Part shown: positions 1-48,916 of the stretch, piece by piece
Position numbering within the stretch: the first letter of the stretch is position 1
Layout: each line of letters begins with the position of its first letter
DNA from: an uncultured Prochlorococcus sp.
GTDB taxonomy: Bacteria > Cyanobacteriota > Cyanobacteriia > PCC-6307 > Cyanobiaceae
Direction of reading: 5' to 3'
Length of the DNA stretch: 48,916 nt
NCBI GenBank assembly: GCA_902550485.1
Contig: CACCZQ010000004.1
Coordinates: forward strand, 1 to 48,916
The notes under the pieces: generated by a model
The model's database searches: none
Seen by the model: only the letters and a program-made list of their open reading frames with translations
Told to the model about the DNA's origin: nothing
Program-made: the position numbers and the translations under genes

Positions 1-424
1 TCTTATCCACAATCATATAAACAACTTTAGGGAAATCAACCTCAGATATAGGTACTGAAGATAATTCTTTGCGAGGTAAATTTTCTATTTCATAATCTAA
101 AGGAACAATCTCAAAAAAAGAATCCTCTGGAGCAAAATCCGATGAATTGTTATTCAAATTATTAATGCTTGTGTTATCTGGAACAGTAGAATCAGTATCA
201 GATTTTATCTTCTTTGATTTTTCTAATTTTCTAGGATCAGTAGATAAGTTTTTATTATTAGTTATTATCTCTTTATATTTAGATTCTCCAAGATTTTTTT
301 TCAAATTTCTAACTATTGTCAACTTACTACAATTAAATCTTTGAGATAATTCTTCTATTTTAATCCCCTTTTTGAAGATACTAATTAATTTTTTCTTTTG
401 ATCTTCTGTAAGTCTTTTTGCCAA
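1..424 (-). CDS. Helix-turn-helix protein, conserved cyanobacterial type (3' end off window)
   Basis: The frame is open from a TTG at 422-424 to the window edge, giving 141 codons and no stop. An in-frame TAA lies two codons upstream, so TTG is the only standard start. Residues 1-45 are basic and contain a helix-turn-helix-like stretch (EELSQRFNCSKLTIVRNLKK), as in DNA-binding or invertase/transposase-type HTH domains. A low-complexity Lys/Ser/Asn linker follows, then an acidic and hydrophobic part with EIVPLDYEIENLP and PKVVYMIVDK. I read it as a conserved picocyanobacterial DNA-binding protein of unknown target. It lies next to a tRNA and outside the sugar genes, so it is probably part of the stable flank rather than the capsule island. 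The reading frame is certain; the DNA-binding role is inferred. Confidence 0.7.
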   Translation of the reverse strand, partial: MAKRLTEDQKKKLISIFKKGIKIEELSQRFNCSKLTIVRNLKKNLGESKYKEIITNNKNLSTDPRKLEKSKKIKSDTDSTVPDNTSINNLNNNSSDFAPEDSFFEIVPLDYEIENLPRKELSSVPISEVDFPKVVYMIVDK

Positions 425-639
425 AATTTAAAAAAGATATTAAATACAATATTAAAATAGATCCTAAACAAATATAAGAAAATAATTATTTTCTCAATAA
501 ATTATTTTTTAAAGATTTACTGGTTAGGTGTGCTTGGCTGATATAAAATAGAAAAGTTGTAAATTAACTTGTTAAAAGTTCGATTTATTTCTGTTTTTCT
601 ATAATTGTTGCTTGAGTGACAAATTAGCGAAAACTCCCA

Positions 640-713
<74 letters not shown>

Positions 714-859
714 TAGTTCTAATGAACAAATATAAATAGATCTAAAATTTAAGTCCAGTGTAAATTTATAGAAGTTAAAGATATTGTTCAGAATTTATTA
801 ATTCTTGTTGATGACCGTGATAATAAATGAAGAATTTAATAATTAAAAAAATCCAATTT

Positions 860-1909
860 TTATGGCCTTCTGTAATAATCTGAATCAAAATAATCTTTAT
901 ACCATTTAGCAAAATTTATAATGCCTTTTTCTAATGAAGTTTTAGGTTCATAATCAATCCAACTTTTTAACAAATCAATATCTGCAAAGGTTGCTTCAAC
1001 ATCTCCTGGTTGCATTTCTTTCATGTTCTTTATTGATTTAACCCCGAATGAAGACTCCAATAATTGAATGAAATTAAAAAGATTTGTTGGATTATTACTC
1101 CCTACATTAAAGATTCTATGCGGAGCAAAGGAGGTTGAGGGGTCTGGTTGAGCATCAAGAAAATTAAAATTAGGAAAAGGAATTTTTAAAGAACACTTAT
1201 AAATAGCTTCTGTCACATCATCTATGTACGTAAAATCTCTTGACATATTTCCATTATTAAATACATTAATTTCTTTTCCTCTTAACATTGCATCTGCAAA
1301 AATCATTGGTGCCATATCTGGCCTACCCATTGGTCCATAAACAGTAAAAAATCTCAATCCTGTCATAGGAATTTGAAAAAGATGGCTATAAGAATGCGCT
1401 AACATTTCATTAGATTTTTTTGTTGCGGCATAAAGACTTATTGGATGATCAACAGAGTGTGATTCATTAAAAGGAGTAATCTTATTACCTCCATAAACTG
1501 AACTACTTGATGCATAAATCAAATGTTCTACATTATAGTTTCTACATCCCTCAAGAATATTTAAGAAACCTACAATATTGCTCTCTATGTAACTCATTGG
1601 ATTCTCTAATGAATATCTAACCCCTGCTTGTGCAGCCAAATTTATAACAATATTTGGTTGATATTCGTCAAAAATTTGATCTATTTTTTTTGCATCATCT
1701 ATATTTACCTTTAGAAAACTCCAACAATTATTGTGGTCGGTTTGTTCTATAGTTTCTATCCTTTTTTGTTTTAAAAGAGGATTGTAATATTCATTTAAAT
1801 TGTCTATTCCGATAACATTTAAACTCTCCGACAAAAGCTTTTTAGCAATTTCAGATCCGATAAAACCTGCTGCCCCAGTTACAAGAATTTTCTTTTTAGA
1901 TAAGACCAT
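860..1909 (-). CDS. UDP-glucuronate 4-epimerase (CapI-like, short-chain dehydrogenase/reductase)
   Basis: This 349-aa extended SDR protein has the N-terminal NAD-binding motif GAAGFIGSEIAKKL and the catalytic Ser-Tyr-Lys set (SSSSVYGG, then YAATKKSNE). SGLRFFTVYGP-like and RDFTYIDDVTEAI segments are typical of nucleotide-sugar epimerases. The stretch APHRIFNVGSNNPTNLFNFI is characteristic of the CapI/LspL group, which interconverts UDP-GlcA and UDP-GalA. UDP-GlcA would come from the UDP-glucose dehydrogenase at 37771-39207. It acts in the cytoplasm. It lies at the start of the surface-polysaccharide island and faces the same way as the Kdo genes, 327 bp beyond them. Family is certain. The exact sugar is less so: related enzymes include GDP-mannose dehydratases and UDP-xylose synthases, but the length and motifs fit the epimerase. 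Confidence 0.85.
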   Translation of the reverse strand: MVLSKKKILVTGAAGFIGSEIAKKLLSESLNVIGIDNLNEYYNPLLKQKRIETIEQTDHNNCWSFLKVNIDDAKKIDQIFDEYQPNIVINLAAQAGVRYSLENPMSYIESNIVGFLNILEGCRNYNVEHLIYASSSSVYGGNKITPFNESHSVDHPISLYAATKKSNEMLAHSYSHLFQIPMTGLRFFTVYGPMGRPDMAPMIFADAMLRGKEINVFNNGNMSRDFTYIDDVTEAIYKCSLKIPFPNFNFLDAQPDPSTSFAPHRIFNVGSNNPTNLFNFIQLLESSFGVKSIKNMKEMQPGDVEATFADIDLLKSWIDYEPKTSLEKGIINFAKWYKDYFDSDYYRRP

Positions 1910-2236
1910 ATGAAATAAAAATCAAAGAGGAAGCTGCGAACTTTAATAACAATTTTAATTCTCTACCATATCAATCTTCACATCTAATAATATCTTCTTC
2001 ACCGAAAAGAATTACATACTAACTTCTTTTAAGGGAAAAAATCTTTTTAAAGATGTGCAACTGAAATTTTAACTCTGAGAATAACAAATTCTTTAATCTT
2101 CTTTTAAGTTGATATCTGCATATTCAATCAGTACTTCAGCAAAACCTTTTAAAACAAACAATTACCCTATGGAAAGAACCCTTTTTTATGATTACTCTTT
2201 AGATCATTTTCTCTCTTTGGTTTATTTTGTGAAAAA
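1910..2236. other. Non-coding gap with a possible gene remnant
   Basis: There is no convincing gene in this 327-bp gap. On the minus strand, about 2096-2164, a 22-codon frame starts at TTG, ends in TAA and reads FVLKGFAEVLIEYAD near its start. It resembles the tail of a real protein and may be the remnant of a lost gene. The opposite-strand frame reaching into kdsB-kdsC is an antisense shadow. Confidence 0.35.
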
Positions 2237-3427
2237 TTATATTTTTGGATTTGTGCTTAACAAGTTCAATGTTTCTATAAATCCATTTATAACCCCTTCT
2301 CCACCTTTTATTTTCAAGTGAAATCTTGATATTTTTTTTAAATCTTCATGACAGTCTTTTACTGCGAATGAAAATGGAATTAGTGTGCAGCAGGGTATGT
2401 CGTTTTCATCATCCCCAATGTAGGCCAAGTTTATAGCTTCCAATTTCATTTCATTAATAAGTTCTAAACAACCTTTCTTTTTATCAGCTTGGCCTAATCT
2501 TATGAATTCAACTCCCAATTCTTTTGCTCTAACGCGCAATGGAACTGAATCTCTCCCACTCAGAAGACCAATTTTGAAGCCTTTTGATAAGAGTTTCTTA
2601 ATCGCTGATCCATCTTTTATGTTAAAAGATTTCAACTGTTCTCCATCATTTCCATACCATACAAGCCCGTTGGTTAATGTTCCATCAACATCACAAATAA
2701 GCCCTTTAATATTATTAGACAATAATGCATTTTCTGCTTTTATCAAATCATCTCGAGTGTCAACTCCGATTGACTTATGCTTTGTGATAAGCATTTTTAA
2801 TGACATATCATTTTCTAACCATTGCAGTTGTTCAAGATCTTCCAAATTGCTTAGAAAACTAGATTTAAGAGCTTTGATCTTTTGTAAAGCAGATTTTTTA
2901 AATGCATAAATACCCTTATGAATATAAAAGGTTTTCGCTCCGTATGGAATTTTTGATCTACTAAAATAAAGAGCATGTTGATTAATATCAAAAACCACCT
3001 TTACATTAGAGGGTTCTTCAGCTTCTAAACTATCAACTTCATGACAAATCGAAGCAATATCAACATCACTAGATTTTATTTTTTCATATAAATCACTTAA
3101 ATCGGTTGGGTTAACTAAAGGTTCATCCCCCTGTAAATTTATAATAAAATCAGAATCAATATGATCGAGAATTTCTAGTATCCTAGAAGTTCCATTTTTA
3201 TGAATTTCATCCGAGAGAAAACATTTAACTCCTAAATTATCAACAAAATCATAGATTATCTTATCCTCTGTTAATACAATTAAAGATTTATTAAAATTAG
3301 CATTTTCAGCCAATTCAATAACCCATTTGAGTAGTGGTTTGCCTGCTAATTGTATTAAAGGTTTATTAGGTAATCTAGAGGACCCCATTCTTACTGGAAT
3401 CACAATGGTACAAGTCTTATTCTTCAT
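2237..3427 (-). CDS. kdsB-kdsC: Fused CMP-Kdo synthetase (KdsB) and Kdo-8-phosphate phosphatase (KdsC)
   Basis: This is a two-domain cytoplasmic enzyme of about 396 aa. The N-terminal domain (about 1-245) is a cytidylyltransferase: VIPVRMGSSRLPNKPL is the nucleotide-binding signature, followed by HKNGTSRI and INLQGDEPL, as in KdsB/KpsU. The C-terminal domain (about 250-396) is a HAD phosphatase with motif I DVDGTLT, SGRD as motif II and IGDDENDIPC as motif IV. Its KdsC-like tail ends in a GG-x-G segment (KGGEGVINGF). In the Kdo pathway KdsC dephosphorylates Kdo-8-P and KdsB activates Kdo as CMP-Kdo, so the fusion joins the last two steps. I chose the ATG at 3425-3427, just before the synthetase motif; a longer frame from 3481 adds 18 unconserved residues. 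It lies 62 bp downstream of kdsA on the same strand. A sialic-acid-type cytidylyltransferase with HAD tail has similar architecture, but GTSR/QGDEPL and the kdsA neighbour favour Kdo. Confidence 0.88.
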   Translation of the reverse strand: MKNKTCTIVIPVRMGSSRLPNKPLIQLAGKPLLKWVIELAENANFNKSLIVLTEDKIIYDFVDNLGVKCFLSDEIHKNGTSRILEILDHIDSDFIINLQGDEPLVNPTDLSDLYEKIKSSDVDIASICHEVDSLEAEEPSNVKVVFDINQHALYFSRSKIPYGAKTFYIHKGIYAFKKSALQKIKALKSSFLSNLEDLEQLQWLENDMSLKMLITKHKSIGVDTRDDLIKAENALLSNNIKGLICDVDGTLTNGLVWYGNDGEQLKSFNIKDGSAIKKLLSKGFKIGLLSGRDSVPLRVRAKELGVEFIRLGQADKKKGCLELINEMKLEAINLAYIGDDENDIPCCTLIPFSFAVKDCHEDLKKISRFHLKIKGGEGVINGFIETLNLLSTNPKI

Positions 3428-3489
3428 TGAAATATTACTTTGAATCTGTTCATTATATTTAACAAGGTAAGTTAATAACAATAAATACT

Positions 3490-4344
3490 TTACTCAATCT
3501 GAATAATATCCTGATTCTTTACAAGGTTATCTATCTCACACACTTGATCTATAAATTCGGGAATCATATTTAATGGAATTGCTGAGGGGCCATCACATTT
3601 AGCAAAATCAGGGTTCTGATGTGCTTCAACGAATAATGCATCAATAGATGTAGCAGTGACTGCTTTAGCCAAATTTAGAGCATATTTTCTTCTCCCGCTT
3701 GATGCCGAGCTACCTTCATTTCTAAATTGCAAAGAGTGTGTAATATCAACACAAACTGGTTTATTCGTTTGTTCTTTAATTACTTGGAGACCAATAATAT
3801 CAACTATTTGTTGGTTATATCCATACATACTTCCCCTCTCACAAATAACAACATCTTCACATCCAAATTTTGAAAACTTTTGAACAATAAACTTAATTTG
3901 TTCTGGTGAAACAAATTGAGGTTTTTTAATATTTATAGGTTTACCTGTATTAGCTAAGGCTTGAATAAGATCAGTTTGACGCGCTAAAAAAGCAGGAAGT
4001 TGAAGCATGTCGCACACCTCTGCAGCTTTAGTTGCCTGAAATGTCTCATGAATATCTGTGAGAATTGGAACTTTCAAAATTTCTTTTATTTCTCTTAACA
4101 TCTCTAGACCTTTTGTAAATCCAGGTCCTCTATAACTATCAAAAGATGTTCTATTAGCTTTATCAAAACTTGCCTTAAAGACATAGGAGATTTGGTTTCT
4201 ATTACAAGATTCCTTAAATTTCATACCAATTTCAACAGCCTCATCAATATCACTTAAAACATTTAAACCGCCAATAATTGTTATTTTTTTTGACTCTTTT
4301 ATATTTATCGGATAAAAATACATCGTATAGTTATTAGCTAGCAT
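3490..4344 (-). CDS. kdsA: 3-deoxy-8-phosphooctulonate (Kdo-8-P) synthase
   Basis: This enzyme condenses arabinose-5-phosphate with phosphoenolpyruvate to give Kdo-8-phosphate in the cytoplasm. The 284-aa length matches E. coli KdsA. Recognisable segments are GGLNVLSD near the N-terminus, FKASFDKANRTS, RGPGFTKGLEML, LTDIHE, LQLPAFLARQTDL, CERGSMYGYN, VCVDITHS and VEAHQNPDFAKCDGPSAIPL. The Asn in GGLNVL occupies the place where metal-dependent KdsA enzymes have Cys, so by family knowledge this belongs to the metal-independent class. The ATG at 4342-4344 gives the usual length; a second ATG seven codons later is also possible. It lies upstream of the fused kdsB-kdsC, and kdsD is divergent 208 bp away. 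Confidence 0.96.
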   Translation of the reverse strand: MLANNYTMYFYPINIKESKKITIIGGLNVLSDIDEAVEIGMKFKESCNRNQISYVFKASFDKANRTSFDSYRGPGFTKGLEMLREIKEILKVPILTDIHETFQATKAAEVCDMLQLPAFLARQTDLIQALANTGKPINIKKPQFVSPEQIKFIVQKFSKFGCEDVVICERGSMYGYNQQIVDIIGLQVIKEQTNKPVCVDITHSLQFRNEGSSASSGRRKYALNLAKAVTATSIDALFVEAHQNPDFAKCDGPSAIPLNMIPEFIDQVCEIDNLVKNQDIIQIE

Positions 4345-4552
4345 TTAATCATATTAAATTAACATAATTTGCCTAATCGCATATAGTTTTCACGCCCAAA
4401 TACTTTAATAAAAGTTGTTAATCTTTTTTTCATTAAGAGGTATTTATTAAGTTTCATAAAATTTGAATCTTGTTTATTTTCTTTGTTATTTACAAATTTC
4501 GACTTAAAATTTGAGCCTTAGGCTTTATCATTATTAATTATGTATATATTAG

Positions 4553-5500
4553 ATGAGACCAACTGAAAGAATCAAAGAAGCACAAAGGGTACTAGAAGCA
4601 GAGGCTAGAGCAATTTTTGCTTCATCTAAAAAAATAAGTTTAAATTTTTCTAAATGCATTGACTTAATTATTGATTGCAAAGGGACAGTAGTAATATCAG
4701 GCATTGGTAAATCAGGAAATATTGGTAAAAAAATAACCTCAACCTTAGCCTCATTAGGCACACCTTCCATCTTTCTTCATACTTCAGATGCTTTTCATGG
4801 TGATCTTGGGATATTAAGAAGAGATGACCTTTTAATTTGCATCTCAAATAGTGGAGAAACTGATGAATTAGTAAGACTTCTAAACTACGCCAAAAGAAAT
4901 GATATTAAGAGCATAGCAATTACAGGGAATGTTAATTCAACAATAAGTAAGGAAGCATCTATTAGCCTTAATTCATCTGTCGAAAGTGAAGCTTGTCCTT
5001 TAAATTTAGCCCCTACATGCTCCACTTCAGTGACCATGGCACTTGGAGATGCATTAGCCAGCATTTGTGCAATGGAGAGGGGATTCAAAGAAATTGACTT
5101 TGCAAGATTTCATCCGTCAGGGAGTCTTCACAAGCTAAATTTTGAAACCGTAGATAATATTATGAATACTGAATCCCTGCCAATTTGTGCGAAAAATACT
5201 TCTATAAAGGACGTAATAATAGAAATATCTAAAGGCCAACTAGGCGCAGTTTTTGTTTGTGAAAACAAAAAACTTTTATGGGTCTTTACCGATGGGGATC
5301 TAAGAAGATGTATTGAAAGCGGAATTAAATTAACTGCTAATATAAAAGATCTTGAATTTTCACTTCCTATAACTACTAAATCATGTGCAAAAGTTTCGGA
5401 AGCATTAGATTTAATGCAATCAAATAAGATATCAATTTTGCCAGTTATCGATGACTATGGAACACTTATAGGATCTGTAAGATTATCACAATGCATATAG
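4553..5500 (+). CDS. kdsD: Arabinose-5-phosphate isomerase (KdsD/KpsF/GutQ family)
   Basis: This enzyme converts ribulose-5-phosphate to arabinose-5-phosphate, the first committed Kdo step. The 315-aa protein has an N-terminal SIS domain (about 35-170) with SGIGKSGNIGKKI, HTSDAFHGDLG and ISNSGETDEL. Two CBS domains follow (about 200-315; VFTDGDLRR and LPVIDDYGTLIG). Order and length match KdsD/KpsF. The HGDLG histidine, important in this family, is kept. It is transcribed away from kdsA and converges with the glycosyltransferase at 5513, with only 12 bp between the stops. In E. coli group 2 capsule loci the isomerase copy is KpsF, and the context here (kpsC, kpsS, kpsMT) fits that role. Confidence 0.95.
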   Translation: MRPTERIKEAQRVLEAEARAIFASSKKISLNFSKCIDLIIDCKGTVVISGIGKSGNIGKKITSTLASLGTPSIFLHTSDAFHGDLGILRRDDLLICISNSGETDELVRLLNYAKRNDIKSIAITGNVNSTISKEASISLNSSVESEACPLNLAPTCSTSVTMALGDALASICAMERGFKEIDFARFHPSGSLHKLNFETVDNIMNTESLPICAKNTSIKDVIIEISKGQLGAVFVCENKKLLWVFTDGDLRRCIESGIKLTANIKDLEFSLPITTKSCAKVSEALDLMQSNKISILPVIDDYGTLIGSVRLSQCI

Positions 5501-5512
5501 TATTTACAAAAT

Positions 5513-6433
5513 TTAAAAATCATTAAAAGATTTTTCTGATCTTTTTAAAGCATTTAGGAATAACCTCTCCCTTTCATCTGAATTATCAAGAAGATAAGAT
5601 ATTTTCTCAATCCAATCATCAATATTATTATCTAATAAAATCCCATCATGATTATCATTAATAAAGTCACAAAATGGCTTTAAATTACTATAAATTCCTA
5701 CAGCTTCAAGTCTAGTAATATCAAAAAACTTAGTTGGAGATCTAAAGTTATTAAAATTGGAGTTAAAAATTGGGTTCAATACAAGGTCCACCTTACCTAT
5801 CGTGGTATCAAAAAAAAAGGTCTCCCAATCCAACGGATATGACATTTTTATTCTTGGAACTGATCTGAAATAATTTCTCCATTTTTTATTTACATAAATT
5901 TCAATAAGACAATCATTTCTTTGTAGCTGTATTTTCTCAAATAGTTTCTTTAACCAAAGCAATTCTTTAGTGTGCGAACTTGTCCCAAGGTATGCAATTT
6001 TATAAAATTTTTTTAATGGAATATTTTGATTATGCTTTAGAGTTAACAAATTAATATTTATATCATTTTTGGGAATTTTTTGCTTTACTTTTTCTGCTAG
6101 TAATTTATTTGTTACCCAAATTTCATTAAGAAAAAAATTAAAGAAATATTTATAACAATAAATATTGATGAAGATTTTTAACTTATAAAGAAAAGGTATT
6201 TCTGAGAAGATATGTAAATCAAGTAAATTATCGTCAAGGAGTAAAATTATTTTTTTTGATTTCCTTTTTAAAAGGATAAGATCAAGAAAAATATTTAATG
6301 GTATATATCTAACTAAAATTATTGTTTTAAACTTATTTAAATATTTTTTATCTAGGTTTCTAGGATTTACAACTTTATAAATCCCCATTTTAAGCCAATA
6401 AAAAACCGTTGGGGTCACTCCATTAGAAATCAC
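5513..6433 (-). CDS. Probable glycosyltransferase, 5' end possibly damaged
   Basis: This 306-aa protein from a GTG at 6431-6433 has no textbook signature. Its C-terminal third looks like a GT-B nucleotide-sugar site: RSPTKFFDITRLEAVGIYSN followed by NHDGILLDNNIDDWIEKI, the pattern of a Glu-containing sugar-nucleotide loop and terminal helix. A hydrophobic segment (KIILLLDDNLLDLHIF) precedes it. The frame stays open upstream to 6523 and reads like protein (GLFLSHIIKFVNFDLLGKPI), yet holds no ATG, GTG or TTG. The only nearby ATG (6501-6503) is one base out of frame. Either a short form starts at GTG or the original start was lost by a one-base change. The substrate is unknown; transfer of a capsule sugar is inferred from position. 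Confidence 0.6.
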   Translation of the reverse strand: MISNGVTPTVFYWLKMGIYKVVNPRNLDKKYLNKFKTIILVRYIPLNIFLDLILLKRKSKKIILLLDDNLLDLHIFSEIPFLYKLKIFINIYCYKYFFNFFLNEIWVTNKLLAEKVKQKIPKNDININLLTLKHNQNIPLKKFYKIAYLGTSSHTKELLWLKKLFEKIQLQRNDCLIEIYVNKKWRNYFRSVPRIKMSYPLDWETFFFDTTIGKVDLVLNPIFNSNFNNFRSPTKFFDITRLEAVGIYSNLKPFCDFINDNHDGILLDNNIDDWIEKISYLLDNSDERERLFLNALKRSEKSFNDF

Positions 6434-6558
6434 CGCGATAGGTTTACCTAATAAATCAAAATTTACAAATTTAATAATGTGAGAAAGAAATAGACCTTTC
6501 CATTTTATATTATTTAGCTTAAATTAAGAAACAAATACTCTTTCGAATTTTATATTAA

Positions 6559-7401
6559 ATGTATGATTTTTTTACAAAAAATTTCGGTAATTATATTATT
6601 GAGAACTCTAAAGAACATTTAATATACCTAATACCTGGCGAGAAATTAGCTATTCAATTTGATTGGTATGGACAGCAAAGAGCAGAAGCATTTAATGTGT
6701 TAAAAACAATCCCATTAAAAAATGATATTGAAGAAAGAGATTTTTTCTTTCAACATATGATGATATGGAACAAAGAAAAAATGCAATTAGCAGGAGGGCA
6801 GAGATTTTTATTTAGCGAAAAGGGTACAGTTTTCAATAAAGAATATTCTTATTTAGAGTCTTATCATCCAGGTACTTTCGAGAAATTGAAAAGTGAAAAT
6901 TTTTGCGAAATAGGAAGAACATTTGTAATGCCAAATTTCCAAAATAAGAAAATACTTAAAGAATTAATTAGAGGATTTGTTAGAATACCTGAGTCAAAAA
7001 ATATGAATATAGGTATTGGATTAATAAGTTTTAATCATAGATTTCTAAATAAGGATTGTATAAATGCTTTTTTAAAGATTTTAAAGCTCTCAAATAATCG
7101 GACCTTAGATTTGCCCAATGGGAAATATTTATACGAGCATGAAATGGACTATGAGATTAATCCTGAAAAATATAAACTTGAATCAGAAAATATTAAATTT
7201 ATAGAAAAAGAATTAAAAATACTTGATAGTAATTTTCAAATGCCTCAAGTATTAAAGCCTTATTTAAGGTATTGCGATGTGTCTTATGAAAATTACTCTG
7301 TAGCCAAAGACTATAACGGAATAATACAACTTTTATTCTCAGGTAGATCAGAAAATATATCAGATAAACAAAGGAAATATCTAGAAAGATATGCTATTTG
7401 A
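6559..7401 (+). CDS. GNAT-fold N-acyltransferase-like protein (OlsB/hemolysin-type)
   Basis: This 280-aa protein resembles the GNAT-related acyltransferases of the OlsB and autoinducer-synthase type. Near the N-terminus is RAEAFNVLK, the arginine-rich entry helix seen in that group. A central CEIGRTFVMPNFQNKKILKE corresponds to the family pattern of E-x-GR-x-x-V followed by the acyl-carrier-binding helix. A C-terminal LKPYLRYCDVSYENYSVAKD mirrors the PLLKGYLR part of OlsB proteins. OlsB enzymes transfer a 3-hydroxyacyl chain from ACP to the amino group of ornithine. It converges with a PlsC-like gene (14 bp apart) that could add a second acyl chain, as OlsA does. The family call is moderately secure; the acceptor is unknown and could be an amino lipid or a capsule end group. 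Confidence 0.62.
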   Translation: MYDFFTKNFGNYIIENSKEHLIYLIPGEKLAIQFDWYGQQRAEAFNVLKTIPLKNDIEERDFFFQHMMIWNKEKMQLAGGQRFLFSEKGTVFNKEYSYLESYHPGTFEKLKSENFCEIGRTFVMPNFQNKKILKELIRGFVRIPESKNMNIGIGLISFNHRFLNKDCINAFLKILKLSNNRTLDLPNGKYLYEHEMDYEINPEKYKLESENIKFIEKELKILDSNFQMPQVLKPYLRYCDVSYENYSVAKDYNGIIQLLFSGRSENISDKQRKYLERYAI

Positions 7402-7415
7402 TAATCAAATATTTT

Positions 7416-8150
7416 TTAAGAATCTAAATAAAATTGGCATAGATCTAAATGTAAATCTTCAACACTTCTGTAGTCTTTTGGATTGAAAATTTTAACTTTT
7501 TCTACTTGCAAAACTAATTTTTCAGAACATATCCTTTTAAATATATATTTACCAATATTTCTATCGTAAGCAATATTAGCTTGTTCATTGAAAATGAATT
7601 TCCAAGCTATTACTTTTAGTTTATTAATCATTGATAACTTAGATACACTTTTTGAAAATCTTTTAACAATTGATGTATAAATAGATCCGCTAGGATAAAT
7701 AAGAACATTTTTATCTTTTTTACAGACTCTATCTAAAAATAAATAAGCTGATTTCCTATCATGAAAATTTAAATAATCAAAACAATGATGGCCGTAATTA
7801 TTCAATGAAGCCTCAAAAAAAGGAAGAAAATTCTTCAAATGTTTATCCACAGTTGTAATTGTTTTAATATTAAAAAAGTTTTGCGCTACAAATATATCTA
7901 GTGGATTATCATGATTTGATATATGTATTCCTTTCTTAAAAAGATTTTTTTTTAAATTTTGGTCAATATTATATTTTATACCCAAAGAAATTGAACAAAA
8001 GTAGGCTGCAGAACTAAATACATTTTTTGCAAAGTTCTTAAAATTTGAAAAAATAAGTATTAACTGAATTAAATAAAGTAGGTATGAAAGAATAAAAATG
8101 CATAGTCTAAAAATTATTTTTAAAAATTTCTCTATATTTAATTCTCTCAC
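7416..8150 (-). CDS. PlsC-like 1-acyl-glycerol-3-phosphate-type acyltransferase
   Basis: This 244-aa protein has a hydrophobic N-terminal anchor (about 14-35, LCIFILSYLLYLIQLILIF). The acyltransferase block I is SNHDNPLDIF, which contains His-x4-Asp, the catalytic pair of the PlsC family. IYPSGSIYTS stands where block III usually reads FPEGTRS, with Ser replacing Glu. It should act at the inner membrane, adding an acyl chain to a lysophospholipid or similar acceptor. Its ATG overlaps the stop of the kpsS-like gene by 4 bp, so the two are very probably translationally coupled. Because KpsS/KpsC build a Kdo linker on lysophosphatidylglycerol, a role in making or remodelling the capsule lipid anchor is possible. 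It may equally be the OlsA partner of the convergent OlsB-like protein. Confidence 0.72.
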   Translation of the reverse strand: MRELNIEKFLKIIFRLCIFILSYLLYLIQLILIFSNFKNFAKNVFSSAAYFCSISLGIKYNIDQNLKKNLFKKGIHISNHDNPLDIFVAQNFFNIKTITTVDKHLKNFLPFFEASLNNYGHHCFDYLNFHDRKSAYLFLDRVCKKDKNVLIYPSGSIYTSIVKRFSKSVSKLSMINKLKVIAWKFIFNEQANIAYDRNIGKYIFKRICSEKLVLQVEKVKIFNPKDYRSVEDLHLDLCQFYLDS

Positions 8151-9376
8151 TTTTTAATAATAAAAACATTACTGAATGGAAAAAATCCATCAAAATTCCC
8201 ATTGATTTGTGAATTCTCCAATATATATTTATAGAATTTATTGAATAATAATTTATCTACAGGAGAAGGATTTTTAAAAAATGAAACTAAATCTTTTTGA
8301 TCTGAAAGACCTTTAATGTTGTACGGGGTAATCCCAAGTGATTTAGTAGGAACAGAATGATAAAGAGATTGATATCCAACCGTACTATTTATAAGAATTG
8401 TCCCTTCACAATTGGAGTTTTGGAATAACTTTGATAAATAATAATCATGAATATAAAATACATTTTTGTAAACCCCAAACTCCTTTGATATTTTTTTTAT
8501 ATCGTTATAGTAATTTGTATATCCTCTATCTCTAGGATGATGTTTAAAGATAAGATTAATATCATTTCTGTTTGCTTCGGCAAAATCTTTTATTACTTTA
8601 TAAATAAATTTTTTATTATCTTTAAAATCAGATCCTTCTGTTAATTGACTATCAGTAGAAACTTGTAAGATCACTAAAAAATACTTCTTAGCCAATAAAT
8701 ATTTTTTTAATTTGAATTCAGAAAAAAAGAAAAAGAATTTCAAGAAGAAACCTTTTATTTGGAACCAAATATAGACTGGTTTAGGCTGAAGTTTATGTTC
8801 GCTTTCAACGATTTTATAATTTTTAAAGCTATGGTTAATAAATGATATTGTTTTCCATATCTTTCTTATCCGAAAACGGGCATGCTTTTTTGCAATAGGG
8901 AAAACTTTAAATGAATCTTGTTCCATAAAAAAATCCCTATTTTTAATAAACCCACTAGTGTAATTTATTCCTTTTTTTTCTAGAGTTACAAAGTTGGGTC
9001 GCAAATAACCTAGTTCAAAAATATGGGTATTGACATGTATATCTTCTGCTTTTAGTTCATCTACTAATGTTAATGCCTGTCTATGAGGGATAAGTACATT
9101 CCCATACATGAAAATATGCTTAATTTCTTTATCAATAAGAATTTTTTTCAGGTAGTTTTTAAATAAATTAATATCTTGATTAAATTTTATTAATTTTGAT
9201 TTAGGAAAACCATATTCATATAAAGGAAATGAAATTTTATAAGTTTTAACATTATTCTTCTCCAAGTAATTTGATAATCTGGCGAAAAAGGTTCCAATAG
9301 GACCAATTAGAAATAAACAATTTCCTTCAATAAATACTTTATTTGTGAAAAGTGGCGTTTTATCTTTGGAAATCAT
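8147..9376 (-). CDS. kpsS: Capsule Kdo transferase, KpsS-like
   Basis: This 409-aa protein has the overall layout of KpsS. An N-terminal LFLIGPIGTFFARLSNYLE matches the family's GP-x-G-x-F-F start, then FPLYEYGFP, MYGNVLIPHRQAL, FELGYLRPNFVTLE and, near the C-terminus, FKHHPRDRGYTNY and the motif GTILINSTVGYQSLYHSVPTK. The last two match the conserved KpsS HPRG-type and NSTVG motifs. KpsS adds the first Kdo to lysophosphatidylglycerol at the cytoplasmic face of the inner membrane. It overlaps kpsC by 17 bp upstream and the acyltransferase by 4 bp downstream, so these three form one operon. Length is in the usual range of about 390-410 aa. The main uncertainty is how many Kdo residues it adds. 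Confidence 0.88.
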   Translation of the reverse strand: MISKDKTPLFTNKVFIEGNCLFLIGPIGTFFARLSNYLEKNNVKTYKISFPLYEYGFPKSKLIKFNQDINLFKNYLKKILIDKEIKHIFMYGNVLIPHRQALTLVDELKAEDIHVNTHIFELGYLRPNFVTLEKKGINYTSGFIKNRDFFMEQDSFKVFPIAKKHARFRIRKIWKTISFINHSFKNYKIVESEHKLQPKPVYIWFQIKGFFLKFFFFFSEFKLKKYLLAKKYFLVILQVSTDSQLTEGSDFKDNKKFIYKVIKDFAEANRNDINLIFKHHPRDRGYTNYYNDIKKISKEFGVYKNVFYIHDYYLSKLFQNSNCEGTILINSTVGYQSLYHSVPTKSLGITPYNIKGLSDQKDLVSFFKNPSPVDKLLFNKFYKYILENSQINGNFDGFFPFSNVFIIKK

Positions 9377-11357
9377 TTATTTTTTTTGTTAACCAGCGAT
9401 CTTTTAAAATTCCCCAATTTTTAAATACAATTTGCTCCAAGTTTCTTTTCCCACTACTTTGAAGTATCTCTTCAAAAATATTTTCTATTTCAGTGAGACA
9501 ATTAAACTTTACACTAGAGTAAAGAGGATATTCTACCAAGGTTATAAAAGTTAATTCCTCAATTGTCAATTTCTTGGTTCTTCTTTTTGTCCATATATTG
9601 TTATTTAATTTATCTTCAGTTAGCCCCCACCCTGCATAAAAAGGAAACCCATAAGTAGTTACAGATATTCCTCTTATTAAAGCTTCAAAACCTCCTAGGG
9701 AAGTAAATACGGCTATCCTATCAACCTTATTAAAGAGATCATCAAGTGAAGTTTTATAAGCGATAAGATCAGCATTTAAATTAATAAATTCATCTGCAGT
9801 TCCTTTAGCTCTTAGACCTGCTTCAGTATCTGGGTGTGGCTTGTAAATTATATATGAATCTGGGTAATCTTTTCTAACCTGCTCGACTAATGCAAAATTT
9901 GTTTTTGCGATAGTATTATCAGGGACACCATAAATAATAGAATTATCACTTTCCACTTGACCAAGAATACCAATTATCTCTTTATTTTTAACATTTTCCG
10001 AAAATTTTATTTCTTTTCTAAATTTAAGATTATATTTACTAATTTTTAATTTGATTATTAAATCAATAATTCTTCTTGCTCTTATTATTTCATCATGATT
10101 AACATTACTATTTTGAAGTAAATCTTCTAGATCACTTACTTTACTGGCATCATAATGAATGCCTTTTTTATCAAATATAAGGCTTAATGGAGGGTATAGA
10201 TCACCACCCAGACCAACAGATCTGATGAATCCATCTTCTACTGAAATAAAATCATCGACTTGCTTAATATATCCTTCTGTTCTTGTATTTTTACCCCAAA
10301 CAATAATATTTTTCATTTTACTTTTGAATCTTTTCAAAAATTTTACTTTTTTCCCAGTAACAGGATAAACAAAACGATTAATTTGCCTTGCTTTCCAAGG
10401 AGTTAAATTTATAGCCTCTAAATTTTTTGGAAAAAATTTAGAAGTTTTTCTCAAATAATGAATATATTGCATTATTTCTTCAACTTCACATTCTTTTTTT
10501 GTTCTTGGATCTAAACAAATTTGATACTTTACTAAAGAAGAAAATACAAGCTGCTCAAGTGTAATTTTATTATTAACCTGTTTATTATTTATATTATGAT
10601 CAATTGTTAACCCTAAGCCTGAATAAAATGGTTTACCAAAGACATGAACATCCTTACCATAAATTAAAGCTTCAAAACCTACTTGGCTAGTAACTACGCA
10701 TACTGCTGAACTAAACTCTATTAATCTATTTATTTGGCCTATATCCCCCAAAATTATAATTTTTTCTTTTGAATACTTAGATATGTCAATGCAACCTTTT
10801 TTTTTATGGTTAATTACGTCAGGATGTGACTTTATAATAATCTTATGCTCAGGCCAATTATTGACTGCGAATTCAAACATCTGCTTGAATGAATTCTCAT
10901 CAGCATCTCCATAATTTATAGAAAGATCTCCAAAAGTTTGATCTATCAAAAGTATGTAAGGAAATGAGGGAGGTTCTAAAAAAGATGGGAAATTATATTT
11001 GGAAATCGAATATTTTTTCCATAATTCTATTATTTTTTTTGCTCTAGAAATATTTTTTTTACTTAGTTTTTCAATAACATACTTTTTAAAATCGTTATCG
11101 CTATCGCAATCATAGTATATTCCACGGTTATCGTAACAAATACTAAAAGGTATTTTCTTCTTTTTTATCCCAAATGAATGAACAAATCCATCTTCAATAA
11201 AAACTAATTTTTTATTTTTTCTATTATTTCGAAGGAATTCGCCTGATCTTTTCATTCCCCATGAATAGAGAAGTTTATTATCTAATTGAAATTCTTTTAT
11301 GATTGTTTTTGTTCTTGACTTCATTAAAAAAAACTTATAAAAAAAATCTTTAAACAT
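9360..11357 (-). CDS. kpsC: Capsule Kdo-linker synthase, KpsC-like (two glycosyltransferase modules)
   Basis: This 665-aa cytoplasmic-face enzyme is close to the usual KpsC length of about 675. Two related halves are visible. In the first, WGMKRSGEFLRN, FIEDGFVHSFGI, KSHPDV and CVVTSQVGFEALIYGKDVHVFG. In the second, WGKNTRTEGY, SVEDGFIRSVGL, YKPHPDTEAGLR and AVFTSLGGFEALIRGISVTTYG, each ending in a FYAG/FYSGLGLT-type segment. KpsC proteins carry two Kdo transferase modules that alternate beta-2,4 and beta-2,7 links to build the poly-Kdo linker between lipid and capsule. Both modules keep their EDGF and HPD motifs, so both look active. It is the first gene of the leftward operon kpsC-kpsS-acyltransferase and diverges from rfbA. 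Confidence 0.95.
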   Translation of the reverse strand: MFKDFFYKFFLMKSRTKTIIKEFQLDNKLLYSWGMKRSGEFLRNNRKNKKLVFIEDGFVHSFGIKKKKIPFSICYDNRGIYYDCDSDNDFKKYVIEKLSKKNISRAKKIIELWKKYSISKYNFPSFLEPPSFPYILLIDQTFGDLSINYGDADENSFKQMFEFAVNNWPEHKIIIKSHPDVINHKKKGCIDISKYSKEKIIILGDIGQINRLIEFSSAVCVVTSQVGFEALIYGKDVHVFGKPFYSGLGLTIDHNINNKQVNNKITLEQLVFSSLVKYQICLDPRTKKECEVEEIMQYIHYLRKTSKFFPKNLEAINLTPWKARQINRFVYPVTGKKVKFLKRFKSKMKNIIVWGKNTRTEGYIKQVDDFISVEDGFIRSVGLGGDLYPPLSLIFDKKGIHYDASKVSDLEDLLQNSNVNHDEIIRARRIIDLIIKLKISKYNLKFRKEIKFSENVKNKEIIGILGQVESDNSIIYGVPDNTIAKTNFALVEQVRKDYPDSYIIYKPHPDTEAGLRAKGTADEFINLNADLIAYKTSLDDLFNKVDRIAVFTSLGGFEALIRGISVTTYGFPFYAGWGLTEDKLNNNIWTKRRTKKLTIEELTFITLVEYPLYSSVKFNCLTEIENIFEEILQSSGKRNLEQIVFKNWGILKDRWLTKKINDFQR

Positions 11358-11467
11358 ATCAGTTTTTATTTTCTGAATTATAACTTTTAATTTTATTGCA
11401 TATCAAACAAGTATTCTTTTCAAGTAATATAGATAATCAAAATTGATAATCAAATAGAATTCATATA
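11358..11467. promoter_or_regulatory. Divergent promoter region between kpsC and rfbA operons
   Basis: These 110 bp must hold the promoters of the two main capsule operons, which leave in opposite directions. A direct repeat GATAATCAAA occurs at 11432-11441 and 11445-11454 (13-bp period), close to the rfbA start. TATAGA- and TATAAT-like hexamers are present, but the background is so AT-rich that no single -10 can be assigned. The repeat could be an operator; this is inference. Confidence 0.5.
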
Positions 11468-12370
11468 ATGATAAAAAGAAAAGGAATAATTCTTGCTGGA
11501 GGTAATGGAAGCAGGTTATATCCAATTACAAAAGCAATAAGTAAGCAATTAATTCCTGTTTATGATAAACCAATGATTTATTACCCCTTATCAACGCTTA
11601 TGCTTGCCGGAATAAAAGATATTTTAATTATTACTTCTCCTCGTGATAGAGATAGCTTTAGAGAATTATTAGGAAATGGTTCTCAACTTGGCATAGATAT
11701 AAAATACAAAATTCAGGAAAAGCCTGAGGGAATTGCTCAAGCATTTTTAATAGCTGAAGAGTTTATTAAGGATTCTAACGTAACGTTAATATTGGGAGAT
11801 AACTTATTTCATGGAGATTTTTTAGTTAATAGATTACAAAAAAATTATTTTTTAAATGAAGGAGCTTCCATATTTGCTTATTCTGTTAGTGATCCCCAAA
11901 GGTATGGTGTAGTAGAATTTGATTCAAAAGGAATAGCTTACAATATTGAGGAAAAACCCAAAAATCCAAAAAGTAAATTTGCTATTACTGGTTTGTATTT
12001 CTATGATAATTCTGTTATAGAAAAAGCTAAAAAAATTAAACCTTCTGAAAGAGGGGAATTAGAAATAACAGATCTAAACAAAATTTATATGCAAGAGGGT
12101 AAATTAAATGTAGAAAAAATGAATAGAGGAATGACGTGGCTTGATACTGGTACAACGGATTCCCTTCACGAAGCCTCATCCTATATTCGTACATTAGAAA
12201 GGAGACAAGGTTTAAAAATTGGCTGCCCTGAAGAAGTTGCATGGAGGATGGATTTCATAGATGATGAACAACTTTATTTACTATCTTTAGATGTAATAAA
12301 AAGTGGTTACGGAAAATATTTGCAAAACATTCTAAGTGAAAGTAAAAATATTTTTGGATCTCAAAAATAA
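11468..12370 (+). CDS. rfbA: Glucose-1-phosphate thymidylyltransferase
   Basis: This enzyme makes dTDP-glucose from glucose-1-phosphate and dTTP, the first step to dTDP-L-rhamnose. The 300-aa protein begins with the signature ILAGGNGSRLYPITKAISKQ followed by PVYDKPMIYYPL. LGDNLFHGD (metal-binding Asp), EEKPKNPKS, TGLYFYD and WLDTGTTDSL are also present, all typical of RfbA/RmlA. It is the first gene of the rightward operon, with rfbC 12 bp downstream. The four rfb genes are complete, in the order ACDB, and separated by only 7-12 bp, so they are co-transcribed. Confidence 0.97.
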   Translation: MIKRKGIILAGGNGSRLYPITKAISKQLIPVYDKPMIYYPLSTLMLAGIKDILIITSPRDRDSFRELLGNGSQLGIDIKYKIQEKPEGIAQAFLIAEEFIKDSNVTLILGDNLFHGDFLVNRLQKNYFLNEGASIFAYSVSDPQRYGVVEFDSKGIAYNIEEKPKNPKSKFAITGLYFYDNSVIEKAKKIKPSERGELEITDLNKIYMQEGKLNVEKMNRGMTWLDTGTTDSLHEASSYIRTLERRQGLKIGCPEEVAWRMDFIDDEQLYLLSLDVIKSGYGKYLQNILSESKNIFGSQK

Positions 12371-12382
12371 AAATTTAAGCTG

Positions 12383-12961
12383 ATGGAAATCAACAAACTA
12401 TATTCAAATAAAGGGAATCTTCTTCAACATGTTTACATCATTAAACCTAAAGTTTTTGAGGATGGTAGAGGTTTCTTTTATGAGAGTTGGAATCAGATAT
12501 TATTCAGCAAAGCAGTTGGTGAAAATGTAAAATTCATGCAAGACAACCATTCATCATCTAAAGCTGGTGTATTAAGGGGTTTGCATTATCAAATTGATCC
12601 AAAACCGCAGGGCAAACTCGTAAGATGTATTTCAGGCTCAGTTTTTGATGTGGCGGTAGATATTAGAAAAAGCTCCTCAACTTTTGGAGAGTGGACCAGT
12701 ATAGTGCTTGATAACAAAAACAAATTTATGATTTGGATACCTGTTGGATTTGCTCATGGTTTTTTATCATTAGAGGAAAACTCAGAAGTTATTTATAAAG
12801 TATCTGAGTTGTGGAGCAAGGAACAAGATAGATCAATAAAATGGAATGATAAGAGAATTAATATTAGGTGGCCTTTAAATGATATCAATTGTTCTGAGCC
12901 AATATTATCAGAGAAGGATTCAAAGGCCCCTTTCCTAAAAAACGCAGACGTTTTTAATTAG
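12383..12961 (+). CDS. rfbC: dTDP-4-dehydrorhamnose 3,5-epimerase
   Basis: This is a 192-aa cupin-fold epimerase, near the usual size of about 185. The catalytic histidine lies in LRGLHYQ (about residue 64), with EDGRGFFYESW near the N-terminus. The central DVAVDIRKSSSTFGEW and PVGFAHGFLSLEE segments are family hallmarks. The C-terminal part ends in a proline-rich ILSEKDSKAP. It converts dTDP-4-keto-6-deoxyglucose to the L-lyxo keto sugar. It sits between rfbA and rfbD in the operon. Confidence 0.97.
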   Translation: MEINKLYSNKGNLLQHVYIIKPKVFEDGRGFFYESWNQILFSKAVGENVKFMQDNHSSSKAGVLRGLHYQIDPKPQGKLVRCISGSVFDVAVDIRKSSSTFGEWTSIVLDNKNKFMIWIPVGFAHGFLSLEENSEVIYKVSELWSKEQDRSIKWNDKRINIRWPLNDINCSEPILSEKDSKAPFLKNADVFN

Positions 12962-12968
12962 TTATTTA

Positions 12969-13865
12969 ATGAAAATACTTTTAACAGGAGGATCTGGTCA
13001 ATTAGGACAAGAGATTATAAAATATAAACCTAAAGGGGTAGAAATATTTAATCCAAGCAGAAATATTTTGGATTTATCTGATTACATGGCATGCAAAAAG
13101 ATTGTGGAAGATCATAAGCCAGATTGGGTTGTTAATTGTGGAGCATACACTCAGGTTGAAGAAGCTGAAAAAAATATCCAACTTTCTCATAAAATAAATA
13201 GTTATGCACCAGCAGCATTTACTGAAGCAATTAATAGGTTAAATTCCAATCTTTTACATATAAGTACGGATTTTGTTTTTGATGGTAATCAAAATTTTCC
13301 TTATAGTGAAAATCAAAATACCAATCCTATATCACAATATGGAGCTTCAAAAGCATTAGGAGAAGAACTTATTAAAAATAAAATTGTAGATATTGAAAAG
13401 GCAACCATCTTAAGAACAAGCTGGTTAATAAGTCCTAGAGGTAAGAATTTTATATTAACCATGTTAAAGTTGCATTCTGAAAAAGATATTTTAAAAGTTG
13501 TTTCTGACCAAATAGGATGTCCAACCAGCGCAGGAGATTTAGCAAAAGTATGTTGGAAAATAATCAAATTAAAGAAAAAAAAGAAATTACCTTTTATTCT
13601 TCATTGGTGTGATGCGGGAGTTACCAGCTGGTTTGATATTGCTGTAGCAGTTGGAGAAATTGCAAAAGAATTAGATCTTAATAAAAAGGAAGCAATCATA
13701 TTTCCAATAAATACTTCAGAGTATCCAACATCTGCTAAAAGGCCTAAATACTCTATATTAAATACTCGTAAAACATCCCAATTATTAGAAGTGCAACCAA
13801 ATCATTGGAGAAAAAACTTAAGAAATATATTAATTGAATTTAAAAATTTAAAGAAATTTAAGTGA
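12969..13865 (+). CDS. rfbD: dTDP-4-dehydrorhamnose reductase
   Basis: This NADPH-dependent SDR reductase makes dTDP-L-rhamnose, the last step of the pathway. The 298-aa protein has the nucleotide-binding GGSGQLGQEI, then VNCGAYTQVEEAE, HISTDFVFDG and YGASKALGE with the Tyr-x3-Lys pair. RTSWLISPRGKNFILTML and DQIGCPTSAGDLA are strong RfbD markers. The start ATG follows the rfbC stop by 7 bp and the stop precedes rfbB by 9 bp. Confidence 0.97.
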   Translation: MKILLTGGSGQLGQEIIKYKPKGVEIFNPSRNILDLSDYMACKKIVEDHKPDWVVNCGAYTQVEEAEKNIQLSHKINSYAPAAFTEAINRLNSNLLHISTDFVFDGNQNFPYSENQNTNPISQYGASKALGEELIKNKIVDIEKATILRTSWLISPRGKNFILTMLKLHSEKDILKVVSDQIGCPTSAGDLAKVCWKIIKLKKKKKLPFILHWCDAGVTSWFDIAVAVGEIAKELDLNKKEAIIFPINTSEYPTSAKRPKYSILNTRKTSQLLEVQPNHWRKNLRNILIEFKNLKKFK

Positions 13866-13874
13866 TCACAATCT

Positions 13875-14942
13875 ATGAAATTATTAAAAAAATTACCTGA
13901 AAAAACAAAAATACTAATTACTGGTGGAGGTGGCTTTATAGGAGGAGCTGTCATAAGAAAAATATTAAAAGAATCTGATTGGAAAATCTATAATTTAGAT
14001 AAAATTGGATACGCTAGCGATCTAACTTCTATTGAAAATACAATTTTAACTCTAGATTCAGATAAACAAGAAAGGCATGAGCTATTAAAAGTAGATTTAA
14101 CTAATTCTTCAGCTACTTTTGAAGCTGTAAAATATGCCGATCCAGATTTAGTTATGCACTTAGCAGCTGAGAGTCATGTAGATAGGTCTATAAAAAGTCC
14201 AGAAATCTTTATTACAAGCAATATTTTAGGAACTTTCAATATATTAGAAGCGACGAGGGATCATTATGAACGACTTTCTCTTGAGAGGAAAAATAAGTTT
14301 AGGTTCCTTCATATTAGTACTGACGAAGTGTTTGGTTCTTTAGGAAAAACAGGAAAATTCAATGAGGATTCGCAATATGAACCTAGAAGTCCCTATTCAG
14401 CTAGTAAAGCATCAAGCGATCACTTAGTAAACGCATGGCTTCATACATTTGGGATACCTACAGTCGTTACAAATTGCAGTAATAATTATGGTCCATGGCA
14501 GTATCCCGAAAAACTAATACCTAAAACTATAATTAGTGCGTTGCATAATTCAAAAATCGAAATCTATGGAAATGGTGAAAACATTCGTGATTGGTTATAT
14601 GTTGATGATCACGTAGAAGGACTTTTGGAAGTATTAATAAATGGGAAAATAGGTGAAAAATATTGTATCGGAGGAAATGAAGAGAAAACAAATAATGAGA
14701 TAGCAATAATTATTTGCGATTATCTTGATACAGTTTGTCCAAGAAATGATACTTTTAAGAGCTTGATTACATATGTGGAGGATAGAAAAGGCCATGATTT
14801 GCGATACTCAATTGATACCCATAAAATCAATCAAGCTTTAAGCTGGAAGCCTAAGTTAACTTTTAATAAAGGAATAAAAAAAACAATAGATTGGTATATT
14901 AAAAACCTAAAATGGGTAGAAGATACAAAATTGAATGTCTAA
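13875..14942 (+). CDS. rfbB: dTDP-glucose 4,6-dehydratase
   Basis: The second enzyme of the rhamnose pathway, an NAD-dependent SDR dehydratase of 355 aa. Visible motifs are ITGGGGFIGGAVIRK, HLAAESHVDRSI, HISTDEVFGSLG with the catalytic Thr-Asp-Glu, YSASKASSDH with Tyr-x3-Lys, TNCSNNYGPWQYPEKLIP, and the C-terminal DRKGHDLRYSID. All are diagnostic. It closes the rfbACDB group; a 61-bp gap separates it from the sulfotransferase gene in the same direction. Confidence 0.97.
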   Translation: MKLLKKLPEKTKILITGGGGFIGGAVIRKILKESDWKIYNLDKIGYASDLTSIENTILTLDSDKQERHELLKVDLTNSSATFEAVKYADPDLVMHLAAESHVDRSIKSPEIFITSNILGTFNILEATRDHYERLSLERKNKFRFLHISTDEVFGSLGKTGKFNEDSQYEPRSPYSASKASSDHLVNAWLHTFGIPTVVTNCSNNYGPWQYPEKLIPKTIISALHNSKIEIYGNGENIRDWLYVDDHVEGLLEVLINGKIGEKYCIGGNEEKTNNEIAIIICDYLDTVCPRNDTFKSLITYVEDRKGHDLRYSIDTHKINQALSWKPKLTFNKGIKKTIDWYIKNLKWVEDTKLNV

Positions 14943-15003
14943 AAACTCCTTAAATAAATTTAAAAAAAATTATATAGTAGAATAAAACTTTAGTTTTAAT
15001 AGT

Positions 15004-16032
15004 TTGGCTAAAACTATCTTTCTTCATATAGGATCTCCAAAAACGGGTTCCACATCTATTCAATCATGGCTTGCCAAAAATAAGTTTGAGTTAGAAAAAA
15101 ACGACATACTTTATCCTGGTTCGATAAAAAGACATAATTTCATTTTGTCGATGGTACATCCCAATCCAGAAACTTTACGCATGAATTATTCATATGGAAG
15201 AAATTACTTTAAAGAAGATATTCTTTCCGCAGAATTAGAAAAAATTGATAACGAAATACGTTCAAGTAATTGCAAAAATATAATTTTTTCAAATGAAAAT
15301 TTTTTTACTATGTCAAATACTTTAAATTTAAAAGAGTTAAAGTCTTATTTAAATAAATATGCTGAACGTATTAAAATAATTGTTTATTTCAGAGACCCTT
15401 TAAAACTTCTGTTGAGCAGAAGCCAAGAACAAATAAAAAGTGGAGTAAGAACATTTGAAAAGGTTTGCAATAATCCTCCTGTATTAAACTGTACTTTAGT
15501 CAAAGATTATATTGAAATATTTGGGATTGATAATCTAATATTATTAGACTTTGACTCAGCAGTACTAAAAGATAATCTAATTCAAAACTTTATAAATTCA
15601 ATTATTCCAAATTTACAAATTAATCAATTAAAGGAAACTGAGGTAAAAAATAAAGGCTTAAGTTTTGAAGCATTGCTTCTTATAAGTGAATTAAACAAAG
15701 AATACGGTTATAAAAAAGATTGGGATTCTCGTTTCATTAAATATTCTACATTTGAAGGTATAGGCAATACAAAGTTTTCTTTACCTAAAGAATCACTAGA
15801 AAAAGTTAAAGATAGAATTGAAAATCAATATAAATTTTTAAATGACCTTGGATTTGATTTTAAAGCTCCAAATTGGTCAGATATAAAGTACACACAACCG
15901 GATTGGTCTTTTAACACGACAAGGCAATTATTTGAATTAATTTCTAATATGTCAGAGGCTTTAAAAAATAAAGATCTCAAAAAAGCAAAATTTTATGTCA
16001 GAAATGAGCTAATAAAAAGGTTAAAAGACTGA
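15004..16032 (+). CDS. Sulfotransferase (PAPS-dependent, carbohydrate type)
   Basis: This 342-aa protein starts at a TTG, directly followed by the diagnostic IFLHIGSPKTGSTSIQSWL, the 5'-phosphosulfate loop of PAPS-dependent sulfotransferases. IVYFRDPLKLLLSRSQEQ supplies the Arg and Ser typical of the 3'-phosphate site. It would transfer sulfate from PAPS to a hydroxyl of a capsule sugar or its precursor, in the cytoplasm since no signal or TM is seen. The C-terminal 110 residues (GNTKFSLPKESLEKV ... PNWSDIKYTQPDWS) are shared with the degenerate homologue at 25883-26794, which points to an older duplication. It lies between the rhamnose genes and the capsule exporter in one operon. The acceptor is unknown. 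Confidence 0.88.
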   Translation: MAKTIFLHIGSPKTGSTSIQSWLAKNKFELEKNDILYPGSIKRHNFILSMVHPNPETLRMNYSYGRNYFKEDILSAELEKIDNEIRSSNCKNIIFSNENFFTMSNTLNLKELKSYLNKYAERIKIIVYFRDPLKLLLSRSQEQIKSGVRTFEKVCNNPPVLNCTLVKDYIEIFGIDNLILLDFDSAVLKDNLIQNFINSIIPNLQINQLKETEVKNKGLSFEALLLISELNKEYGYKKDWDSRFIKYSTFEGIGNTKFSLPKESLEKVKDRIENQYKFLNDLGFDFKAPNWSDIKYTQPDWSFNTTRQLFELISNMSEALKNKDLKKAKFYVRNELIKRLKD

Positions 16033-16068
16033 TCTTATGTTTTAATTGTATATGTTGATAATTTAGAA

Positions 16069-17145
16069 ATGAGACTTATATTAAAATTTTTAATATTTTC
16101 AATAATCTGTCTAAACTTTTCACAAACACCTCCCATCTTTACAGAGATTAATGAAGATGAATTAAATTTAAAAGACGAAAATTATAAAAAGGACTTTGGT
16201 TTTACTAGATATAGACTTGGGACAGGAGATAGACTTGCAATAAGAATATTTAAATTAGAGAGTTTTAATGCTACAGTTTCCGTGCTCCCTGATGGCACTA
16301 TTAATCTACCTCGAATAGGAGAAGTATCTGCCAAAGGCAAAACTATTGAAGAATTGAAGGAGATATTAATAAAAAAATACAAGTTAATTCTCAAGGCTCC
16401 AATTATTTACATTGATCTTGCATACACGCGCCCTATAAGAGTGATGATAACTGGAGAAGTAAGTAGGCCTGGAATTTATACTTTAGATACATCTGAGAAT
16501 AGTGCATTAAGTAATGCGGATGGGGGAGAGGTAACAACTATTAATTCATCAGGATGGCCTACGGTTATAGAGGCAATTCAAAAGGCTGGAGGGGTAAAAA
16601 CAGATAGTAATATTAAAGAAATAAAACTTAGGAGGGAAGATAAAACCATTAATGTAGACTTATGGAGCTCCCTTAAATATGGAGAGTTGGTTAATAATCC
16701 TTTACTATTTGATGGTGACAGTATTGTTGTTCCAATTGCTAAAGAAATTTCATATGACGATAATTACAAAATTTCCAGCTCTTCATTTAGTGCCTCAAAT
16801 ATTACTGTAAGTGTAATAGGGGAGGTTAAAAATCCTGGGAAAGTAACACTTTTAGCTAATAGTCCTATTTCTCAATCAATTTACCTGGCAGGTGGGCATA
16901 CTGTTAGGGCTAATAAATCATATGCGGATTTAATAAGACTGAATAAAAATGGATCAATAACAAAAACAAGACACAAGAAAATATTTCAAAATTCAAAACC
17001 AAATAATGTTTTACTTAAAGATGGCGATGTCGTGATCGTAGATAGGTCCGCAATATCTAAAACTAGCGATTCCCTCAAAAATATAACTCAGCCTTTTGAC
17101 AGTATATTAAATGTAAGGACTATATATAGAATCATAAATGATTAA
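16069..17145 (+). CDS. kpsD: Outer-membrane polysaccharide export protein (KpsD/Wza-type OPX)
   Basis: This 358-aa protein has an N-terminal hydrophobic signal segment (about 3-18). A polysaccharide-export domain (about 45-125) follows with YRLGTGDRLAIRIF, VLPDGTINLPRIGEV and KAPIIYIDL. Two SLBB domains come next (about 125-225 and 240-325), seen as ITGEVSRPGIY ... DGDSIVVP and VIGEVKNPGKV ... KDGDVVIVD. It ends with a short amphipathic tail. It should form the periplasmic and outer-membrane channel of the capsule exporter. The Cys at residue 14 lacks a proper lipobox (Ile at -1), so lipidation is doubtful. It is shorter than E. coli KpsD (about 558 aa), so it is closer to a compact Wza-like form. 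kpsM starts 5 bp after its stop. Confidence 0.9.
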   Translation: MRLILKFLIFSIICLNFSQTPPIFTEINEDELNLKDENYKKDFGFTRYRLGTGDRLAIRIFKLESFNATVSVLPDGTINLPRIGEVSAKGKTIEELKEILIKKYKLILKAPIIYIDLAYTRPIRVMITGEVSRPGIYTLDTSENSALSNADGGEVTTINSSGWPTVIEAIQKAGGVKTDSNIKEIKLRREDKTINVDLWSSLKYGELVNNPLLFDGDSIVVPIAKEISYDDNYKISSSSFSASNITVSVIGEVKNPGKVTLLANSPISQSIYLAGGHTVRANKSYADLIRLNKNGSITKTRHKKIFQNSKPNNVLLKDGDVVIVDRSAISKTSDSLKNITQPFDSILNVRTIYRIIND

Positions 17146-17150
17146 TGTAA

Positions 17151-17969
17151 ATGAAATTAGATTTACAAAATAGTACGTCCCTTAAGAATATTTTAAAAGG
17201 ATTTAAAATCCAAATTAATGTGGTACAAGCTCTCATTTATAGAGAATTAAAAACTAGAGTAAGTGAGATTAAATTTGGAGTTTTGGGCGTATTTATTGAA
17301 CCAATTGGAGTGATGACTATCTTTTTAATAATTTTTGGTTTCTTTAGAGGTAGAGGTGGTAATTTAAATATTCCTACTCCCCTTTTTTTAATATGCGGTA
17401 TAGTGCTATTTTCCTTATTTAGTGATGTTGCATTAAGATCACTAAACGGAATGAAAGCTAATTTAGCTTTGTTTTTCTATAAACCTGTTAAGCCAATTGA
17501 TACGGTTATTGCTAGAGCTATAGTAGAAATTTGCCTTTATGCAATTATCTTTATAATAATTACAACTGCAATTGCACTTTATAGAGAAAGCATTTTACTT
17601 GATAATTTCATATTATTAGTATTGACTTTTTTACTTCTGACTCTTACCGCAACAGGTATTGGCTTGACACTAATGATAGCTAGTCATATTTTTCCTTTTA
17701 TTAATCAAATAATGTCCTTTATTTTGAGACCATTATGGATATTATCTGGAGTTTTTTTCTCTTTAAATAGTGTTCCTCAAAATATAAGACCTTTTTTAAG
17801 CTGGAATCCCATTCTACAGGCTATCGAGTTATCAAGACATTCAATAAGCAATGCTTACGTACTTAATGAAGCAATTTCAATTTATTATCTGGCTGCGGTT
17901 GCCTTTGGATCGATAACTTTTGGTTTATGGATTTATAATAACAATGAAAAAATACTTTTATCTAGATGA
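17151..17969 (+). CDS. kpsM: Capsule ABC exporter, membrane subunit
   Basis: This 272-aa ABC-2-type permease has six predicted membrane segments after a cytoplasmic N-terminal amphipathic region (LIYRELKTRVSEIKFG). Typical KpsM features are GVLGVFIEPIGVM, RPLWILSGVFFSLNSVP and SWNPILQAIELSRHS near the C-terminus. It forms the inner-membrane pore that moves the finished lipid-linked polysaccharide out of the cytoplasm with KpsT. The stop overlaps the kpsT start by 4 bp, indicating coupled translation. Confidence 0.95.
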   Translation: MKLDLQNSTSLKNILKGFKIQINVVQALIYRELKTRVSEIKFGVLGVFIEPIGVMTIFLIIFGFFRGRGGNLNIPTPLFLICGIVLFSLFSDVALRSLNGMKANLALFFYKPVKPIDTVIARAIVEICLYAIIFIIITTAIALYRESILLDNFILLVLTFLLLTLTATGIGLTLMIASHIFPFINQIMSFILRPLWILSGVFFSLNSVPQNIRPFLSWNPILQAIELSRHSISNAYVLNEAISIYYLAAVAFGSITFGLWIYNNNEKILLSR

Positions 17970-18946
17970 TTGAGTTAAAGAATCTAACAAAAAGTTATAT
18001 CCTTAAAGGTCAGAAAATAGAAGTCTTTAAGAATCTAAATTGTAAGATTGAAACAGGAGTTTCTACGGCGTTACTGGGTAGAAATGGAGCTGGAAAATCT
18101 ACTTTATTGAGGATTATAGGCGGTATCGATCAACCAGATTCTGGAGAAATAATTTCAGATCGTACCATTAGTTGGCCAGTGGGATTGGTTGGAGGTTTTC
18201 AAGGTAGTCTCAGTGCAAGAGAGAATGTAACGTTTGTAAGTAAAGTTTATTTCGGAAATAATGAAGACCTCACAAATAAAATAGTTGAAAATGTTGAAGA
18301 ATTTGCAAGTATTGGAGAATATTTTGATCGCCCATTTGTTACTTATTCTCAAGGAATGAGATCAAGAGTTACCTTTGGGTTATCTATGGCTTTTGAATTT
18401 GATGTTTATTTAATTGATGAAATCACAAGTGCAGGAGATGAAAGTTTTAGAGAAAGGAGCAAAAAAATATTAGAAGATAGACATGCTAGGTCAGATTTCA
18501 TAATGGTTGACCATAACATAGGTCGTTTAAATATTCACTGCGATAGAGCATTGATATTACATGAGGGTAAATTAATTCAATGCGATAATATAGAAGAAGG
18601 AATTGAAAAATATAAAGATTTACTCTCCGATGAAATAAATCAATTTTTTTCTAGAAAAAAATTTACTGGTTTAAATAATCCAGAAGAATTAAAAATAAAT
18701 AATGAAAAAACAATTTTAAATTTAAAGAATAGCAAAAGAAAATTAGGAGAGAAGTTAAAATATAGTGAAAAAAAGATTTTCTTTCTTCAAAAATATAAAG
18801 ATAGATTATTTGATTATGAAAAGTTCGAAGCTGACAATAAACTGAAATCTGAATTTTTAAAATTAAAAATTAAGAATACCAAAGGTACTCTTAGAAGACA
18901 ACAAAAATATTTGTCTTATTTAGAAAAGAATCAAGAAAAAAAATAA
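17966..18946 (+). CDS. kpsT: Capsule ABC exporter, ATPase subunit with C-terminal extension
   Basis: The first ~220 residues are a standard KpsT: Walker A GRNGAGKST, the family-specific ISWPVGLVGGFQGSLSARENV, signature YSQGMRSR, Walker B VYLIDEITSAGD with the catalytic Glu, and a switch His in MVDHNIG. KpsT is normally about 220 aa. Here 100 more residues follow, rich in Lys/Glu and with heptad-like Leu/Phe/Tyr spacing, so probably a long coiled coil. It powers export together with KpsM. The extra tail is not similar to the Wzt carbohydrate-binding domain, which is a beta-sandwich, and its partner is unknown. Confidence 0.94.
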   Translation: MIELKNLTKSYILKGQKIEVFKNLNCKIETGVSTALLGRNGAGKSTLLRIIGGIDQPDSGEIISDRTISWPVGLVGGFQGSLSARENVTFVSKVYFGNNEDLTNKIVENVEEFASIGEYFDRPFVTYSQGMRSRVTFGLSMAFEFDVYLIDEITSAGDESFRERSKKILEDRHARSDFIMVDHNIGRLNIHCDRALILHEGKLIQCDNIEEGIEKYKDLLSDEINQFFSRKKFTGLNNPEELKINNEKTILNLKNSKRKLGEKLKYSEKKIFFLQKYKDRLFDYEKFEADNKLKSEFLKLKIKNTKGTLRRQQKYLSYLEKNQEKK

Positions 18947-19034
18947 TTTATTTGAATATTTTAAAAGAAGTTAATATTAGAATTTTTTCATAAATTTGAA
19001 ATAATTATGATTATGTTAAAATAGGATAATACTT

Positions 19035-20252
19035 TTGAGAAATATGGGTGTAAAAAGAGGGACTTTTGGACTTGGGAAGTTTATATCAGCATTGTTAAAG
19101 AAGGATATAGAAGGTGAAAATAGCAACCCGAAAAAAAAGCCAGAATATATTGAAAAAAATAATTTTACTTTATTTTTAAAAAAAAATTCTAAATATTTAT
19201 TATCTGGAGTAATGTTTTTACTTTTATTTTATTTCTACATTTTGGGCAGAGAAAGGTATTCTGTCAGATCAGATGTAGTTGTTAGAAGAGCAGGTTCACA
19301 AAAAACAGAGTTCTCTCTCAATAGCTTACTTGGAGGAGGAAATATCAGTTCTCTTGAGGATGCAAGATATTTAAAAACTTATTTACAATCTCCTCAAGTT
19401 CTTGATGACCTCGAAAAAAAATTCGACTTTACTGAAGCATATAAAAAAAAAGGATTTGATTTATTAGCTGGATTAGGGAAAGATCCAACTCGAGAAACAA
19501 AATATAGATTTTTCATGAAACAAATATCAGTCCAACTTGATGAGATTTCAGGTGTTATTAGAATTAATACTCTGGCATTTGATCCCGAGATCGCTTTTTA
19601 CTTTAATAATTTTCTAATAGAACAAGCTGAAAAGTTTGTAAATGAGTTAAATCAAAATGTAAATAAAGAACTTTTAAAATTTGCAAAATCACAAGTTGAA
19701 TTGAGTGCTGCAAGAGTTAATGATTCAAGTGAAAAATTAATAAAATTCAAAGAAAAAACAAAAATTATAAATCTTGAACAAGAAGCCGCAGCAAAAAGTA
19801 GTTTTATAAGCGCATTAGAATCACAATTAATTAATTTAAAAGTAGAATTAGCTTCTTTAAAAATGCAATTTATTGACTTAGAAGCTCCTGAAATAAAAGA
19901 AGTCGAATACCAGATTAATCAATTGAATGATCTTATAAATAAAGAAAAGCTTTTACTTGTTAATCCTGAGAAACAAAATTTGAATCAGAAACTTTTAAAA
20001 ATAAATAAATTTGAGAACGATCTAGCTTTTAATCAAAACTTATATCAATCAGCACTTACTGCAGAGGAAAGTACAAGGATTGATTCATTACAGCAACAAA
20101 GATTCATGGCTATTTTGTCAAAACCTTTATTACCCGAGCAAGAATGGAAATATTGGAGGCACAAAGGGTTCTTTACTTCAATTGTAAGTTTATTAGTAGG
20201 TTACGCTTTAACAAAATTTGTTCTTGGAATGGCAGATAGCCATAGGAGGTGA
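19035..20252 (+). CDS. kpsE: Capsule export inner-membrane/periplasmic adaptor (KpsE-like PCP protein)
   Basis: This 405-aa protein has the polysaccharide co-polymerase layout: one TM near residues 54-72 (YLLSGVMFLLLFYFYILG), a long periplasmic part with coiled coils (about 190-340), and a second TM at 383-400. Just before the second TM is the proline motif AILSKPLLPEQEW, typical of KpsE/Wzz-like proteins. It links KpsMT to the KpsD channel. The first start is a TTG at 19035; an in-frame ATG three codons later (19044) is an equally good choice. Length fits KpsE (about 380-400). It lies 88 bp downstream of kpsT and overlaps the next gene by 4 bp. Confidence 0.92.
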   Translation: MRNMGVKRGTFGLGKFISALLKKDIEGENSNPKKKPEYIEKNNFTLFLKKNSKYLLSGVMFLLLFYFYILGRERYSVRSDVVVRRAGSQKTEFSLNSLLGGGNISSLEDARYLKTYLQSPQVLDDLEKKFDFTEAYKKKGFDLLAGLGKDPTRETKYRFFMKQISVQLDEISGVIRINTLAFDPEIAFYFNNFLIEQAEKFVNELNQNVNKELLKFAKSQVELSAARVNDSSEKLIKFKEKTKIINLEQEAAAKSSFISALESQLINLKVELASLKMQFIDLEAPEIKEVEYQINQLNDLINKEKLLLVNPEKQNLNQKLLKINKFENDLAFNQNLYQSALTAEESTRIDSLQQQRFMAILSKPLLPEQEWKYWRHKGFFTSIVSLLVGYALTKFVLGMADSHRR

Positions 20253-22273
20253 ACATTAAGAATTATTTTTTTAAATTAGTTATAGCAATTTCTGAAAAAA
20301 TTGAAATTTTATATAAATCATCTAATTTTAGAAAAATCGATAAAAAAGGCATAAAGTTAAAATCAACTAAGCCGATTAAAAAGGGTTGGTATTTATTACT
20401 TTTTAATTACAAGAACGGAGATTCGAGATTATATTTTTCAATATCTTTAGGCATTAATGGCTTTAATCAATCTAGATATTTTGCTGCTAAAAAATTAAAA
20501 TCAAGACTTGTTCATATTAAAAAAATTGATTATTTATACTGCAGCATCGATAATAATAGTCAAAATATCTTTATAAAAAATTTTTATCTGATAAGAATTC
20601 CTTTTTTATTATCTTTTTTTATTATACAAAAAAGATTTATGAAGATTTTTCCTGATATATATAAATTAAAAACTAATTTTGCATATAAATGGAAACTATA
20701 CAATTACTTCCATAAGGGAGGAATTAGAAAGACTCCAATTTTATCTTATTTTAATTGGATTTTATATTTTGAAAAAGATTTTATAAATAAATTAAATTTA
20801 ATTAAAAATAACAATAATAAATTTTTTGTTCAAAAATCAAATAAAATCTCTTTTCAAAAAAACGGTGAATGGGTATTCTTCTTGAGAGAAGGGGATTTAT
20901 TGACAGAAAATTCTTTTGAAATTATTCAATTTTTCCTGAAAAATACCTCTGAAGAATGTAATGTCATATTTACTGATGAGGATGAAATTGATGATAAAGG
21001 TAATAGACATAATCCTAATTTTAAACCAGCTTGGAATAGAGAATTATTTCTTTGTAGTAGACAATTTGGAAATTCTTGGATAATTAAAAAGGATCTTTGG
21101 AATATGGCAATCAATTCAATATTAAATGAAAATGAAAAACCAACTATCTTCAAAATTTTATTAAATATAATTTATTTTTTAGAGACAAATAAAAAAATAA
21201 ACACTATAAAACATCTCCCAGCTATTATTTACCATAATAGAAAAAAAATAGAAAATAATATTGACAATAATTACTTAGTCGAATTTATAAATAAAAAAAG
21301 AGACTTTTTTGGGACCCTCAACAATATTCAAATTTCTAGTTTGACAAAATCTAACATCTTCATTTGGCAATGTAATAAAAGTAGCTTACTTTCAATAATG
21401 ATTCCATTTAGAGACAAGATTGATTTATTAGATAATTGCTTAAATTCTATTAAAAAGTTTTCTCCAGGATGTAATTTTGAAATTTTTTTTATAGATAATA
21501 ATAGTGTTAAGGATGAAACTAAAAAATATTTATCTAATTTATTAGATGATTCTTTTTATGGAGAAAAAAGAAAAATAATTTCTATACCTACAGAATTTAA
21601 CTATTCATTTTTAAATAATGAATGTTCAAAGTTTACTAATGGTGATGTTTTACTACTCCTAAATAATGATATTGAATTTTTATCTGCAAAATGGGGATAT
21701 TTTCTTACTTCAAATGCTTTAAGACCAGGGATTGGTTGCGTGGGAGCAAAATTACTTTATAAGGATAATTCAGTCCAACATGGAGGCATAATATTAGGAA
21801 TTGGAAAAGTTGCAGGTCATGCTCATAGATTTTATAAAAGTGAAGAAAAGGGTTACCAAGGAAGATTAAATACATCCCAAGAATTTTCTGCTTTAACAGG
21901 AGCTTGCTTAGCAATAAGCAAAAAGAATTGGTTAAGTTTAAAGGGTCTTAATGAGAAAGATCTTAAAATAAACTATAATGATGTCGATTTAGGTCTTAGA
22001 TGTAGAAGTATTGGATTAAGAAATTTATATATACCTCATGTAGTGGCATATCACTTAGAATCTAAAACAAGAGGAGCCCCAATTGGACCACAACTCAAAC
22101 AATGGATAAGCGAAAAAAATTATATGGTAAGAAATTGGCCTAATTATTTAAAATCAGATCCATCATATAGTCCTCATTTATCTTTGAATAATGAGAATTT
22201 TGATATTTCTATTAATCAACTTGCAAAAGTTGAACTAAGGAATGGTAATCTTATTAAACAAGTAGATAAATAA
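20249..22273 (+). CDS. Large family 2 glycosyltransferase (two-module type)
   Basis: This 674-aa cytoplasmic enzyme has a degenerate first module: FTDEDEIDDKGNRHNPNFKP and FLCSRQFGNSWIIKKDLW near residues 248-290. A complete GT2 module follows (about 385-640) with SIMIPFRDKIDLLDNCLNSI, FFIDNNS, LLLNNDIEFL containing the DxD-like Asp pair, and LNEKDLKINYNDVDLGLR. This layout is frequent in rhamnosyl- and other large GT2 enzymes of O-antigen and capsule loci, which fits the upstream rfb genes. The start is a GTG overlapping the kpsE stop. The AGGAGG immediately before it also codes the last two kpsE arginines, so it is not clear evidence for a ribosome site. Linkage and sugar cannot be read from sequence. 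Confidence 0.88.
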   Translation: MNIKNYFFKLVIAISEKIEILYKSSNFRKIDKKGIKLKSTKPIKKGWYLLLFNYKNGDSRLYFSISLGINGFNQSRYFAAKKLKSRLVHIKKIDYLYCSIDNNSQNIFIKNFYLIRIPFLLSFFIIQKRFMKIFPDIYKLKTNFAYKWKLYNYFHKGGIRKTPILSYFNWILYFEKDFINKLNLIKNNNNKFFVQKSNKISFQKNGEWVFFLREGDLLTENSFEIIQFFLKNTSEECNVIFTDEDEIDDKGNRHNPNFKPAWNRELFLCSRQFGNSWIIKKDLWNMAINSILNENEKPTIFKILLNIIYFLETNKKINTIKHLPAIIYHNRKKIENNIDNNYLVEFINKKRDFFGTLNNIQISSLTKSNIFIWQCNKSSLLSIMIPFRDKIDLLDNCLNSIKKFSPGCNFEIFFIDNNSVKDETKKYLSNLLDDSFYGEKRKIISIPTEFNYSFLNNECSKFTNGDVLLLLNNDIEFLSAKWGYFLTSNALRPGIGCVGAKLLYKDNSVQHGGIILGIGKVAGHAHRFYKSEEKGYQGRLNTSQEFSALTGACLAISKKNWLSLKGLNEKDLKINYNDVDLGLRCRSIGLRNLYIPHVVAYHLESKTRGAPIGPQLKQWISEKNYMVRNWPNYLKSDPSYSPHLSLNNENFDISINQLAKVELRNGNLIKQVDK

Positions 22274-22296
22274 ACTACTTAAAATAATTTAAATTT

Positions 22297-23277
22297 ATGT
22301 CTCAAGAAGGTAAATTAAATACTTTTTGGAATAAGTTTCTAACAAAGAAATCCTCCAAAAAAAAAGGGTTTTCTGAACTAGGATTTATAGAAAATATCTT
22401 ACCTAATGAAATAAGTGGCTGGTTTATTTCAGAAAAAAATTCGTTAAATAAAATAGGTCTATTTCACTCTAATAAACTTTTAATTGAAACCAGTTTAAAT
22501 ATTAAAAGAGCTGATGTTTCCGAAAAATATAACTTCTTGGGTAAGACAGGTTTTAAATTTAAAATAGATCAATCTATTTTAAGAAAATTGAACAAAAATG
22601 TAGATCCATTTTTTGAAGTTAGAGCGATAAATAGAGAAGGCACCCCATCAAATTACACAATCAAATCTGTTAAAAATCCAAATCTTACCAGTCAAATGTT
22701 AAAAACCTCATTAAATCCTTTTTTAATAGGATCTGAAGGTTATCTAGAGGGTCTTAAACATGATGGTTTTATTTATGGCTGGATTTCTACCAATAATTTA
22801 AATGGTCAAAATTTTATATGGGTTCATGGATTGAATGAAAGCCCCGTAGCCATTGAGTGTACTATTTCAAGAAATATCGAGAATTTACCTAATGGTTACT
22901 TAGCAAAAGGTTTTCAAATTGATCCATCAAATTCTATAAATAATAATAAAGAAAAAAGAATATGGTGTAGTTTTGATTTCGAAGGATATCTTAAATTACC
23001 TTGTATCGAGGATGTAATAATTAGCCCAAAAACATTTAGTGTGATAAAACATTTCACAAATCCTCTTTTTGTTTCATCTAAAAAATCCAAATCCAAGTGG
23101 GGAGATTTAAAAAAAGATAATATCAACGCTTGGGAAATAACAAAGAAATTTCCATTTTCATCTGATGAAATAGATGAGCAGAAAATAATTTTAAAAGCTT
23201 GGAAAAAGTATATAGCTGACTTTGAAAAAGAATTAATTAAATTAGAAAAACTAAAAAAAAGATATGCTAAATTATAA
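22297..23277 (+). CDS. Protein with two copies of a GW-type beta domain, function unknown
   Basis: This 326-aa protein is not recognised as an enzyme. Two related segments stand out: residues about 24-110, GFIENILPNEISGWFISEKN, and about 143-235, GYLEGLKHDGFIYGWISTNN. Each starts with a G-[FY]-[IL]-E pattern, has a Gly-Trp a few residues later, and ends in a GF-x-[FI]-x-[IL]-[DP] strand (GKTGFKFKID, AKGFQIDPSN). I associate this domain with large glycosyltransferases and surface-polysaccharide proteins, where it may bind sugar or organise the complex. A Lys/Glu-rich helical tail (about 285-326) follows. There is no signal peptide. It is the last gene of the rightward capsule operon and converges with a glycosyltransferase 30 bp away. 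Function remains unknown. Confidence 0.72.
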   Translation: MSQEGKLNTFWNKFLTKKSSKKKGFSELGFIENILPNEISGWFISEKNSLNKIGLFHSNKLLIETSLNIKRADVSEKYNFLGKTGFKFKIDQSILRKLNKNVDPFFEVRAINREGTPSNYTIKSVKNPNLTSQMLKTSLNPFLIGSEGYLEGLKHDGFIYGWISTNNLNGQNFIWVHGLNESPVAIECTISRNIENLPNGYLAKGFQIDPSNSINNNKEKRIWCSFDFEGYLKLPCIEDVIISPKTFSVIKHFTNPLFVSSKKSKSKWGDLKKDNINAWEITKKFPFSSDEIDEQKIILKAWKKYIADFEKELIKLEKLKKRYAKL

Positions 23278-23307
23278 ATTAAATAAAAAATCTAGATATA
23301 TTTCATA

Positions 23308-24024
23308 TCATAGAAATTCTTTCCAGTTTGAAAAATTAATAGTATTTTTGGATCTAGAAGCTGCCAAATTTTGAGAATTCATTTTCCTTCTTCTCTTAAA
23401 TATTATCGTATCTTTTGCGACCTTATGTTTCCATCCTGCTAAACGTGTTTCTATATTCCATAACCAGTCTTCATATGCAAATCCTTTTTTAATTTGTCTT
23501 GTACAGTAGGGATTTTCAAGCCAGGCCTCTCTTGGAGCGATGCATAAAGCATCATAGTAATTATGTTGCAAATAATATTCTTTATCAAACAAAGTGTTTT
23601 CATCTTCAATATTTAAAAGTATTGAATTTTGGTTGTCAAAAAACCAATTCAATTCAGGATGTATAATAACTTTTTGATCAGAATTGAGTATTTTTTTAAA
23701 TGATGCTGCTATCCAATTTTCACTACATAAATCATCACCATCCATAAAGCCTAAATATTCAGATTTAGATTCATTGACTAATTTGTTTCTTGCCAAACCT
23801 TGATCTTTAAAATCAGTAAATAATATTTTTTGAACTTTTTCTTCATTGTTGCAAATAAAATCTTTTGTTTTTTGATCGCCTGCGTCGACACAAATACTTA
23901 TTACAGTTTCAATTCCAATATTACTAGCAAACTTTTTAGCTTTAAGAATTGATTCTAAAGTTAAACCGATTAGAATGCCTTCATTATGTGCAGTTATACA
24001 AATATTGATTTCAGTTTTTTTCAT
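23308..24024 (-). CDS. Family 2 glycosyltransferase
   Basis: This 238-aa GT-A enzyme begins with ICITAHNEGILIGLTLESIL, carries SICVDAGDQKT at the first nucleotide-binding Asp, DQGLARNKLVNESKSEYLGF, then MDGDDLCSENWI with the DxD metal site. Later come an acceptor-site EDWLWNIETRLAG and a short basic tail. It would add one sugar to the capsule repeat in the cytoplasm. Its ATG overlaps the stop of the upstream glycosyltransferase by 4 bp, and it ends the leftward operon that begins at gmhA. Confidence 0.9.
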   Translation of the reverse strand: MKKTEINICITAHNEGILIGLTLESILKAKKFASNIGIETVISICVDAGDQKTKDFICNNEEKVQKILFTDFKDQGLARNKLVNESKSEYLGFMDGDDLCSENWIAASFKKILNSDQKVIIHPELNWFFDNQNSILLNIEDENTLFDKEYYLQHNYYDALCIAPREAWLENPYCTRQIKKGFAYEDWLWNIETRLAGWKHKVAKDTIIFKRRRKMNSQNLAASRSKNTINFSNWKEFL

Positions 24025-25865
24025 ATAATAATTCCATCTAATGAACTAGAAAAATTTTCAAAAGTCCTTTCTCTCATAATTCTTTTATAAAATTTTTCTG
24101 CTTTTACATTAGCTTTTTCAGTATCCATAGAGATTGAAATAAGATTTTCTACATATTCATCAATATTTTCTAAATTCCTAACAATGTAAGAGTTTTCATT
24201 ATTTAGCTCGTCACTAATTCCTCCACAATATGAACTACAAATAGGTATTTTTAAAAGAGCTACTTCAAGAAGGATATGCGGGAATCCATCCCACTCAGAA
24301 GTATATAGCCAAGCACTATTTTTTGAGAAATTAATCTCATTAATATCTGAGTATACACCCATATAATTTATATTTTGTATATTTTTTAGATGATAAGACC
24401 AATCCTTAATTATAGGCTTTCCCCAAACAAAAAAATCAAATTGTGGGAGCTTTTTTGCTATCCTAGATAAAATATCAGGTCTTTTTTGGTGATCCAATCT
24501 GCCAGCCCAATAAACTCTAAATTTTTCTGTAATTACCTTTTCTGATTTAATAATTGTATTCTCAATTGGGGTTTTTACAAATCTAATTTTTTTAGAAAGC
24601 TTATCTTTTAATTTAAATTTATTAATCAAGTATTTTTTCAACACAGATGAATCGGTAATAAATTCTTCATGAGTTTCAAATGTAGAATCAAAATATTTAT
24701 ATGGATAACCATTCATAAAACCATTTAAATCTTTTTCTCCGCAAAATAAATAGCTATAAATTTTTAATTTACCTTTAAGTTGAATGCCCCATTGATCAAT
24801 CATATCCCAACATAATTGGCTATTTATGTTAAATAATGCTTTTGGATTCAATAATCTTAAAAACTCAAAAAGTAATTTAATCTTATAATTTTTTTCAAGA
24901 TTAATAAAAGGTCTATAAAAGTCAATAATATTTTCCTTAGGCAAATCACTAAACCTAAAATGACATTCATCAATGAAGTCTTCTGTATAAATTATAAATA
25001 TATGCTTTTTATCTATTTTCTCAGATAAGAATTGAAAAAAATAACCTTCCTCCTTTTTACCAAAACCCCATCTTTTTTTATTTACTAAAATACAGTATTT
25101 GCAAGAGGAATTTTTGTAAGACTTAAACAAGTTATTTGAAATTATAGTTGATAAAATTACATTTTCATTTTGAATTCCTGGAATTTTTATTTCTGTACAT
25201 TTTGGCCAGGAAAAGGATATCTTCTCCTCAATTAGTGATGCTTTTTCTATAAGATTTCCCAAGTTTCCATTTATTAATCTATTTCTTATATCTCTCTCTA
25301 AATTAATAATATAATTTCTGTTTTTTTCAAATTTTAAAGTTATATTTTGATCAATTAAATTTACTTCATCATAACAAAAATATTTTGACGGTATTATATT
25401 TTCTTTAGACAATCTAATAAAACGTTTTCTTATGCTTAAATTTTTAAAGATTTTTTTTTGCTTAAATTCTTCTAAAAGACTTCTTGTGTAAAAAAACGGG
25501 GATGGTTTTCGTCCCTCAATAATTCCATAATTTAAAAAATGTATGAATGGATCAATATTTTTATTTTTTACATCCAGATATTTATTTAGGTAATAAGCTT
25601 CATCAAAAAATATTTTATTTACTCTATGTTTTCCTGATAATGAGTTCACAAACTCATAATTATTTTGTATATTTCTCATTCTATCTCTGAAGTTTAGATT
25701 CTTAAGTTCTTCAGAGGTAGATTTATGAGAAGGAATAGATTCATAAAATGATTTATAAAGTTTTTTAAATCCCGACATCCTAGAAAGTGATTTAAATGGA
25801 ACAAATTTAAAAGGATTATTTATTACGATTTCAGTAATTAATTTTTTAATAAAGTATTTTTTCAT
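24021..25865 (-). CDS. Family 4-like glycosyltransferase with N-terminal extension
   Basis: This 614-aa protein ends in a GT-B sugar-nucleotide half (about 440-600): FRVYWAGRLDHQKRPDILS, WLYTSEWDGFPHILLEVALL with the E-x7-E-like loop, and GISDELNNENSYIVRN. The N-terminal region (about 85-125) contains FDEAYYLNKYLDVKNKNIDP and FLNYGIIEGRKPSPFF. That F-D-x-x-YYL ... HFL-x-x-G-x-x-EGR-x-PSP pattern recurs in many marine bacterial glycosyltransferases and may bind carbohydrate. The middle part (about 130-430) is less clear and carries a second Rossmann-like half. The acceptor is unknown. It follows the sulfotransferase-like gene with 17 bp between them and overlaps the next gene. Confidence 0.85.
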   Translation of the reverse strand: MKKYFIKKLITEIVINNPFKFVPFKSLSRMSGFKKLYKSFYESIPSHKSTSEELKNLNFRDRMRNIQNNYEFVNSLSGKHRVNKIFFDEAYYLNKYLDVKNKNIDPFIHFLNYGIIEGRKPSPFFYTRSLLEEFKQKKIFKNLSIRKRFIRLSKENIIPSKYFCYDEVNLIDQNITLKFEKNRNYIINLERDIRNRLINGNLGNLIEKASLIEEKISFSWPKCTEIKIPGIQNENVILSTIISNNLFKSYKNSSCKYCILVNKKRWGFGKKEEGYFFQFLSEKIDKKHIFIIYTEDFIDECHFRFSDLPKENIIDFYRPFINLEKNYKIKLLFEFLRLLNPKALFNINSQLCWDMIDQWGIQLKGKLKIYSYLFCGEKDLNGFMNGYPYKYFDSTFETHEEFITDSSVLKKYLINKFKLKDKLSKKIRFVKTPIENTIIKSEKVITEKFRVYWAGRLDHQKRPDILSRIAKKLPQFDFFVWGKPIIKDWSYHLKNIQNINYMGVYSDINEINFSKNSAWLYTSEWDGFPHILLEVALLKIPICSSYCGGISDELNNENSYIVRNLENIDEYVENLISISMDTEKANVKAEKFYKRIMRERTFENFSSSLDGIII

Positions 25866-25882
25866 TATCGATAAAAAAAAGA

Positions 25883-26794
25883 TTAATTTTTATTCTCATT
25901 TAATAGCTCACATAATTCGCAACCCAAACTATTTATCCTATAAACCAAATCTCTTAATGTACCTTTATCATTCCAATCAGGCCTTAAATTAATTAGTTTA
26001 TCCCAATCAGGGATTTGATAGTTAATATTTTTATTCTTAAGAAAATCATACTGTACTAAAAGTTTTTCCTTAATATTCATAATAAGCTCCCTTTGTAAAG
26101 AAAATTTTGTCGATCCTATTTTCAAAAAGTCACTATACCTTAGATTACGTTTATTAATCTTCTGGGCAAAATTATGAAGGTTAATAAAATTTGCCGATTC
26201 TAATGTCAAACTATTTTTATAAATGTTAATTTCATTTTTATAATTTATAGGCAATTCAAGAGATATTTCATCACATATCTTCTCTAACAAATCTTGAAAT
26301 TTGTTACTTGAAATCTGTGAGTCAATTAATTTGATATTTTCAGATCCAAATATATCAATAAAAGTGTCTATTCTACGATAGTCAACAAGCCCACTAAATT
26401 TCGAAAGATCTTCATAAGTCTTCTTTTCATCAACAAGTAAAGAGGATACTCTGTTAGTTGCTAAGAATAAAGGATCACTAACAAGATTAATAAAAGCTAT
26501 TTTCCCAAAATATTCCTTTAACTTTTCATAAAGAAGTAATAAATTTATTTTTTTAGATTGAGTATAAATTTTTCTATTTATTAAAATTAATTTTTTAAAA
26601 TCAAATCCTTCAATTTTTCTAATCAAATCGTTCATAATAATGTCTTCATTTAAAGTAATATTTTTTTTAAACTCTCTGTCATTAATGAATAAAATTTTAT
26701 TCTTCTTCAATAAATCACTATTAGAATCAAACCAATCATTTGTTAAATTATTAATTCTTTTCTCGTATGAAATAATAAAATAAATTTCTTTCAT
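25883..26794 (-). CDS. Sulfotransferase-like protein lacking the PAPS loop
   Basis: This 303-aa protein has no obvious domain at first sight. Its C-terminal part (about 225-300) aligns with the sulfotransferase at 15004: GSTKFSLQRELIMNI against GNTKFSLPKESLEKV, and IPDWDKLINLRPDW against APNWSDIKYTQPDW. The N-termini align too: where the active enzyme has HIGSPKTGSTS, this one reads IISYEKRINNL. The Lys-x-Gly-Ser loop that binds the 5'-phosphosulfate of PAPS is therefore gone, while INLVSDPLFLATNRVSS still echoes the 3'-phosphate-site region. I infer an inactive homologue, perhaps a scaffold, or an enzyme that changed its donor. It lies 18 bp downstream of the glycosyltransferase-sulfotransferase fusion. 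Confidence 0.7.
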   Translation of the reverse strand: MKEIYFIISYEKRINNLTNDWFDSNSDLLKKNKILFINDREFKKNITLNEDIIMNDLIRKIEGFDFKKLILINRKIYTQSKKINLLLLYEKLKEYFGKIAFINLVSDPLFLATNRVSSLLVDEKKTYEDLSKFSGLVDYRRIDTFIDIFGSENIKLIDSQISSNKFQDLLEKICDEISLELPINYKNEINIYKNSLTLESANFINLHNFAQKINKRNLRYSDFLKIGSTKFSLQRELIMNIKEKLLVQYDFLKNKNINYQIPDWDKLINLRPDWNDKGTLRDLVYRINSLGCELCELLNENKN

Positions 26795-26812
26795 TTCAGT
26801 TCTAGATTATTC

Positions 26813-29380
26813 CTATATTAAGTTATAAATTTCATCAGAATTAATTAACCAATATGAATTTTCTTGTTGAAAATAAAAAATCTTAAATCTTTCGGCAAGC
26901 ATTTCTATTAAATTATCATTTTGGTCATATTTAAAGAAATTAATAGTAACTTCTAATTTATTATTTTCATAAAATTTTTCTAATAAAGTACTTGAAATTA
27001 GACAATCAATAGAATCCTGATAAATAATTTGTTCAAGAAAATATTCTTTATTATTATTTTTCATACTGAAGATATATTTGCAATTTATTAATGGACTATT
27101 TAGCCTTATCAGTTGAATTCTTCCACTAATTATAATTTCTAGATTTTGGCCTAATATCTGTTTTTGATATAGAGATAAAATATCTATAAATATCATTTGA
27201 TTTCTTGTGACTAATAGTTTCTCATTAAATAAATAATTATCAACTTCACTCCTACCTAAACTATAAATATCAAATTCCTTATCCAACAAATGATGATCTT
27301 TGATTTTAATCCCATATTCATTTTCATAATTTATTATTTCATTATTAAATTCTTTCTCAAAGGAATTGATCTCTTCCAAAAAGCTTTTTGTATATTCTTT
27401 CTTGAATTTATTAAAAAAGGGATTTTCATTAATATTAATTGCAATATTTTCTAGATCCTTTCTATTTAGTCTTTTATCATTTTTTATTGAGTTGATTGTA
27501 AAAGCTTTTATTTGAGAGGCTGACTCATTACTTAAGCTCAATTTATGCTTATCAAAGTTGGAAATATTTATTTCAAATGTATCGCTAAACCAATTTTCGA
27601 TGCCCCCATTTTTAAGTATATTTTCATAAATTCCTACCTTGACTTCTGCCCAATTAATCTTCTCTAATTTTCTTAAAATAGAACTCCAATCAGCAAGATT
27701 TTTGGATTTTAGTGATTCAGTATATCTAAAAAGTGAATCAGAAAAACTATTTAAATGATTTCCAATATTTTCAAGATATTGCGAAATTATCCATGAAGTG
27801 GGGTGTCTAAAGACAACACAAAAATCAATATCATCTACATCTTGAAAAGTATCTCTAATAGAATCTATTATCAAACCATTTTTCCAGAATCTAGCACTTA
27901 CTATGTTTTCTGCGGATAATATTAATTTGTCAATCTTAGTTTCAGAAACTTCATTAACCTCTTCGATTTCGTTTATTAAAGCGGTTCTTACTGATTTAGG
28001 AGATATTAAAGTTGATCCAACTAGTTGTGCATGACCGGGTGTTCTCTCTCTTCTACTGCCATATTCCCGAAAAGCCCCAGATATTGGATAATGATATCCT
28101 TTATCCCATAATTTTAGTCTGTTCCTTTCAAAAAATTGCTGCAAAGAGGAGGAACCTGTTTTAGTAAGGCCAATATGGAAAATAATTTTTTTAATCTTAG
28201 ATCTTAATTTCTTATCTTCTTGTAAAGAAGTATCAATTTTTCTTCTAGAAAATGATAGATATCTTGCAATACATTCCTCACTAGTTTTATCAACATTTTT
28301 TAATTGGTAAAGATGTTTTAATGGGAAAGAATTATTTTTTATCTTTAGAGCTAAAGAAATGTATATAGGATTTTTAGTTTTTAAAGAAATTCTTGCAATA
28401 TCTAATGCCCCCTCATTCATAAGTCCTTGTTGAGTTTCGACATATAAAATTTTATTTTTGTACAAAGGTGGAATATCCTTGATAAGTAAATATAGTTGAT
28501 CAAAATATTCTTTAATAATTTCAAGATTTTTAGAAAATATTTCATCCAATACTAAATTATTCCAATAAGTACAAAATTGCATTAAGTAAATTCCTGCATT
28601 TGCATATTTAAAATCATCACAGGAATTAAACTTATTCTTAGAATCTTGAAAATGTTCATTTAATTCTTTTAAATGTTGAATATATTGTTTTAACTGATCT
28701 ATATTTATTTGAGTGAAGGAGGATGATTCAATATTATAATGATCAATTACATAAAGGTTTTCTTTATATGAAATTTTTTCCGTATTTAAAAATGCTAAAA
28801 TTACAAATAATCTATCCTCTCTTTGCCTAAGATTTTCGGAAAAATAAATATTATTTTCTTTTAAATATTTAGCTGAATATAATATTTGCCAACAACTAAC
28901 TACGTTTACTAGTTCAGGATTATCTTTAATATTTAAATTATTAATTTTTTGCGAATTTATTACCCTACCGATAGATTTTTTATTATTGCTAATTGAGTAG
29001 AAGTTGGCAATTTCACAATCACTACCGTTAATTTCAATACTGTCATACCATTCTCTCAAAACTTTTGAATTACAGAATTTATCATCAGAATCTAAAAAAC
29101 AAATATATTTTCCTAAAGCTTTTTTAATACCTTCATTTCTTGCTGTAGATTGCCCTAATCCTGACGCTCTATAAATTAAGTTTATTTTTGCATCCGGACA
29201 ACTTTTTTTTATATCCTCTAAGATTGCTCTTGTATTATCCTTTCCTAAATCATCTACAATAATTATTTCATATTTTATATTTTCTTGAATAAGGCAAGAA
29301 TATATGGTCTCTCTTATTGTCTTAGCTGAATTATAGCTAGGTATTATTATACTAATTTGAAATGAATCCATACCGATCAT
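26813..29380 (-). CDS. Glycosyltransferase family 2 fused to a sulfotransferase
   Basis: This 855-aa protein has three parts. Residues 1-260 are a GT2 domain: SIIIPSYNSAKTIRETI, IIIVDDLGKDNTR, FLDSDDKF as DxD, and RQREDRLFV for the catalytic region. After a helical stretch, about residue 400, comes a sulfotransferase domain: IIFHIGLTKTGSSSLQQFF is an intact PAPS loop and DDIDFCVVFRHPTSWIISQY the 3'-phosphate site. The last ~160 residues are beta-rich and unassigned. A single chain could thus add a sugar and sulfate it. The first ATG overlaps the hddA stop by 4 bp; a second in-frame ATG lies three codons on. Upstream genes make GDP-heptose, so heptose is a likely but unproven substrate. Confidence 0.88.
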   Translation of the reverse strand: MIGMDSFQISIIIPSYNSAKTIRETIYSCLIQENIKYEIIIVDDLGKDNTRAILEDIKKSCPDAKINLIYRASGLGQSTARNEGIKKALGKYICFLDSDDKFCNSKVLREWYDSIEINGSDCEIANFYSISNNKKSIGRVINSQKINNLNIKDNPELVNVVSCWQILYSAKYLKENNIYFSENLRQREDRLFVILAFLNTEKISYKENLYVIDHYNIESSSFTQINIDQLKQYIQHLKELNEHFQDSKNKFNSCDDFKYANAGIYLMQFCTYWNNLVLDEIFSKNLEIIKEYFDQLYLLIKDIPPLYKNKILYVETQQGLMNEGALDIARISLKTKNPIYISLALKIKNNSFPLKHLYQLKNVDKTSEECIARYLSFSRRKIDTSLQEDKKLRSKIKKIIFHIGLTKTGSSSLQQFFERNRLKLWDKGYHYPISGAFREYGSRRERTPGHAQLVGSTLISPKSVRTALINEIEEVNEVSETKIDKLILSAENIVSARFWKNGLIIDSIRDTFQDVDDIDFCVVFRHPTSWIISQYLENIGNHLNSFSDSLFRYTESLKSKNLADWSSILRKLEKINWAEVKVGIYENILKNGGIENWFSDTFEINISNFDKHKLSLSNESASQIKAFTINSIKNDKRLNRKDLENIAININENPFFNKFKKEYTKSFLEEINSFEKEFNNEIINYENEYGIKIKDHHLLDKEFDIYSLGRSEVDNYLFNEKLLVTRNQMIFIDILSLYQKQILGQNLEIIISGRIQLIRLNSPLINCKYIFSMKNNNKEYFLEQIIYQDSIDCLISSTLLEKFYENNKLEVTINFFKYDQNDNLIEMLAERFKIFYFQQENSYWLINSDEIYNLI

Positions 29381-30351
29381 GAATCATCATAAATAATAAC
29401 ACTACCTTGGTTATCAATTTTAAATTTAGTCCATTGAGTATTCATAGACTTTATTAACTTTTGTTGATCTTTCTCCTCAGCATATACCAATAAAAATCCA
29501 CCTTGACCTGCTCCTAATAATTTAGCGCCTTTCCCACCATTTGCCATTGCAGTTTCATAGGCTTGATCTATAGAAGATGTTGTAATGCTCGACATAATAG
29601 ATTTCTTTAATTCCCAACCTTCTTTTAAGTAATCTCCTATATAACTAACATCATTTAAAATATCATTTTTTAACCTTTTTGCCTGATCAGCCATCCTTGA
29701 CAAAATATCCAATGTTTTTTTGTTATTTAAGGTTACATTTTTTTGCTTTTCAAGAACTGCAGAAGCACTTCTTGAATTTCCTAAGTAAAAGAGAATTAAA
29801 TTATTTTCTAATTTTTGTCTTTGTTCTGAATTAAGGAAAATACGTTCAATTTCTACTTCTTCATCTTCATAAAAATTAATAAGTTTTAGTCCTCCAATTG
29901 CGGCTCCATATTGATCTTGTTTCCCAATGGGTTGTTTCAATCTTTCTATTTCAATTTCACAAGCCTCTTTGGCAAGTTCAGATTGAGAAACATATCGCTT
30001 TTGATATGAATGAACTAAATGTAAAAGTGAAACAGTAAATGCTGAGGAAGAACCCATGCCTGTGCCTGCAGGTATATCTGCCGCAGAGGCAAAATCAACG
30101 CTTGAGACATTATATTTTTTAAAAACTTCTCTTATAACTAAATGTTCAATATCATAAACATCATCAATATTTTCAGTTTGAGAATATTTCAATAGGATAT
30201 TGCCCTTTTTAAAATTTGGATGCATATTTAAATAAAAATATTTGTTGATTGCAATTGACAAAACTGAACCCGTTTGATGCTTATAAAAAGTATCAATATC
30301 AGTCCCTCCTCCAACAAAACTTATTCGGAATGGTGTTCTTGAGATAAGCAT
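29377..30351 (-). CDS. hddA: D-glycero-D-manno-heptose 7-phosphate kinase (GHMP family)
   Basis: This 324-aa kinase starts with ISRTPFRISFVGGGTDI, the HddA-type substrate segment, and has the GHMP ATP-binding motif PAGTGMGSSSAF (about 93-104). QPIGKQDQYGAAIGGL and the C-terminal GGKGAKLLGAGQGGFLL (motif 3) complete the family pattern. It phosphorylates heptose-7-phosphate at C1, giving the 1,7-bisphosphate of the GDP-heptose route. It lies between the fused hddC-gmhB and the GT-sulfotransferase; both junctions are overlaps. Fucokinase-like GHMP enzymes are related, but the gmhA and gmhB partners settle the role. Confidence 0.92.
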   Translation of the reverse strand: MLISRTPFRISFVGGGTDIDTFYKHQTGSVLSIAINKYFYLNMHPNFKKGNILLKYSQTENIDDVYDIEHLVIREVFKKYNVSSVDFASAADIPAGTGMGSSSAFTVSLLHLVHSYQKRYVSQSELAKEACEIEIERLKQPIGKQDQYGAAIGGLKLINFYEDEEVEIERIFLNSEQRQKLENNLILFYLGNSRSASAVLEKQKNVTLNNKKTLDILSRMADQAKRLKNDILNDVSYIGDYLKEGWELKKSIMSSITTSSIDQAYETAMANGGKGAKLLGAGQGGFLLVYAEEKDQQKLIKSMNTQWTKFKIDNQGSVIIYDDS

Positions 30352-31637
30352 TATTTTAAAATTTGATCTAAGGCTTCAGATATTTTATTTATTTGATGTT
30401 CTTTATCTAATGATTCTTCACATAATAAAAAAGATTTAACATTAACAGCTTCGCCAGCTTCAATATCTCTTAAATTATCTCCAATAAGATAACTTGAAGA
30501 CAAATCTATATTATGCTTCTTTGCAGCTTCTATAAGCATGCCTGGTTTTGGCTTCCTACACTCACAATCAATTTTATATTTCTTGATTTCTCCAGGGAAT
30601 CCTTTCTCAGGATGGTGCGGGCAGAAATATATATCATCAAAAAAGCTCCCATTTGCGTTAGCAAGTAGCCATTCCATTTTGTTATGTATTTGGATCAAAT
30701 CTTCAATTTTCATAAATCCCTTTGCTATTCCTGGCTGATTAGTTACGCATATAGCCAAGAAATTACTTAAATTTACTCTCTTTAGGATCTCTGCTGCTTC
30801 CCCTCGCAATTTAAACTTACTTATTTCGTAAACCCCATCTATCTCCTCATTAATAACACCATCTCTATCAAAAAAAATAGCCTTTTGTTTGTATTTATAA
30901 TTCTTTGATAATATTTTACCTTTCTTAAAATCGATATTTGCTTTTAGAATTCTTTCCTTTGTACCAATATCTTTTATATATTCTGTTCCGCGATAGACAT
31001 ACATCTTTTCTTTTTTTGCGACCATTTTTGGAAAGATATCTTTGCCCCAATCCAAAATACCTTCAATCTTTTCAGGTATATATTTAAAAATAGCTTTATC
31101 GAAAAGATAAAAGGCTGCATTACTTAAATTGCCACAACTTGGATTTACATGTGGTTTCGATATAAAATCTACTATTTTATTATCTAGGTTAATTTTTATA
31201 AGATCGCTATCAAATGGATGATCATTCGGATGAGCGTATAAAACCGCAGTACAGTTTTTATTTAATGAATATGAAACAAATTTATTTAAATCGAGATCAA
31301 AAATTAAGTCCCCATAGACAACGATAAATTTATCGGAAACAATATCTTTAATTAAAGAAAAACTTCCTGCAGTTCCTAAGGGTTTGGGTTCAATAATAAT
31401 TTTAATATTTATATTATCAAATTGTTTTTGACTTAAATGCGCTTCAATTTTTGATGCTCCAAAGCCACACAACATTATAAAATTTTTTATTCCTTGATTT
31501 TGGAAATTTAATATCATCCTTTCTAATAGTGGTATCCCCTGTATATCCACTAAGGGTTTTGGTAAATCACCCAATCCTAATCTCGTCCCTTTACCCCCAA
31601 CAAGAAAAACAGCCGTCAGCTCCTCTATATTTTTCAT
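30351..31637 (-). CDS. hddC-gmhB: Fused heptose-1-phosphate guanylyltransferase (HddC) and heptose bisphosphatase (GmhB)
   Basis: This two-domain protein has about 428 aa. The N-terminal domain (about 1-235) is a nucleotidyltransferase: VFLVGGKGTRLG, PKPLVDIQGIPLLERMI, LGTAGSFSLI and VVYGDLIFDLD. The C-terminal domain (about 245-425) is a HAD phosphatase of the GmhB type: FFDRDGVINEE is motif I, TNQPGIAKGFM motif II and IGDNLRDIEAG motif IV. The CPHH and CECRKPKPGM segments supply the four zinc ligands seen in GmhB. Together with HddA the protein turns heptose-7-P into GDP-heptose. I took the ATG at 31635-31637, one base after the gmhA stop; the frame also allows a TTG four codons earlier overlapping gmhA. 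It shares 1 bp with hddA. Confidence 0.9.
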   Translation of the reverse strand: MKNIEELTAVFLVGGKGTRLGLGDLPKPLVDIQGIPLLERMILNFQNQGIKNFIMLCGFGASKIEAHLSQKQFDNINIKIIIEPKPLGTAGSFSLIKDIVSDKFIVVYGDLIFDLDLNKFVSYSLNKNCTAVLYAHPNDHPFDSDLIKINLDNKIVDFISKPHVNPSCGNLSNAAFYLFDKAIFKYIPEKIEGILDWGKDIFPKMVAKKEKMYVYRGTEYIKDIGTKERILKANIDFKKGKILSKNYKYKQKAIFFDRDGVINEEIDGVYEISKFKLRGEAAEILKRVNLSNFLAICVTNQPGIAKGFMKIEDLIQIHNKMEWLLANANGSFFDDIYFCPHHPEKGFPGEIKKYKIDCECRKPKPGMLIEAAKKHNIDLSSSYLIGDNLRDIEAGEAVNVKSFLLCEESLDKEHQINKISEALDQILK

Positions 31638-31638
31638 C

Positions 31639-32250
31639 CTACCAATCAATTAATTTTGAACGCCTCATTCTTATCACCTGAGCAATAATATGCATTAAAG
31701 ATTGATGGCAATCCTCAACTACTCCATAATTATGCGCAGGAGTATGAAGGCAGAAGTCAACTTTTTTAATCATCTCTCCGCCGGAAAAACCACAAAACCC
31801 AATAACTTTCATTCCTAATTCCTTAGCAATATCAATAGCATTAATAATATTTTTACTATTTCCAGATGAACTTATTGCTATTAATATATCATCTTTTGCA
31901 CCAAAGGATTTAATTTGGTTGGAAAAAACAAACTCATAACCTATATCATTTGCTATCGCACTAGTTAATGAATTATTAGAACCAAGAGAATATGTATTTA
32001 AATCTGGGAATGATTCAAAATGCGTCCCTTTTGTAAAGTCACAACAAAGGTGATCAGAAATTGCACATGAACCTCCATTTCCTATAGAAAAAATTTTATT
32101 TTTATTTTTTGTCGCATTTTCCAAAAGAGAGACAATCTCTTTGATGGTTGTATAATCTAAATTTTTTATTGCTTCAGAGAAAGAATTTATATAGGAATTT
32201 ACAAAATTCTCTACATCAGAAATATTTCCAAAATCATCTTTGTAAGGCAA
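31639..32250 (-). CDS. gmhA: Sedoheptulose-7-phosphate isomerase
   Basis: This 203-aa single SIS-domain enzyme converts sedoheptulose-7-phosphate to D-glycero-D-manno-heptose-7-phosphate, the first heptose step. IFSIGNGGSCAISDHL is the GmhA phosphate-binding signature and ISSSGNSKNIINAI the second SIS loop. Aligned by eye with E. coli GmhA, the zinc or catalytic pair H-x3-E appears as H-x3-D (DHLCCD), and the Gln eight residues before the last His is replaced by Glu (VEDCHQSLMH). Length is normal. It is the first gene of the leftward heptose and glycosyltransferase operon. Confidence 0.93.
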   Translation of the reverse strand: MPYKDDFGNISDVENFVNSYINSFSEAIKNLDYTTIKEIVSLLENATKNKNKIFSIGNGGSCAISDHLCCDFTKGTHFESFPDLNTYSLGSNNSLTSAIANDIGYEFVFSNQIKSFGAKDDILIAISSSGNSKNIINAIDIAKELGMKVIGFCGFSGGEMIKKVDFCLHTPAHNYGVVEDCHQSLMHIIAQVIRMRRSKLIDW

Positions 32251-32967
32251 ACTACTTCCTAAATAAATTAATGATCATTTTAGATTATCAAATTTTCAAT
32301 TACTATTACAAATTATATTGTTTCATAATTTAATAATTATTCACTATTTATTAAATCCATTCTTGAAATAGATATGGGATATTATTAGAAAATTTTTATC
32401 TAAAGAAAAAAAAATATGTAAATATAATTAAAAATTTTTAATTTAATGAAAATAACTAAGTAGGTTTTTAAATTATCAAAATTAAGCTTAAGGAAATTTA
32501 GCTTTCTAGCATCATTAAAGTGACAATTTAATTAATATGAGAAAAACTTTTTAATAAATATCTTGAGATATTATCAATAAAAATCAAAATATAATACATT
32601 TATTGAAGCTTTAACTTAGCTAAATATTTTATTTAATTTATTTTATTATCAGATTATCTGATGCAATAGAAAATTAAAGTAACTCCAGTCTTATTCATTT
32701 GGGAATTAAAAATCACTCTTTAATTTTGAAAAAAAATAATATTTCTTAATTAATTCAAAATAATTTGAATACAGATTTTTCTGAGATTTTGTCATCAAAA
32801 AAACTCTATAAGTTGTGTAAATTTACAGAAAGTTAGAGTAAGGTATATTCTAGATATGATTATTAACTAGAAAAATAAGCTTTATATATAGAATTAAAAG
32901 TTTAGTAAATTTATAAACAATTCCTACTTTTTATTAGTTAAAATGTCTTAATTAAAAAAATTAAATT
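32251..32967. other. Long AT-rich non-coding gap, likely divergent promoter region
   Basis: This is the largest gap of the window, 717 bp between the divergent gmhA and cysQ. No frame on either strand reads like protein, and no RNA gene or strong hairpin was seen. The base composition is even more AT-rich than the surroundings, so promoter hexamers occur by chance throughout. It may hold regulatory DNA for both operons or be the scar of lost genes; the sequence does not decide. Confidence 0.6.
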
Positions 32968-33753
32968 ATGAAAAAAGCTAAAAATATCATAAGTAATATT
33001 GAATATCTTAAAGAATTAATTAACTTAATGGAACAGGCTAGTAATGCAATAATTGAAATATATAATGATTCAAGTAATGAAGTAGAATTTAAAGCGAATA
33101 AAACACCTGTAACTAAGGCTGATTTAGCTGCCAACAAAATACTCACAGATGGGTTAAAAAAACTGTTCCCTGAAATACCAATAGTAAGTGAAGAAGATGA
33201 AACCTCATTCAATAATTCTAGAAATTTGAGTACTTTTTGGATAATAGATCCATTAGATGGCACAAAGGAATTTATTAATAAAAGAGATGAATTCACTTGT
33301 AATCTTGCTTTAATCGAAAATTCTTCGCCAACATTAGGTTTTGTGAGCGTTCCAGTTAAAAATTTAATATATTATGGAGGCAAAAAATTTGGTGCCAAAG
33401 TTATCAATAATGAGAAAAAAACATCTGAAATAAGATATAAGCCTCTCCCTGGAATTTGTAGGGTAGTTGCGAGTAAAAGCCATCTCAATGAAGATACCAA
33501 AAAATTTATTTCTAATATTGATGAAAAAGTAGAATTGATACAAGCCGGATCAAGTCTTAAATTTTTAAAGATTGCAGAAGGCGAAGCAGATATATACCCT
33601 AGATTAGGTCTAACATCTGAATGGGATACTGCAGCAGCGCATGCAATCCTAGAAGGGGCAGGAGGTAAAGTGCTACAAATTAATGGCGAAGAATTAATAT
33701 ATGGGAAGAAGGATATATTAAATCCTTATTTCATAGCTCATGGCGAAAAATAA
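32968..33753 (+). CDS. cysQ: 3'(2'),5'-bisphosphate nucleotidase (CysQ), inositol monophosphatase family
   Basis: This 261-aa protein has the metal-dependent phosphatase motifs of CysQ: PVTKADLAANKI, VSEEDETS, the metal site IIDPLDGTKEFI (about 90-101) and the C-terminal SEWDTAAAHAILEGAGG. The exact DPLDGTKEFI form separates CysQ from ordinary inositol phosphatases. It hydrolyses 3'-phosphoadenosine 5'-phosphate (PAP) to AMP. PAP is the by-product of every PAPS sulfotransferase, and this window has at least three, so its position inside the island makes sense. A 111-aa frame on the opposite strand is a shadow of this gene. Confidence 0.94.
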   Translation: MKKAKNIISNIEYLKELINLMEQASNAIIEIYNDSSNEVEFKANKTPVTKADLAANKILTDGLKKLFPEIPIVSEEDETSFNNSRNLSTFWIIDPLDGTKEFINKRDEFTCNLALIENSSPTLGFVSVPVKNLIYYGGKKFGAKVINNEKKTSEIRYKPLPGICRVVASKSHLNEDTKKFISNIDEKVELIQAGSSLKFLKIAEGEADIYPRLGLTSEWDTAAAHAILEGAGGKVLQINGEELIYGKKDILNPYFIAHGEK

Positions 33754-33947
33754 AAATAATTATCTAACAAAAAAATTCAGGGATTAAAAATCTTACCTAA
33801 ATTTGCAATTAAATTAATTAGGGTTTTTGATTAGGATATTTAATATAGTTTTTATTACTTTAAATTTTTAATTTAAAATTTAATTTATTCCTTTATCGCT
33901 TACTTATAACTTATAATTCTTAATATTTTTCAAAAGTTTTAGCAATA

Positions 33948-35000
33948 ATGAAAAATATTCTTGTTACCGGAGGAACAGGATTTATAGGTTCTCATACTTG
34001 TTTAGGTTTACTATCTGAAGGATATAATGTTTATATTATTGATTCTTTGGTTAATAGTTCTAAGAAGTCTCTCTTAAAAATAAAAGAAATTTTAAGAAGT
34101 AAAGATATAGACATATCAAACAAACTAAGATTTTTTCAAGGTGATATTAGAAAAAAAGATTTTATTAATTATATTTTCGAAACGGCTCTTAAAGAAAAAA
34201 AACAAATTGACGGAGTAATACATTTTGCAGGCTTAAAAGCTGTGGCTGAATCAGTTATAGAACCTTTTAATTATTGGGAAAATAATGTCTTTGGTTCATA
34301 TAATTTAATTAAAAGTATGAAAGAAAATAATTGCAAAACTATTGTTTTTAGTAGTAGTGCCACAGTATATGGATTTGCTTCAGAAAATCTTTTATCAGAA
34401 AACAATCAATTAAGACCAATTAATCCTTATGGATCAACTAAATTAGCTGTAGAAAATTTATTAAATGACATAATTCAGGAACCCAATGAAAATTGGAAGA
34501 TAGCTATCTTAAGATATTTCAATCCTATTGGATCTCATGAATCTGGCTTAATAGGAGAGAATCCATTACAAAAAACAAATAATATTTTTCCTTTGATAAT
34601 TAACTCAGCTTTTACAAAGGAAAAATTAAAAGTTTTTGGTAATGATTGGCCTACTACTGATGGAACATGTATAAGAGACTATGTCCATGTGATGGATTTA
34701 GCAGATGGTCATATAAAAGCTTTAGATTTTCTCTTTAGAAATAAAACTCAAATGATTAAGTTAAATATTGGCACTGGTAAAGGTCATAGTGTACTTGATT
34801 TAATAAAAACCTTTGAGAATGCAAATAATGTATCTGTCCCCTTTGAATTTGATAAAAGGAGAGAGGGTGATGTTTGTCAGTTAGTTGCAGATAATAGTAA
34901 AGCAAAGTCGATACTTAATTGGTCTCCTGCAAAATCACTTAAAGAAATGTGCATTGATGGATGGCGATGGAAAAATATAAATCCAAAAGGCTATATTTAA
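33948..35000 (+). CDS. galE: UDP-glucose 4-epimerase
   Basis: This 350-aa SDR enzyme interconverts UDP-glucose and UDP-galactose. It has VTGGTGFIGSHTC at the NAD site, VIHFAGLKAVAESV, VFSSSATVYG and NPYGSTKLAVE with Tyr-x3-Lys, then LRYFNPIGSHESGLIGE and GTCIRDYVHVMDLADGH. All are hallmark GalE segments and the length is normal (E. coli 338). The gene lies 194 bp after cysQ in the same direction. Confidence 0.96.
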   Translation: MKNILVTGGTGFIGSHTCLGLLSEGYNVYIIDSLVNSSKKSLLKIKEILRSKDIDISNKLRFFQGDIRKKDFINYIFETALKEKKQIDGVIHFAGLKAVAESVIEPFNYWENNVFGSYNLIKSMKENNCKTIVFSSSATVYGFASENLLSENNQLRPINPYGSTKLAVENLLNDIIQEPNENWKIAILRYFNPIGSHESGLIGENPLQKTNNIFPLIINSAFTKEKLKVFGNDWPTTDGTCIRDYVHVMDLADGHIKALDFLFRNKTQMIKLNIGTGKGHSVLDLIKTFENANNVSVPFEFDKRREGDVCQLVADNSKAKSILNWSPAKSLKEMCIDGWRWKNINPKGYI

Positions 35001-35338
35001 CAAATTTATTATTGAAAATTTTAAAAATGAAGACTTTTCAAGTTCCTGTTGAATAAGAAAAATAACTCTTTATTTATTATCTAATTCTTTAAATCCACAT
35101 AATAAACTAGTTTAATTTGCAATAAAAAACTGATTTGCTTTTAATTAAGATCGACTTTCTATTAATAAAAATTAGCAATGACAGTATTAGAAATTTCATT
35201 AATAAATTTTTTTAAATATTTTGCGAAGGGTTTTAAAGTTTAATTACGTTAAAAGTATGTAAACATTTTTAAGAAATTTAAAGGAACATGAATGACTTTA
35301 ACTTTTTCAATTTAAAATTATTAAAAGATAAAACAAAG

Positions 35339-35944
35339 ATGAAACCAAAAAGAATTCTCTTTTTATTAGCTTCATTGGGATTACTATCAGCCTCTACCAA
35401 ACCAATATTTGCTGATGAAATATTAATTGCTCACGCTGAGGTAAAGAAAACAGTAATTGTAAAATACAAACCTACAAGTACAAAAAAAGTCGTAAAAAAG
35501 AAAATTCTGCCAAACGGAAATGTAAAGAAAACAGTTTCTTATACAAAACTTTGCAAAAGGACAAGACTTGTAAAAAACATAAATGGCGCCGTGATCAAAA
35601 AAGTAGTTAAAAGAAACGTAAAGTGTCCACCCGCCTCACTTTATAGTCAAAAGAAAATATTTAGTAATCATAAATCTGCTGTAAAAAGTGTAAATCACGT
35701 TCATTATTATCCGCCTAAAGTCTCCCAACCAATAGCACCAGCCCCTAAAGTCTCCCATCCAATAGCACCAGCACCAGCTCCAAAAAATATTGATGATAAT
35801 AGCTGCAAAGAAGGAAGCGTTATAGGAGGTTTATTAGGTGCTGGCATAACAATGTCTGCTACAAGAGGTAAAGATAGATGGTGGGCTGTACCCGCTGGAG
35901 GCACTGCTGGTGCATTAATTGGTTGTCAAATTGATGGTGGTTAA
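35339..35944 (+). CDS. Secreted lysine-rich protein with proline repeats and glycine-zipper C-terminus
   Basis: From the ATG at 35339 the 201-aa protein starts with a signal peptide: MKPKRI, a hydrophobic stretch to about residue 20, then a cleavage site near IFADE. A longer frame from 35288 adds 17 polar residues ahead of it and is less likely. The mature part is Lys/Thr/Val-rich (KKTVIVKYKPTSTKKVVKKK). It then has two 10-residue repeats, PKVSQPIAPA and PKVSHPIAPA. The C-terminus (about 160-201) alternates Gly and small residues (GSVIGGLLGAGITMS, GGTAGALIG), the glycine-zipper pattern of outer-membrane-associated proteins such as the 17-kDa antigen family. It probably sits in the cell envelope. 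Specific function unknown. Confidence 0.75.
   Translation: MKPKRILFLLASLGLLSASTKPIFADEILIAHAEVKKTVIVKYKPTSTKKVVKKKILPNGNVKKTVSYTKLCKRTRLVKNINGAVIKKVVKRNVKCPPASLYSQKKIFSNHKSAVKSVNHVHYYPPKVSQPIAPAPKVSHPIAPAPAPKNIDDNSCKEGSVIGGLLGAGITMSATRGKDRWWAVPAGGTAGALIGCQIDGG
35714..35773 (+). repeat. Tandem 30-bp in-gene repeat (two units)
   Basis: Two adjacent 30-bp units (35714-35743 and 35744-35773) differ at one position near the middle (CCAACC versus CCATCC). They encode PKVSQPIAPA and PKVSHPIAPA. Near-identity at the DNA level implies a recent duplication by slippage. Confidence 0.85.
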
Positions 35945-36090
35945 CTTAATTAAAATTTCATTTTGAGATGTTTATTAACTTAAGATTTAAAAATAATCCT
36001 ATAAATTTTTACTAGAAAAGTTACAAGAAGTAATTAAAAAATAAAATTTTTAAATTTTATTTTAAAATTTCTTACCGCAATCTAAACTTA

Positions 36091-37353
36091 ATGAAAAGTT
36101 CATTGTTATCACTTTTTGCTGTAGGAATTTCATTACAAGCAATACCTGCATCACTTGCTGAAGAAAACAAGATTATTACATTGACTCCACCAAAGGAGAC
36201 TGAAAGAGCTTATTTTAGTTCTTTGAAACCCAAGTCTCCAATGCCAATGTTGCAAAGCTTACCAAATTCTTCTTATGCAACTTCCATGGAGTCTTATCGT
36301 TTAAGACCTGGGGTTAAATTACCAAAAGGGAGAGAATCTCTATCTTCAAATATTGTTGAACCGTCTAACTATGGTAAGAGAAAATATTCATATACAACAG
36401 CGGTTGTAAAACCTCTTTCGTCTCCCAAGAAAAAAGATCTTAATAATGTAGCAACCTCCGCTCGACCTTACCTCACAGCTGGGAAATTATGGATGCGTAA
36501 AGGGGGAAGATGGTATATATGTTCTGGATCATTGATTGGTAAAGGAGTCGTTGCTACCGCCGCACACTGTATTGCTGATTGGGGAGGAGGTAGTAGTAGT
36601 ATTGCAAGCACGGTCTATTTCATACCTGCTGCAACTAAAAACAATTCTATCGCTTCAAATGCTGGCCCAATTGGCACTTGGGGTGTAAAGAAAATGGTTT
36701 TGCCAGGCTGTTACACAGCTGGTACTTGCGCTAATACCGCCGGTGGTGTTATTTCAAGTAATGATTTAGCTTTGTTGGTACTTGATGGCCCAGTGAAAAA
36801 TCTTCCTTTTGCTAAAGGGGCAGGAACATATGGATATGGGTGGAATGGTTATGGTTTTACAACTGGGAATACGTTTATAAACAGGTCTAAGAAATTAGGT
36901 CAAATCACACAACTTGGATATCCTGCAGCGTTAGGCGATACTTCGAGAAATCGTGGGGGAGCCATGATGAGAACTGACTCTATGGCTGTTTATTATCAAC
37001 CTGTAAAGAATGTTAAAAACTTTATTTGGGGTAGTCAGCAGACTGGAGGCTCTTCCGGTGGGCCAGAGATTACTAATTTTGGAAGAAAGCCAAACATTAG
37101 TGCTTCAGCTGGTGGTGGTTATAGGAAACTTCGTAATATCCTAGTTGGTGTAACCAGTTGGGGATATACAGACAAGAATCAACAAGTGCAGGGAGCTTCT
37201 TGGTTTGGTCAAAATAAAGAGTATCCAAGCAGTCAATATAAAGACTCAGCAAATAAAAACTGGGGAGCTGGAAACATAGGATCTCTTATGCGTACTGTTT
37301 GTGGAAAAGGTACAGGTAACTTAAATCTGAATTCAAATTATTGCGGTTATTAA
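36091..37353 (+). CDS. Secreted trypsin-like serine protease
   Basis: This 420-aa protein has an N-terminal signal peptide (about 1-23, ending ASLAEE). A disordered Pro/Ser-rich stretch follows to about residue 130, then a trypsin-fold domain. The catalytic triad is visible: His159 in ATAAHCIADW, Asp225 in SNDLALLVLDG and Ser322 in TGGSSGGPEI. CSGSLIGKGVVATAAHC is the classic first-half signature. The oxyanion motif reads GGSSGGP instead of the usual G-D-S-GG-P, with Ser in place of Asp before the active serine. It should be periplasmic or exported. The substrate is unknown; a role in envelope protein turnover is possible. A strong terminator follows. Confidence 0.9.
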   Translation: MKSSLLSLFAVGISLQAIPASLAEENKIITLTPPKETERAYFSSLKPKSPMPMLQSLPNSSYATSMESYRLRPGVKLPKGRESLSSNIVEPSNYGKRKYSYTTAVVKPLSSPKKKDLNNVATSARPYLTAGKLWMRKGGRWYICSGSLIGKGVVATAAHCIADWGGGSSSIASTVYFIPAATKNNSIASNAGPIGTWGVKKMVLPGCYTAGTCANTAGGVISSNDLALLVLDGPVKNLPFAKGAGTYGYGWNGYGFTTGNTFINRSKKLGQITQLGYPAALGDTSRNRGGAMMRTDSMAVYYQPVKNVKNFIWGSQQTGGSSGGPEITNFGRKPNISASAGGGYRKLRNILVGVTSWGYTDKNQQVQGASWFGQNKEYPSSQYKDSANKNWGAGNIGSLMRTVCGKGTGNLNLNSNYCGY

Positions 37354-37410
37354 TAGATCGGTATTCCATTTTCTATAATCCTAATAAATTAAATCTTAAA
37401 TAGTATTAAT

Positions 37411-37445
37411 AAAAGAGAGTTAGTTAATCTACTCTCTTTTTTTGT
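37411..37445. terminator. Rho-independent terminator (can work in both directions)
   Basis: AAAAGAGAGT (37411-37420) pairs perfectly with ACTCTCTTTT (37431-37440) around a 10-base loop, followed by more T. It lies 58 bp after the protease stop. The A-run on the 5' side makes it a plausible terminator for the opposite strand as well, though the nearest leftward gene, ugd, ends at 37771. Confidence 0.88.
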
Positions 37446-37770
37446 TTTTTCTTTAAAGAATGTCGCTAAAAGATTAGCCATTATATATAAATATCTCTAG
37501 AGGCAGTTAATTAGAACAAGATAGTTATTGATAAGGGCTTTCTTCAAAACTTTTTAAAATTTTTAATCAATTATTGTATCCAAGAACTTGTTTTGCCAAT
37601 ATTGATCAATCAGATGTTTAATTAAAGTTTGTACTTTTTGATTTTTCTATGATATTCATGATCATTATTAATTTATCTTTATAAAACATATTTTAAAATT
37701 AAAATAAAAACTCATTATTAACATTCATCTATTCATAGATAAGAAATTCATAATAAAATTCCTCTCACCT
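37446..37770. other. Non-coding gap downstream of ugd
   Basis: No gene is seen in these 325 bp between the terminator and the end of ugd. The DNA is AT-rich, without a clear hairpin or readable frame. Confidence 0.6.
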
Positions 37771-39207
37771 TCAATTTCTCCTTACTGTGCCGACACCTAC
37801 TCTCCAAAAACTAAGCCCTGAACTTTTTACTCTTTCTTCATCTACTATTAATCTTGTATCAAATACCCAGCCTGGAGATCTCATTTTTTTTGATACTTTT
37901 TCCCAATTTATATTAGAGTAGATATCCCATTCTGTTAAAACAACAACTGCATCTAAATTTTTAAAAAAATCATTTTCCAAAAGTGAATTTTCCCATTTTT
38001 TATATTTATATTTTTTAACTAATTCTTCATTTTTTTTGAAATCTTCAATTGGTGGCGTGCCCAAATCTAAAACTATTTGTTCCTTCGAAACTTTGGGATC
38101 GTGAATTCTCAAATACGCTCCTTCGTTTAATAAGTTCTTACATATTTGAACGGCTGGTGACTCTCTAGTATCGTTAGTGTTTGCCTTGAATGAAAAACCT
38201 AGAATACCAATTTTTTTTTCTGTTAAGGTCCCAAATAGTTTTTCCAAAATTATATTAGTAAGTCTGTTTTGATTCCAACTATTAAGATGAACAACACTTT
38301 CCCAAAAATCAGCTACTTGAGGTAGGCCAAAATGGTTTGCTAAATAAACGAGATTTAATATATCTTTTTTAAAGCAACTGCCTCCAAAACCTGGTCCAAC
38401 ATTTAGGAATTTACTTCCAATTCGACTATCTTTACCAATCGCACGTGAGACCTCCCTAATATCAGCACCAGTAACTTCACATAAAGCACTAATTGAATTT
38501 ATAGAACTAACCCTTTGAGCAAGAAATGCATTTGCAGTTAATTTAGCTAACTCACTACTCCATAAATTGGTATGAATAATTTTCTCTTCGTTTACCCATC
38601 TTTTATATAGATCATGAAGAGCTTTGATTGCATTTTCATTAGAACCTCCAATTAAAACCCTATCAGGATTTTCAAGGTCATTAATAGCTGTTCCCTCGGC
38701 TAAAAATTCTGGATTAGATAGAATATCAAATGTAATTTTATTTTTAGAATTTAAAGAAGATTGTGAAGACTCAAGTATAGCTTTTATTACTTCACCAGTT
38801 CTCACAGGTAAAGTGCTTTTTTCAACAACAATAGTGTGTCCTTTTGCATATTTTGAAATTTGCCTAGCACAAGATTCTACCCATTTTAAATCACTTGCTT
38901 GACCTGCACCAATGCCACTAGTTTTTGTAGGGGTATTAACAGAAATAAAAATCATATCTGCTTCAGATATACACTTATGAACTTCGGTAGAAAAAGTCAA
39001 ATTCTTTCCGCGACATCTTTTTACAATTTCATCTAAGCCAGGCTCAAAAATAGGGAGCTTTGATAAATCTTTGCTATTCCAAGCTGCAATTCTATCCGGA
39101 TTAACATCAACAACATTAAAAGAAATATCGTTACATTTATCGGCAAAAACGGACATAGTTGGTCCACCAACATACCCTGCACCTATACAACAAACTTTTT
39201 TTATCAA
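37771..39207 (-). CDS. ugd: UDP-glucose 6-dehydrogenase, eukaryote-like class
   Basis: This 478-aa enzyme oxidises UDP-glucose to UDP-glucuronate with two NAD. The N-terminal Rossmann motif is CCIGAGYVGGPTM. VEKSTLPVRTGE, SNPEFLAEGTAINDLENPDR and the catalytic-Cys segment GPGFGGSCFKKDI (Cys near residue 277) follow. LGFSFKANTNDTRESPA begins the C-terminal UDP-binding half. Length and the SGIGAGQASDLKWVE insert match the longer, animal/plant-like UGDH group rather than the ~390-aa bacterial form; similar forms exist in bacteria. Product UDP-GlcA is the substrate for the epimerase at 860-1909. Confidence 0.94.
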   Translation of the reverse strand: MIKKVCCIGAGYVGGPTMSVFADKCNDISFNVVDVNPDRIAAWNSKDLSKLPIFEPGLDEIVKRCRGKNLTFSTEVHKCISEADMIFISVNTPTKTSGIGAGQASDLKWVESCARQISKYAKGHTIVVEKSTLPVRTGEVIKAILESSQSSLNSKNKITFDILSNPEFLAEGTAINDLENPDRVLIGGSNENAIKALHDLYKRWVNEEKIIHTNLWSSELAKLTANAFLAQRVSSINSISALCEVTGADIREVSRAIGKDSRIGSKFLNVGPGFGGSCFKKDILNLVYLANHFGLPQVADFWESVVHLNSWNQNRLTNIILEKLFGTLTEKKIGILGFSFKANTNDTRESPAVQICKNLLNEGAYLRIHDPKVSKEQIVLDLGTPPIEDFKKNEELVKKYKYKKWENSLLENDFFKNLDAVVVLTEWDIYSNINWEKVSKKMRSPGWVFDTRLIVDEERVKSSGLSFWRVGVGTVRRN

Positions 39208-39342
39208 TGTAAATAAATTAATATAATAAACTTTATCACCTCATTACCTCTATATAAGTTTTAAAAAAAAATTTAGAATTTTTTACTAAAAATTATTAAT
39301 GTTTTATGGAATAGATGGTTTCATAATCTTTTGCTTTTTTTA

Positions 39343-39603
39343 TTAAAAATCATCAATAATACTTAAAGTCACATAATCATTTATTTTATTTACATCAACT
39401 ATTTGCCTTGATGTCACCACGGGAGGAATAAACACACAAGCAATAATTAATGATGCAAAAGTTAGTCCATATACATTTGGCTTTAAAACAAAACCTTTTA
39501 GACTTTTATATAAAAAATTTGTGTTAAATCGTCTTGATTCTTGTTTATAAGTGAGTGCATTCTCAATCATTTGATCGAGAACTTCCTTTTTTAGTTTAGA
39601 CAT
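39343..39603 (-). CDS. Small one-TM protein, candidate anti-sigma factor
   Basis: This 86-aa protein has an N-terminal polar, helical cytoplasmic part (about 1-42, KKEVLDQMIENALTYKQESRR), one TM (about 44-62, YGLTFASLIIACVFIPPVV) and a short outside tail of about 24 residues. It overlaps the ECF sigma gene by 8 bp. That position, size and topology are typical of membrane anti-sigma factors, but no zinc-binding HxxxCxxC motif is present. The role is therefore inferred from context. It would hold the sigma factor at the membrane until an outside signal arrives. Confidence 0.65.
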   Translation of the reverse strand: MSKLKKEVLDQMIENALTYKQESRRFNTNFLYKSLKGFVLKPNVYGLTFASLIIACVFIPPVVTSRQIVDVNKINDYVTLSIIDDF

Positions 39604-40144
39604 AAAAGAACTCCTCCAATAAATCCTTTGGTAAAATAGTTTTTAACTTTTTGCGAGCCCGTATAATAAGGCTTTCAGTAGCCTTGTCGGTTTTGTTTAA
39701 AATATTAGATACTTCCCTCTGTTTATAACCACAAAAATAATGTAGTAAAATGGCTTCTTTTTGATTTGTAGGAAGTTTCTGAATATTATTTAAAAGCATT
39801 TTTCTTAATTCATTATTATCGTATTTTTTATTTGTTATGTCTTGATTGGAATAGTGATCTTTAAATTCCTCAGGATTTTTGTATCTTCTTATGAAATCCA
39901 TACAAGTTGAAAAAACGATCTTATAAACATATCCTTCTACACTTCCTTTATTTACCCACCGAGGAGCTGATTGCCAAATTTTAATCAAAGAAATTTGTAC
40001 AACATCATCTGCATCGTCAAAATGAGATGAACCCAAAAGTTTAATTGCTGTTGAATGCATTTTGTAACCCAAAGCTTTAGCGATGAATCGGAACGATTTT
40101 TTATCCCCCTCCGCTATTTTGCGCATGTGGGAAATTAAATCCAT
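39596..40144 (-). CDS. ECF-type RNA polymerase sigma factor
   Basis: This 182-aa protein has the two ECF domains. Region 2 (about 20-95) is seen in DDADDVVQISLIKIWQSAPRW and VEGYVYKIVFSTCMDFIRR, the core-binding and -10-recognition helices. Region 4 (about 120-175) has LPTNQKEAILLHYFCGYKQREVSNIL followed by the recognition helix ATESLIIRARKKLK. No region 3 is present, as usual for ECF factors. It directs RNA polymerase to a specific set of promoters, usually including its own operon. It is sandwiched between an EF-hand protein (9 bp upstream) and a small membrane protein (8-bp overlap). Confidence 0.9.
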   Translation of the reverse strand: MDLISHMRKIAEGDKKSFRFIAKALGYKMHSTAIKLLGSSHFDDADDVVQISLIKIWQSAPRWVNKGSVEGYVYKIVFSTCMDFIRRYKNPEEFKDHYSNQDITNKKYDNNELRKMLLNNIQKLPTNQKEAILLHYFCGYKQREVSNILNKTDKATESLIIRARKKLKTILPKDLLEEFFYV

Positions 40145-40153
40145 GGACTTTCC

Positions 40154-40477
40154 TTAAAATTCTAGATTCTCTAATTTATATAACTTTTTTTTAGTTTTGT
40201 ATATCTTTTTTTGCATTTCCTTCCTAACGGAGCGTAATTCTTTTTTTGACAATTTACTATCACCGTCCTTATCAAACTTCAGAAATATCTTATCTATTCG
40301 ATTACGGTGAGCCTCAATCATTTCGTCTTTTGAGATAAGTCCATCATCATTCGTGTCAATCCTCTCAAAACGTCTGCGCATTTTGCTAAAGTCATTTTTT
40401 TCATAGGTAGGATTCGAATAAGAAGGCAATGTAATAAAAAATGTCAATGCCAAAATTAAAAATGAAAAGTTTTTCAT
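40154..40477 (-). CDS. Secreted EF-hand calcium-binding protein
   Basis: This 107-aa protein has a signal peptide (about 1-21, cleaved near PSYSNP). Two EF-hand loops follow: DTNDDGLISKDE (about 42-53) and DKDGDSKLSKKE (about 69-80). Each has Asp at positions 1, 3 and 5 (or Asn at 3), and Glu at 12, so both look able to bind calcium. A Lys-rich helical tail ends it. The protein should be periplasmic. It is the first gene of the three-gene unit with the ECF sigma factor, so it may sense divalent ions and regulate, or be regulated by, the sigma factor. Confidence 0.85.
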   Translation of the reverse strand: MKNFSFLILALTFFITLPSYSNPTYEKNDFSKMRRRFERIDTNDDGLISKDEMIEAHRNRIDKIFLKFDKDGDSKLSKKELRSVRKEMQKKIYKTKKKLYKLENLEF

Positions 40478-40656
40478 AAAAATACTTTATATCTATATAT
40501 CATTAACGCAGAAATTGATAAAATCCTTCGCAAGAAAAAACTTATTTGCGCATTTTTGGGTGCAGCATTGCTTAAAAAAGCTTTGACAAGTACGTAGAAA
40601 AGTTATTTTATTAATTAACGATCTCTGAAAACTTTTGGTAAGACATAAAAATTAAG

Positions 40657-40729
40657 TGGAGCCAAGCGGACTCGAACCGCTGACCCCCTGCATGCCATGC
40701 AGGTGCTCTACCAGCTGAGCTATGGCCCC
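40657..40729 (-). tRNA. tRNA-Ala (anticodon GGC)
   Basis: On the minus strand the acceptor stem GGGGCCA pairs with TGGCTCC (one G-T) and the discriminator is A. The D-stem is GCTC/GAGC. The anticodon stem CCTGC/GCAGG encloses ATGGCAT, so the anticodon GGC reads GCC alanine codons. The T-arm has the normal GTTCGAGTC loop. CCA is not encoded. It marks the left edge of the small-gene patchwork. Confidence 0.97.
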
Positions 40730-40864
40730 AAATCCCAAAACGTTAGTGATATCAATCTATCTTGAGATTTCTTTCGTAACGTCCTTAATTCCTATAGTAC
40801 TTTATAGCGTTTGATTATTGAAATCTGCACCTTAAAATACACCTAGAGATTTACAAGCTGTAGT

Positions 40865-41038
40865 ATGCTTTCTAGGGCTGTTCTTAAACAATTTCGCACC
40901 TACTTAAAAAGCCAAGTTGGGCATGGGTGGAGTGTAGAAGGCAGAAAAAGTAAAGGTAGACTTTTGACAAGAGTCTCTTTTAGATATTTATCTGGGGAAA
41001 GAAGTGTAGTTTTATTGGACATTGATTTTGATGCTTAA
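40865..41038 (+). CDS. 57-aa protein resembling an integrase arm-binding domain
   Basis: This frame starts at ATG 40865 and is not a shadow of another gene. The C-terminal half, VEGRKSKGRLLTRVSFRYL followed by SGERSVVLLDIDF, is a run of basic, alternating beta-strand residues. It recalls the three-strand N-terminal arm-binding (AP2-like) domain of cyanobacterial tyrosine recombinases. A full integrase would be 350 aa or more, so this may be a truncated relic, or an independent small DNA-binding protein. Lying 136 bp from tRNA-Ala supports a past integration event. Coding status is likely; the relation to integrase is an inference from pattern only. Confidence 0.6.
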   Translation: MLSRAVLKQFRTYLKSQVGHGWSVEGRKSKGRLLTRVSFRYLSGERSVVLLDIDFDA

Positions 41039-41103
41039 TATTGTTTTAATTTCATTGCTTTGTGCATTGCATTTTCTAAATTACATAGTAGTTTTGCTCT
41101 CAT

Positions 41104-41781
41104 TTAGGTTCTACTAATACATTTTGTTGAATATTTTATGAATAGCTTACTGTTACTTAAAAATTTATTTTTAAGGGTTCCAAACCAACTATCAAGCTTA
41201 GACTTAGCAAGTCTGCATTCTGTAATACCCCTAAAATATATAGTATTAAATGAAGACAAATCATCTGCAACTTGGTCATAACCATCCAGAGTATGGATTA
41301 TATATTCAGAAATGTTATTATTACGATCTTTCTCTTTTTTCATTTTAATTGACGAAATCTCGAGAGCATAATTAGAGCCATTCTCATCCACTCCCTTTAA
41401 ACATTTTGTATATGGTTTATATCTAAAATCAATCTCTTCAAATTTCCCCAAATCAATTTGATTTATCCATATACGTTTATTATTAGCAAATCTATTGCAA
41501 ATAGTTCTAATGGCAAATGTTGAAATTTTGAGTTTATCGAATGTAACTGTACTCCATCCTTTGAAGGAAAAACCTTCATTCCCAGGCCATTGATTAAATC
41601 CTTTCCATTGAATTGTATTTTGATGTAGAAGATACCAAACTTCCTTTGAATTGGATTGACTTTCAGATAAAGAACTTCTTTGGTTTGGAAGTTTATCATG
41701 TGAATTTGGATATGCTTTCAGTTCACCACCAAATGAAAAAAGACTGGCTAATAGAAAAGGAGCAAGCATTAATTTCTTCAT
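41104..41781 (-). CDS. Secreted protein of unknown function
   Basis: This 225-aa protein has a clear signal peptide (MKKLMLAPFLLASLFSFGG, cleaved near LKAYP). The mature part is rich in aromatic residues and Cys. It has VWYLLHQNTIQWKG, the segment FKGWSTVTFDKL, paired cysteines around RTICNRF and KPYTKCLKG, then CRLAKSKLDSWF. I do not recognise a family. Similar MKKLLLAP...FGGELKA signal peptides occur in other Prochlorococcus secreted proteins, by memory. It is divergent from the SHOCT-domain gene at 41880, with a repeat block between them. Confidence 0.72.
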   Translation of the reverse strand: MKKLMLAPFLLASLFSFGGELKAYPNSHDKLPNQRSSLSESQSNSKEVWYLLHQNTIQWKGFNQWPGNEGFSFKGWSTVTFDKLKISTFAIRTICNRFANNKRIWINQIDLGKFEEIDFRYKPYTKCLKGVDENGSNYALEISSIKMKKEKDRNNNISEYIIHTLDGYDQVADDLSSFNTIYFRGITECRLAKSKLDSWFGTLKNKFLSNSKLFIKYSTKCISRT

Positions 41782-41840
41782 TGTTAGAAGTTTTGATTTT
41801 TAAGATTATATATATTCAGATATCTTATGGCCATTTATTA

Positions 41841-41876
41841 ATTGACAGTTGATCTAAAATAAGGACAATTAGCTTC
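41841..41876 (+). repeat. Dispersed promoter-like repeat, copy A
   Basis: This block is ATTGACAGTTGATCTAAAAT followed by AAGGACAATTAGCTTCT, ending just before the ATG of the SHOCT-domain gene. It matches copies at 43809, 44831, 46930 (partial) and 47146. TAAAAT is a plausible -10 element, which would start the transcript close to the AAGG. Confidence 0.75.
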
Positions 41877-41879
41877 TAA

Positions 41880-42599
41880 ATGAAACGCTTACTACTCCCA
41901 CTACTAGCAGCCCTCGCTTTACCAACTGCTGTCAATGCTGATAATGCTTATGGTTATGGGATGCAATTATGTCAGATGATGAGAAGTGGTATGGATCCAA
42001 GTGATGCAGAGAAAATAGTTAATGATTCAATTATGAATAGTATTCCTCCTTCCTATTCAAGTAGTGATCCGTATGCACCATGGTCTCCAACTAGAACAAC
42101 TTCGGGAGCAATTGCCTCAGGGATTTCTTCAGGCATTGTAGATGGTTTTGCTGCTGCAATGAGAGCAAGTGCTTTAAAACCAGGAGTAATAAAAACTATG
42201 GAATCTAATTGTCCAGATTTTTATGAATCTGCAAGAAATAGAAGTAATGAAAACAAAATTGTAAAAAAGAAAATTTGTACTTGGGAAAAAGATAAGTTCA
42301 ATAAAGGTAAAAAGAAAAGAAAATGCAGGAAGAAAACTGCAGAAGAAATAGCGTTGGAATTACCTAAAGTTCCGGAAGATAAAACAAAACTAAAATTATT
42401 CTGCAAAACAAACCTTTATAACTCAAACTGTAAAAAGTTTTACGATATAAAACTAAATGCAATTAGAAATCCAAATAATATTCAACAAAATACTTATTCT
42501 GAGGCAGATGAATTGAAAAAATTTGCAGAGTTAAAAGATAAGGGAATAATTAGCGAAGAAGAATTTGAAAAAAAGAAAAATGAAATTTTAGGTCTTTAG
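41880..42599 (+). CDS. Secreted protein with C-terminal SHOCT domain
   Basis: This 239-aa protein starts with the signal peptide MKRLLLPLLAALALPTAVNA, which I recognise as a leader reused by several unrelated Prochlorococcus proteins. The next part (YGYGMQLCQMMRSGMDPSDA) is Met/Cys-rich. A Gly/Ala-rich stretch (SGAIASGISSGIVDGFAAA) and a basic linker (KKKICTWEKDKFNKGKKKRK) follow. The last 35 residues (EADELKKFAELKDKGIISEE and the run to GL) are a SHOCT domain, a short helical hairpin usually found at protein C-termini. It probably acts outside the cytoplasm. Function unknown. Repeat copy A lies directly upstream and a leader fragment directly downstream. Confidence 0.82.
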   Translation: MKRLLLPLLAALALPTAVNADNAYGYGMQLCQMMRSGMDPSDAEKIVNDSIMNSIPPSYSSSDPYAPWSPTRTTSGAIASGISSGIVDGFAAAMRASALKPGVIKTMESNCPDFYESARNRSNENKIVKKKICTWEKDKFNKGKKKRKCRKKTAEEIALELPKVPEDKTKLKLFCKTNLYNSNCKKFYDIKLNAIRNPNNIQQNTYSEADELKKFAELKDKGIISEEEFEKKKNEILGL

Positions 42600-42627
42600 A
42601 TTAAACGCTTATTACTTGCAACGCAAA
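42600..42627 (+). repeat. Leader fragment L2 directly after a stop codon
   Basis: Straight after the TAG of the SHOCT-domain gene the sequence reads ATTAAACGCTTATTACTTGC, a damaged version of the ATGAAACGCTTACTACT that begins that same gene. ATG has become ATT. AACGCTTA (42604) and AACGCAAA (42620) lie 16 bp apart, as in fragment L4. Confidence 0.7.
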
Positions 42628-42683
42628 TAGTTAGTAATTTTTCTAATTTCATACACCAGAGAGAGGTTAACAGCATGAAAAAC

Positions 42684-43691
42684 TTATGGACTAGAATTAA
42701 CATATGTTATTAATATTTTCAACAGATCATTAGGTTGAAATTTTGGATAATGGGCTTTTTCTGGATAAATATTAAAATCTTCTAAAAATAATTGTTCTCT
42801 ATTTTGAAAAAAAAGTTGCCTTACTTTTTCATTACTTAATTTAAAGGTTTCATAAAATTCCCTCGCCTCTTTTTTGGATGGTTGAACCTTCTCTAATGGA
42901 AAATCAAAGGAATTTTCGATTAATTTATTTAATCTTTTTTGGGTTTTATCCAAAGGTACAAGATGTCTATCTGGCTTCATCAAATTGATTTGTCTCATGA
43001 TTTCAATAGCTCTTCCATCAATACTTTCATTCCGTCTAAATCCATCAATTTTTAAGATATTTGATAAATGGCTAAGTTCCGAGGCTGCACAAAAGTCTTT
43101 AATTAAATCCCTTGATTCTGGTACACTATCTGGAAACAAAATAGGTTTAATATTTTTTTTACCAAAAATATCCATCCACAATTTCAAGAAATATTCAAGA
43201 TCAAAGTTATCTGTCGCTACAAGGCATTGTTGTTCAAGATGACCCTTATTTTTAACAATATTTTTATATCTACTTAAAGCTCGTCTATCCTGACGCCTAA
43301 GTACTGGTATTATTGAAACCTGTTCAAAGCGCTTATACATCCATTTAAATATTGATTGGATTTCAGTTTTATTAAGTGCACCTAACCCTTCAGCAGAGAT
43401 AATTACTCTTGTTAGGCCTTGATCTTTAACTTTAGAAATTTTTCTGGCAATTCTTTTTTTAAATAAATTCTTTTTCTCTTCATAATTTTCACTTGTTATT
43501 CCTAAATTCTGAGAAGCTCTAGTATTCTTATATTCACAAGAAAAAGCAAAACGAAGTTCAAAAAAATTAGCTTTACTTAAACGAAGAAAACATATTCCAT
43601 TTTTATATAATTCTTGTTCATTCTCTGTTAAAAAAGCTTGAATAGAGGAGCTGCCTGTTTTGCTTGGGCCTATATGAATAAAGCAATCCAT
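42684..43691 (-). CDS. Sulfotransferase
   Basis: This 335-aa protein begins with CFIHIGPSKTGSSSIQAFL, an intact PAPS 5'-phosphosulfate loop at residues 3-15. Near residue 120 is QVSIIPVLRRQDRRALSRYK, where the Arg and Ser of the 3'-phosphate site are expected. It is the third protein in the window with a complete PAPS loop, but it lies 10 kb from the capsule genes and has no sugar-gene neighbours. A different acceptor is therefore possible. The C-terminal region lacks the PDW motif shared by the sulfotransferases at 15004 and 25883. No signal or TM is seen, so it is cytoplasmic. Confidence 0.86.
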   Translation of the reverse strand: MDCFIHIGPSKTGSSSIQAFLTENEQELYKNGICFLRLSKANFFELRFAFSCEYKNTRASQNLGITSENYEEKKNLFKKRIARKISKVKDQGLTRVIISAEGLGALNKTEIQSIFKWMYKRFEQVSIIPVLRRQDRRALSRYKNIVKNKGHLEQQCLVATDNFDLEYFLKLWMDIFGKKNIKPILFPDSVPESRDLIKDFCAASELSHLSNILKIDGFRRNESIDGRAIEIMRQINLMKPDRHLVPLDKTQKRLNKLIENSFDFPLEKVQPSKKEAREFYETFKLSNEKVRQLFFQNREQLFLEDFNIYPEKAHYPKFQPNDLLKILITYVNSSP

Positions 43692-43782
43692 TATTTAATA
43701 GCTAAATCAGCAATTAATTTTTAATTTTATAATAAACTATCATCTAAAAGTTAATGAGCCGCTAACTAATTGCACCGCTATA

Positions 43783-43831
43783 TTAAATGCGATTGACAGT
43801 TAAATGCGATTGACAGTCGATCTAAAATTGG
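43783..43831 (+). repeat. Dispersed promoter-like repeat, copy B, with tandem duplication
   Basis: TTAAATGCGATTGACAG occurs twice in tandem (43783-43799 and 43800-43816); the second copy continues into TCGATCTAAAATTGG. The element ends 29 bp before the ATG of the TM2-domain gene. A weak AGAG/CTCT hairpin with a T-run lies between. Confidence 0.75.
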
Positions 43832-43859
43832 AGAGATAAACCCTCTTTTTATATTATTT

Positions 43860-44087
43860 ATGTTGAGAAAAAAAGAAAAACAAACTTTAACAAGACTCTT
43901 CCTTTTAGGAGTTGGTGCTCCAATTGGACTTGATCGCTTTTACGAAGGAGATGTAACTGGTGGATTCTTAGCAATTTTGGGTTTTCTTGTCGCTTTGATA
44001 ACTGTAGTAGGTTTGTTGGTATGGATTTTTCCTTTTATTTCTAAAACTTTTCGTTTGTTAAGAGAATTTGAAGATGCAGAAGATTAA
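43860..44087 (+). CDS. TM2-domain membrane protein
   Basis: This 75-aa protein matches the TM2 domain: LLGVGAPIGLDRFYEGDVTGG, where G-x-x-G-x-D-RFY is the hallmark, followed by a second membrane helix (about 40-62, LVALITVVGLLVWIF) and an acidic tail. The first hydrophobic segment lies about 12-28. It is an inner-membrane protein of unknown function. Repeat copy B precedes it, and a leader fragment begins at the base after its stop. Confidence 0.88.
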   Translation: MLRKKEKQTLTRLFLLGVGAPIGLDRFYEGDVTGGFLAILGFLVALITVVGLLVWIFPFISKTFRLLREFEDAED

Positions 44088-44123
44088 ATGAAACGCTTAC
44101 TATTTGCGCCCCAGGTAAATTAA
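44088..44123 (+). repeat. Leader fragment L3 directly after a stop codon
   Basis: ATGAAACGCTTACTATTTGC starts at the base after the TM2 gene's TAA and runs as an 11-codon frame (MKRLLFAPQVN) to a stop. It is the start of the MKRLLL signal-peptide sequence without a gene behind it. Confidence 0.72.
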
Positions 44124-44175
44124 GGCTTGGTTATCCTGAATAAATAACTTCTGAAGAAATACTTTTTTTTAATTA

Positions 44176-44493
44176 ATGTTGCGACTTCTTCCGTTACCGA
44201 TTTTTATTTGCATTTATCTATTCTCCTGGTGGAGATGTAAAAAAAATATTATCGTTAGTGATAAGCAACTAAAACCTTGCATTGATTGGGCATATATTAA
44301 AAATTTACCTCTCCCGGCAAAACCTTCATTTGTCGAGTTTTATATTGTTTATGTCTCTTGTTTTTTTAAATTTCCCTTTGGGATAATTGTTCAACAACTA
44401 CCTTTTGCAAAGAAAGTAAGATACTACGAAAGAGAAATGAAATTAATATTTGATAAATGGAATCTTGAAAAAATTAATAAAATAATTAACTAA
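44176..44493 (+). CDS. Small membrane-anchored hypothetical protein
   Basis: This 105-aa protein starts with a hydrophobic anchor (LLPLPIFICIYLFSWW) and then KPCIDWAYIKNLPLPAKPSF. A second hydrophobic stretch follows (YIVYVSCFFKFPFGIIV), and the tail is charged and helical (REMKLIFDKWNLEKINKI). I do not recognise the family. Two convergent small genes lie just beyond its stop. Confidence 0.6.
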   Translation: MLRLLPLPIFICIYLFSWWRCKKNIIVSDKQLKPCIDWAYIKNLPLPAKPSFVEFYIVYVSCFFKFPFGIIVQQLPFAKKVRYYEREMKLIFDKWNLEKINKIIN

Positions 44494-44494
44494 T

Positions 44495-44608
44495 TTATTG
44501 ATATGTCTGGAGTAAAGATATATAAATTCCTAATAATACAAATATTGCTACACCTATTCCAATTACTGTAGTGGGTTGATTATTCCAAAAATTAGTTAAT
44601 AATTCCAT
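44495..44608 (-). CDS. 37-aa single-TM small protein
   Basis: This frame from ATG at 44608 encodes a short polar N-terminus (MELLTNFWNNQPTT), one TM helix (VIGIGVAIFVLLGIYISLL) and QTYQ. Size and layout resemble small thylakoid subunits such as those of photosystems or cytochrome b6f, but no known subunit is recognised. It lies 12 bp after a 41-aa gene in the same direction, so the two may be one transcript. Both would need expression evidence. Confidence 0.55.
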   Translation of the reverse strand: MELLTNFWNNQPTTVIGIGVAIFVLLGIYISLLQTYQ

Positions 44609-44620
44609 TAATTGGGAAGT

Positions 44621-44746
44621 TTAAATTTTTTTAGCTCTATTAGCTCTATTCATTACTTTTCTCAAAATATTATTTTTAATTGATAAATCAGAAATACAAT
44701 AAAGAGTTATAAATAAAAATACTTTTACAAAAAATGAGATTTGCAT
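44621..44746 (-). CDS. 41-aa small protein with N-terminal hydrophobic helix
   Basis: ATG at 44746 opens MQISFFVKVFLFITLYCISD followed by a basic tail (NILRKVMNRANRAKKI). One TM and a positively charged end suggest a membrane-associated peptide. The frame is uninterrupted and not a shadow of another gene. Function unknown; coding status moderate because AT-rich DNA often encodes chance hydrophobic frames. Confidence 0.45.
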   Translation of the reverse strand: MQISFFVKVFLFITLYCISDLSIKNNILRKVMNRANRAKKI

Positions 44747-44830
44747 AATAAAATAACTCTACACTCATAAAAGCAAATTTCAATAGAACTGCCAATTTTT
44801 TAGAAAACCTTATAGGAGGTATTTTTAATA

Positions 44831-44874
44831 ATTGACAGTCGATCTAAAATAAGGGGCAATTAGCTCCTTTTTTT
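44831..44874 (+). repeat. Dispersed promoter-like repeat, copy C, with hairpin and T-run
   Basis: ATTGACAGTCGATCTAAAAT is followed by AAGGGGCAATTAGCTCC and seven T. GGGGC (44853-44857) and GCTCC (44863-44867) form a short stem with loop AATTA, directly followed by T's and then the ATG at 44875. This looks like a terminator-type hairpin placed in a 5' leader. Confidence 0.78.
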
Positions 44875-45012
44875 ATGTTTGGGAATAAGGAACTTGAAAT
44901 TGCAGAAAGAAAACTTTCAAAGGCTATTAATATGATGGCTATGCAAATAACAAGAATGGATCCAGCTATGAGAAATTTTTTCTTAACTTCTAAGAAGAAC
45001 AAATATTTTTAA
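44875..45012 (+). CDS. 45-aa small hypothetical protein
   Basis: ATG at 44875 follows the T-run of repeat copy C. The protein (starting MFGNKELEIAERKLSKAINM) is amphipathic and helical, rich in Met, with a basic end (TSKKNKYF). Its last 23 bp overlap the 3' end of the convergent gene at 44990. The placement right after the repeat, as with other genes here, supports coding. Function unknown. Confidence 0.55.
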   Translation: MFGNKELEIAERKLSKAINMMAMQITRMDPAMRNFFLTSKKNKYF

Positions 45013-45874
45013 ATGTTTCTTCTATTCTTAATGATCTTCTTAGGCCATTAATTAAAGTCTTTATTTCATCGTATCTCATGACTTTATTATTCTCGCTGTC
45101 TTTAGAACAAACCTCTCCTTTTGAATAGGCAGCTAGTAGTTCATTTTCTAAAATTAACGATTCATTCTCTAATTTAGTTAGTTTCTTTTCTCTTAAAATA
45201 TCAATTTCGCCACTCGATTTTGTTACGCCTGCTTTTAAGCCAGAAGCCTTTGAGACCAATGAGCGAATTGCAAATGCATTTTGCTCATTGACTGCTTGTA
45301 ACAAAATTTGCTTTTCTCTTCCGTCATCTCCAAGTTCTCTAACTAAAACTCTCCATTGTGGATAGGCTACGTTACCAGACATCATTCCCACAAATGGTGA
45401 TGCAAGAAGTAAAAAAGGAGCAGCAGGTCCACCTGCAATTATCGCACCTGCCGCGAAACCTCCTCCACTCGCTAAAGCTTCAACACCACTAAATTTAACT
45501 TCAGAATAATCCCCCACTGACCATTGAAGTATTGACTCAGAGTCGATATTACTTTTCTCACCATTTTTAGGGATAATTTCAATAAAATCTTTATTCTCAG
45601 AAAATAACTTTACTGGGATGGTTTTCCCTGAAGAAGGATCTAACATTCCTATCTTTTCAAGTGTAAATGGGTATTTAATTTCACCTGTTGTAGTTAATAG
45701 TTCAGGACCTCTTTTCTTTTTCTTTTTTTTAACAACAGTTTTGTCTTTGCATCTATCTTTGTTTTTCCAAACAGGAGAATTGCAATTGATTTCTACAGAA
45801 CTAACTTTTTCTGGAAAATAAAGATTTGAAAAAAATGGTATGAATATAATTGAAAGAAGAATTAAACGATTCAT
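44990..45874 (-). CDS. Secreted or membrane protein of unknown function
   Basis: From the ATG at 45874 this 294-aa protein begins with a signal peptide (MNRLILLSIIFIPFFSNLYF); a longer frame from 45904 adds 10 residues. A Lys-rich stretch (VVKKKKKKRG) and a beta-rich part follow (about 60-140, with PFTLEKIGMLDPSSGKTIPV). Then comes a Gly/Ala hydrophobic segment (GFAAGAIIAGGPAAPFLLLA, about 150-175) that may insert in a membrane, and a charged C-terminus with LTKLENESLILENELLAAYS as a likely coiled coil. The family is not recognised. Confidence 0.68.
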   Translation of the reverse strand: MNRLILLSIIFIPFFSNLYFPEKVSSVEINCNSPVWKNKDRCKDKTVVKKKKKKRGPELLTTTGEIKYPFTLEKIGMLDPSSGKTIPVKLFSENKDFIEIIPKNGEKSNIDSESILQWSVGDYSEVKFSGVEALASGGGFAAGAIIAGGPAAPFLLLASPFVGMMSGNVAYPQWRVLVRELGDDGREKQILLQAVNEQNAFAIRSLVSKASGLKAGVTKSSGEIDILREKKLTKLENESLILENELLAAYSKGEVCSKDSENNKVMRYDEIKTLINGLRRSLRIEETFKNICSS

Positions 45875-45901
45875 TAAAAGACAAATTTCAACTATTCTAA
45901 T

Positions 45902-45940
45902 CAAGCTGTCAATATTTAGCTAATTAAAAAGACAGGCTTG
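45902..45940. other. Imperfect hairpin containing a partial repeat
   Basis: CAAGCTGTC (45902-45910) pairs with GACAGGCTTG (45931-45940) with one bulged base around a 20-base AT-rich loop. Read on the minus strand it contains ATTGACAG, the core of the dispersed repeat, ahead of the gene starting at 45874. It may be an eroded copy of that element. Confidence 0.45.
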
Positions 45941-45970
45941 GAAATCTTTCTTTCACTTGGATTCTAAGAT

Positions 45971-45999
45971 TCGGGACGACAGGATTCTAAACTGCGATC
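45971..45999 (-). repeat. tRNA 3'-end-like remnant (left side of methyltransferase gene)
   Basis: On the minus strand this reads like the T-arm and 3' acceptor strand of a tRNA, with segments ATCGCAG, GAATCCTG and TCGTCCCGA. By memory it resembles a cyanobacterial tRNA-Pro 3' end with a few changes. There is no 5' half, so it is not a working tRNA. It matches the fragment at 46850-46872 in the same orientation. Confidence 0.6.
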
Positions 46000-46089
46000 A
46001 AGTGTTTAATTATGAATGGGATTAAAGATTATTAGGTTTTGAATAGTTTGAGTTATAGAAAGAAAAAGAATAGGAGATATTCAGCATTA

Positions 46090-46662
46090 TTAGCTTAAAA
46101 TTTTTGACACTGATTTGTCATAGTTAGTTAATTTATTCAATATAGATTTTTTTCTTAAATATCCATCTATAGCATATGTATGCATAAAACCATTTTTTAT
46201 AAATTTATAATCAAATGCTTGAAAATCACTTTCATGCCAAATTGATATATGTGCCTCATGTATATGATCATCTACAGTCCCTTGAACATATTCGTTGGGA
46301 TAATGAATAAGAATATACTTTGACCTATAAACTAAAAAATTCAACAAATCTATACCCTCTGACTTTTTCATATGTTCAATACAATCACCAATAATAACTA
46401 GATCATATGTAGAATCTATAGCTTTATCTATTAAATCAATTGCGGGGAAATTTAATATTTCATCATAAATTTCATGGAGATTATATTCTTTAATATATTT
46501 TGCATCTATTTCCAATCCAAATTTCTTAGATTGTGGATGATACTTAGAAATCATTTTCCCATATTTTCCAGCGCCAGCCCCTATGTCTAAGAAAGTATTG
46601 ATTTTTATATTAGATAAAAGTTTTTTAGTGGTTGCATCAGGTAGCCAATGAGATACAGGCAT
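46090..46662 (-). CDS. SAM-dependent methyltransferase, class I
   Basis: This 190-aa protein has motif I TFLDIGAGAGKYGKMI (about 24-39) that binds the SAM methionine part, an acidic end of strand 2 in KFGLEIDAKYIKEY, and STYDLVIIGDCIEHMKK as motif IV. YILIHYPNEY follows at the next strand. The size and the GDCIEH pattern fit small-molecule or sugar methyltransferases. The substrate is unknown. It stands alone, flanked at both sides by tRNA-end-like direct repeats, so it may have arrived as a small inserted unit. Confidence 0.86.
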   Translation of the reverse strand: MPVSHWLPDATTKKLLSNIKINTFLDIGAGAGKYGKMISKYHPQSKKFGLEIDAKYIKEYNLHEIYDEILNFPAIDLIDKAIDSTYDLVIIGDCIEHMKKSEGIDLLNFLVYRSKYILIHYPNEYVQGTVDDHIHEAHISIWHESDFQAFDYKFIKNGFMHTYAIDGYLRKKSILNKLTNYDKSVSKILS

Positions 46663-46849
46663 CTTAAATATAAATTTATTAAATCTATTTTAATACCCTG
46701 TAGGTATTGTCAAACTTTTTGATAAGTTAAAAATTGAATAAAGTAAGCAACTATTGAAAATAGTTCAAGAAATTAGCTACTCCTAGAGCCACCTTTTCTA
46801 ACTTGAGATTGAAAACAAATATATGAAAACTACTGCAATTATTGATGTA

Positions 46850-46872
46850 GGTGACAGGATTCGAACCTGCGA
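46850..46872 (-). repeat. tRNA 3'-end-like remnant (right side of methyltransferase gene)
   Basis: On the minus strand TCGCAGGTTCGAATCCTG followed by TCACC is a perfect T-arm (GCAGG-TTCGAAT-CCTGT region) plus part of an acceptor strand. Upstream of it the sequence does not fold into a D-arm or anticodon arm. It therefore looks like a tRNA 3' end left by site-specific integration. Confidence 0.65.
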
Positions 46873-46929
46873 ACTAGTGCCCTCTGTTAACTAGGTCTGA
46901 GATTTGATAGTTTTTTTAGGAAAGTTAAA

Positions 46930-46960
46930 CTACAATAAGGAGCAATTAGCTACTTTTTTA
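46930..46960 (+). repeat. Dispersed promoter-like repeat, copy D (partial)
   Basis: CTACAATAAGGAGCAATTAG followed by CTACTTTTTTA matches the second half of copy C. GGAGC (46939-46943) and GCTAC (46949-46953) form the same stem with one mismatch, followed by T's. The TTGACAG half is missing. The next gene starts 69 bp downstream. Confidence 0.65.
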
Positions 46961-47028
46961 GATAAATTACCTATCCTTAGTTTTTTATTTAAAGGTTATT
47001 ATTTTCAGCAAATAACACTTTTAAAAAA

Positions 47029-47142
47029 ATGATGAAACTTGCTATCGTTTTCTTGCCAATTGTATTTGCAGTTATATGGATGCTTTTTATTGGGTTAAGA
47101 ATAAATAAAAGAGATGCAAATAAAAAATTAATTAATTATTAA
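47029..47142 (+). CDS. 37-aa single-TM protein, possibly PsbY-like
   Basis: Two adjacent ATGs (47029 and 47032) start a frame with MMKLAIVFLPIVFAVIWMLF, then a basic tail (RINKRDANKKLINY). The V-[FL]-x-P-I-x-x-A-x-x-W core in a single helix recalls cyanobacterial PsbY, a small photosystem II protein, but the usual NIG after the helix reads IGLR here. I take it as a small thylakoid or inner-membrane protein; the PsbY link is tentative. Confidence 0.5.
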   Translation: MMKLAIVFLPIVFAVIWMLFIGLRINKRDANKKLINY

Positions 47143-47145
47143 TTG

Positions 47146-47173
47146 ATTGACAGTCGATCTGAAATAATTCCTT
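47146..47173 (+). repeat. Dispersed promoter-like repeat, copy E
   Basis: ATTGACAGTCGATCTGAAAT followed by AATTCCTT differs from copy C at one base in the first 20. It lies 80 bp upstream of the ATG at 47254 and begins just after the stop of the 37-aa gene. Confidence 0.75.
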
Positions 47174-47253
47174 AAGCAGAAGTATTCATTTCAAGATCCT
47201 TAACACAATTTTAATTAATATATCCTAGAAATAATTTGTGATTTATTAAACAA

Positions 47254-47592
47254 ATGAATACTTATTTTGTGACTGCAACTTTTAAGAATGTTGCTCTCAT
47301 GGGTGCAGCTTACGATCTTTTTTTAAAGGTTGTTGAAGATGGAACTTTGAATGATGAGTTTGAAGGGTTCAAAGTTTTGGGAAGGTATCATGCCTCATAC
47401 TCAAATAATGTTTATATTATTGTCCAAGCTTCAGCAGGAATAAAAATGACAGAACACTTTGCTCCTTGGAAAGTTAAGTTTGATATAGATTTTGATATCA
47501 AGCCAGTTATGACTGACGATGAAAAAGTTTCTGAGCATAAGCTTGTTGGCTCATTAATGGCAGCAGAAAAGAAAATGGGATTCTCAAGTTAA
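47254..47592 (+). CDS. DUF3303-like small protein
   Basis: This 112-aa soluble protein starts MNTYFVTATFKNVALM and has KVLGRYHASYSNNVYIIVQA. The G-R-[WY]-H followed by a strand and then HFAPWKVKFDIDFDIKPVM with HxAPW is the pattern I associate with DUF3303, a ferredoxin-like-fold family common in marine cyanobacteria. The function of the family is unknown to me. Repeat copy E lies upstream and a leader fragment 77 bp downstream. Confidence 0.72.
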   Translation: MNTYFVTATFKNVALMGAAYDLFLKVVEDGTLNDEFEGFKVLGRYHASYSNNVYIIVQASAGIKMTEHFAPWKVKFDIDFDIKPVMTDDEKVSEHKLVGSLMAAEKKMGFSS

Positions 47593-47669
47593 TTATTTTT
47601 TAAAGATTTAGATTATTAATTTAATATTTCTATTTTGAGAAAGATTTCAGGAAAGGCATGTACAAAAGG

Positions 47670-47711
47670 ATGAAACGCTTACTACTCGTAACGCTTAAAA
47701 ATAACTTTTAA
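47670..47711 (+). repeat. Leader fragment L4 with 16-bp-spaced AACGCTTA repeats
   Basis: ATGAAACGCTTACTACTCGT continues AACGCTTAAAA. The first 17 bases equal the start of the gene at 41880. The frame stops after 13 codons (MKRLLLVTLKNNF). AACGCTTA occurs at 47674 and again at 47690. It overlaps the end of the convergent DUF1651-like gene. Confidence 0.72.
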
Positions 47712-47952
47712 AAATACTGGTCTTCTTCCAACCTTCTTTTAATAGTTCTGCATATTCTTTTCTTGCTGCTTCAATAGTTTCTACTCTGCTACCTTTCATA
47801 ACTGGTTTACTACTTCTTTTGTATACGCAGCCATAACTAATCATCATTGCATCAATATTAGGATTAGGGTTTGAAATATCCTCAAATGGTTCAAAGACTT
47901 TTATTCTGGATCTGTCTTTATTTATAAGAGTAAATTTTTCTAATTTCTCCAT
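47695..47952 (-). CDS. DUF1651-like small protein
   Basis: From the ATG at 47952 this protein has 85 aa; a TTG six codons upstream gives a longer form without conserved content. It reads RSRIKVFEPFED, then a central variable part, VETIEAARKEYAELLKEGW near the end. The R-x-x-VF start plus a T-x-x-x-AR-x-x-[WY]-x-x-L-x-x-x-GW end matches what I know as DUF1651, a family expanded in Prochlorococcus and Synechococcus. Function unknown. Confidence 0.65.
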   Translation of the reverse strand: MEKLEKFTLINKDRSRIKVFEPFEDISNPNPNIDAMMISYGCVYKRSSKPVMKGSRVETIEAARKEYAELLKEGWKKTSIFKSYF

Positions 47953-48019
47953 TAAATAAGCAATAAGCAAATAATTGCTCCAATACTAAAAATTAAGCTC
48001 CACCCCTGCGAATTAATAG

Positions 48020-48283
48020 TCATTCAACTAGCTCTAGTTTATAAACTATATCCTTGCAATTATTAGCTTTATCCCATTCCCTTGCCCATTCTGTATCTAA
48101 CATCTTTGCAAAAGCATCTAAACTCGTAACTGTATAGAAGGAATGAGATTTATTATCGTTTATTTTTACTAGCTGATAATCAATTACTATTCCTTCTCCT
48201 TGTTCTTTAACCCATTGCTGAACAGTCTCCTCATAATATTGAAAAGAACAATCAAAAGTACAAACGATAAATAAATTTTCCAT
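48020..48283 (-). CDS. Small hypothetical protein
   Basis: This 87-aa soluble protein starts MENLFIVCTFDCSFQYYEET and has SFYTVTSLDAFAKMLDTEWA near the end. The alternating strand-helix pattern suggests a small ferredoxin-like alpha/beta fold, as in stress-response dimeric barrel proteins, but no family is recognised. The frame is clean, and the small genes on either side have similar base use. Confidence 0.6.
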   Translation of the reverse strand: MENLFIVCTFDCSFQYYEETVQQWVKEQGEGIVIDYQLVKINDNKSHSFYTVTSLDAFAKMLDTEWAREWDKANNCKDIVYKLELVE

Positions 48284-48358
48284 AAAAATACCCTATATAC
48301 GTAGAGTAATTATTTTCTAATTAAATATCTATTGCTTGAGGTTGTCCTTCTAATTTTT

Positions 48359-48916
48359 CTATGTTGCCCACTTACAAGATTTTGCATATTTCTCATAGAT
48401 TTCAGCATAACCTTTTTTAACTAAGAACTCTTGAATATTTTTACCATTTATAGACAATTCACCGACGGTTCTTCCATATCTATCTTCAGTTACTCTGCGG
48501 ATAGAAACTCTTTTCCCCTTGATTAATTCATTTAAAAAATCTCGTGCAGCTTTAGCTTCATTAGGTTTTGCCCCTTTACCTCTTATCTCAGGGGTATCTA
48601 TACAAGCTAGTCTTATTTTTTCTCCATCACTGGTAGTACAAGTATCTCCGTCATAACAATCTTCAATTGTAACTTCACCATATTCTGGCTTATCAGAATT
48701 TCTTCCGAGTACCTCACAAGCTTCTCCGTCATTATCTCTATCTAAATATGAATGCCCTGATTCAAGAAGTTGTTGAGCTTTTGACCAGTCCCCAATATCT
48801 GAACATGTATATTTCTTTCTCTCTGATAAAGGTATTTTTTCACATTCAGGGAATTCACTAGCTTCAGAACCCTCATAATAACAAGATATTTCACCACTTT
48901 TAAAGTCATATAAAAA
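48359..48916 (-). CDS. Excalibur domain plus thermonuclease (5' end off window)
   Basis: The last 186 codons of a gene whose start lies beyond the window. Residues about 36-72 of the visible part (YTCSDIGDWSKAQQLLESGH, then LDRDNDGEACE) form an excalibur calcium-binding motif, D-x-D-x-DG-x-x-CE. After a linker comes a staphylococcal-nuclease domain: CYDGDTCTTSDG, IRLACIDTPEIRG and RVTEDRYGRTVGEL. These supply the Asp, Asp/Glu and two Arg residues used by that family for calcium-dependent cleavage. The protein is Cys-rich and probably secreted, though the signal peptide is outside the window. It would degrade DNA or RNA outside the cytoplasm, possibly for phosphate or nucleotide recovery. Confidence 0.9.
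   Translation of the reverse strand, partial: FLYDFKSGEISCYYEGSEASEFPECEKIPLSERKKYTCSDIGDWSKAQQLLESGHSYLDRDNDGEACEVLGRNSDKPEYGEVTIEDCYDGDTCTTSDGEKIRLACIDTPEIRGKGAKPNEAKAARDFLNELIKGKRVSIRRVTEDRYGRTVGELSINGKNIQEFLVKKGYAEIYEKYAKSCKWAT

Follow-up and report, generated by a model that had tools for sequence, protein, structure and literature searches.

Two short exchange sites and probable arrays of single-gene cassettes in Prochlorococcus islands

Two short repeated words, which we call B and L, delimit small genes in genomic islands of Prochlorococcus. We suggest that mobile cassettes of one gene each stand in arrays in these islands and are exchanged at B and L, most likely by a site-specific recombinase, and we put the probability of this reading at roughly 65%. 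The words were met in the window, by which we mean the whole stretch of 48,916 nucleotides analysed, which comes from a Prochlorococcus genome. A first-pass annotation had proposed that small genes are swapped there behind a ready-made promoter, and this proposal holds up for the block, which is promoter-like: whole cassettes are exchanged exactly at it. The matter is of some general interest. Prochlorococcus is the most abundant photosynthetic bacterium of the ocean; it is streamlined and has no known integrons, and in its islands tycheposons account for large pieces, not for the mosaic of tiny genes.

The core of B consists of GATTGACAGTCGATC followed directly by TANNNT; a terminator-like hairpin and an ATG come after the core. 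The consensus of 376 distinct sites is tGATTGACAGTCGATCTANNNT, with a conserved core of 15-18 bp. Positions T13, A14 and T18 are almost invariant while positions 15-17 vary, which is the pattern of a -10 element; the consensus has no -35 at normal spacing, as its TTGACA is too near TANNNT. On its 3' side lie a GC-rich hairpin in two main forms (AAGGGGCAATTAGCTCC and AGAGGGATAAAACCCTC), a T-run and the ATG, and the distance from the start of B to the ORF varies little: in 184 of the 274 sites that have an ORF start, this start lies at +41 to +46. Two hairpins are predicted in the consensus RNA, the second with a T tail (fold z -3.8); comparison of distinct B sites revealed no covariation in the palindrome. 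The leader word L, ATGAAACGCTTACTACT, with the consensus TAAATGAAACGCTTACTACTTGC from 191 sites, usually stands directly 3' of a stop codon. It has neither a TANNNT promoter element nor a terminator hairpin, and it does not fold. Unlike the double-stranded sites of tyrosine recombinases, neither core (15-18 bp) has a symmetrical second arm, a point against our preferred reading. When B and L are aligned in register (T.A.TGA.A..C...CTA), their exchange points fall on one and the same CTA, which is no more than suggestive of a relationship between them. The two also form L-B composites, in which they lie 37-39 bp apart; 33 composites without a gene were counted.

The neighbours of B are freely combined, with 150 upstream and 137 downstream clusters at the 376 sites. 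Among pairs of B sites, 687 have the same upstream and different downstream neighbours (44 families), 654 show the reverse (42 families) and 424 agree on both sides. Linkage to the upstream neighbour is at baseline from +15 and linkage to the downstream neighbour is at baseline before 0; exchange at B is confined to the 15-bp core. Core variants from +6 to +12 lean toward the upstream partner, which places the exchange near +12 to +15, and the point itself probably lies near C12-A14, at the CTA of the palindrome's 3' edge. Terminator class agrees in 94% of pairs with the same downstream gene, in 38% of those with the same upstream gene and in 48% of unrelated pairs. The block had been regarded as a single unit upstream of its gene, and this needs to be corrected: the exchange point is inside it, so that the upstream cassette ends with the palindrome at its 3' side and the next one starts, at its 5' side, with TANNNT, hairpin and ATG.

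At L the linkage switches at +13/+14 (191 sites), with the same geometry as at B, and no B x L hybrids were found among the B and L sites. In 122 of the 191 L sites a stop codon follows within 25 codons and the word is conserved there nonetheless. L is a second exchange site, which at times serves as a signal-peptide start; the idea that a leader was left to decay behind an inserted gene has to be abandoned. Intervals at B and L make up 1.2% of the sequence yet contain 14% of alignment ends, a 12-fold excess. In a de novo scan, the only 13-mers found in at least seven unrelated contexts on both sides were B and L with the attached terminator or leader. The same mosaic is seen in near-closed genomes, which rules out chimeras of single-cell amplification. 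An explanation by terminator or promoter alone is rejected too, since linkage switches within the core.

Same-strand spacing of B peaks at 300-400 bp. The cassettes are about 320-480 bp long with one ORF (medians 436 bp and 97 aa), and their arrays have mostly a single orientation. Among the cassette ORFs, 126 are distinct and represent 61 protein families; several are domains of unknown function (DUF3303, DUF3764, DUF3804) and others have no Pfam match. Whole cassettes that are 80-100% identical and have unrelated flanks on both sides were found as 146 B-B, 91 B-L, 9 L-B and 7 L-L pairs. One such cassette, of 363 bp on contig 10 of the genome from which the window comes, is 100% identical in another genome, where it has other neighbours. 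A comparison of allelic sites with and without cargo, which the first-pass annotation had also called for, gives precise presence and absence, including a case in the window's own genome. Of 27 candidate spans 13 were inspected; the best agree to 1-2 bases in both flanks, while several are weaker, with a diverged empty site. The best case sets contig 1 of the own genome against locus L136 (AG-893-L03), with one flank of 2443 bp (99.5% identity) and another of 5577 bp (97.9%). The cassette is in one and absent from the other, the break is at the core, and the second B core is short by 2 bp.

The window itself has four copies of the B core with 0-1 mismatch (mean in shuffled sequence, 0.03) and copies of L at 41880, 42600, 44088 and 47670 with 0, 2, 1 and 0 mismatches (shuffled mean 0.14), all on the plus strand. 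Of the five or more blocks counted earlier, four thus stand, and a fifth is reached only by including a degenerate one at about 46918-46936. For the leader word, the stated distances of 0, 0 and 77 bp from the gene ends at 42599, 44087 and 47592 were confirmed. At seven of the eight sites, one flank but not the other is matched elsewhere.

The first B (41842..41860; TTGACAGTTGATC followed by TAAAAT, one mismatch) leads into a decayed class I terminator and then directly into L; its flanks are matched at no other locus among the B/L loci compared. That L (41880..41896; MKRLLLPLLAALALPTAVNA) is the signal-peptide start of a 239-aa cargo gene with a SHOCT domain (41880..42599; PF09851, E 5.6e-9), and in L053(-) at 1786 the downstream gene stands behind a different upstream. 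The gene forms a 720-bp L-L cassette (41880-42600), which recurs at 1786-2506 of L053(-) with 80.9% identity and other flanks. The next L (42600..42616) begins just after the stop codon TAG, and its upstream side is common to five loci with different continuations. At 43783..43817, comparison with intact composites reveals a decayed L-B remnant, beginning TGCACCGCTATATTAAATGCGATTGACAG, with a 17-bp tandem duplication. An exact B with a class II-like terminator (43810..43828) precedes an ORF for a small membrane protein of 75 aa (43860..44087), and this downstream gene is found behind other upstreams in L037 and L115. The whole 278-bp interval from B to L (43810-44088) has a copy in L115(-) (5714-5992, 94.6%) between unrelated flanks. 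Just after the stop codon TAA comes L again (44088..44104), the downstream side of which is common to four loci with other upstreams.

The exact B at 44832..44850 has its upstream in common with L083, which continues differently. A class I terminator-like hairpin of 7 pairs, 4 of them GC, with a T-run fills the space up to the next ATG (44851..44874), where a 45-aa cargo ORF can be read from the sequence (44875..45012). The degenerate B, recognised by eye with about 6 mismatches, has a class I terminator (46918..46960 in all); a similar degenerate copy is present in L064. At 46.85 kb there is a possible tRNA remnant, for which a search of Rfam yielded no hit better than chance. Upstream of the last B lies a 37-aa cargo ORF ending in KKLINY (47029..47142); in 20 other loci its 3' end is followed, across B, by different downstreams. 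This last B (47147..47165) matches the word with one mismatch and is followed by a 112-aa cargo gene of family DUF3303 (47254..47592; PF11746, E 2.8e-11). Finally, at the L lying 77 bp past this gene (47670..47686), the downstream is as in L087, L111 and L203 and the upstream as in L150, with different partners in each.

In the own genome as a whole (52.7% complete), of which the window is contig 4, the 15 B and 11 L, each with at most two mismatches, all lie within four islands. Of 266 Prochlorococcus genomes 264 have B, with copy numbers of 0-33 over the whole set, and a reversed-pattern control gave 0 save in one. With one mismatch allowed, nearly all genus genomes drawn have B, as against 1 of 242 genomes of other genera, with a single copy. 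L was found in most of the genus genomes that were tested and, outside the genus, in about 8 of 69, one of which (G291) has five copies; the taxonomic range of L is hence wider than that of B, and in low-light genera L is present where B is not. Among adjacent orders B-gene-L is the commonest (123), followed by B-gene-B (119), L-gene-B (47) and L-gene-L (37). The refuting condition named in the first-pass annotation thus does not refute it; the order of block, gene and leader is frequent without being obligatory. Phages were considered as carriers and rejected: no phage record matches the region, and of two matches to viral contigs one is due to chance and lies in a GC-rich gene.

Is the exchange site-specific or driven by homology? 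The first-pass annotation had left both open; site-specific exchange is more likely, as we see no dependence on homology beyond the core. Exchange partners share 17.1 bp [16.0-18.4], where 16.0 is expected with no dependence on homology, 19.4 if the dependence is linear and 24.9 if it is quadratic. Their terminator classes agree at 0.38 [0.22-0.55], the expectations being 0.48, 0.66 and 0.85; both dependence curves are assumptions. Partners without extra shared sequence argue for site-specific over homology-driven exchange. If B and L were instead repeated regulatory or coding words, they might simply offer short homologies to general recombination or to phage-encoded recombination of the annealing type. 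B does have promoter-like and terminator-like parts, deletion between short direct repeats would yield precise "empty" sites, and the absence of B x L hybrids fits a requirement for homology. Confinement to the core is weak evidence here because unrelated sites share little past it, and is therefore compatible with homology; exchanges to the right of the core could still make up as much as about 15% of the total, which counts against our preferred reading. Nevertheless, partners share no more sequence than random pairs do, and cassettes that are 100% identical with unrelated flanks need insertion elsewhere, which is beyond deletion. Shared stretches of about 12-25 bp are also short for RecA. 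We regard this explanation as unlikely, though it deserves to be taken seriously.

If a recombinase acts at B and L, which one could it be? A core tyrosine recombinase of 389 aa is encoded once in each of the genomes tested and is present in all 27 genera tested. Nearly all genomes also have a degenerate serine-recombinase-like protein; we rejected it as a candidate, as its catalytic motif is degenerate by eye (RATH) and it occurs in other genera. That both universal proteins are found in genera without B counts against either. The tyrosine recombinases of the islands are diverse and patchy. The first-pass annotation had advised looking for a recombinase that tracks copy number; for these a correlation with B copies exists, weak as it is (rho 0.38) and perhaps reflecting merely island size; no recombinase is linked to the sites. 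Eighteen genomes with the core tyrosine recombinase only have 6-16 B copies each, so the island enzymes are not needed for the presence of B. A dedicated integrase adjoining B was also rejected: B does stand behind 10 of 57 distinct tyrosine-recombinase genes, but most come from loci chosen for their B, so that the arrangement is nothing special. Single-strand transposition of the IS200/IS605 type is rejected as well, the Y1 transposase (PF01797) being absent from all 41 genomes searched. On presence alone, the 389-aa and the island tyrosine recombinases are candidates.

Such enzymes would also suit an integron-type system, in which a tyrosine recombinase recombines reduced attC-like sites as folded single strands. 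Every genome has tyrosine recombinases, and the geometry is shared: the cassette carries its site 3'-terminally and exchanges at the 3' edge of that site, it has one small ORF, and the arrays are mostly of a single orientation. However, neither consensus (376 sites for B, 191 for L) contains GTTRRRY/RYYYAAC boxes, the B palindrome shows no covariation and L is unfolded. The integron integrase (TIGR02249) exceeds the cut-off in none of 41 genomes, the island recombinases being far below it. We consider this very improbable. Largely refuted is the view that B is a mere conserved promoter or operator and L a mere common signal-peptide start, passive at gene borders during ordinary turnover: in most genomes one B copy (TTGACAGTCAATTTAAAAT) does keep a fixed core-genome position, always upstream of one gene, and TANNNT is conserved like a -10 element, but linkage switches inside the core rather than at varying intergenic places, alignment ends are in 12-fold excess at B and L, and the word is retained in non-coding copies of L.

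Returning to site-specific exchange of cassettes, we can sketch how it might proceed. A typical B cassette begins with the -10-like TANNNT, a terminator-like hairpin with T-run and the ATG, and ends with the palindrome just past the stop codon. When excised, it would form a small circle that carries one site. When inserted at another B, it would leave that site duplicated, and each joint would again consist of palindrome, -10 element and hairpin. The inserted gene would gain a transcription start of its own, and to judge from its sequence the hairpin may block read-through from the neighbour. L would exchange likewise, only with L, and when in frame would supply a signal-peptide start to the incoming gene. 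The likeliest agent would be a site-specific recombinase. More tentatively, this could be a genus-wide cassette system independent of integrons, with two mutually exclusive sites served by one recombinase, in which the joint rebuilds promoter and insulator and L doubles as a signal-peptide start for export of incoming genes. If correct, such a doubling would open a direct way for new proteins to be exported. With a concrete unit of one gene and about 440 bp, with exact sites and with joints that have been mapped, the turnover of single genes in ocean populations can be counted and tested.

A 48-bp repeat in Prochlorococcus islands was reportedly described by Coleman et al. (Science, 2006). The L-B composite ATGAAACGCTTACTACTTGCACCGCTATATTAAATACGATTGACAGTC is 48 nt long and could be that repeat, so that the repeat itself may have been noticed already; our literature search found no description of exchange sites, cassettes or crossover mapping for these repeats. 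Small gene modules between short recombination sites are also known as the pdif modules (XerCD) of Acinetobacter plasmids. Their sites are 28 bp long, have two recombinase arms (XerC and XerD) and alternate in orientation, whereas the cores of B and L are 15-18 bp, single-armed and mostly in one orientation.

Tycheposons, reportedly described by Hackl et al. in 2023 and also treated in PMC10872708, share genus, islands and tyrosine recombinases with the B/L cassettes; they are 4-200 kb long and bounded by tRNAs, whereas the cassettes are 0.3-1.3 kb with one small ORF, joined at B or L. B lies 3-23 bp past some recombinase genes of the tycheposon type, and cassettes may ride inside tycheposons.

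The closest analogues would seem to be integron cassettes, in geometry, and the PeSLs of T4 phages, in the shuffling of promoters and terminators. Integron cassettes, known for antibiotic-resistance genes, resemble those described here: they are single-gene units that carry their site 3'-terminally, exchange at its 3' edge and mostly face one way. In contrast to them, most B/L cassettes bear their own -10-like element and terminator rather than depending on a shared Pc. PeSLs, promoter early stem-loops of T4-type phages, are reportedly the subject of papers by Arbiol (2010; doi 10.1093/gbe/evq006) and Comeau (2014; doi 10.1093/gbe/evu129) and are also treated in PMC4503421. They are small repeats of promoter and stem-loop terminator between non-essential small genes, which are shuffled in a modular way, and B, with its promoter-like TANNNT and its hairpin with T-run, may be comparable; they belong to lytic T4-type phages and are held to use homologous recombination, whereas B and L belong to bacterial islands. 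Unlike PeSLs, B exchanges between an upstream palindrome and the -10 element, independently of homology length (within limited statistical power), and has no normally spaced -35, and there is a second type of site, L, which carries no promoter.

A copy resembling the exchange site B, TTGACAGTCAATTTAAAAT, is found on the minus strand of the compared locus L063 (around position 1744) and at the matching position in most genomes. It forms a perfect 11-bp palindrome with no hairpin behind it. The copy holds a fixed position at a core locus with constant neighbours, and the gene that sits downstream of it has the start MSNKFYEWWKNHR. This core-locus copy may be the ancestral promoter that gave rise to B. 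The hairpin itself differs between two other loci, L129 (732) and L169 (4153), which have the same cassette at the same location; the difference lies mostly in its initial ~30 bp (hairpin class). Judged from the sequences, this looks like a replacement of nothing but the 5' terminator.

Recombinase genes also occur near B. In the window's own genome (contig 6), a tyrosine recombinase gene of 420 aa (L019 8124-9386) adjoins ribH, and a B site lies 7 bp past the end of the recombinase gene, at 9394; B is likewise found shortly past the ends of several divergent recombinase genes. All but one of 41 Prochlorococcus genomes (40) encode a serine-recombinase-like core protein (L223 1441-2064). It has RATH instead of RVST, the catalytic serine apparently having been replaced, and to go by its sequence it is probably either an inactive recombinase or a DNA-binding protein.

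Within the window, a stretch resembling the 3' part of a tRNA (gacaggattcgaacctgcg, 46846-46905), called as a tRNA by neither ARAGORN nor Rfam, is possibly an integration remnant adjoining a degenerate B site. An ORF on the minus strand (42684-43691, start MDCFIHIGPSKTGSSSIQ), presumably sulfotransferase-like given its P-loop motif, lies inside the array in the orientation opposite to that of the cassettes.

Three exact copies of L, the second exchange site, fall within 1 kb on contig 1 of G291 (440846-441842), a B-free genome from a different genus; they constitute a candidate L-only cassette array.
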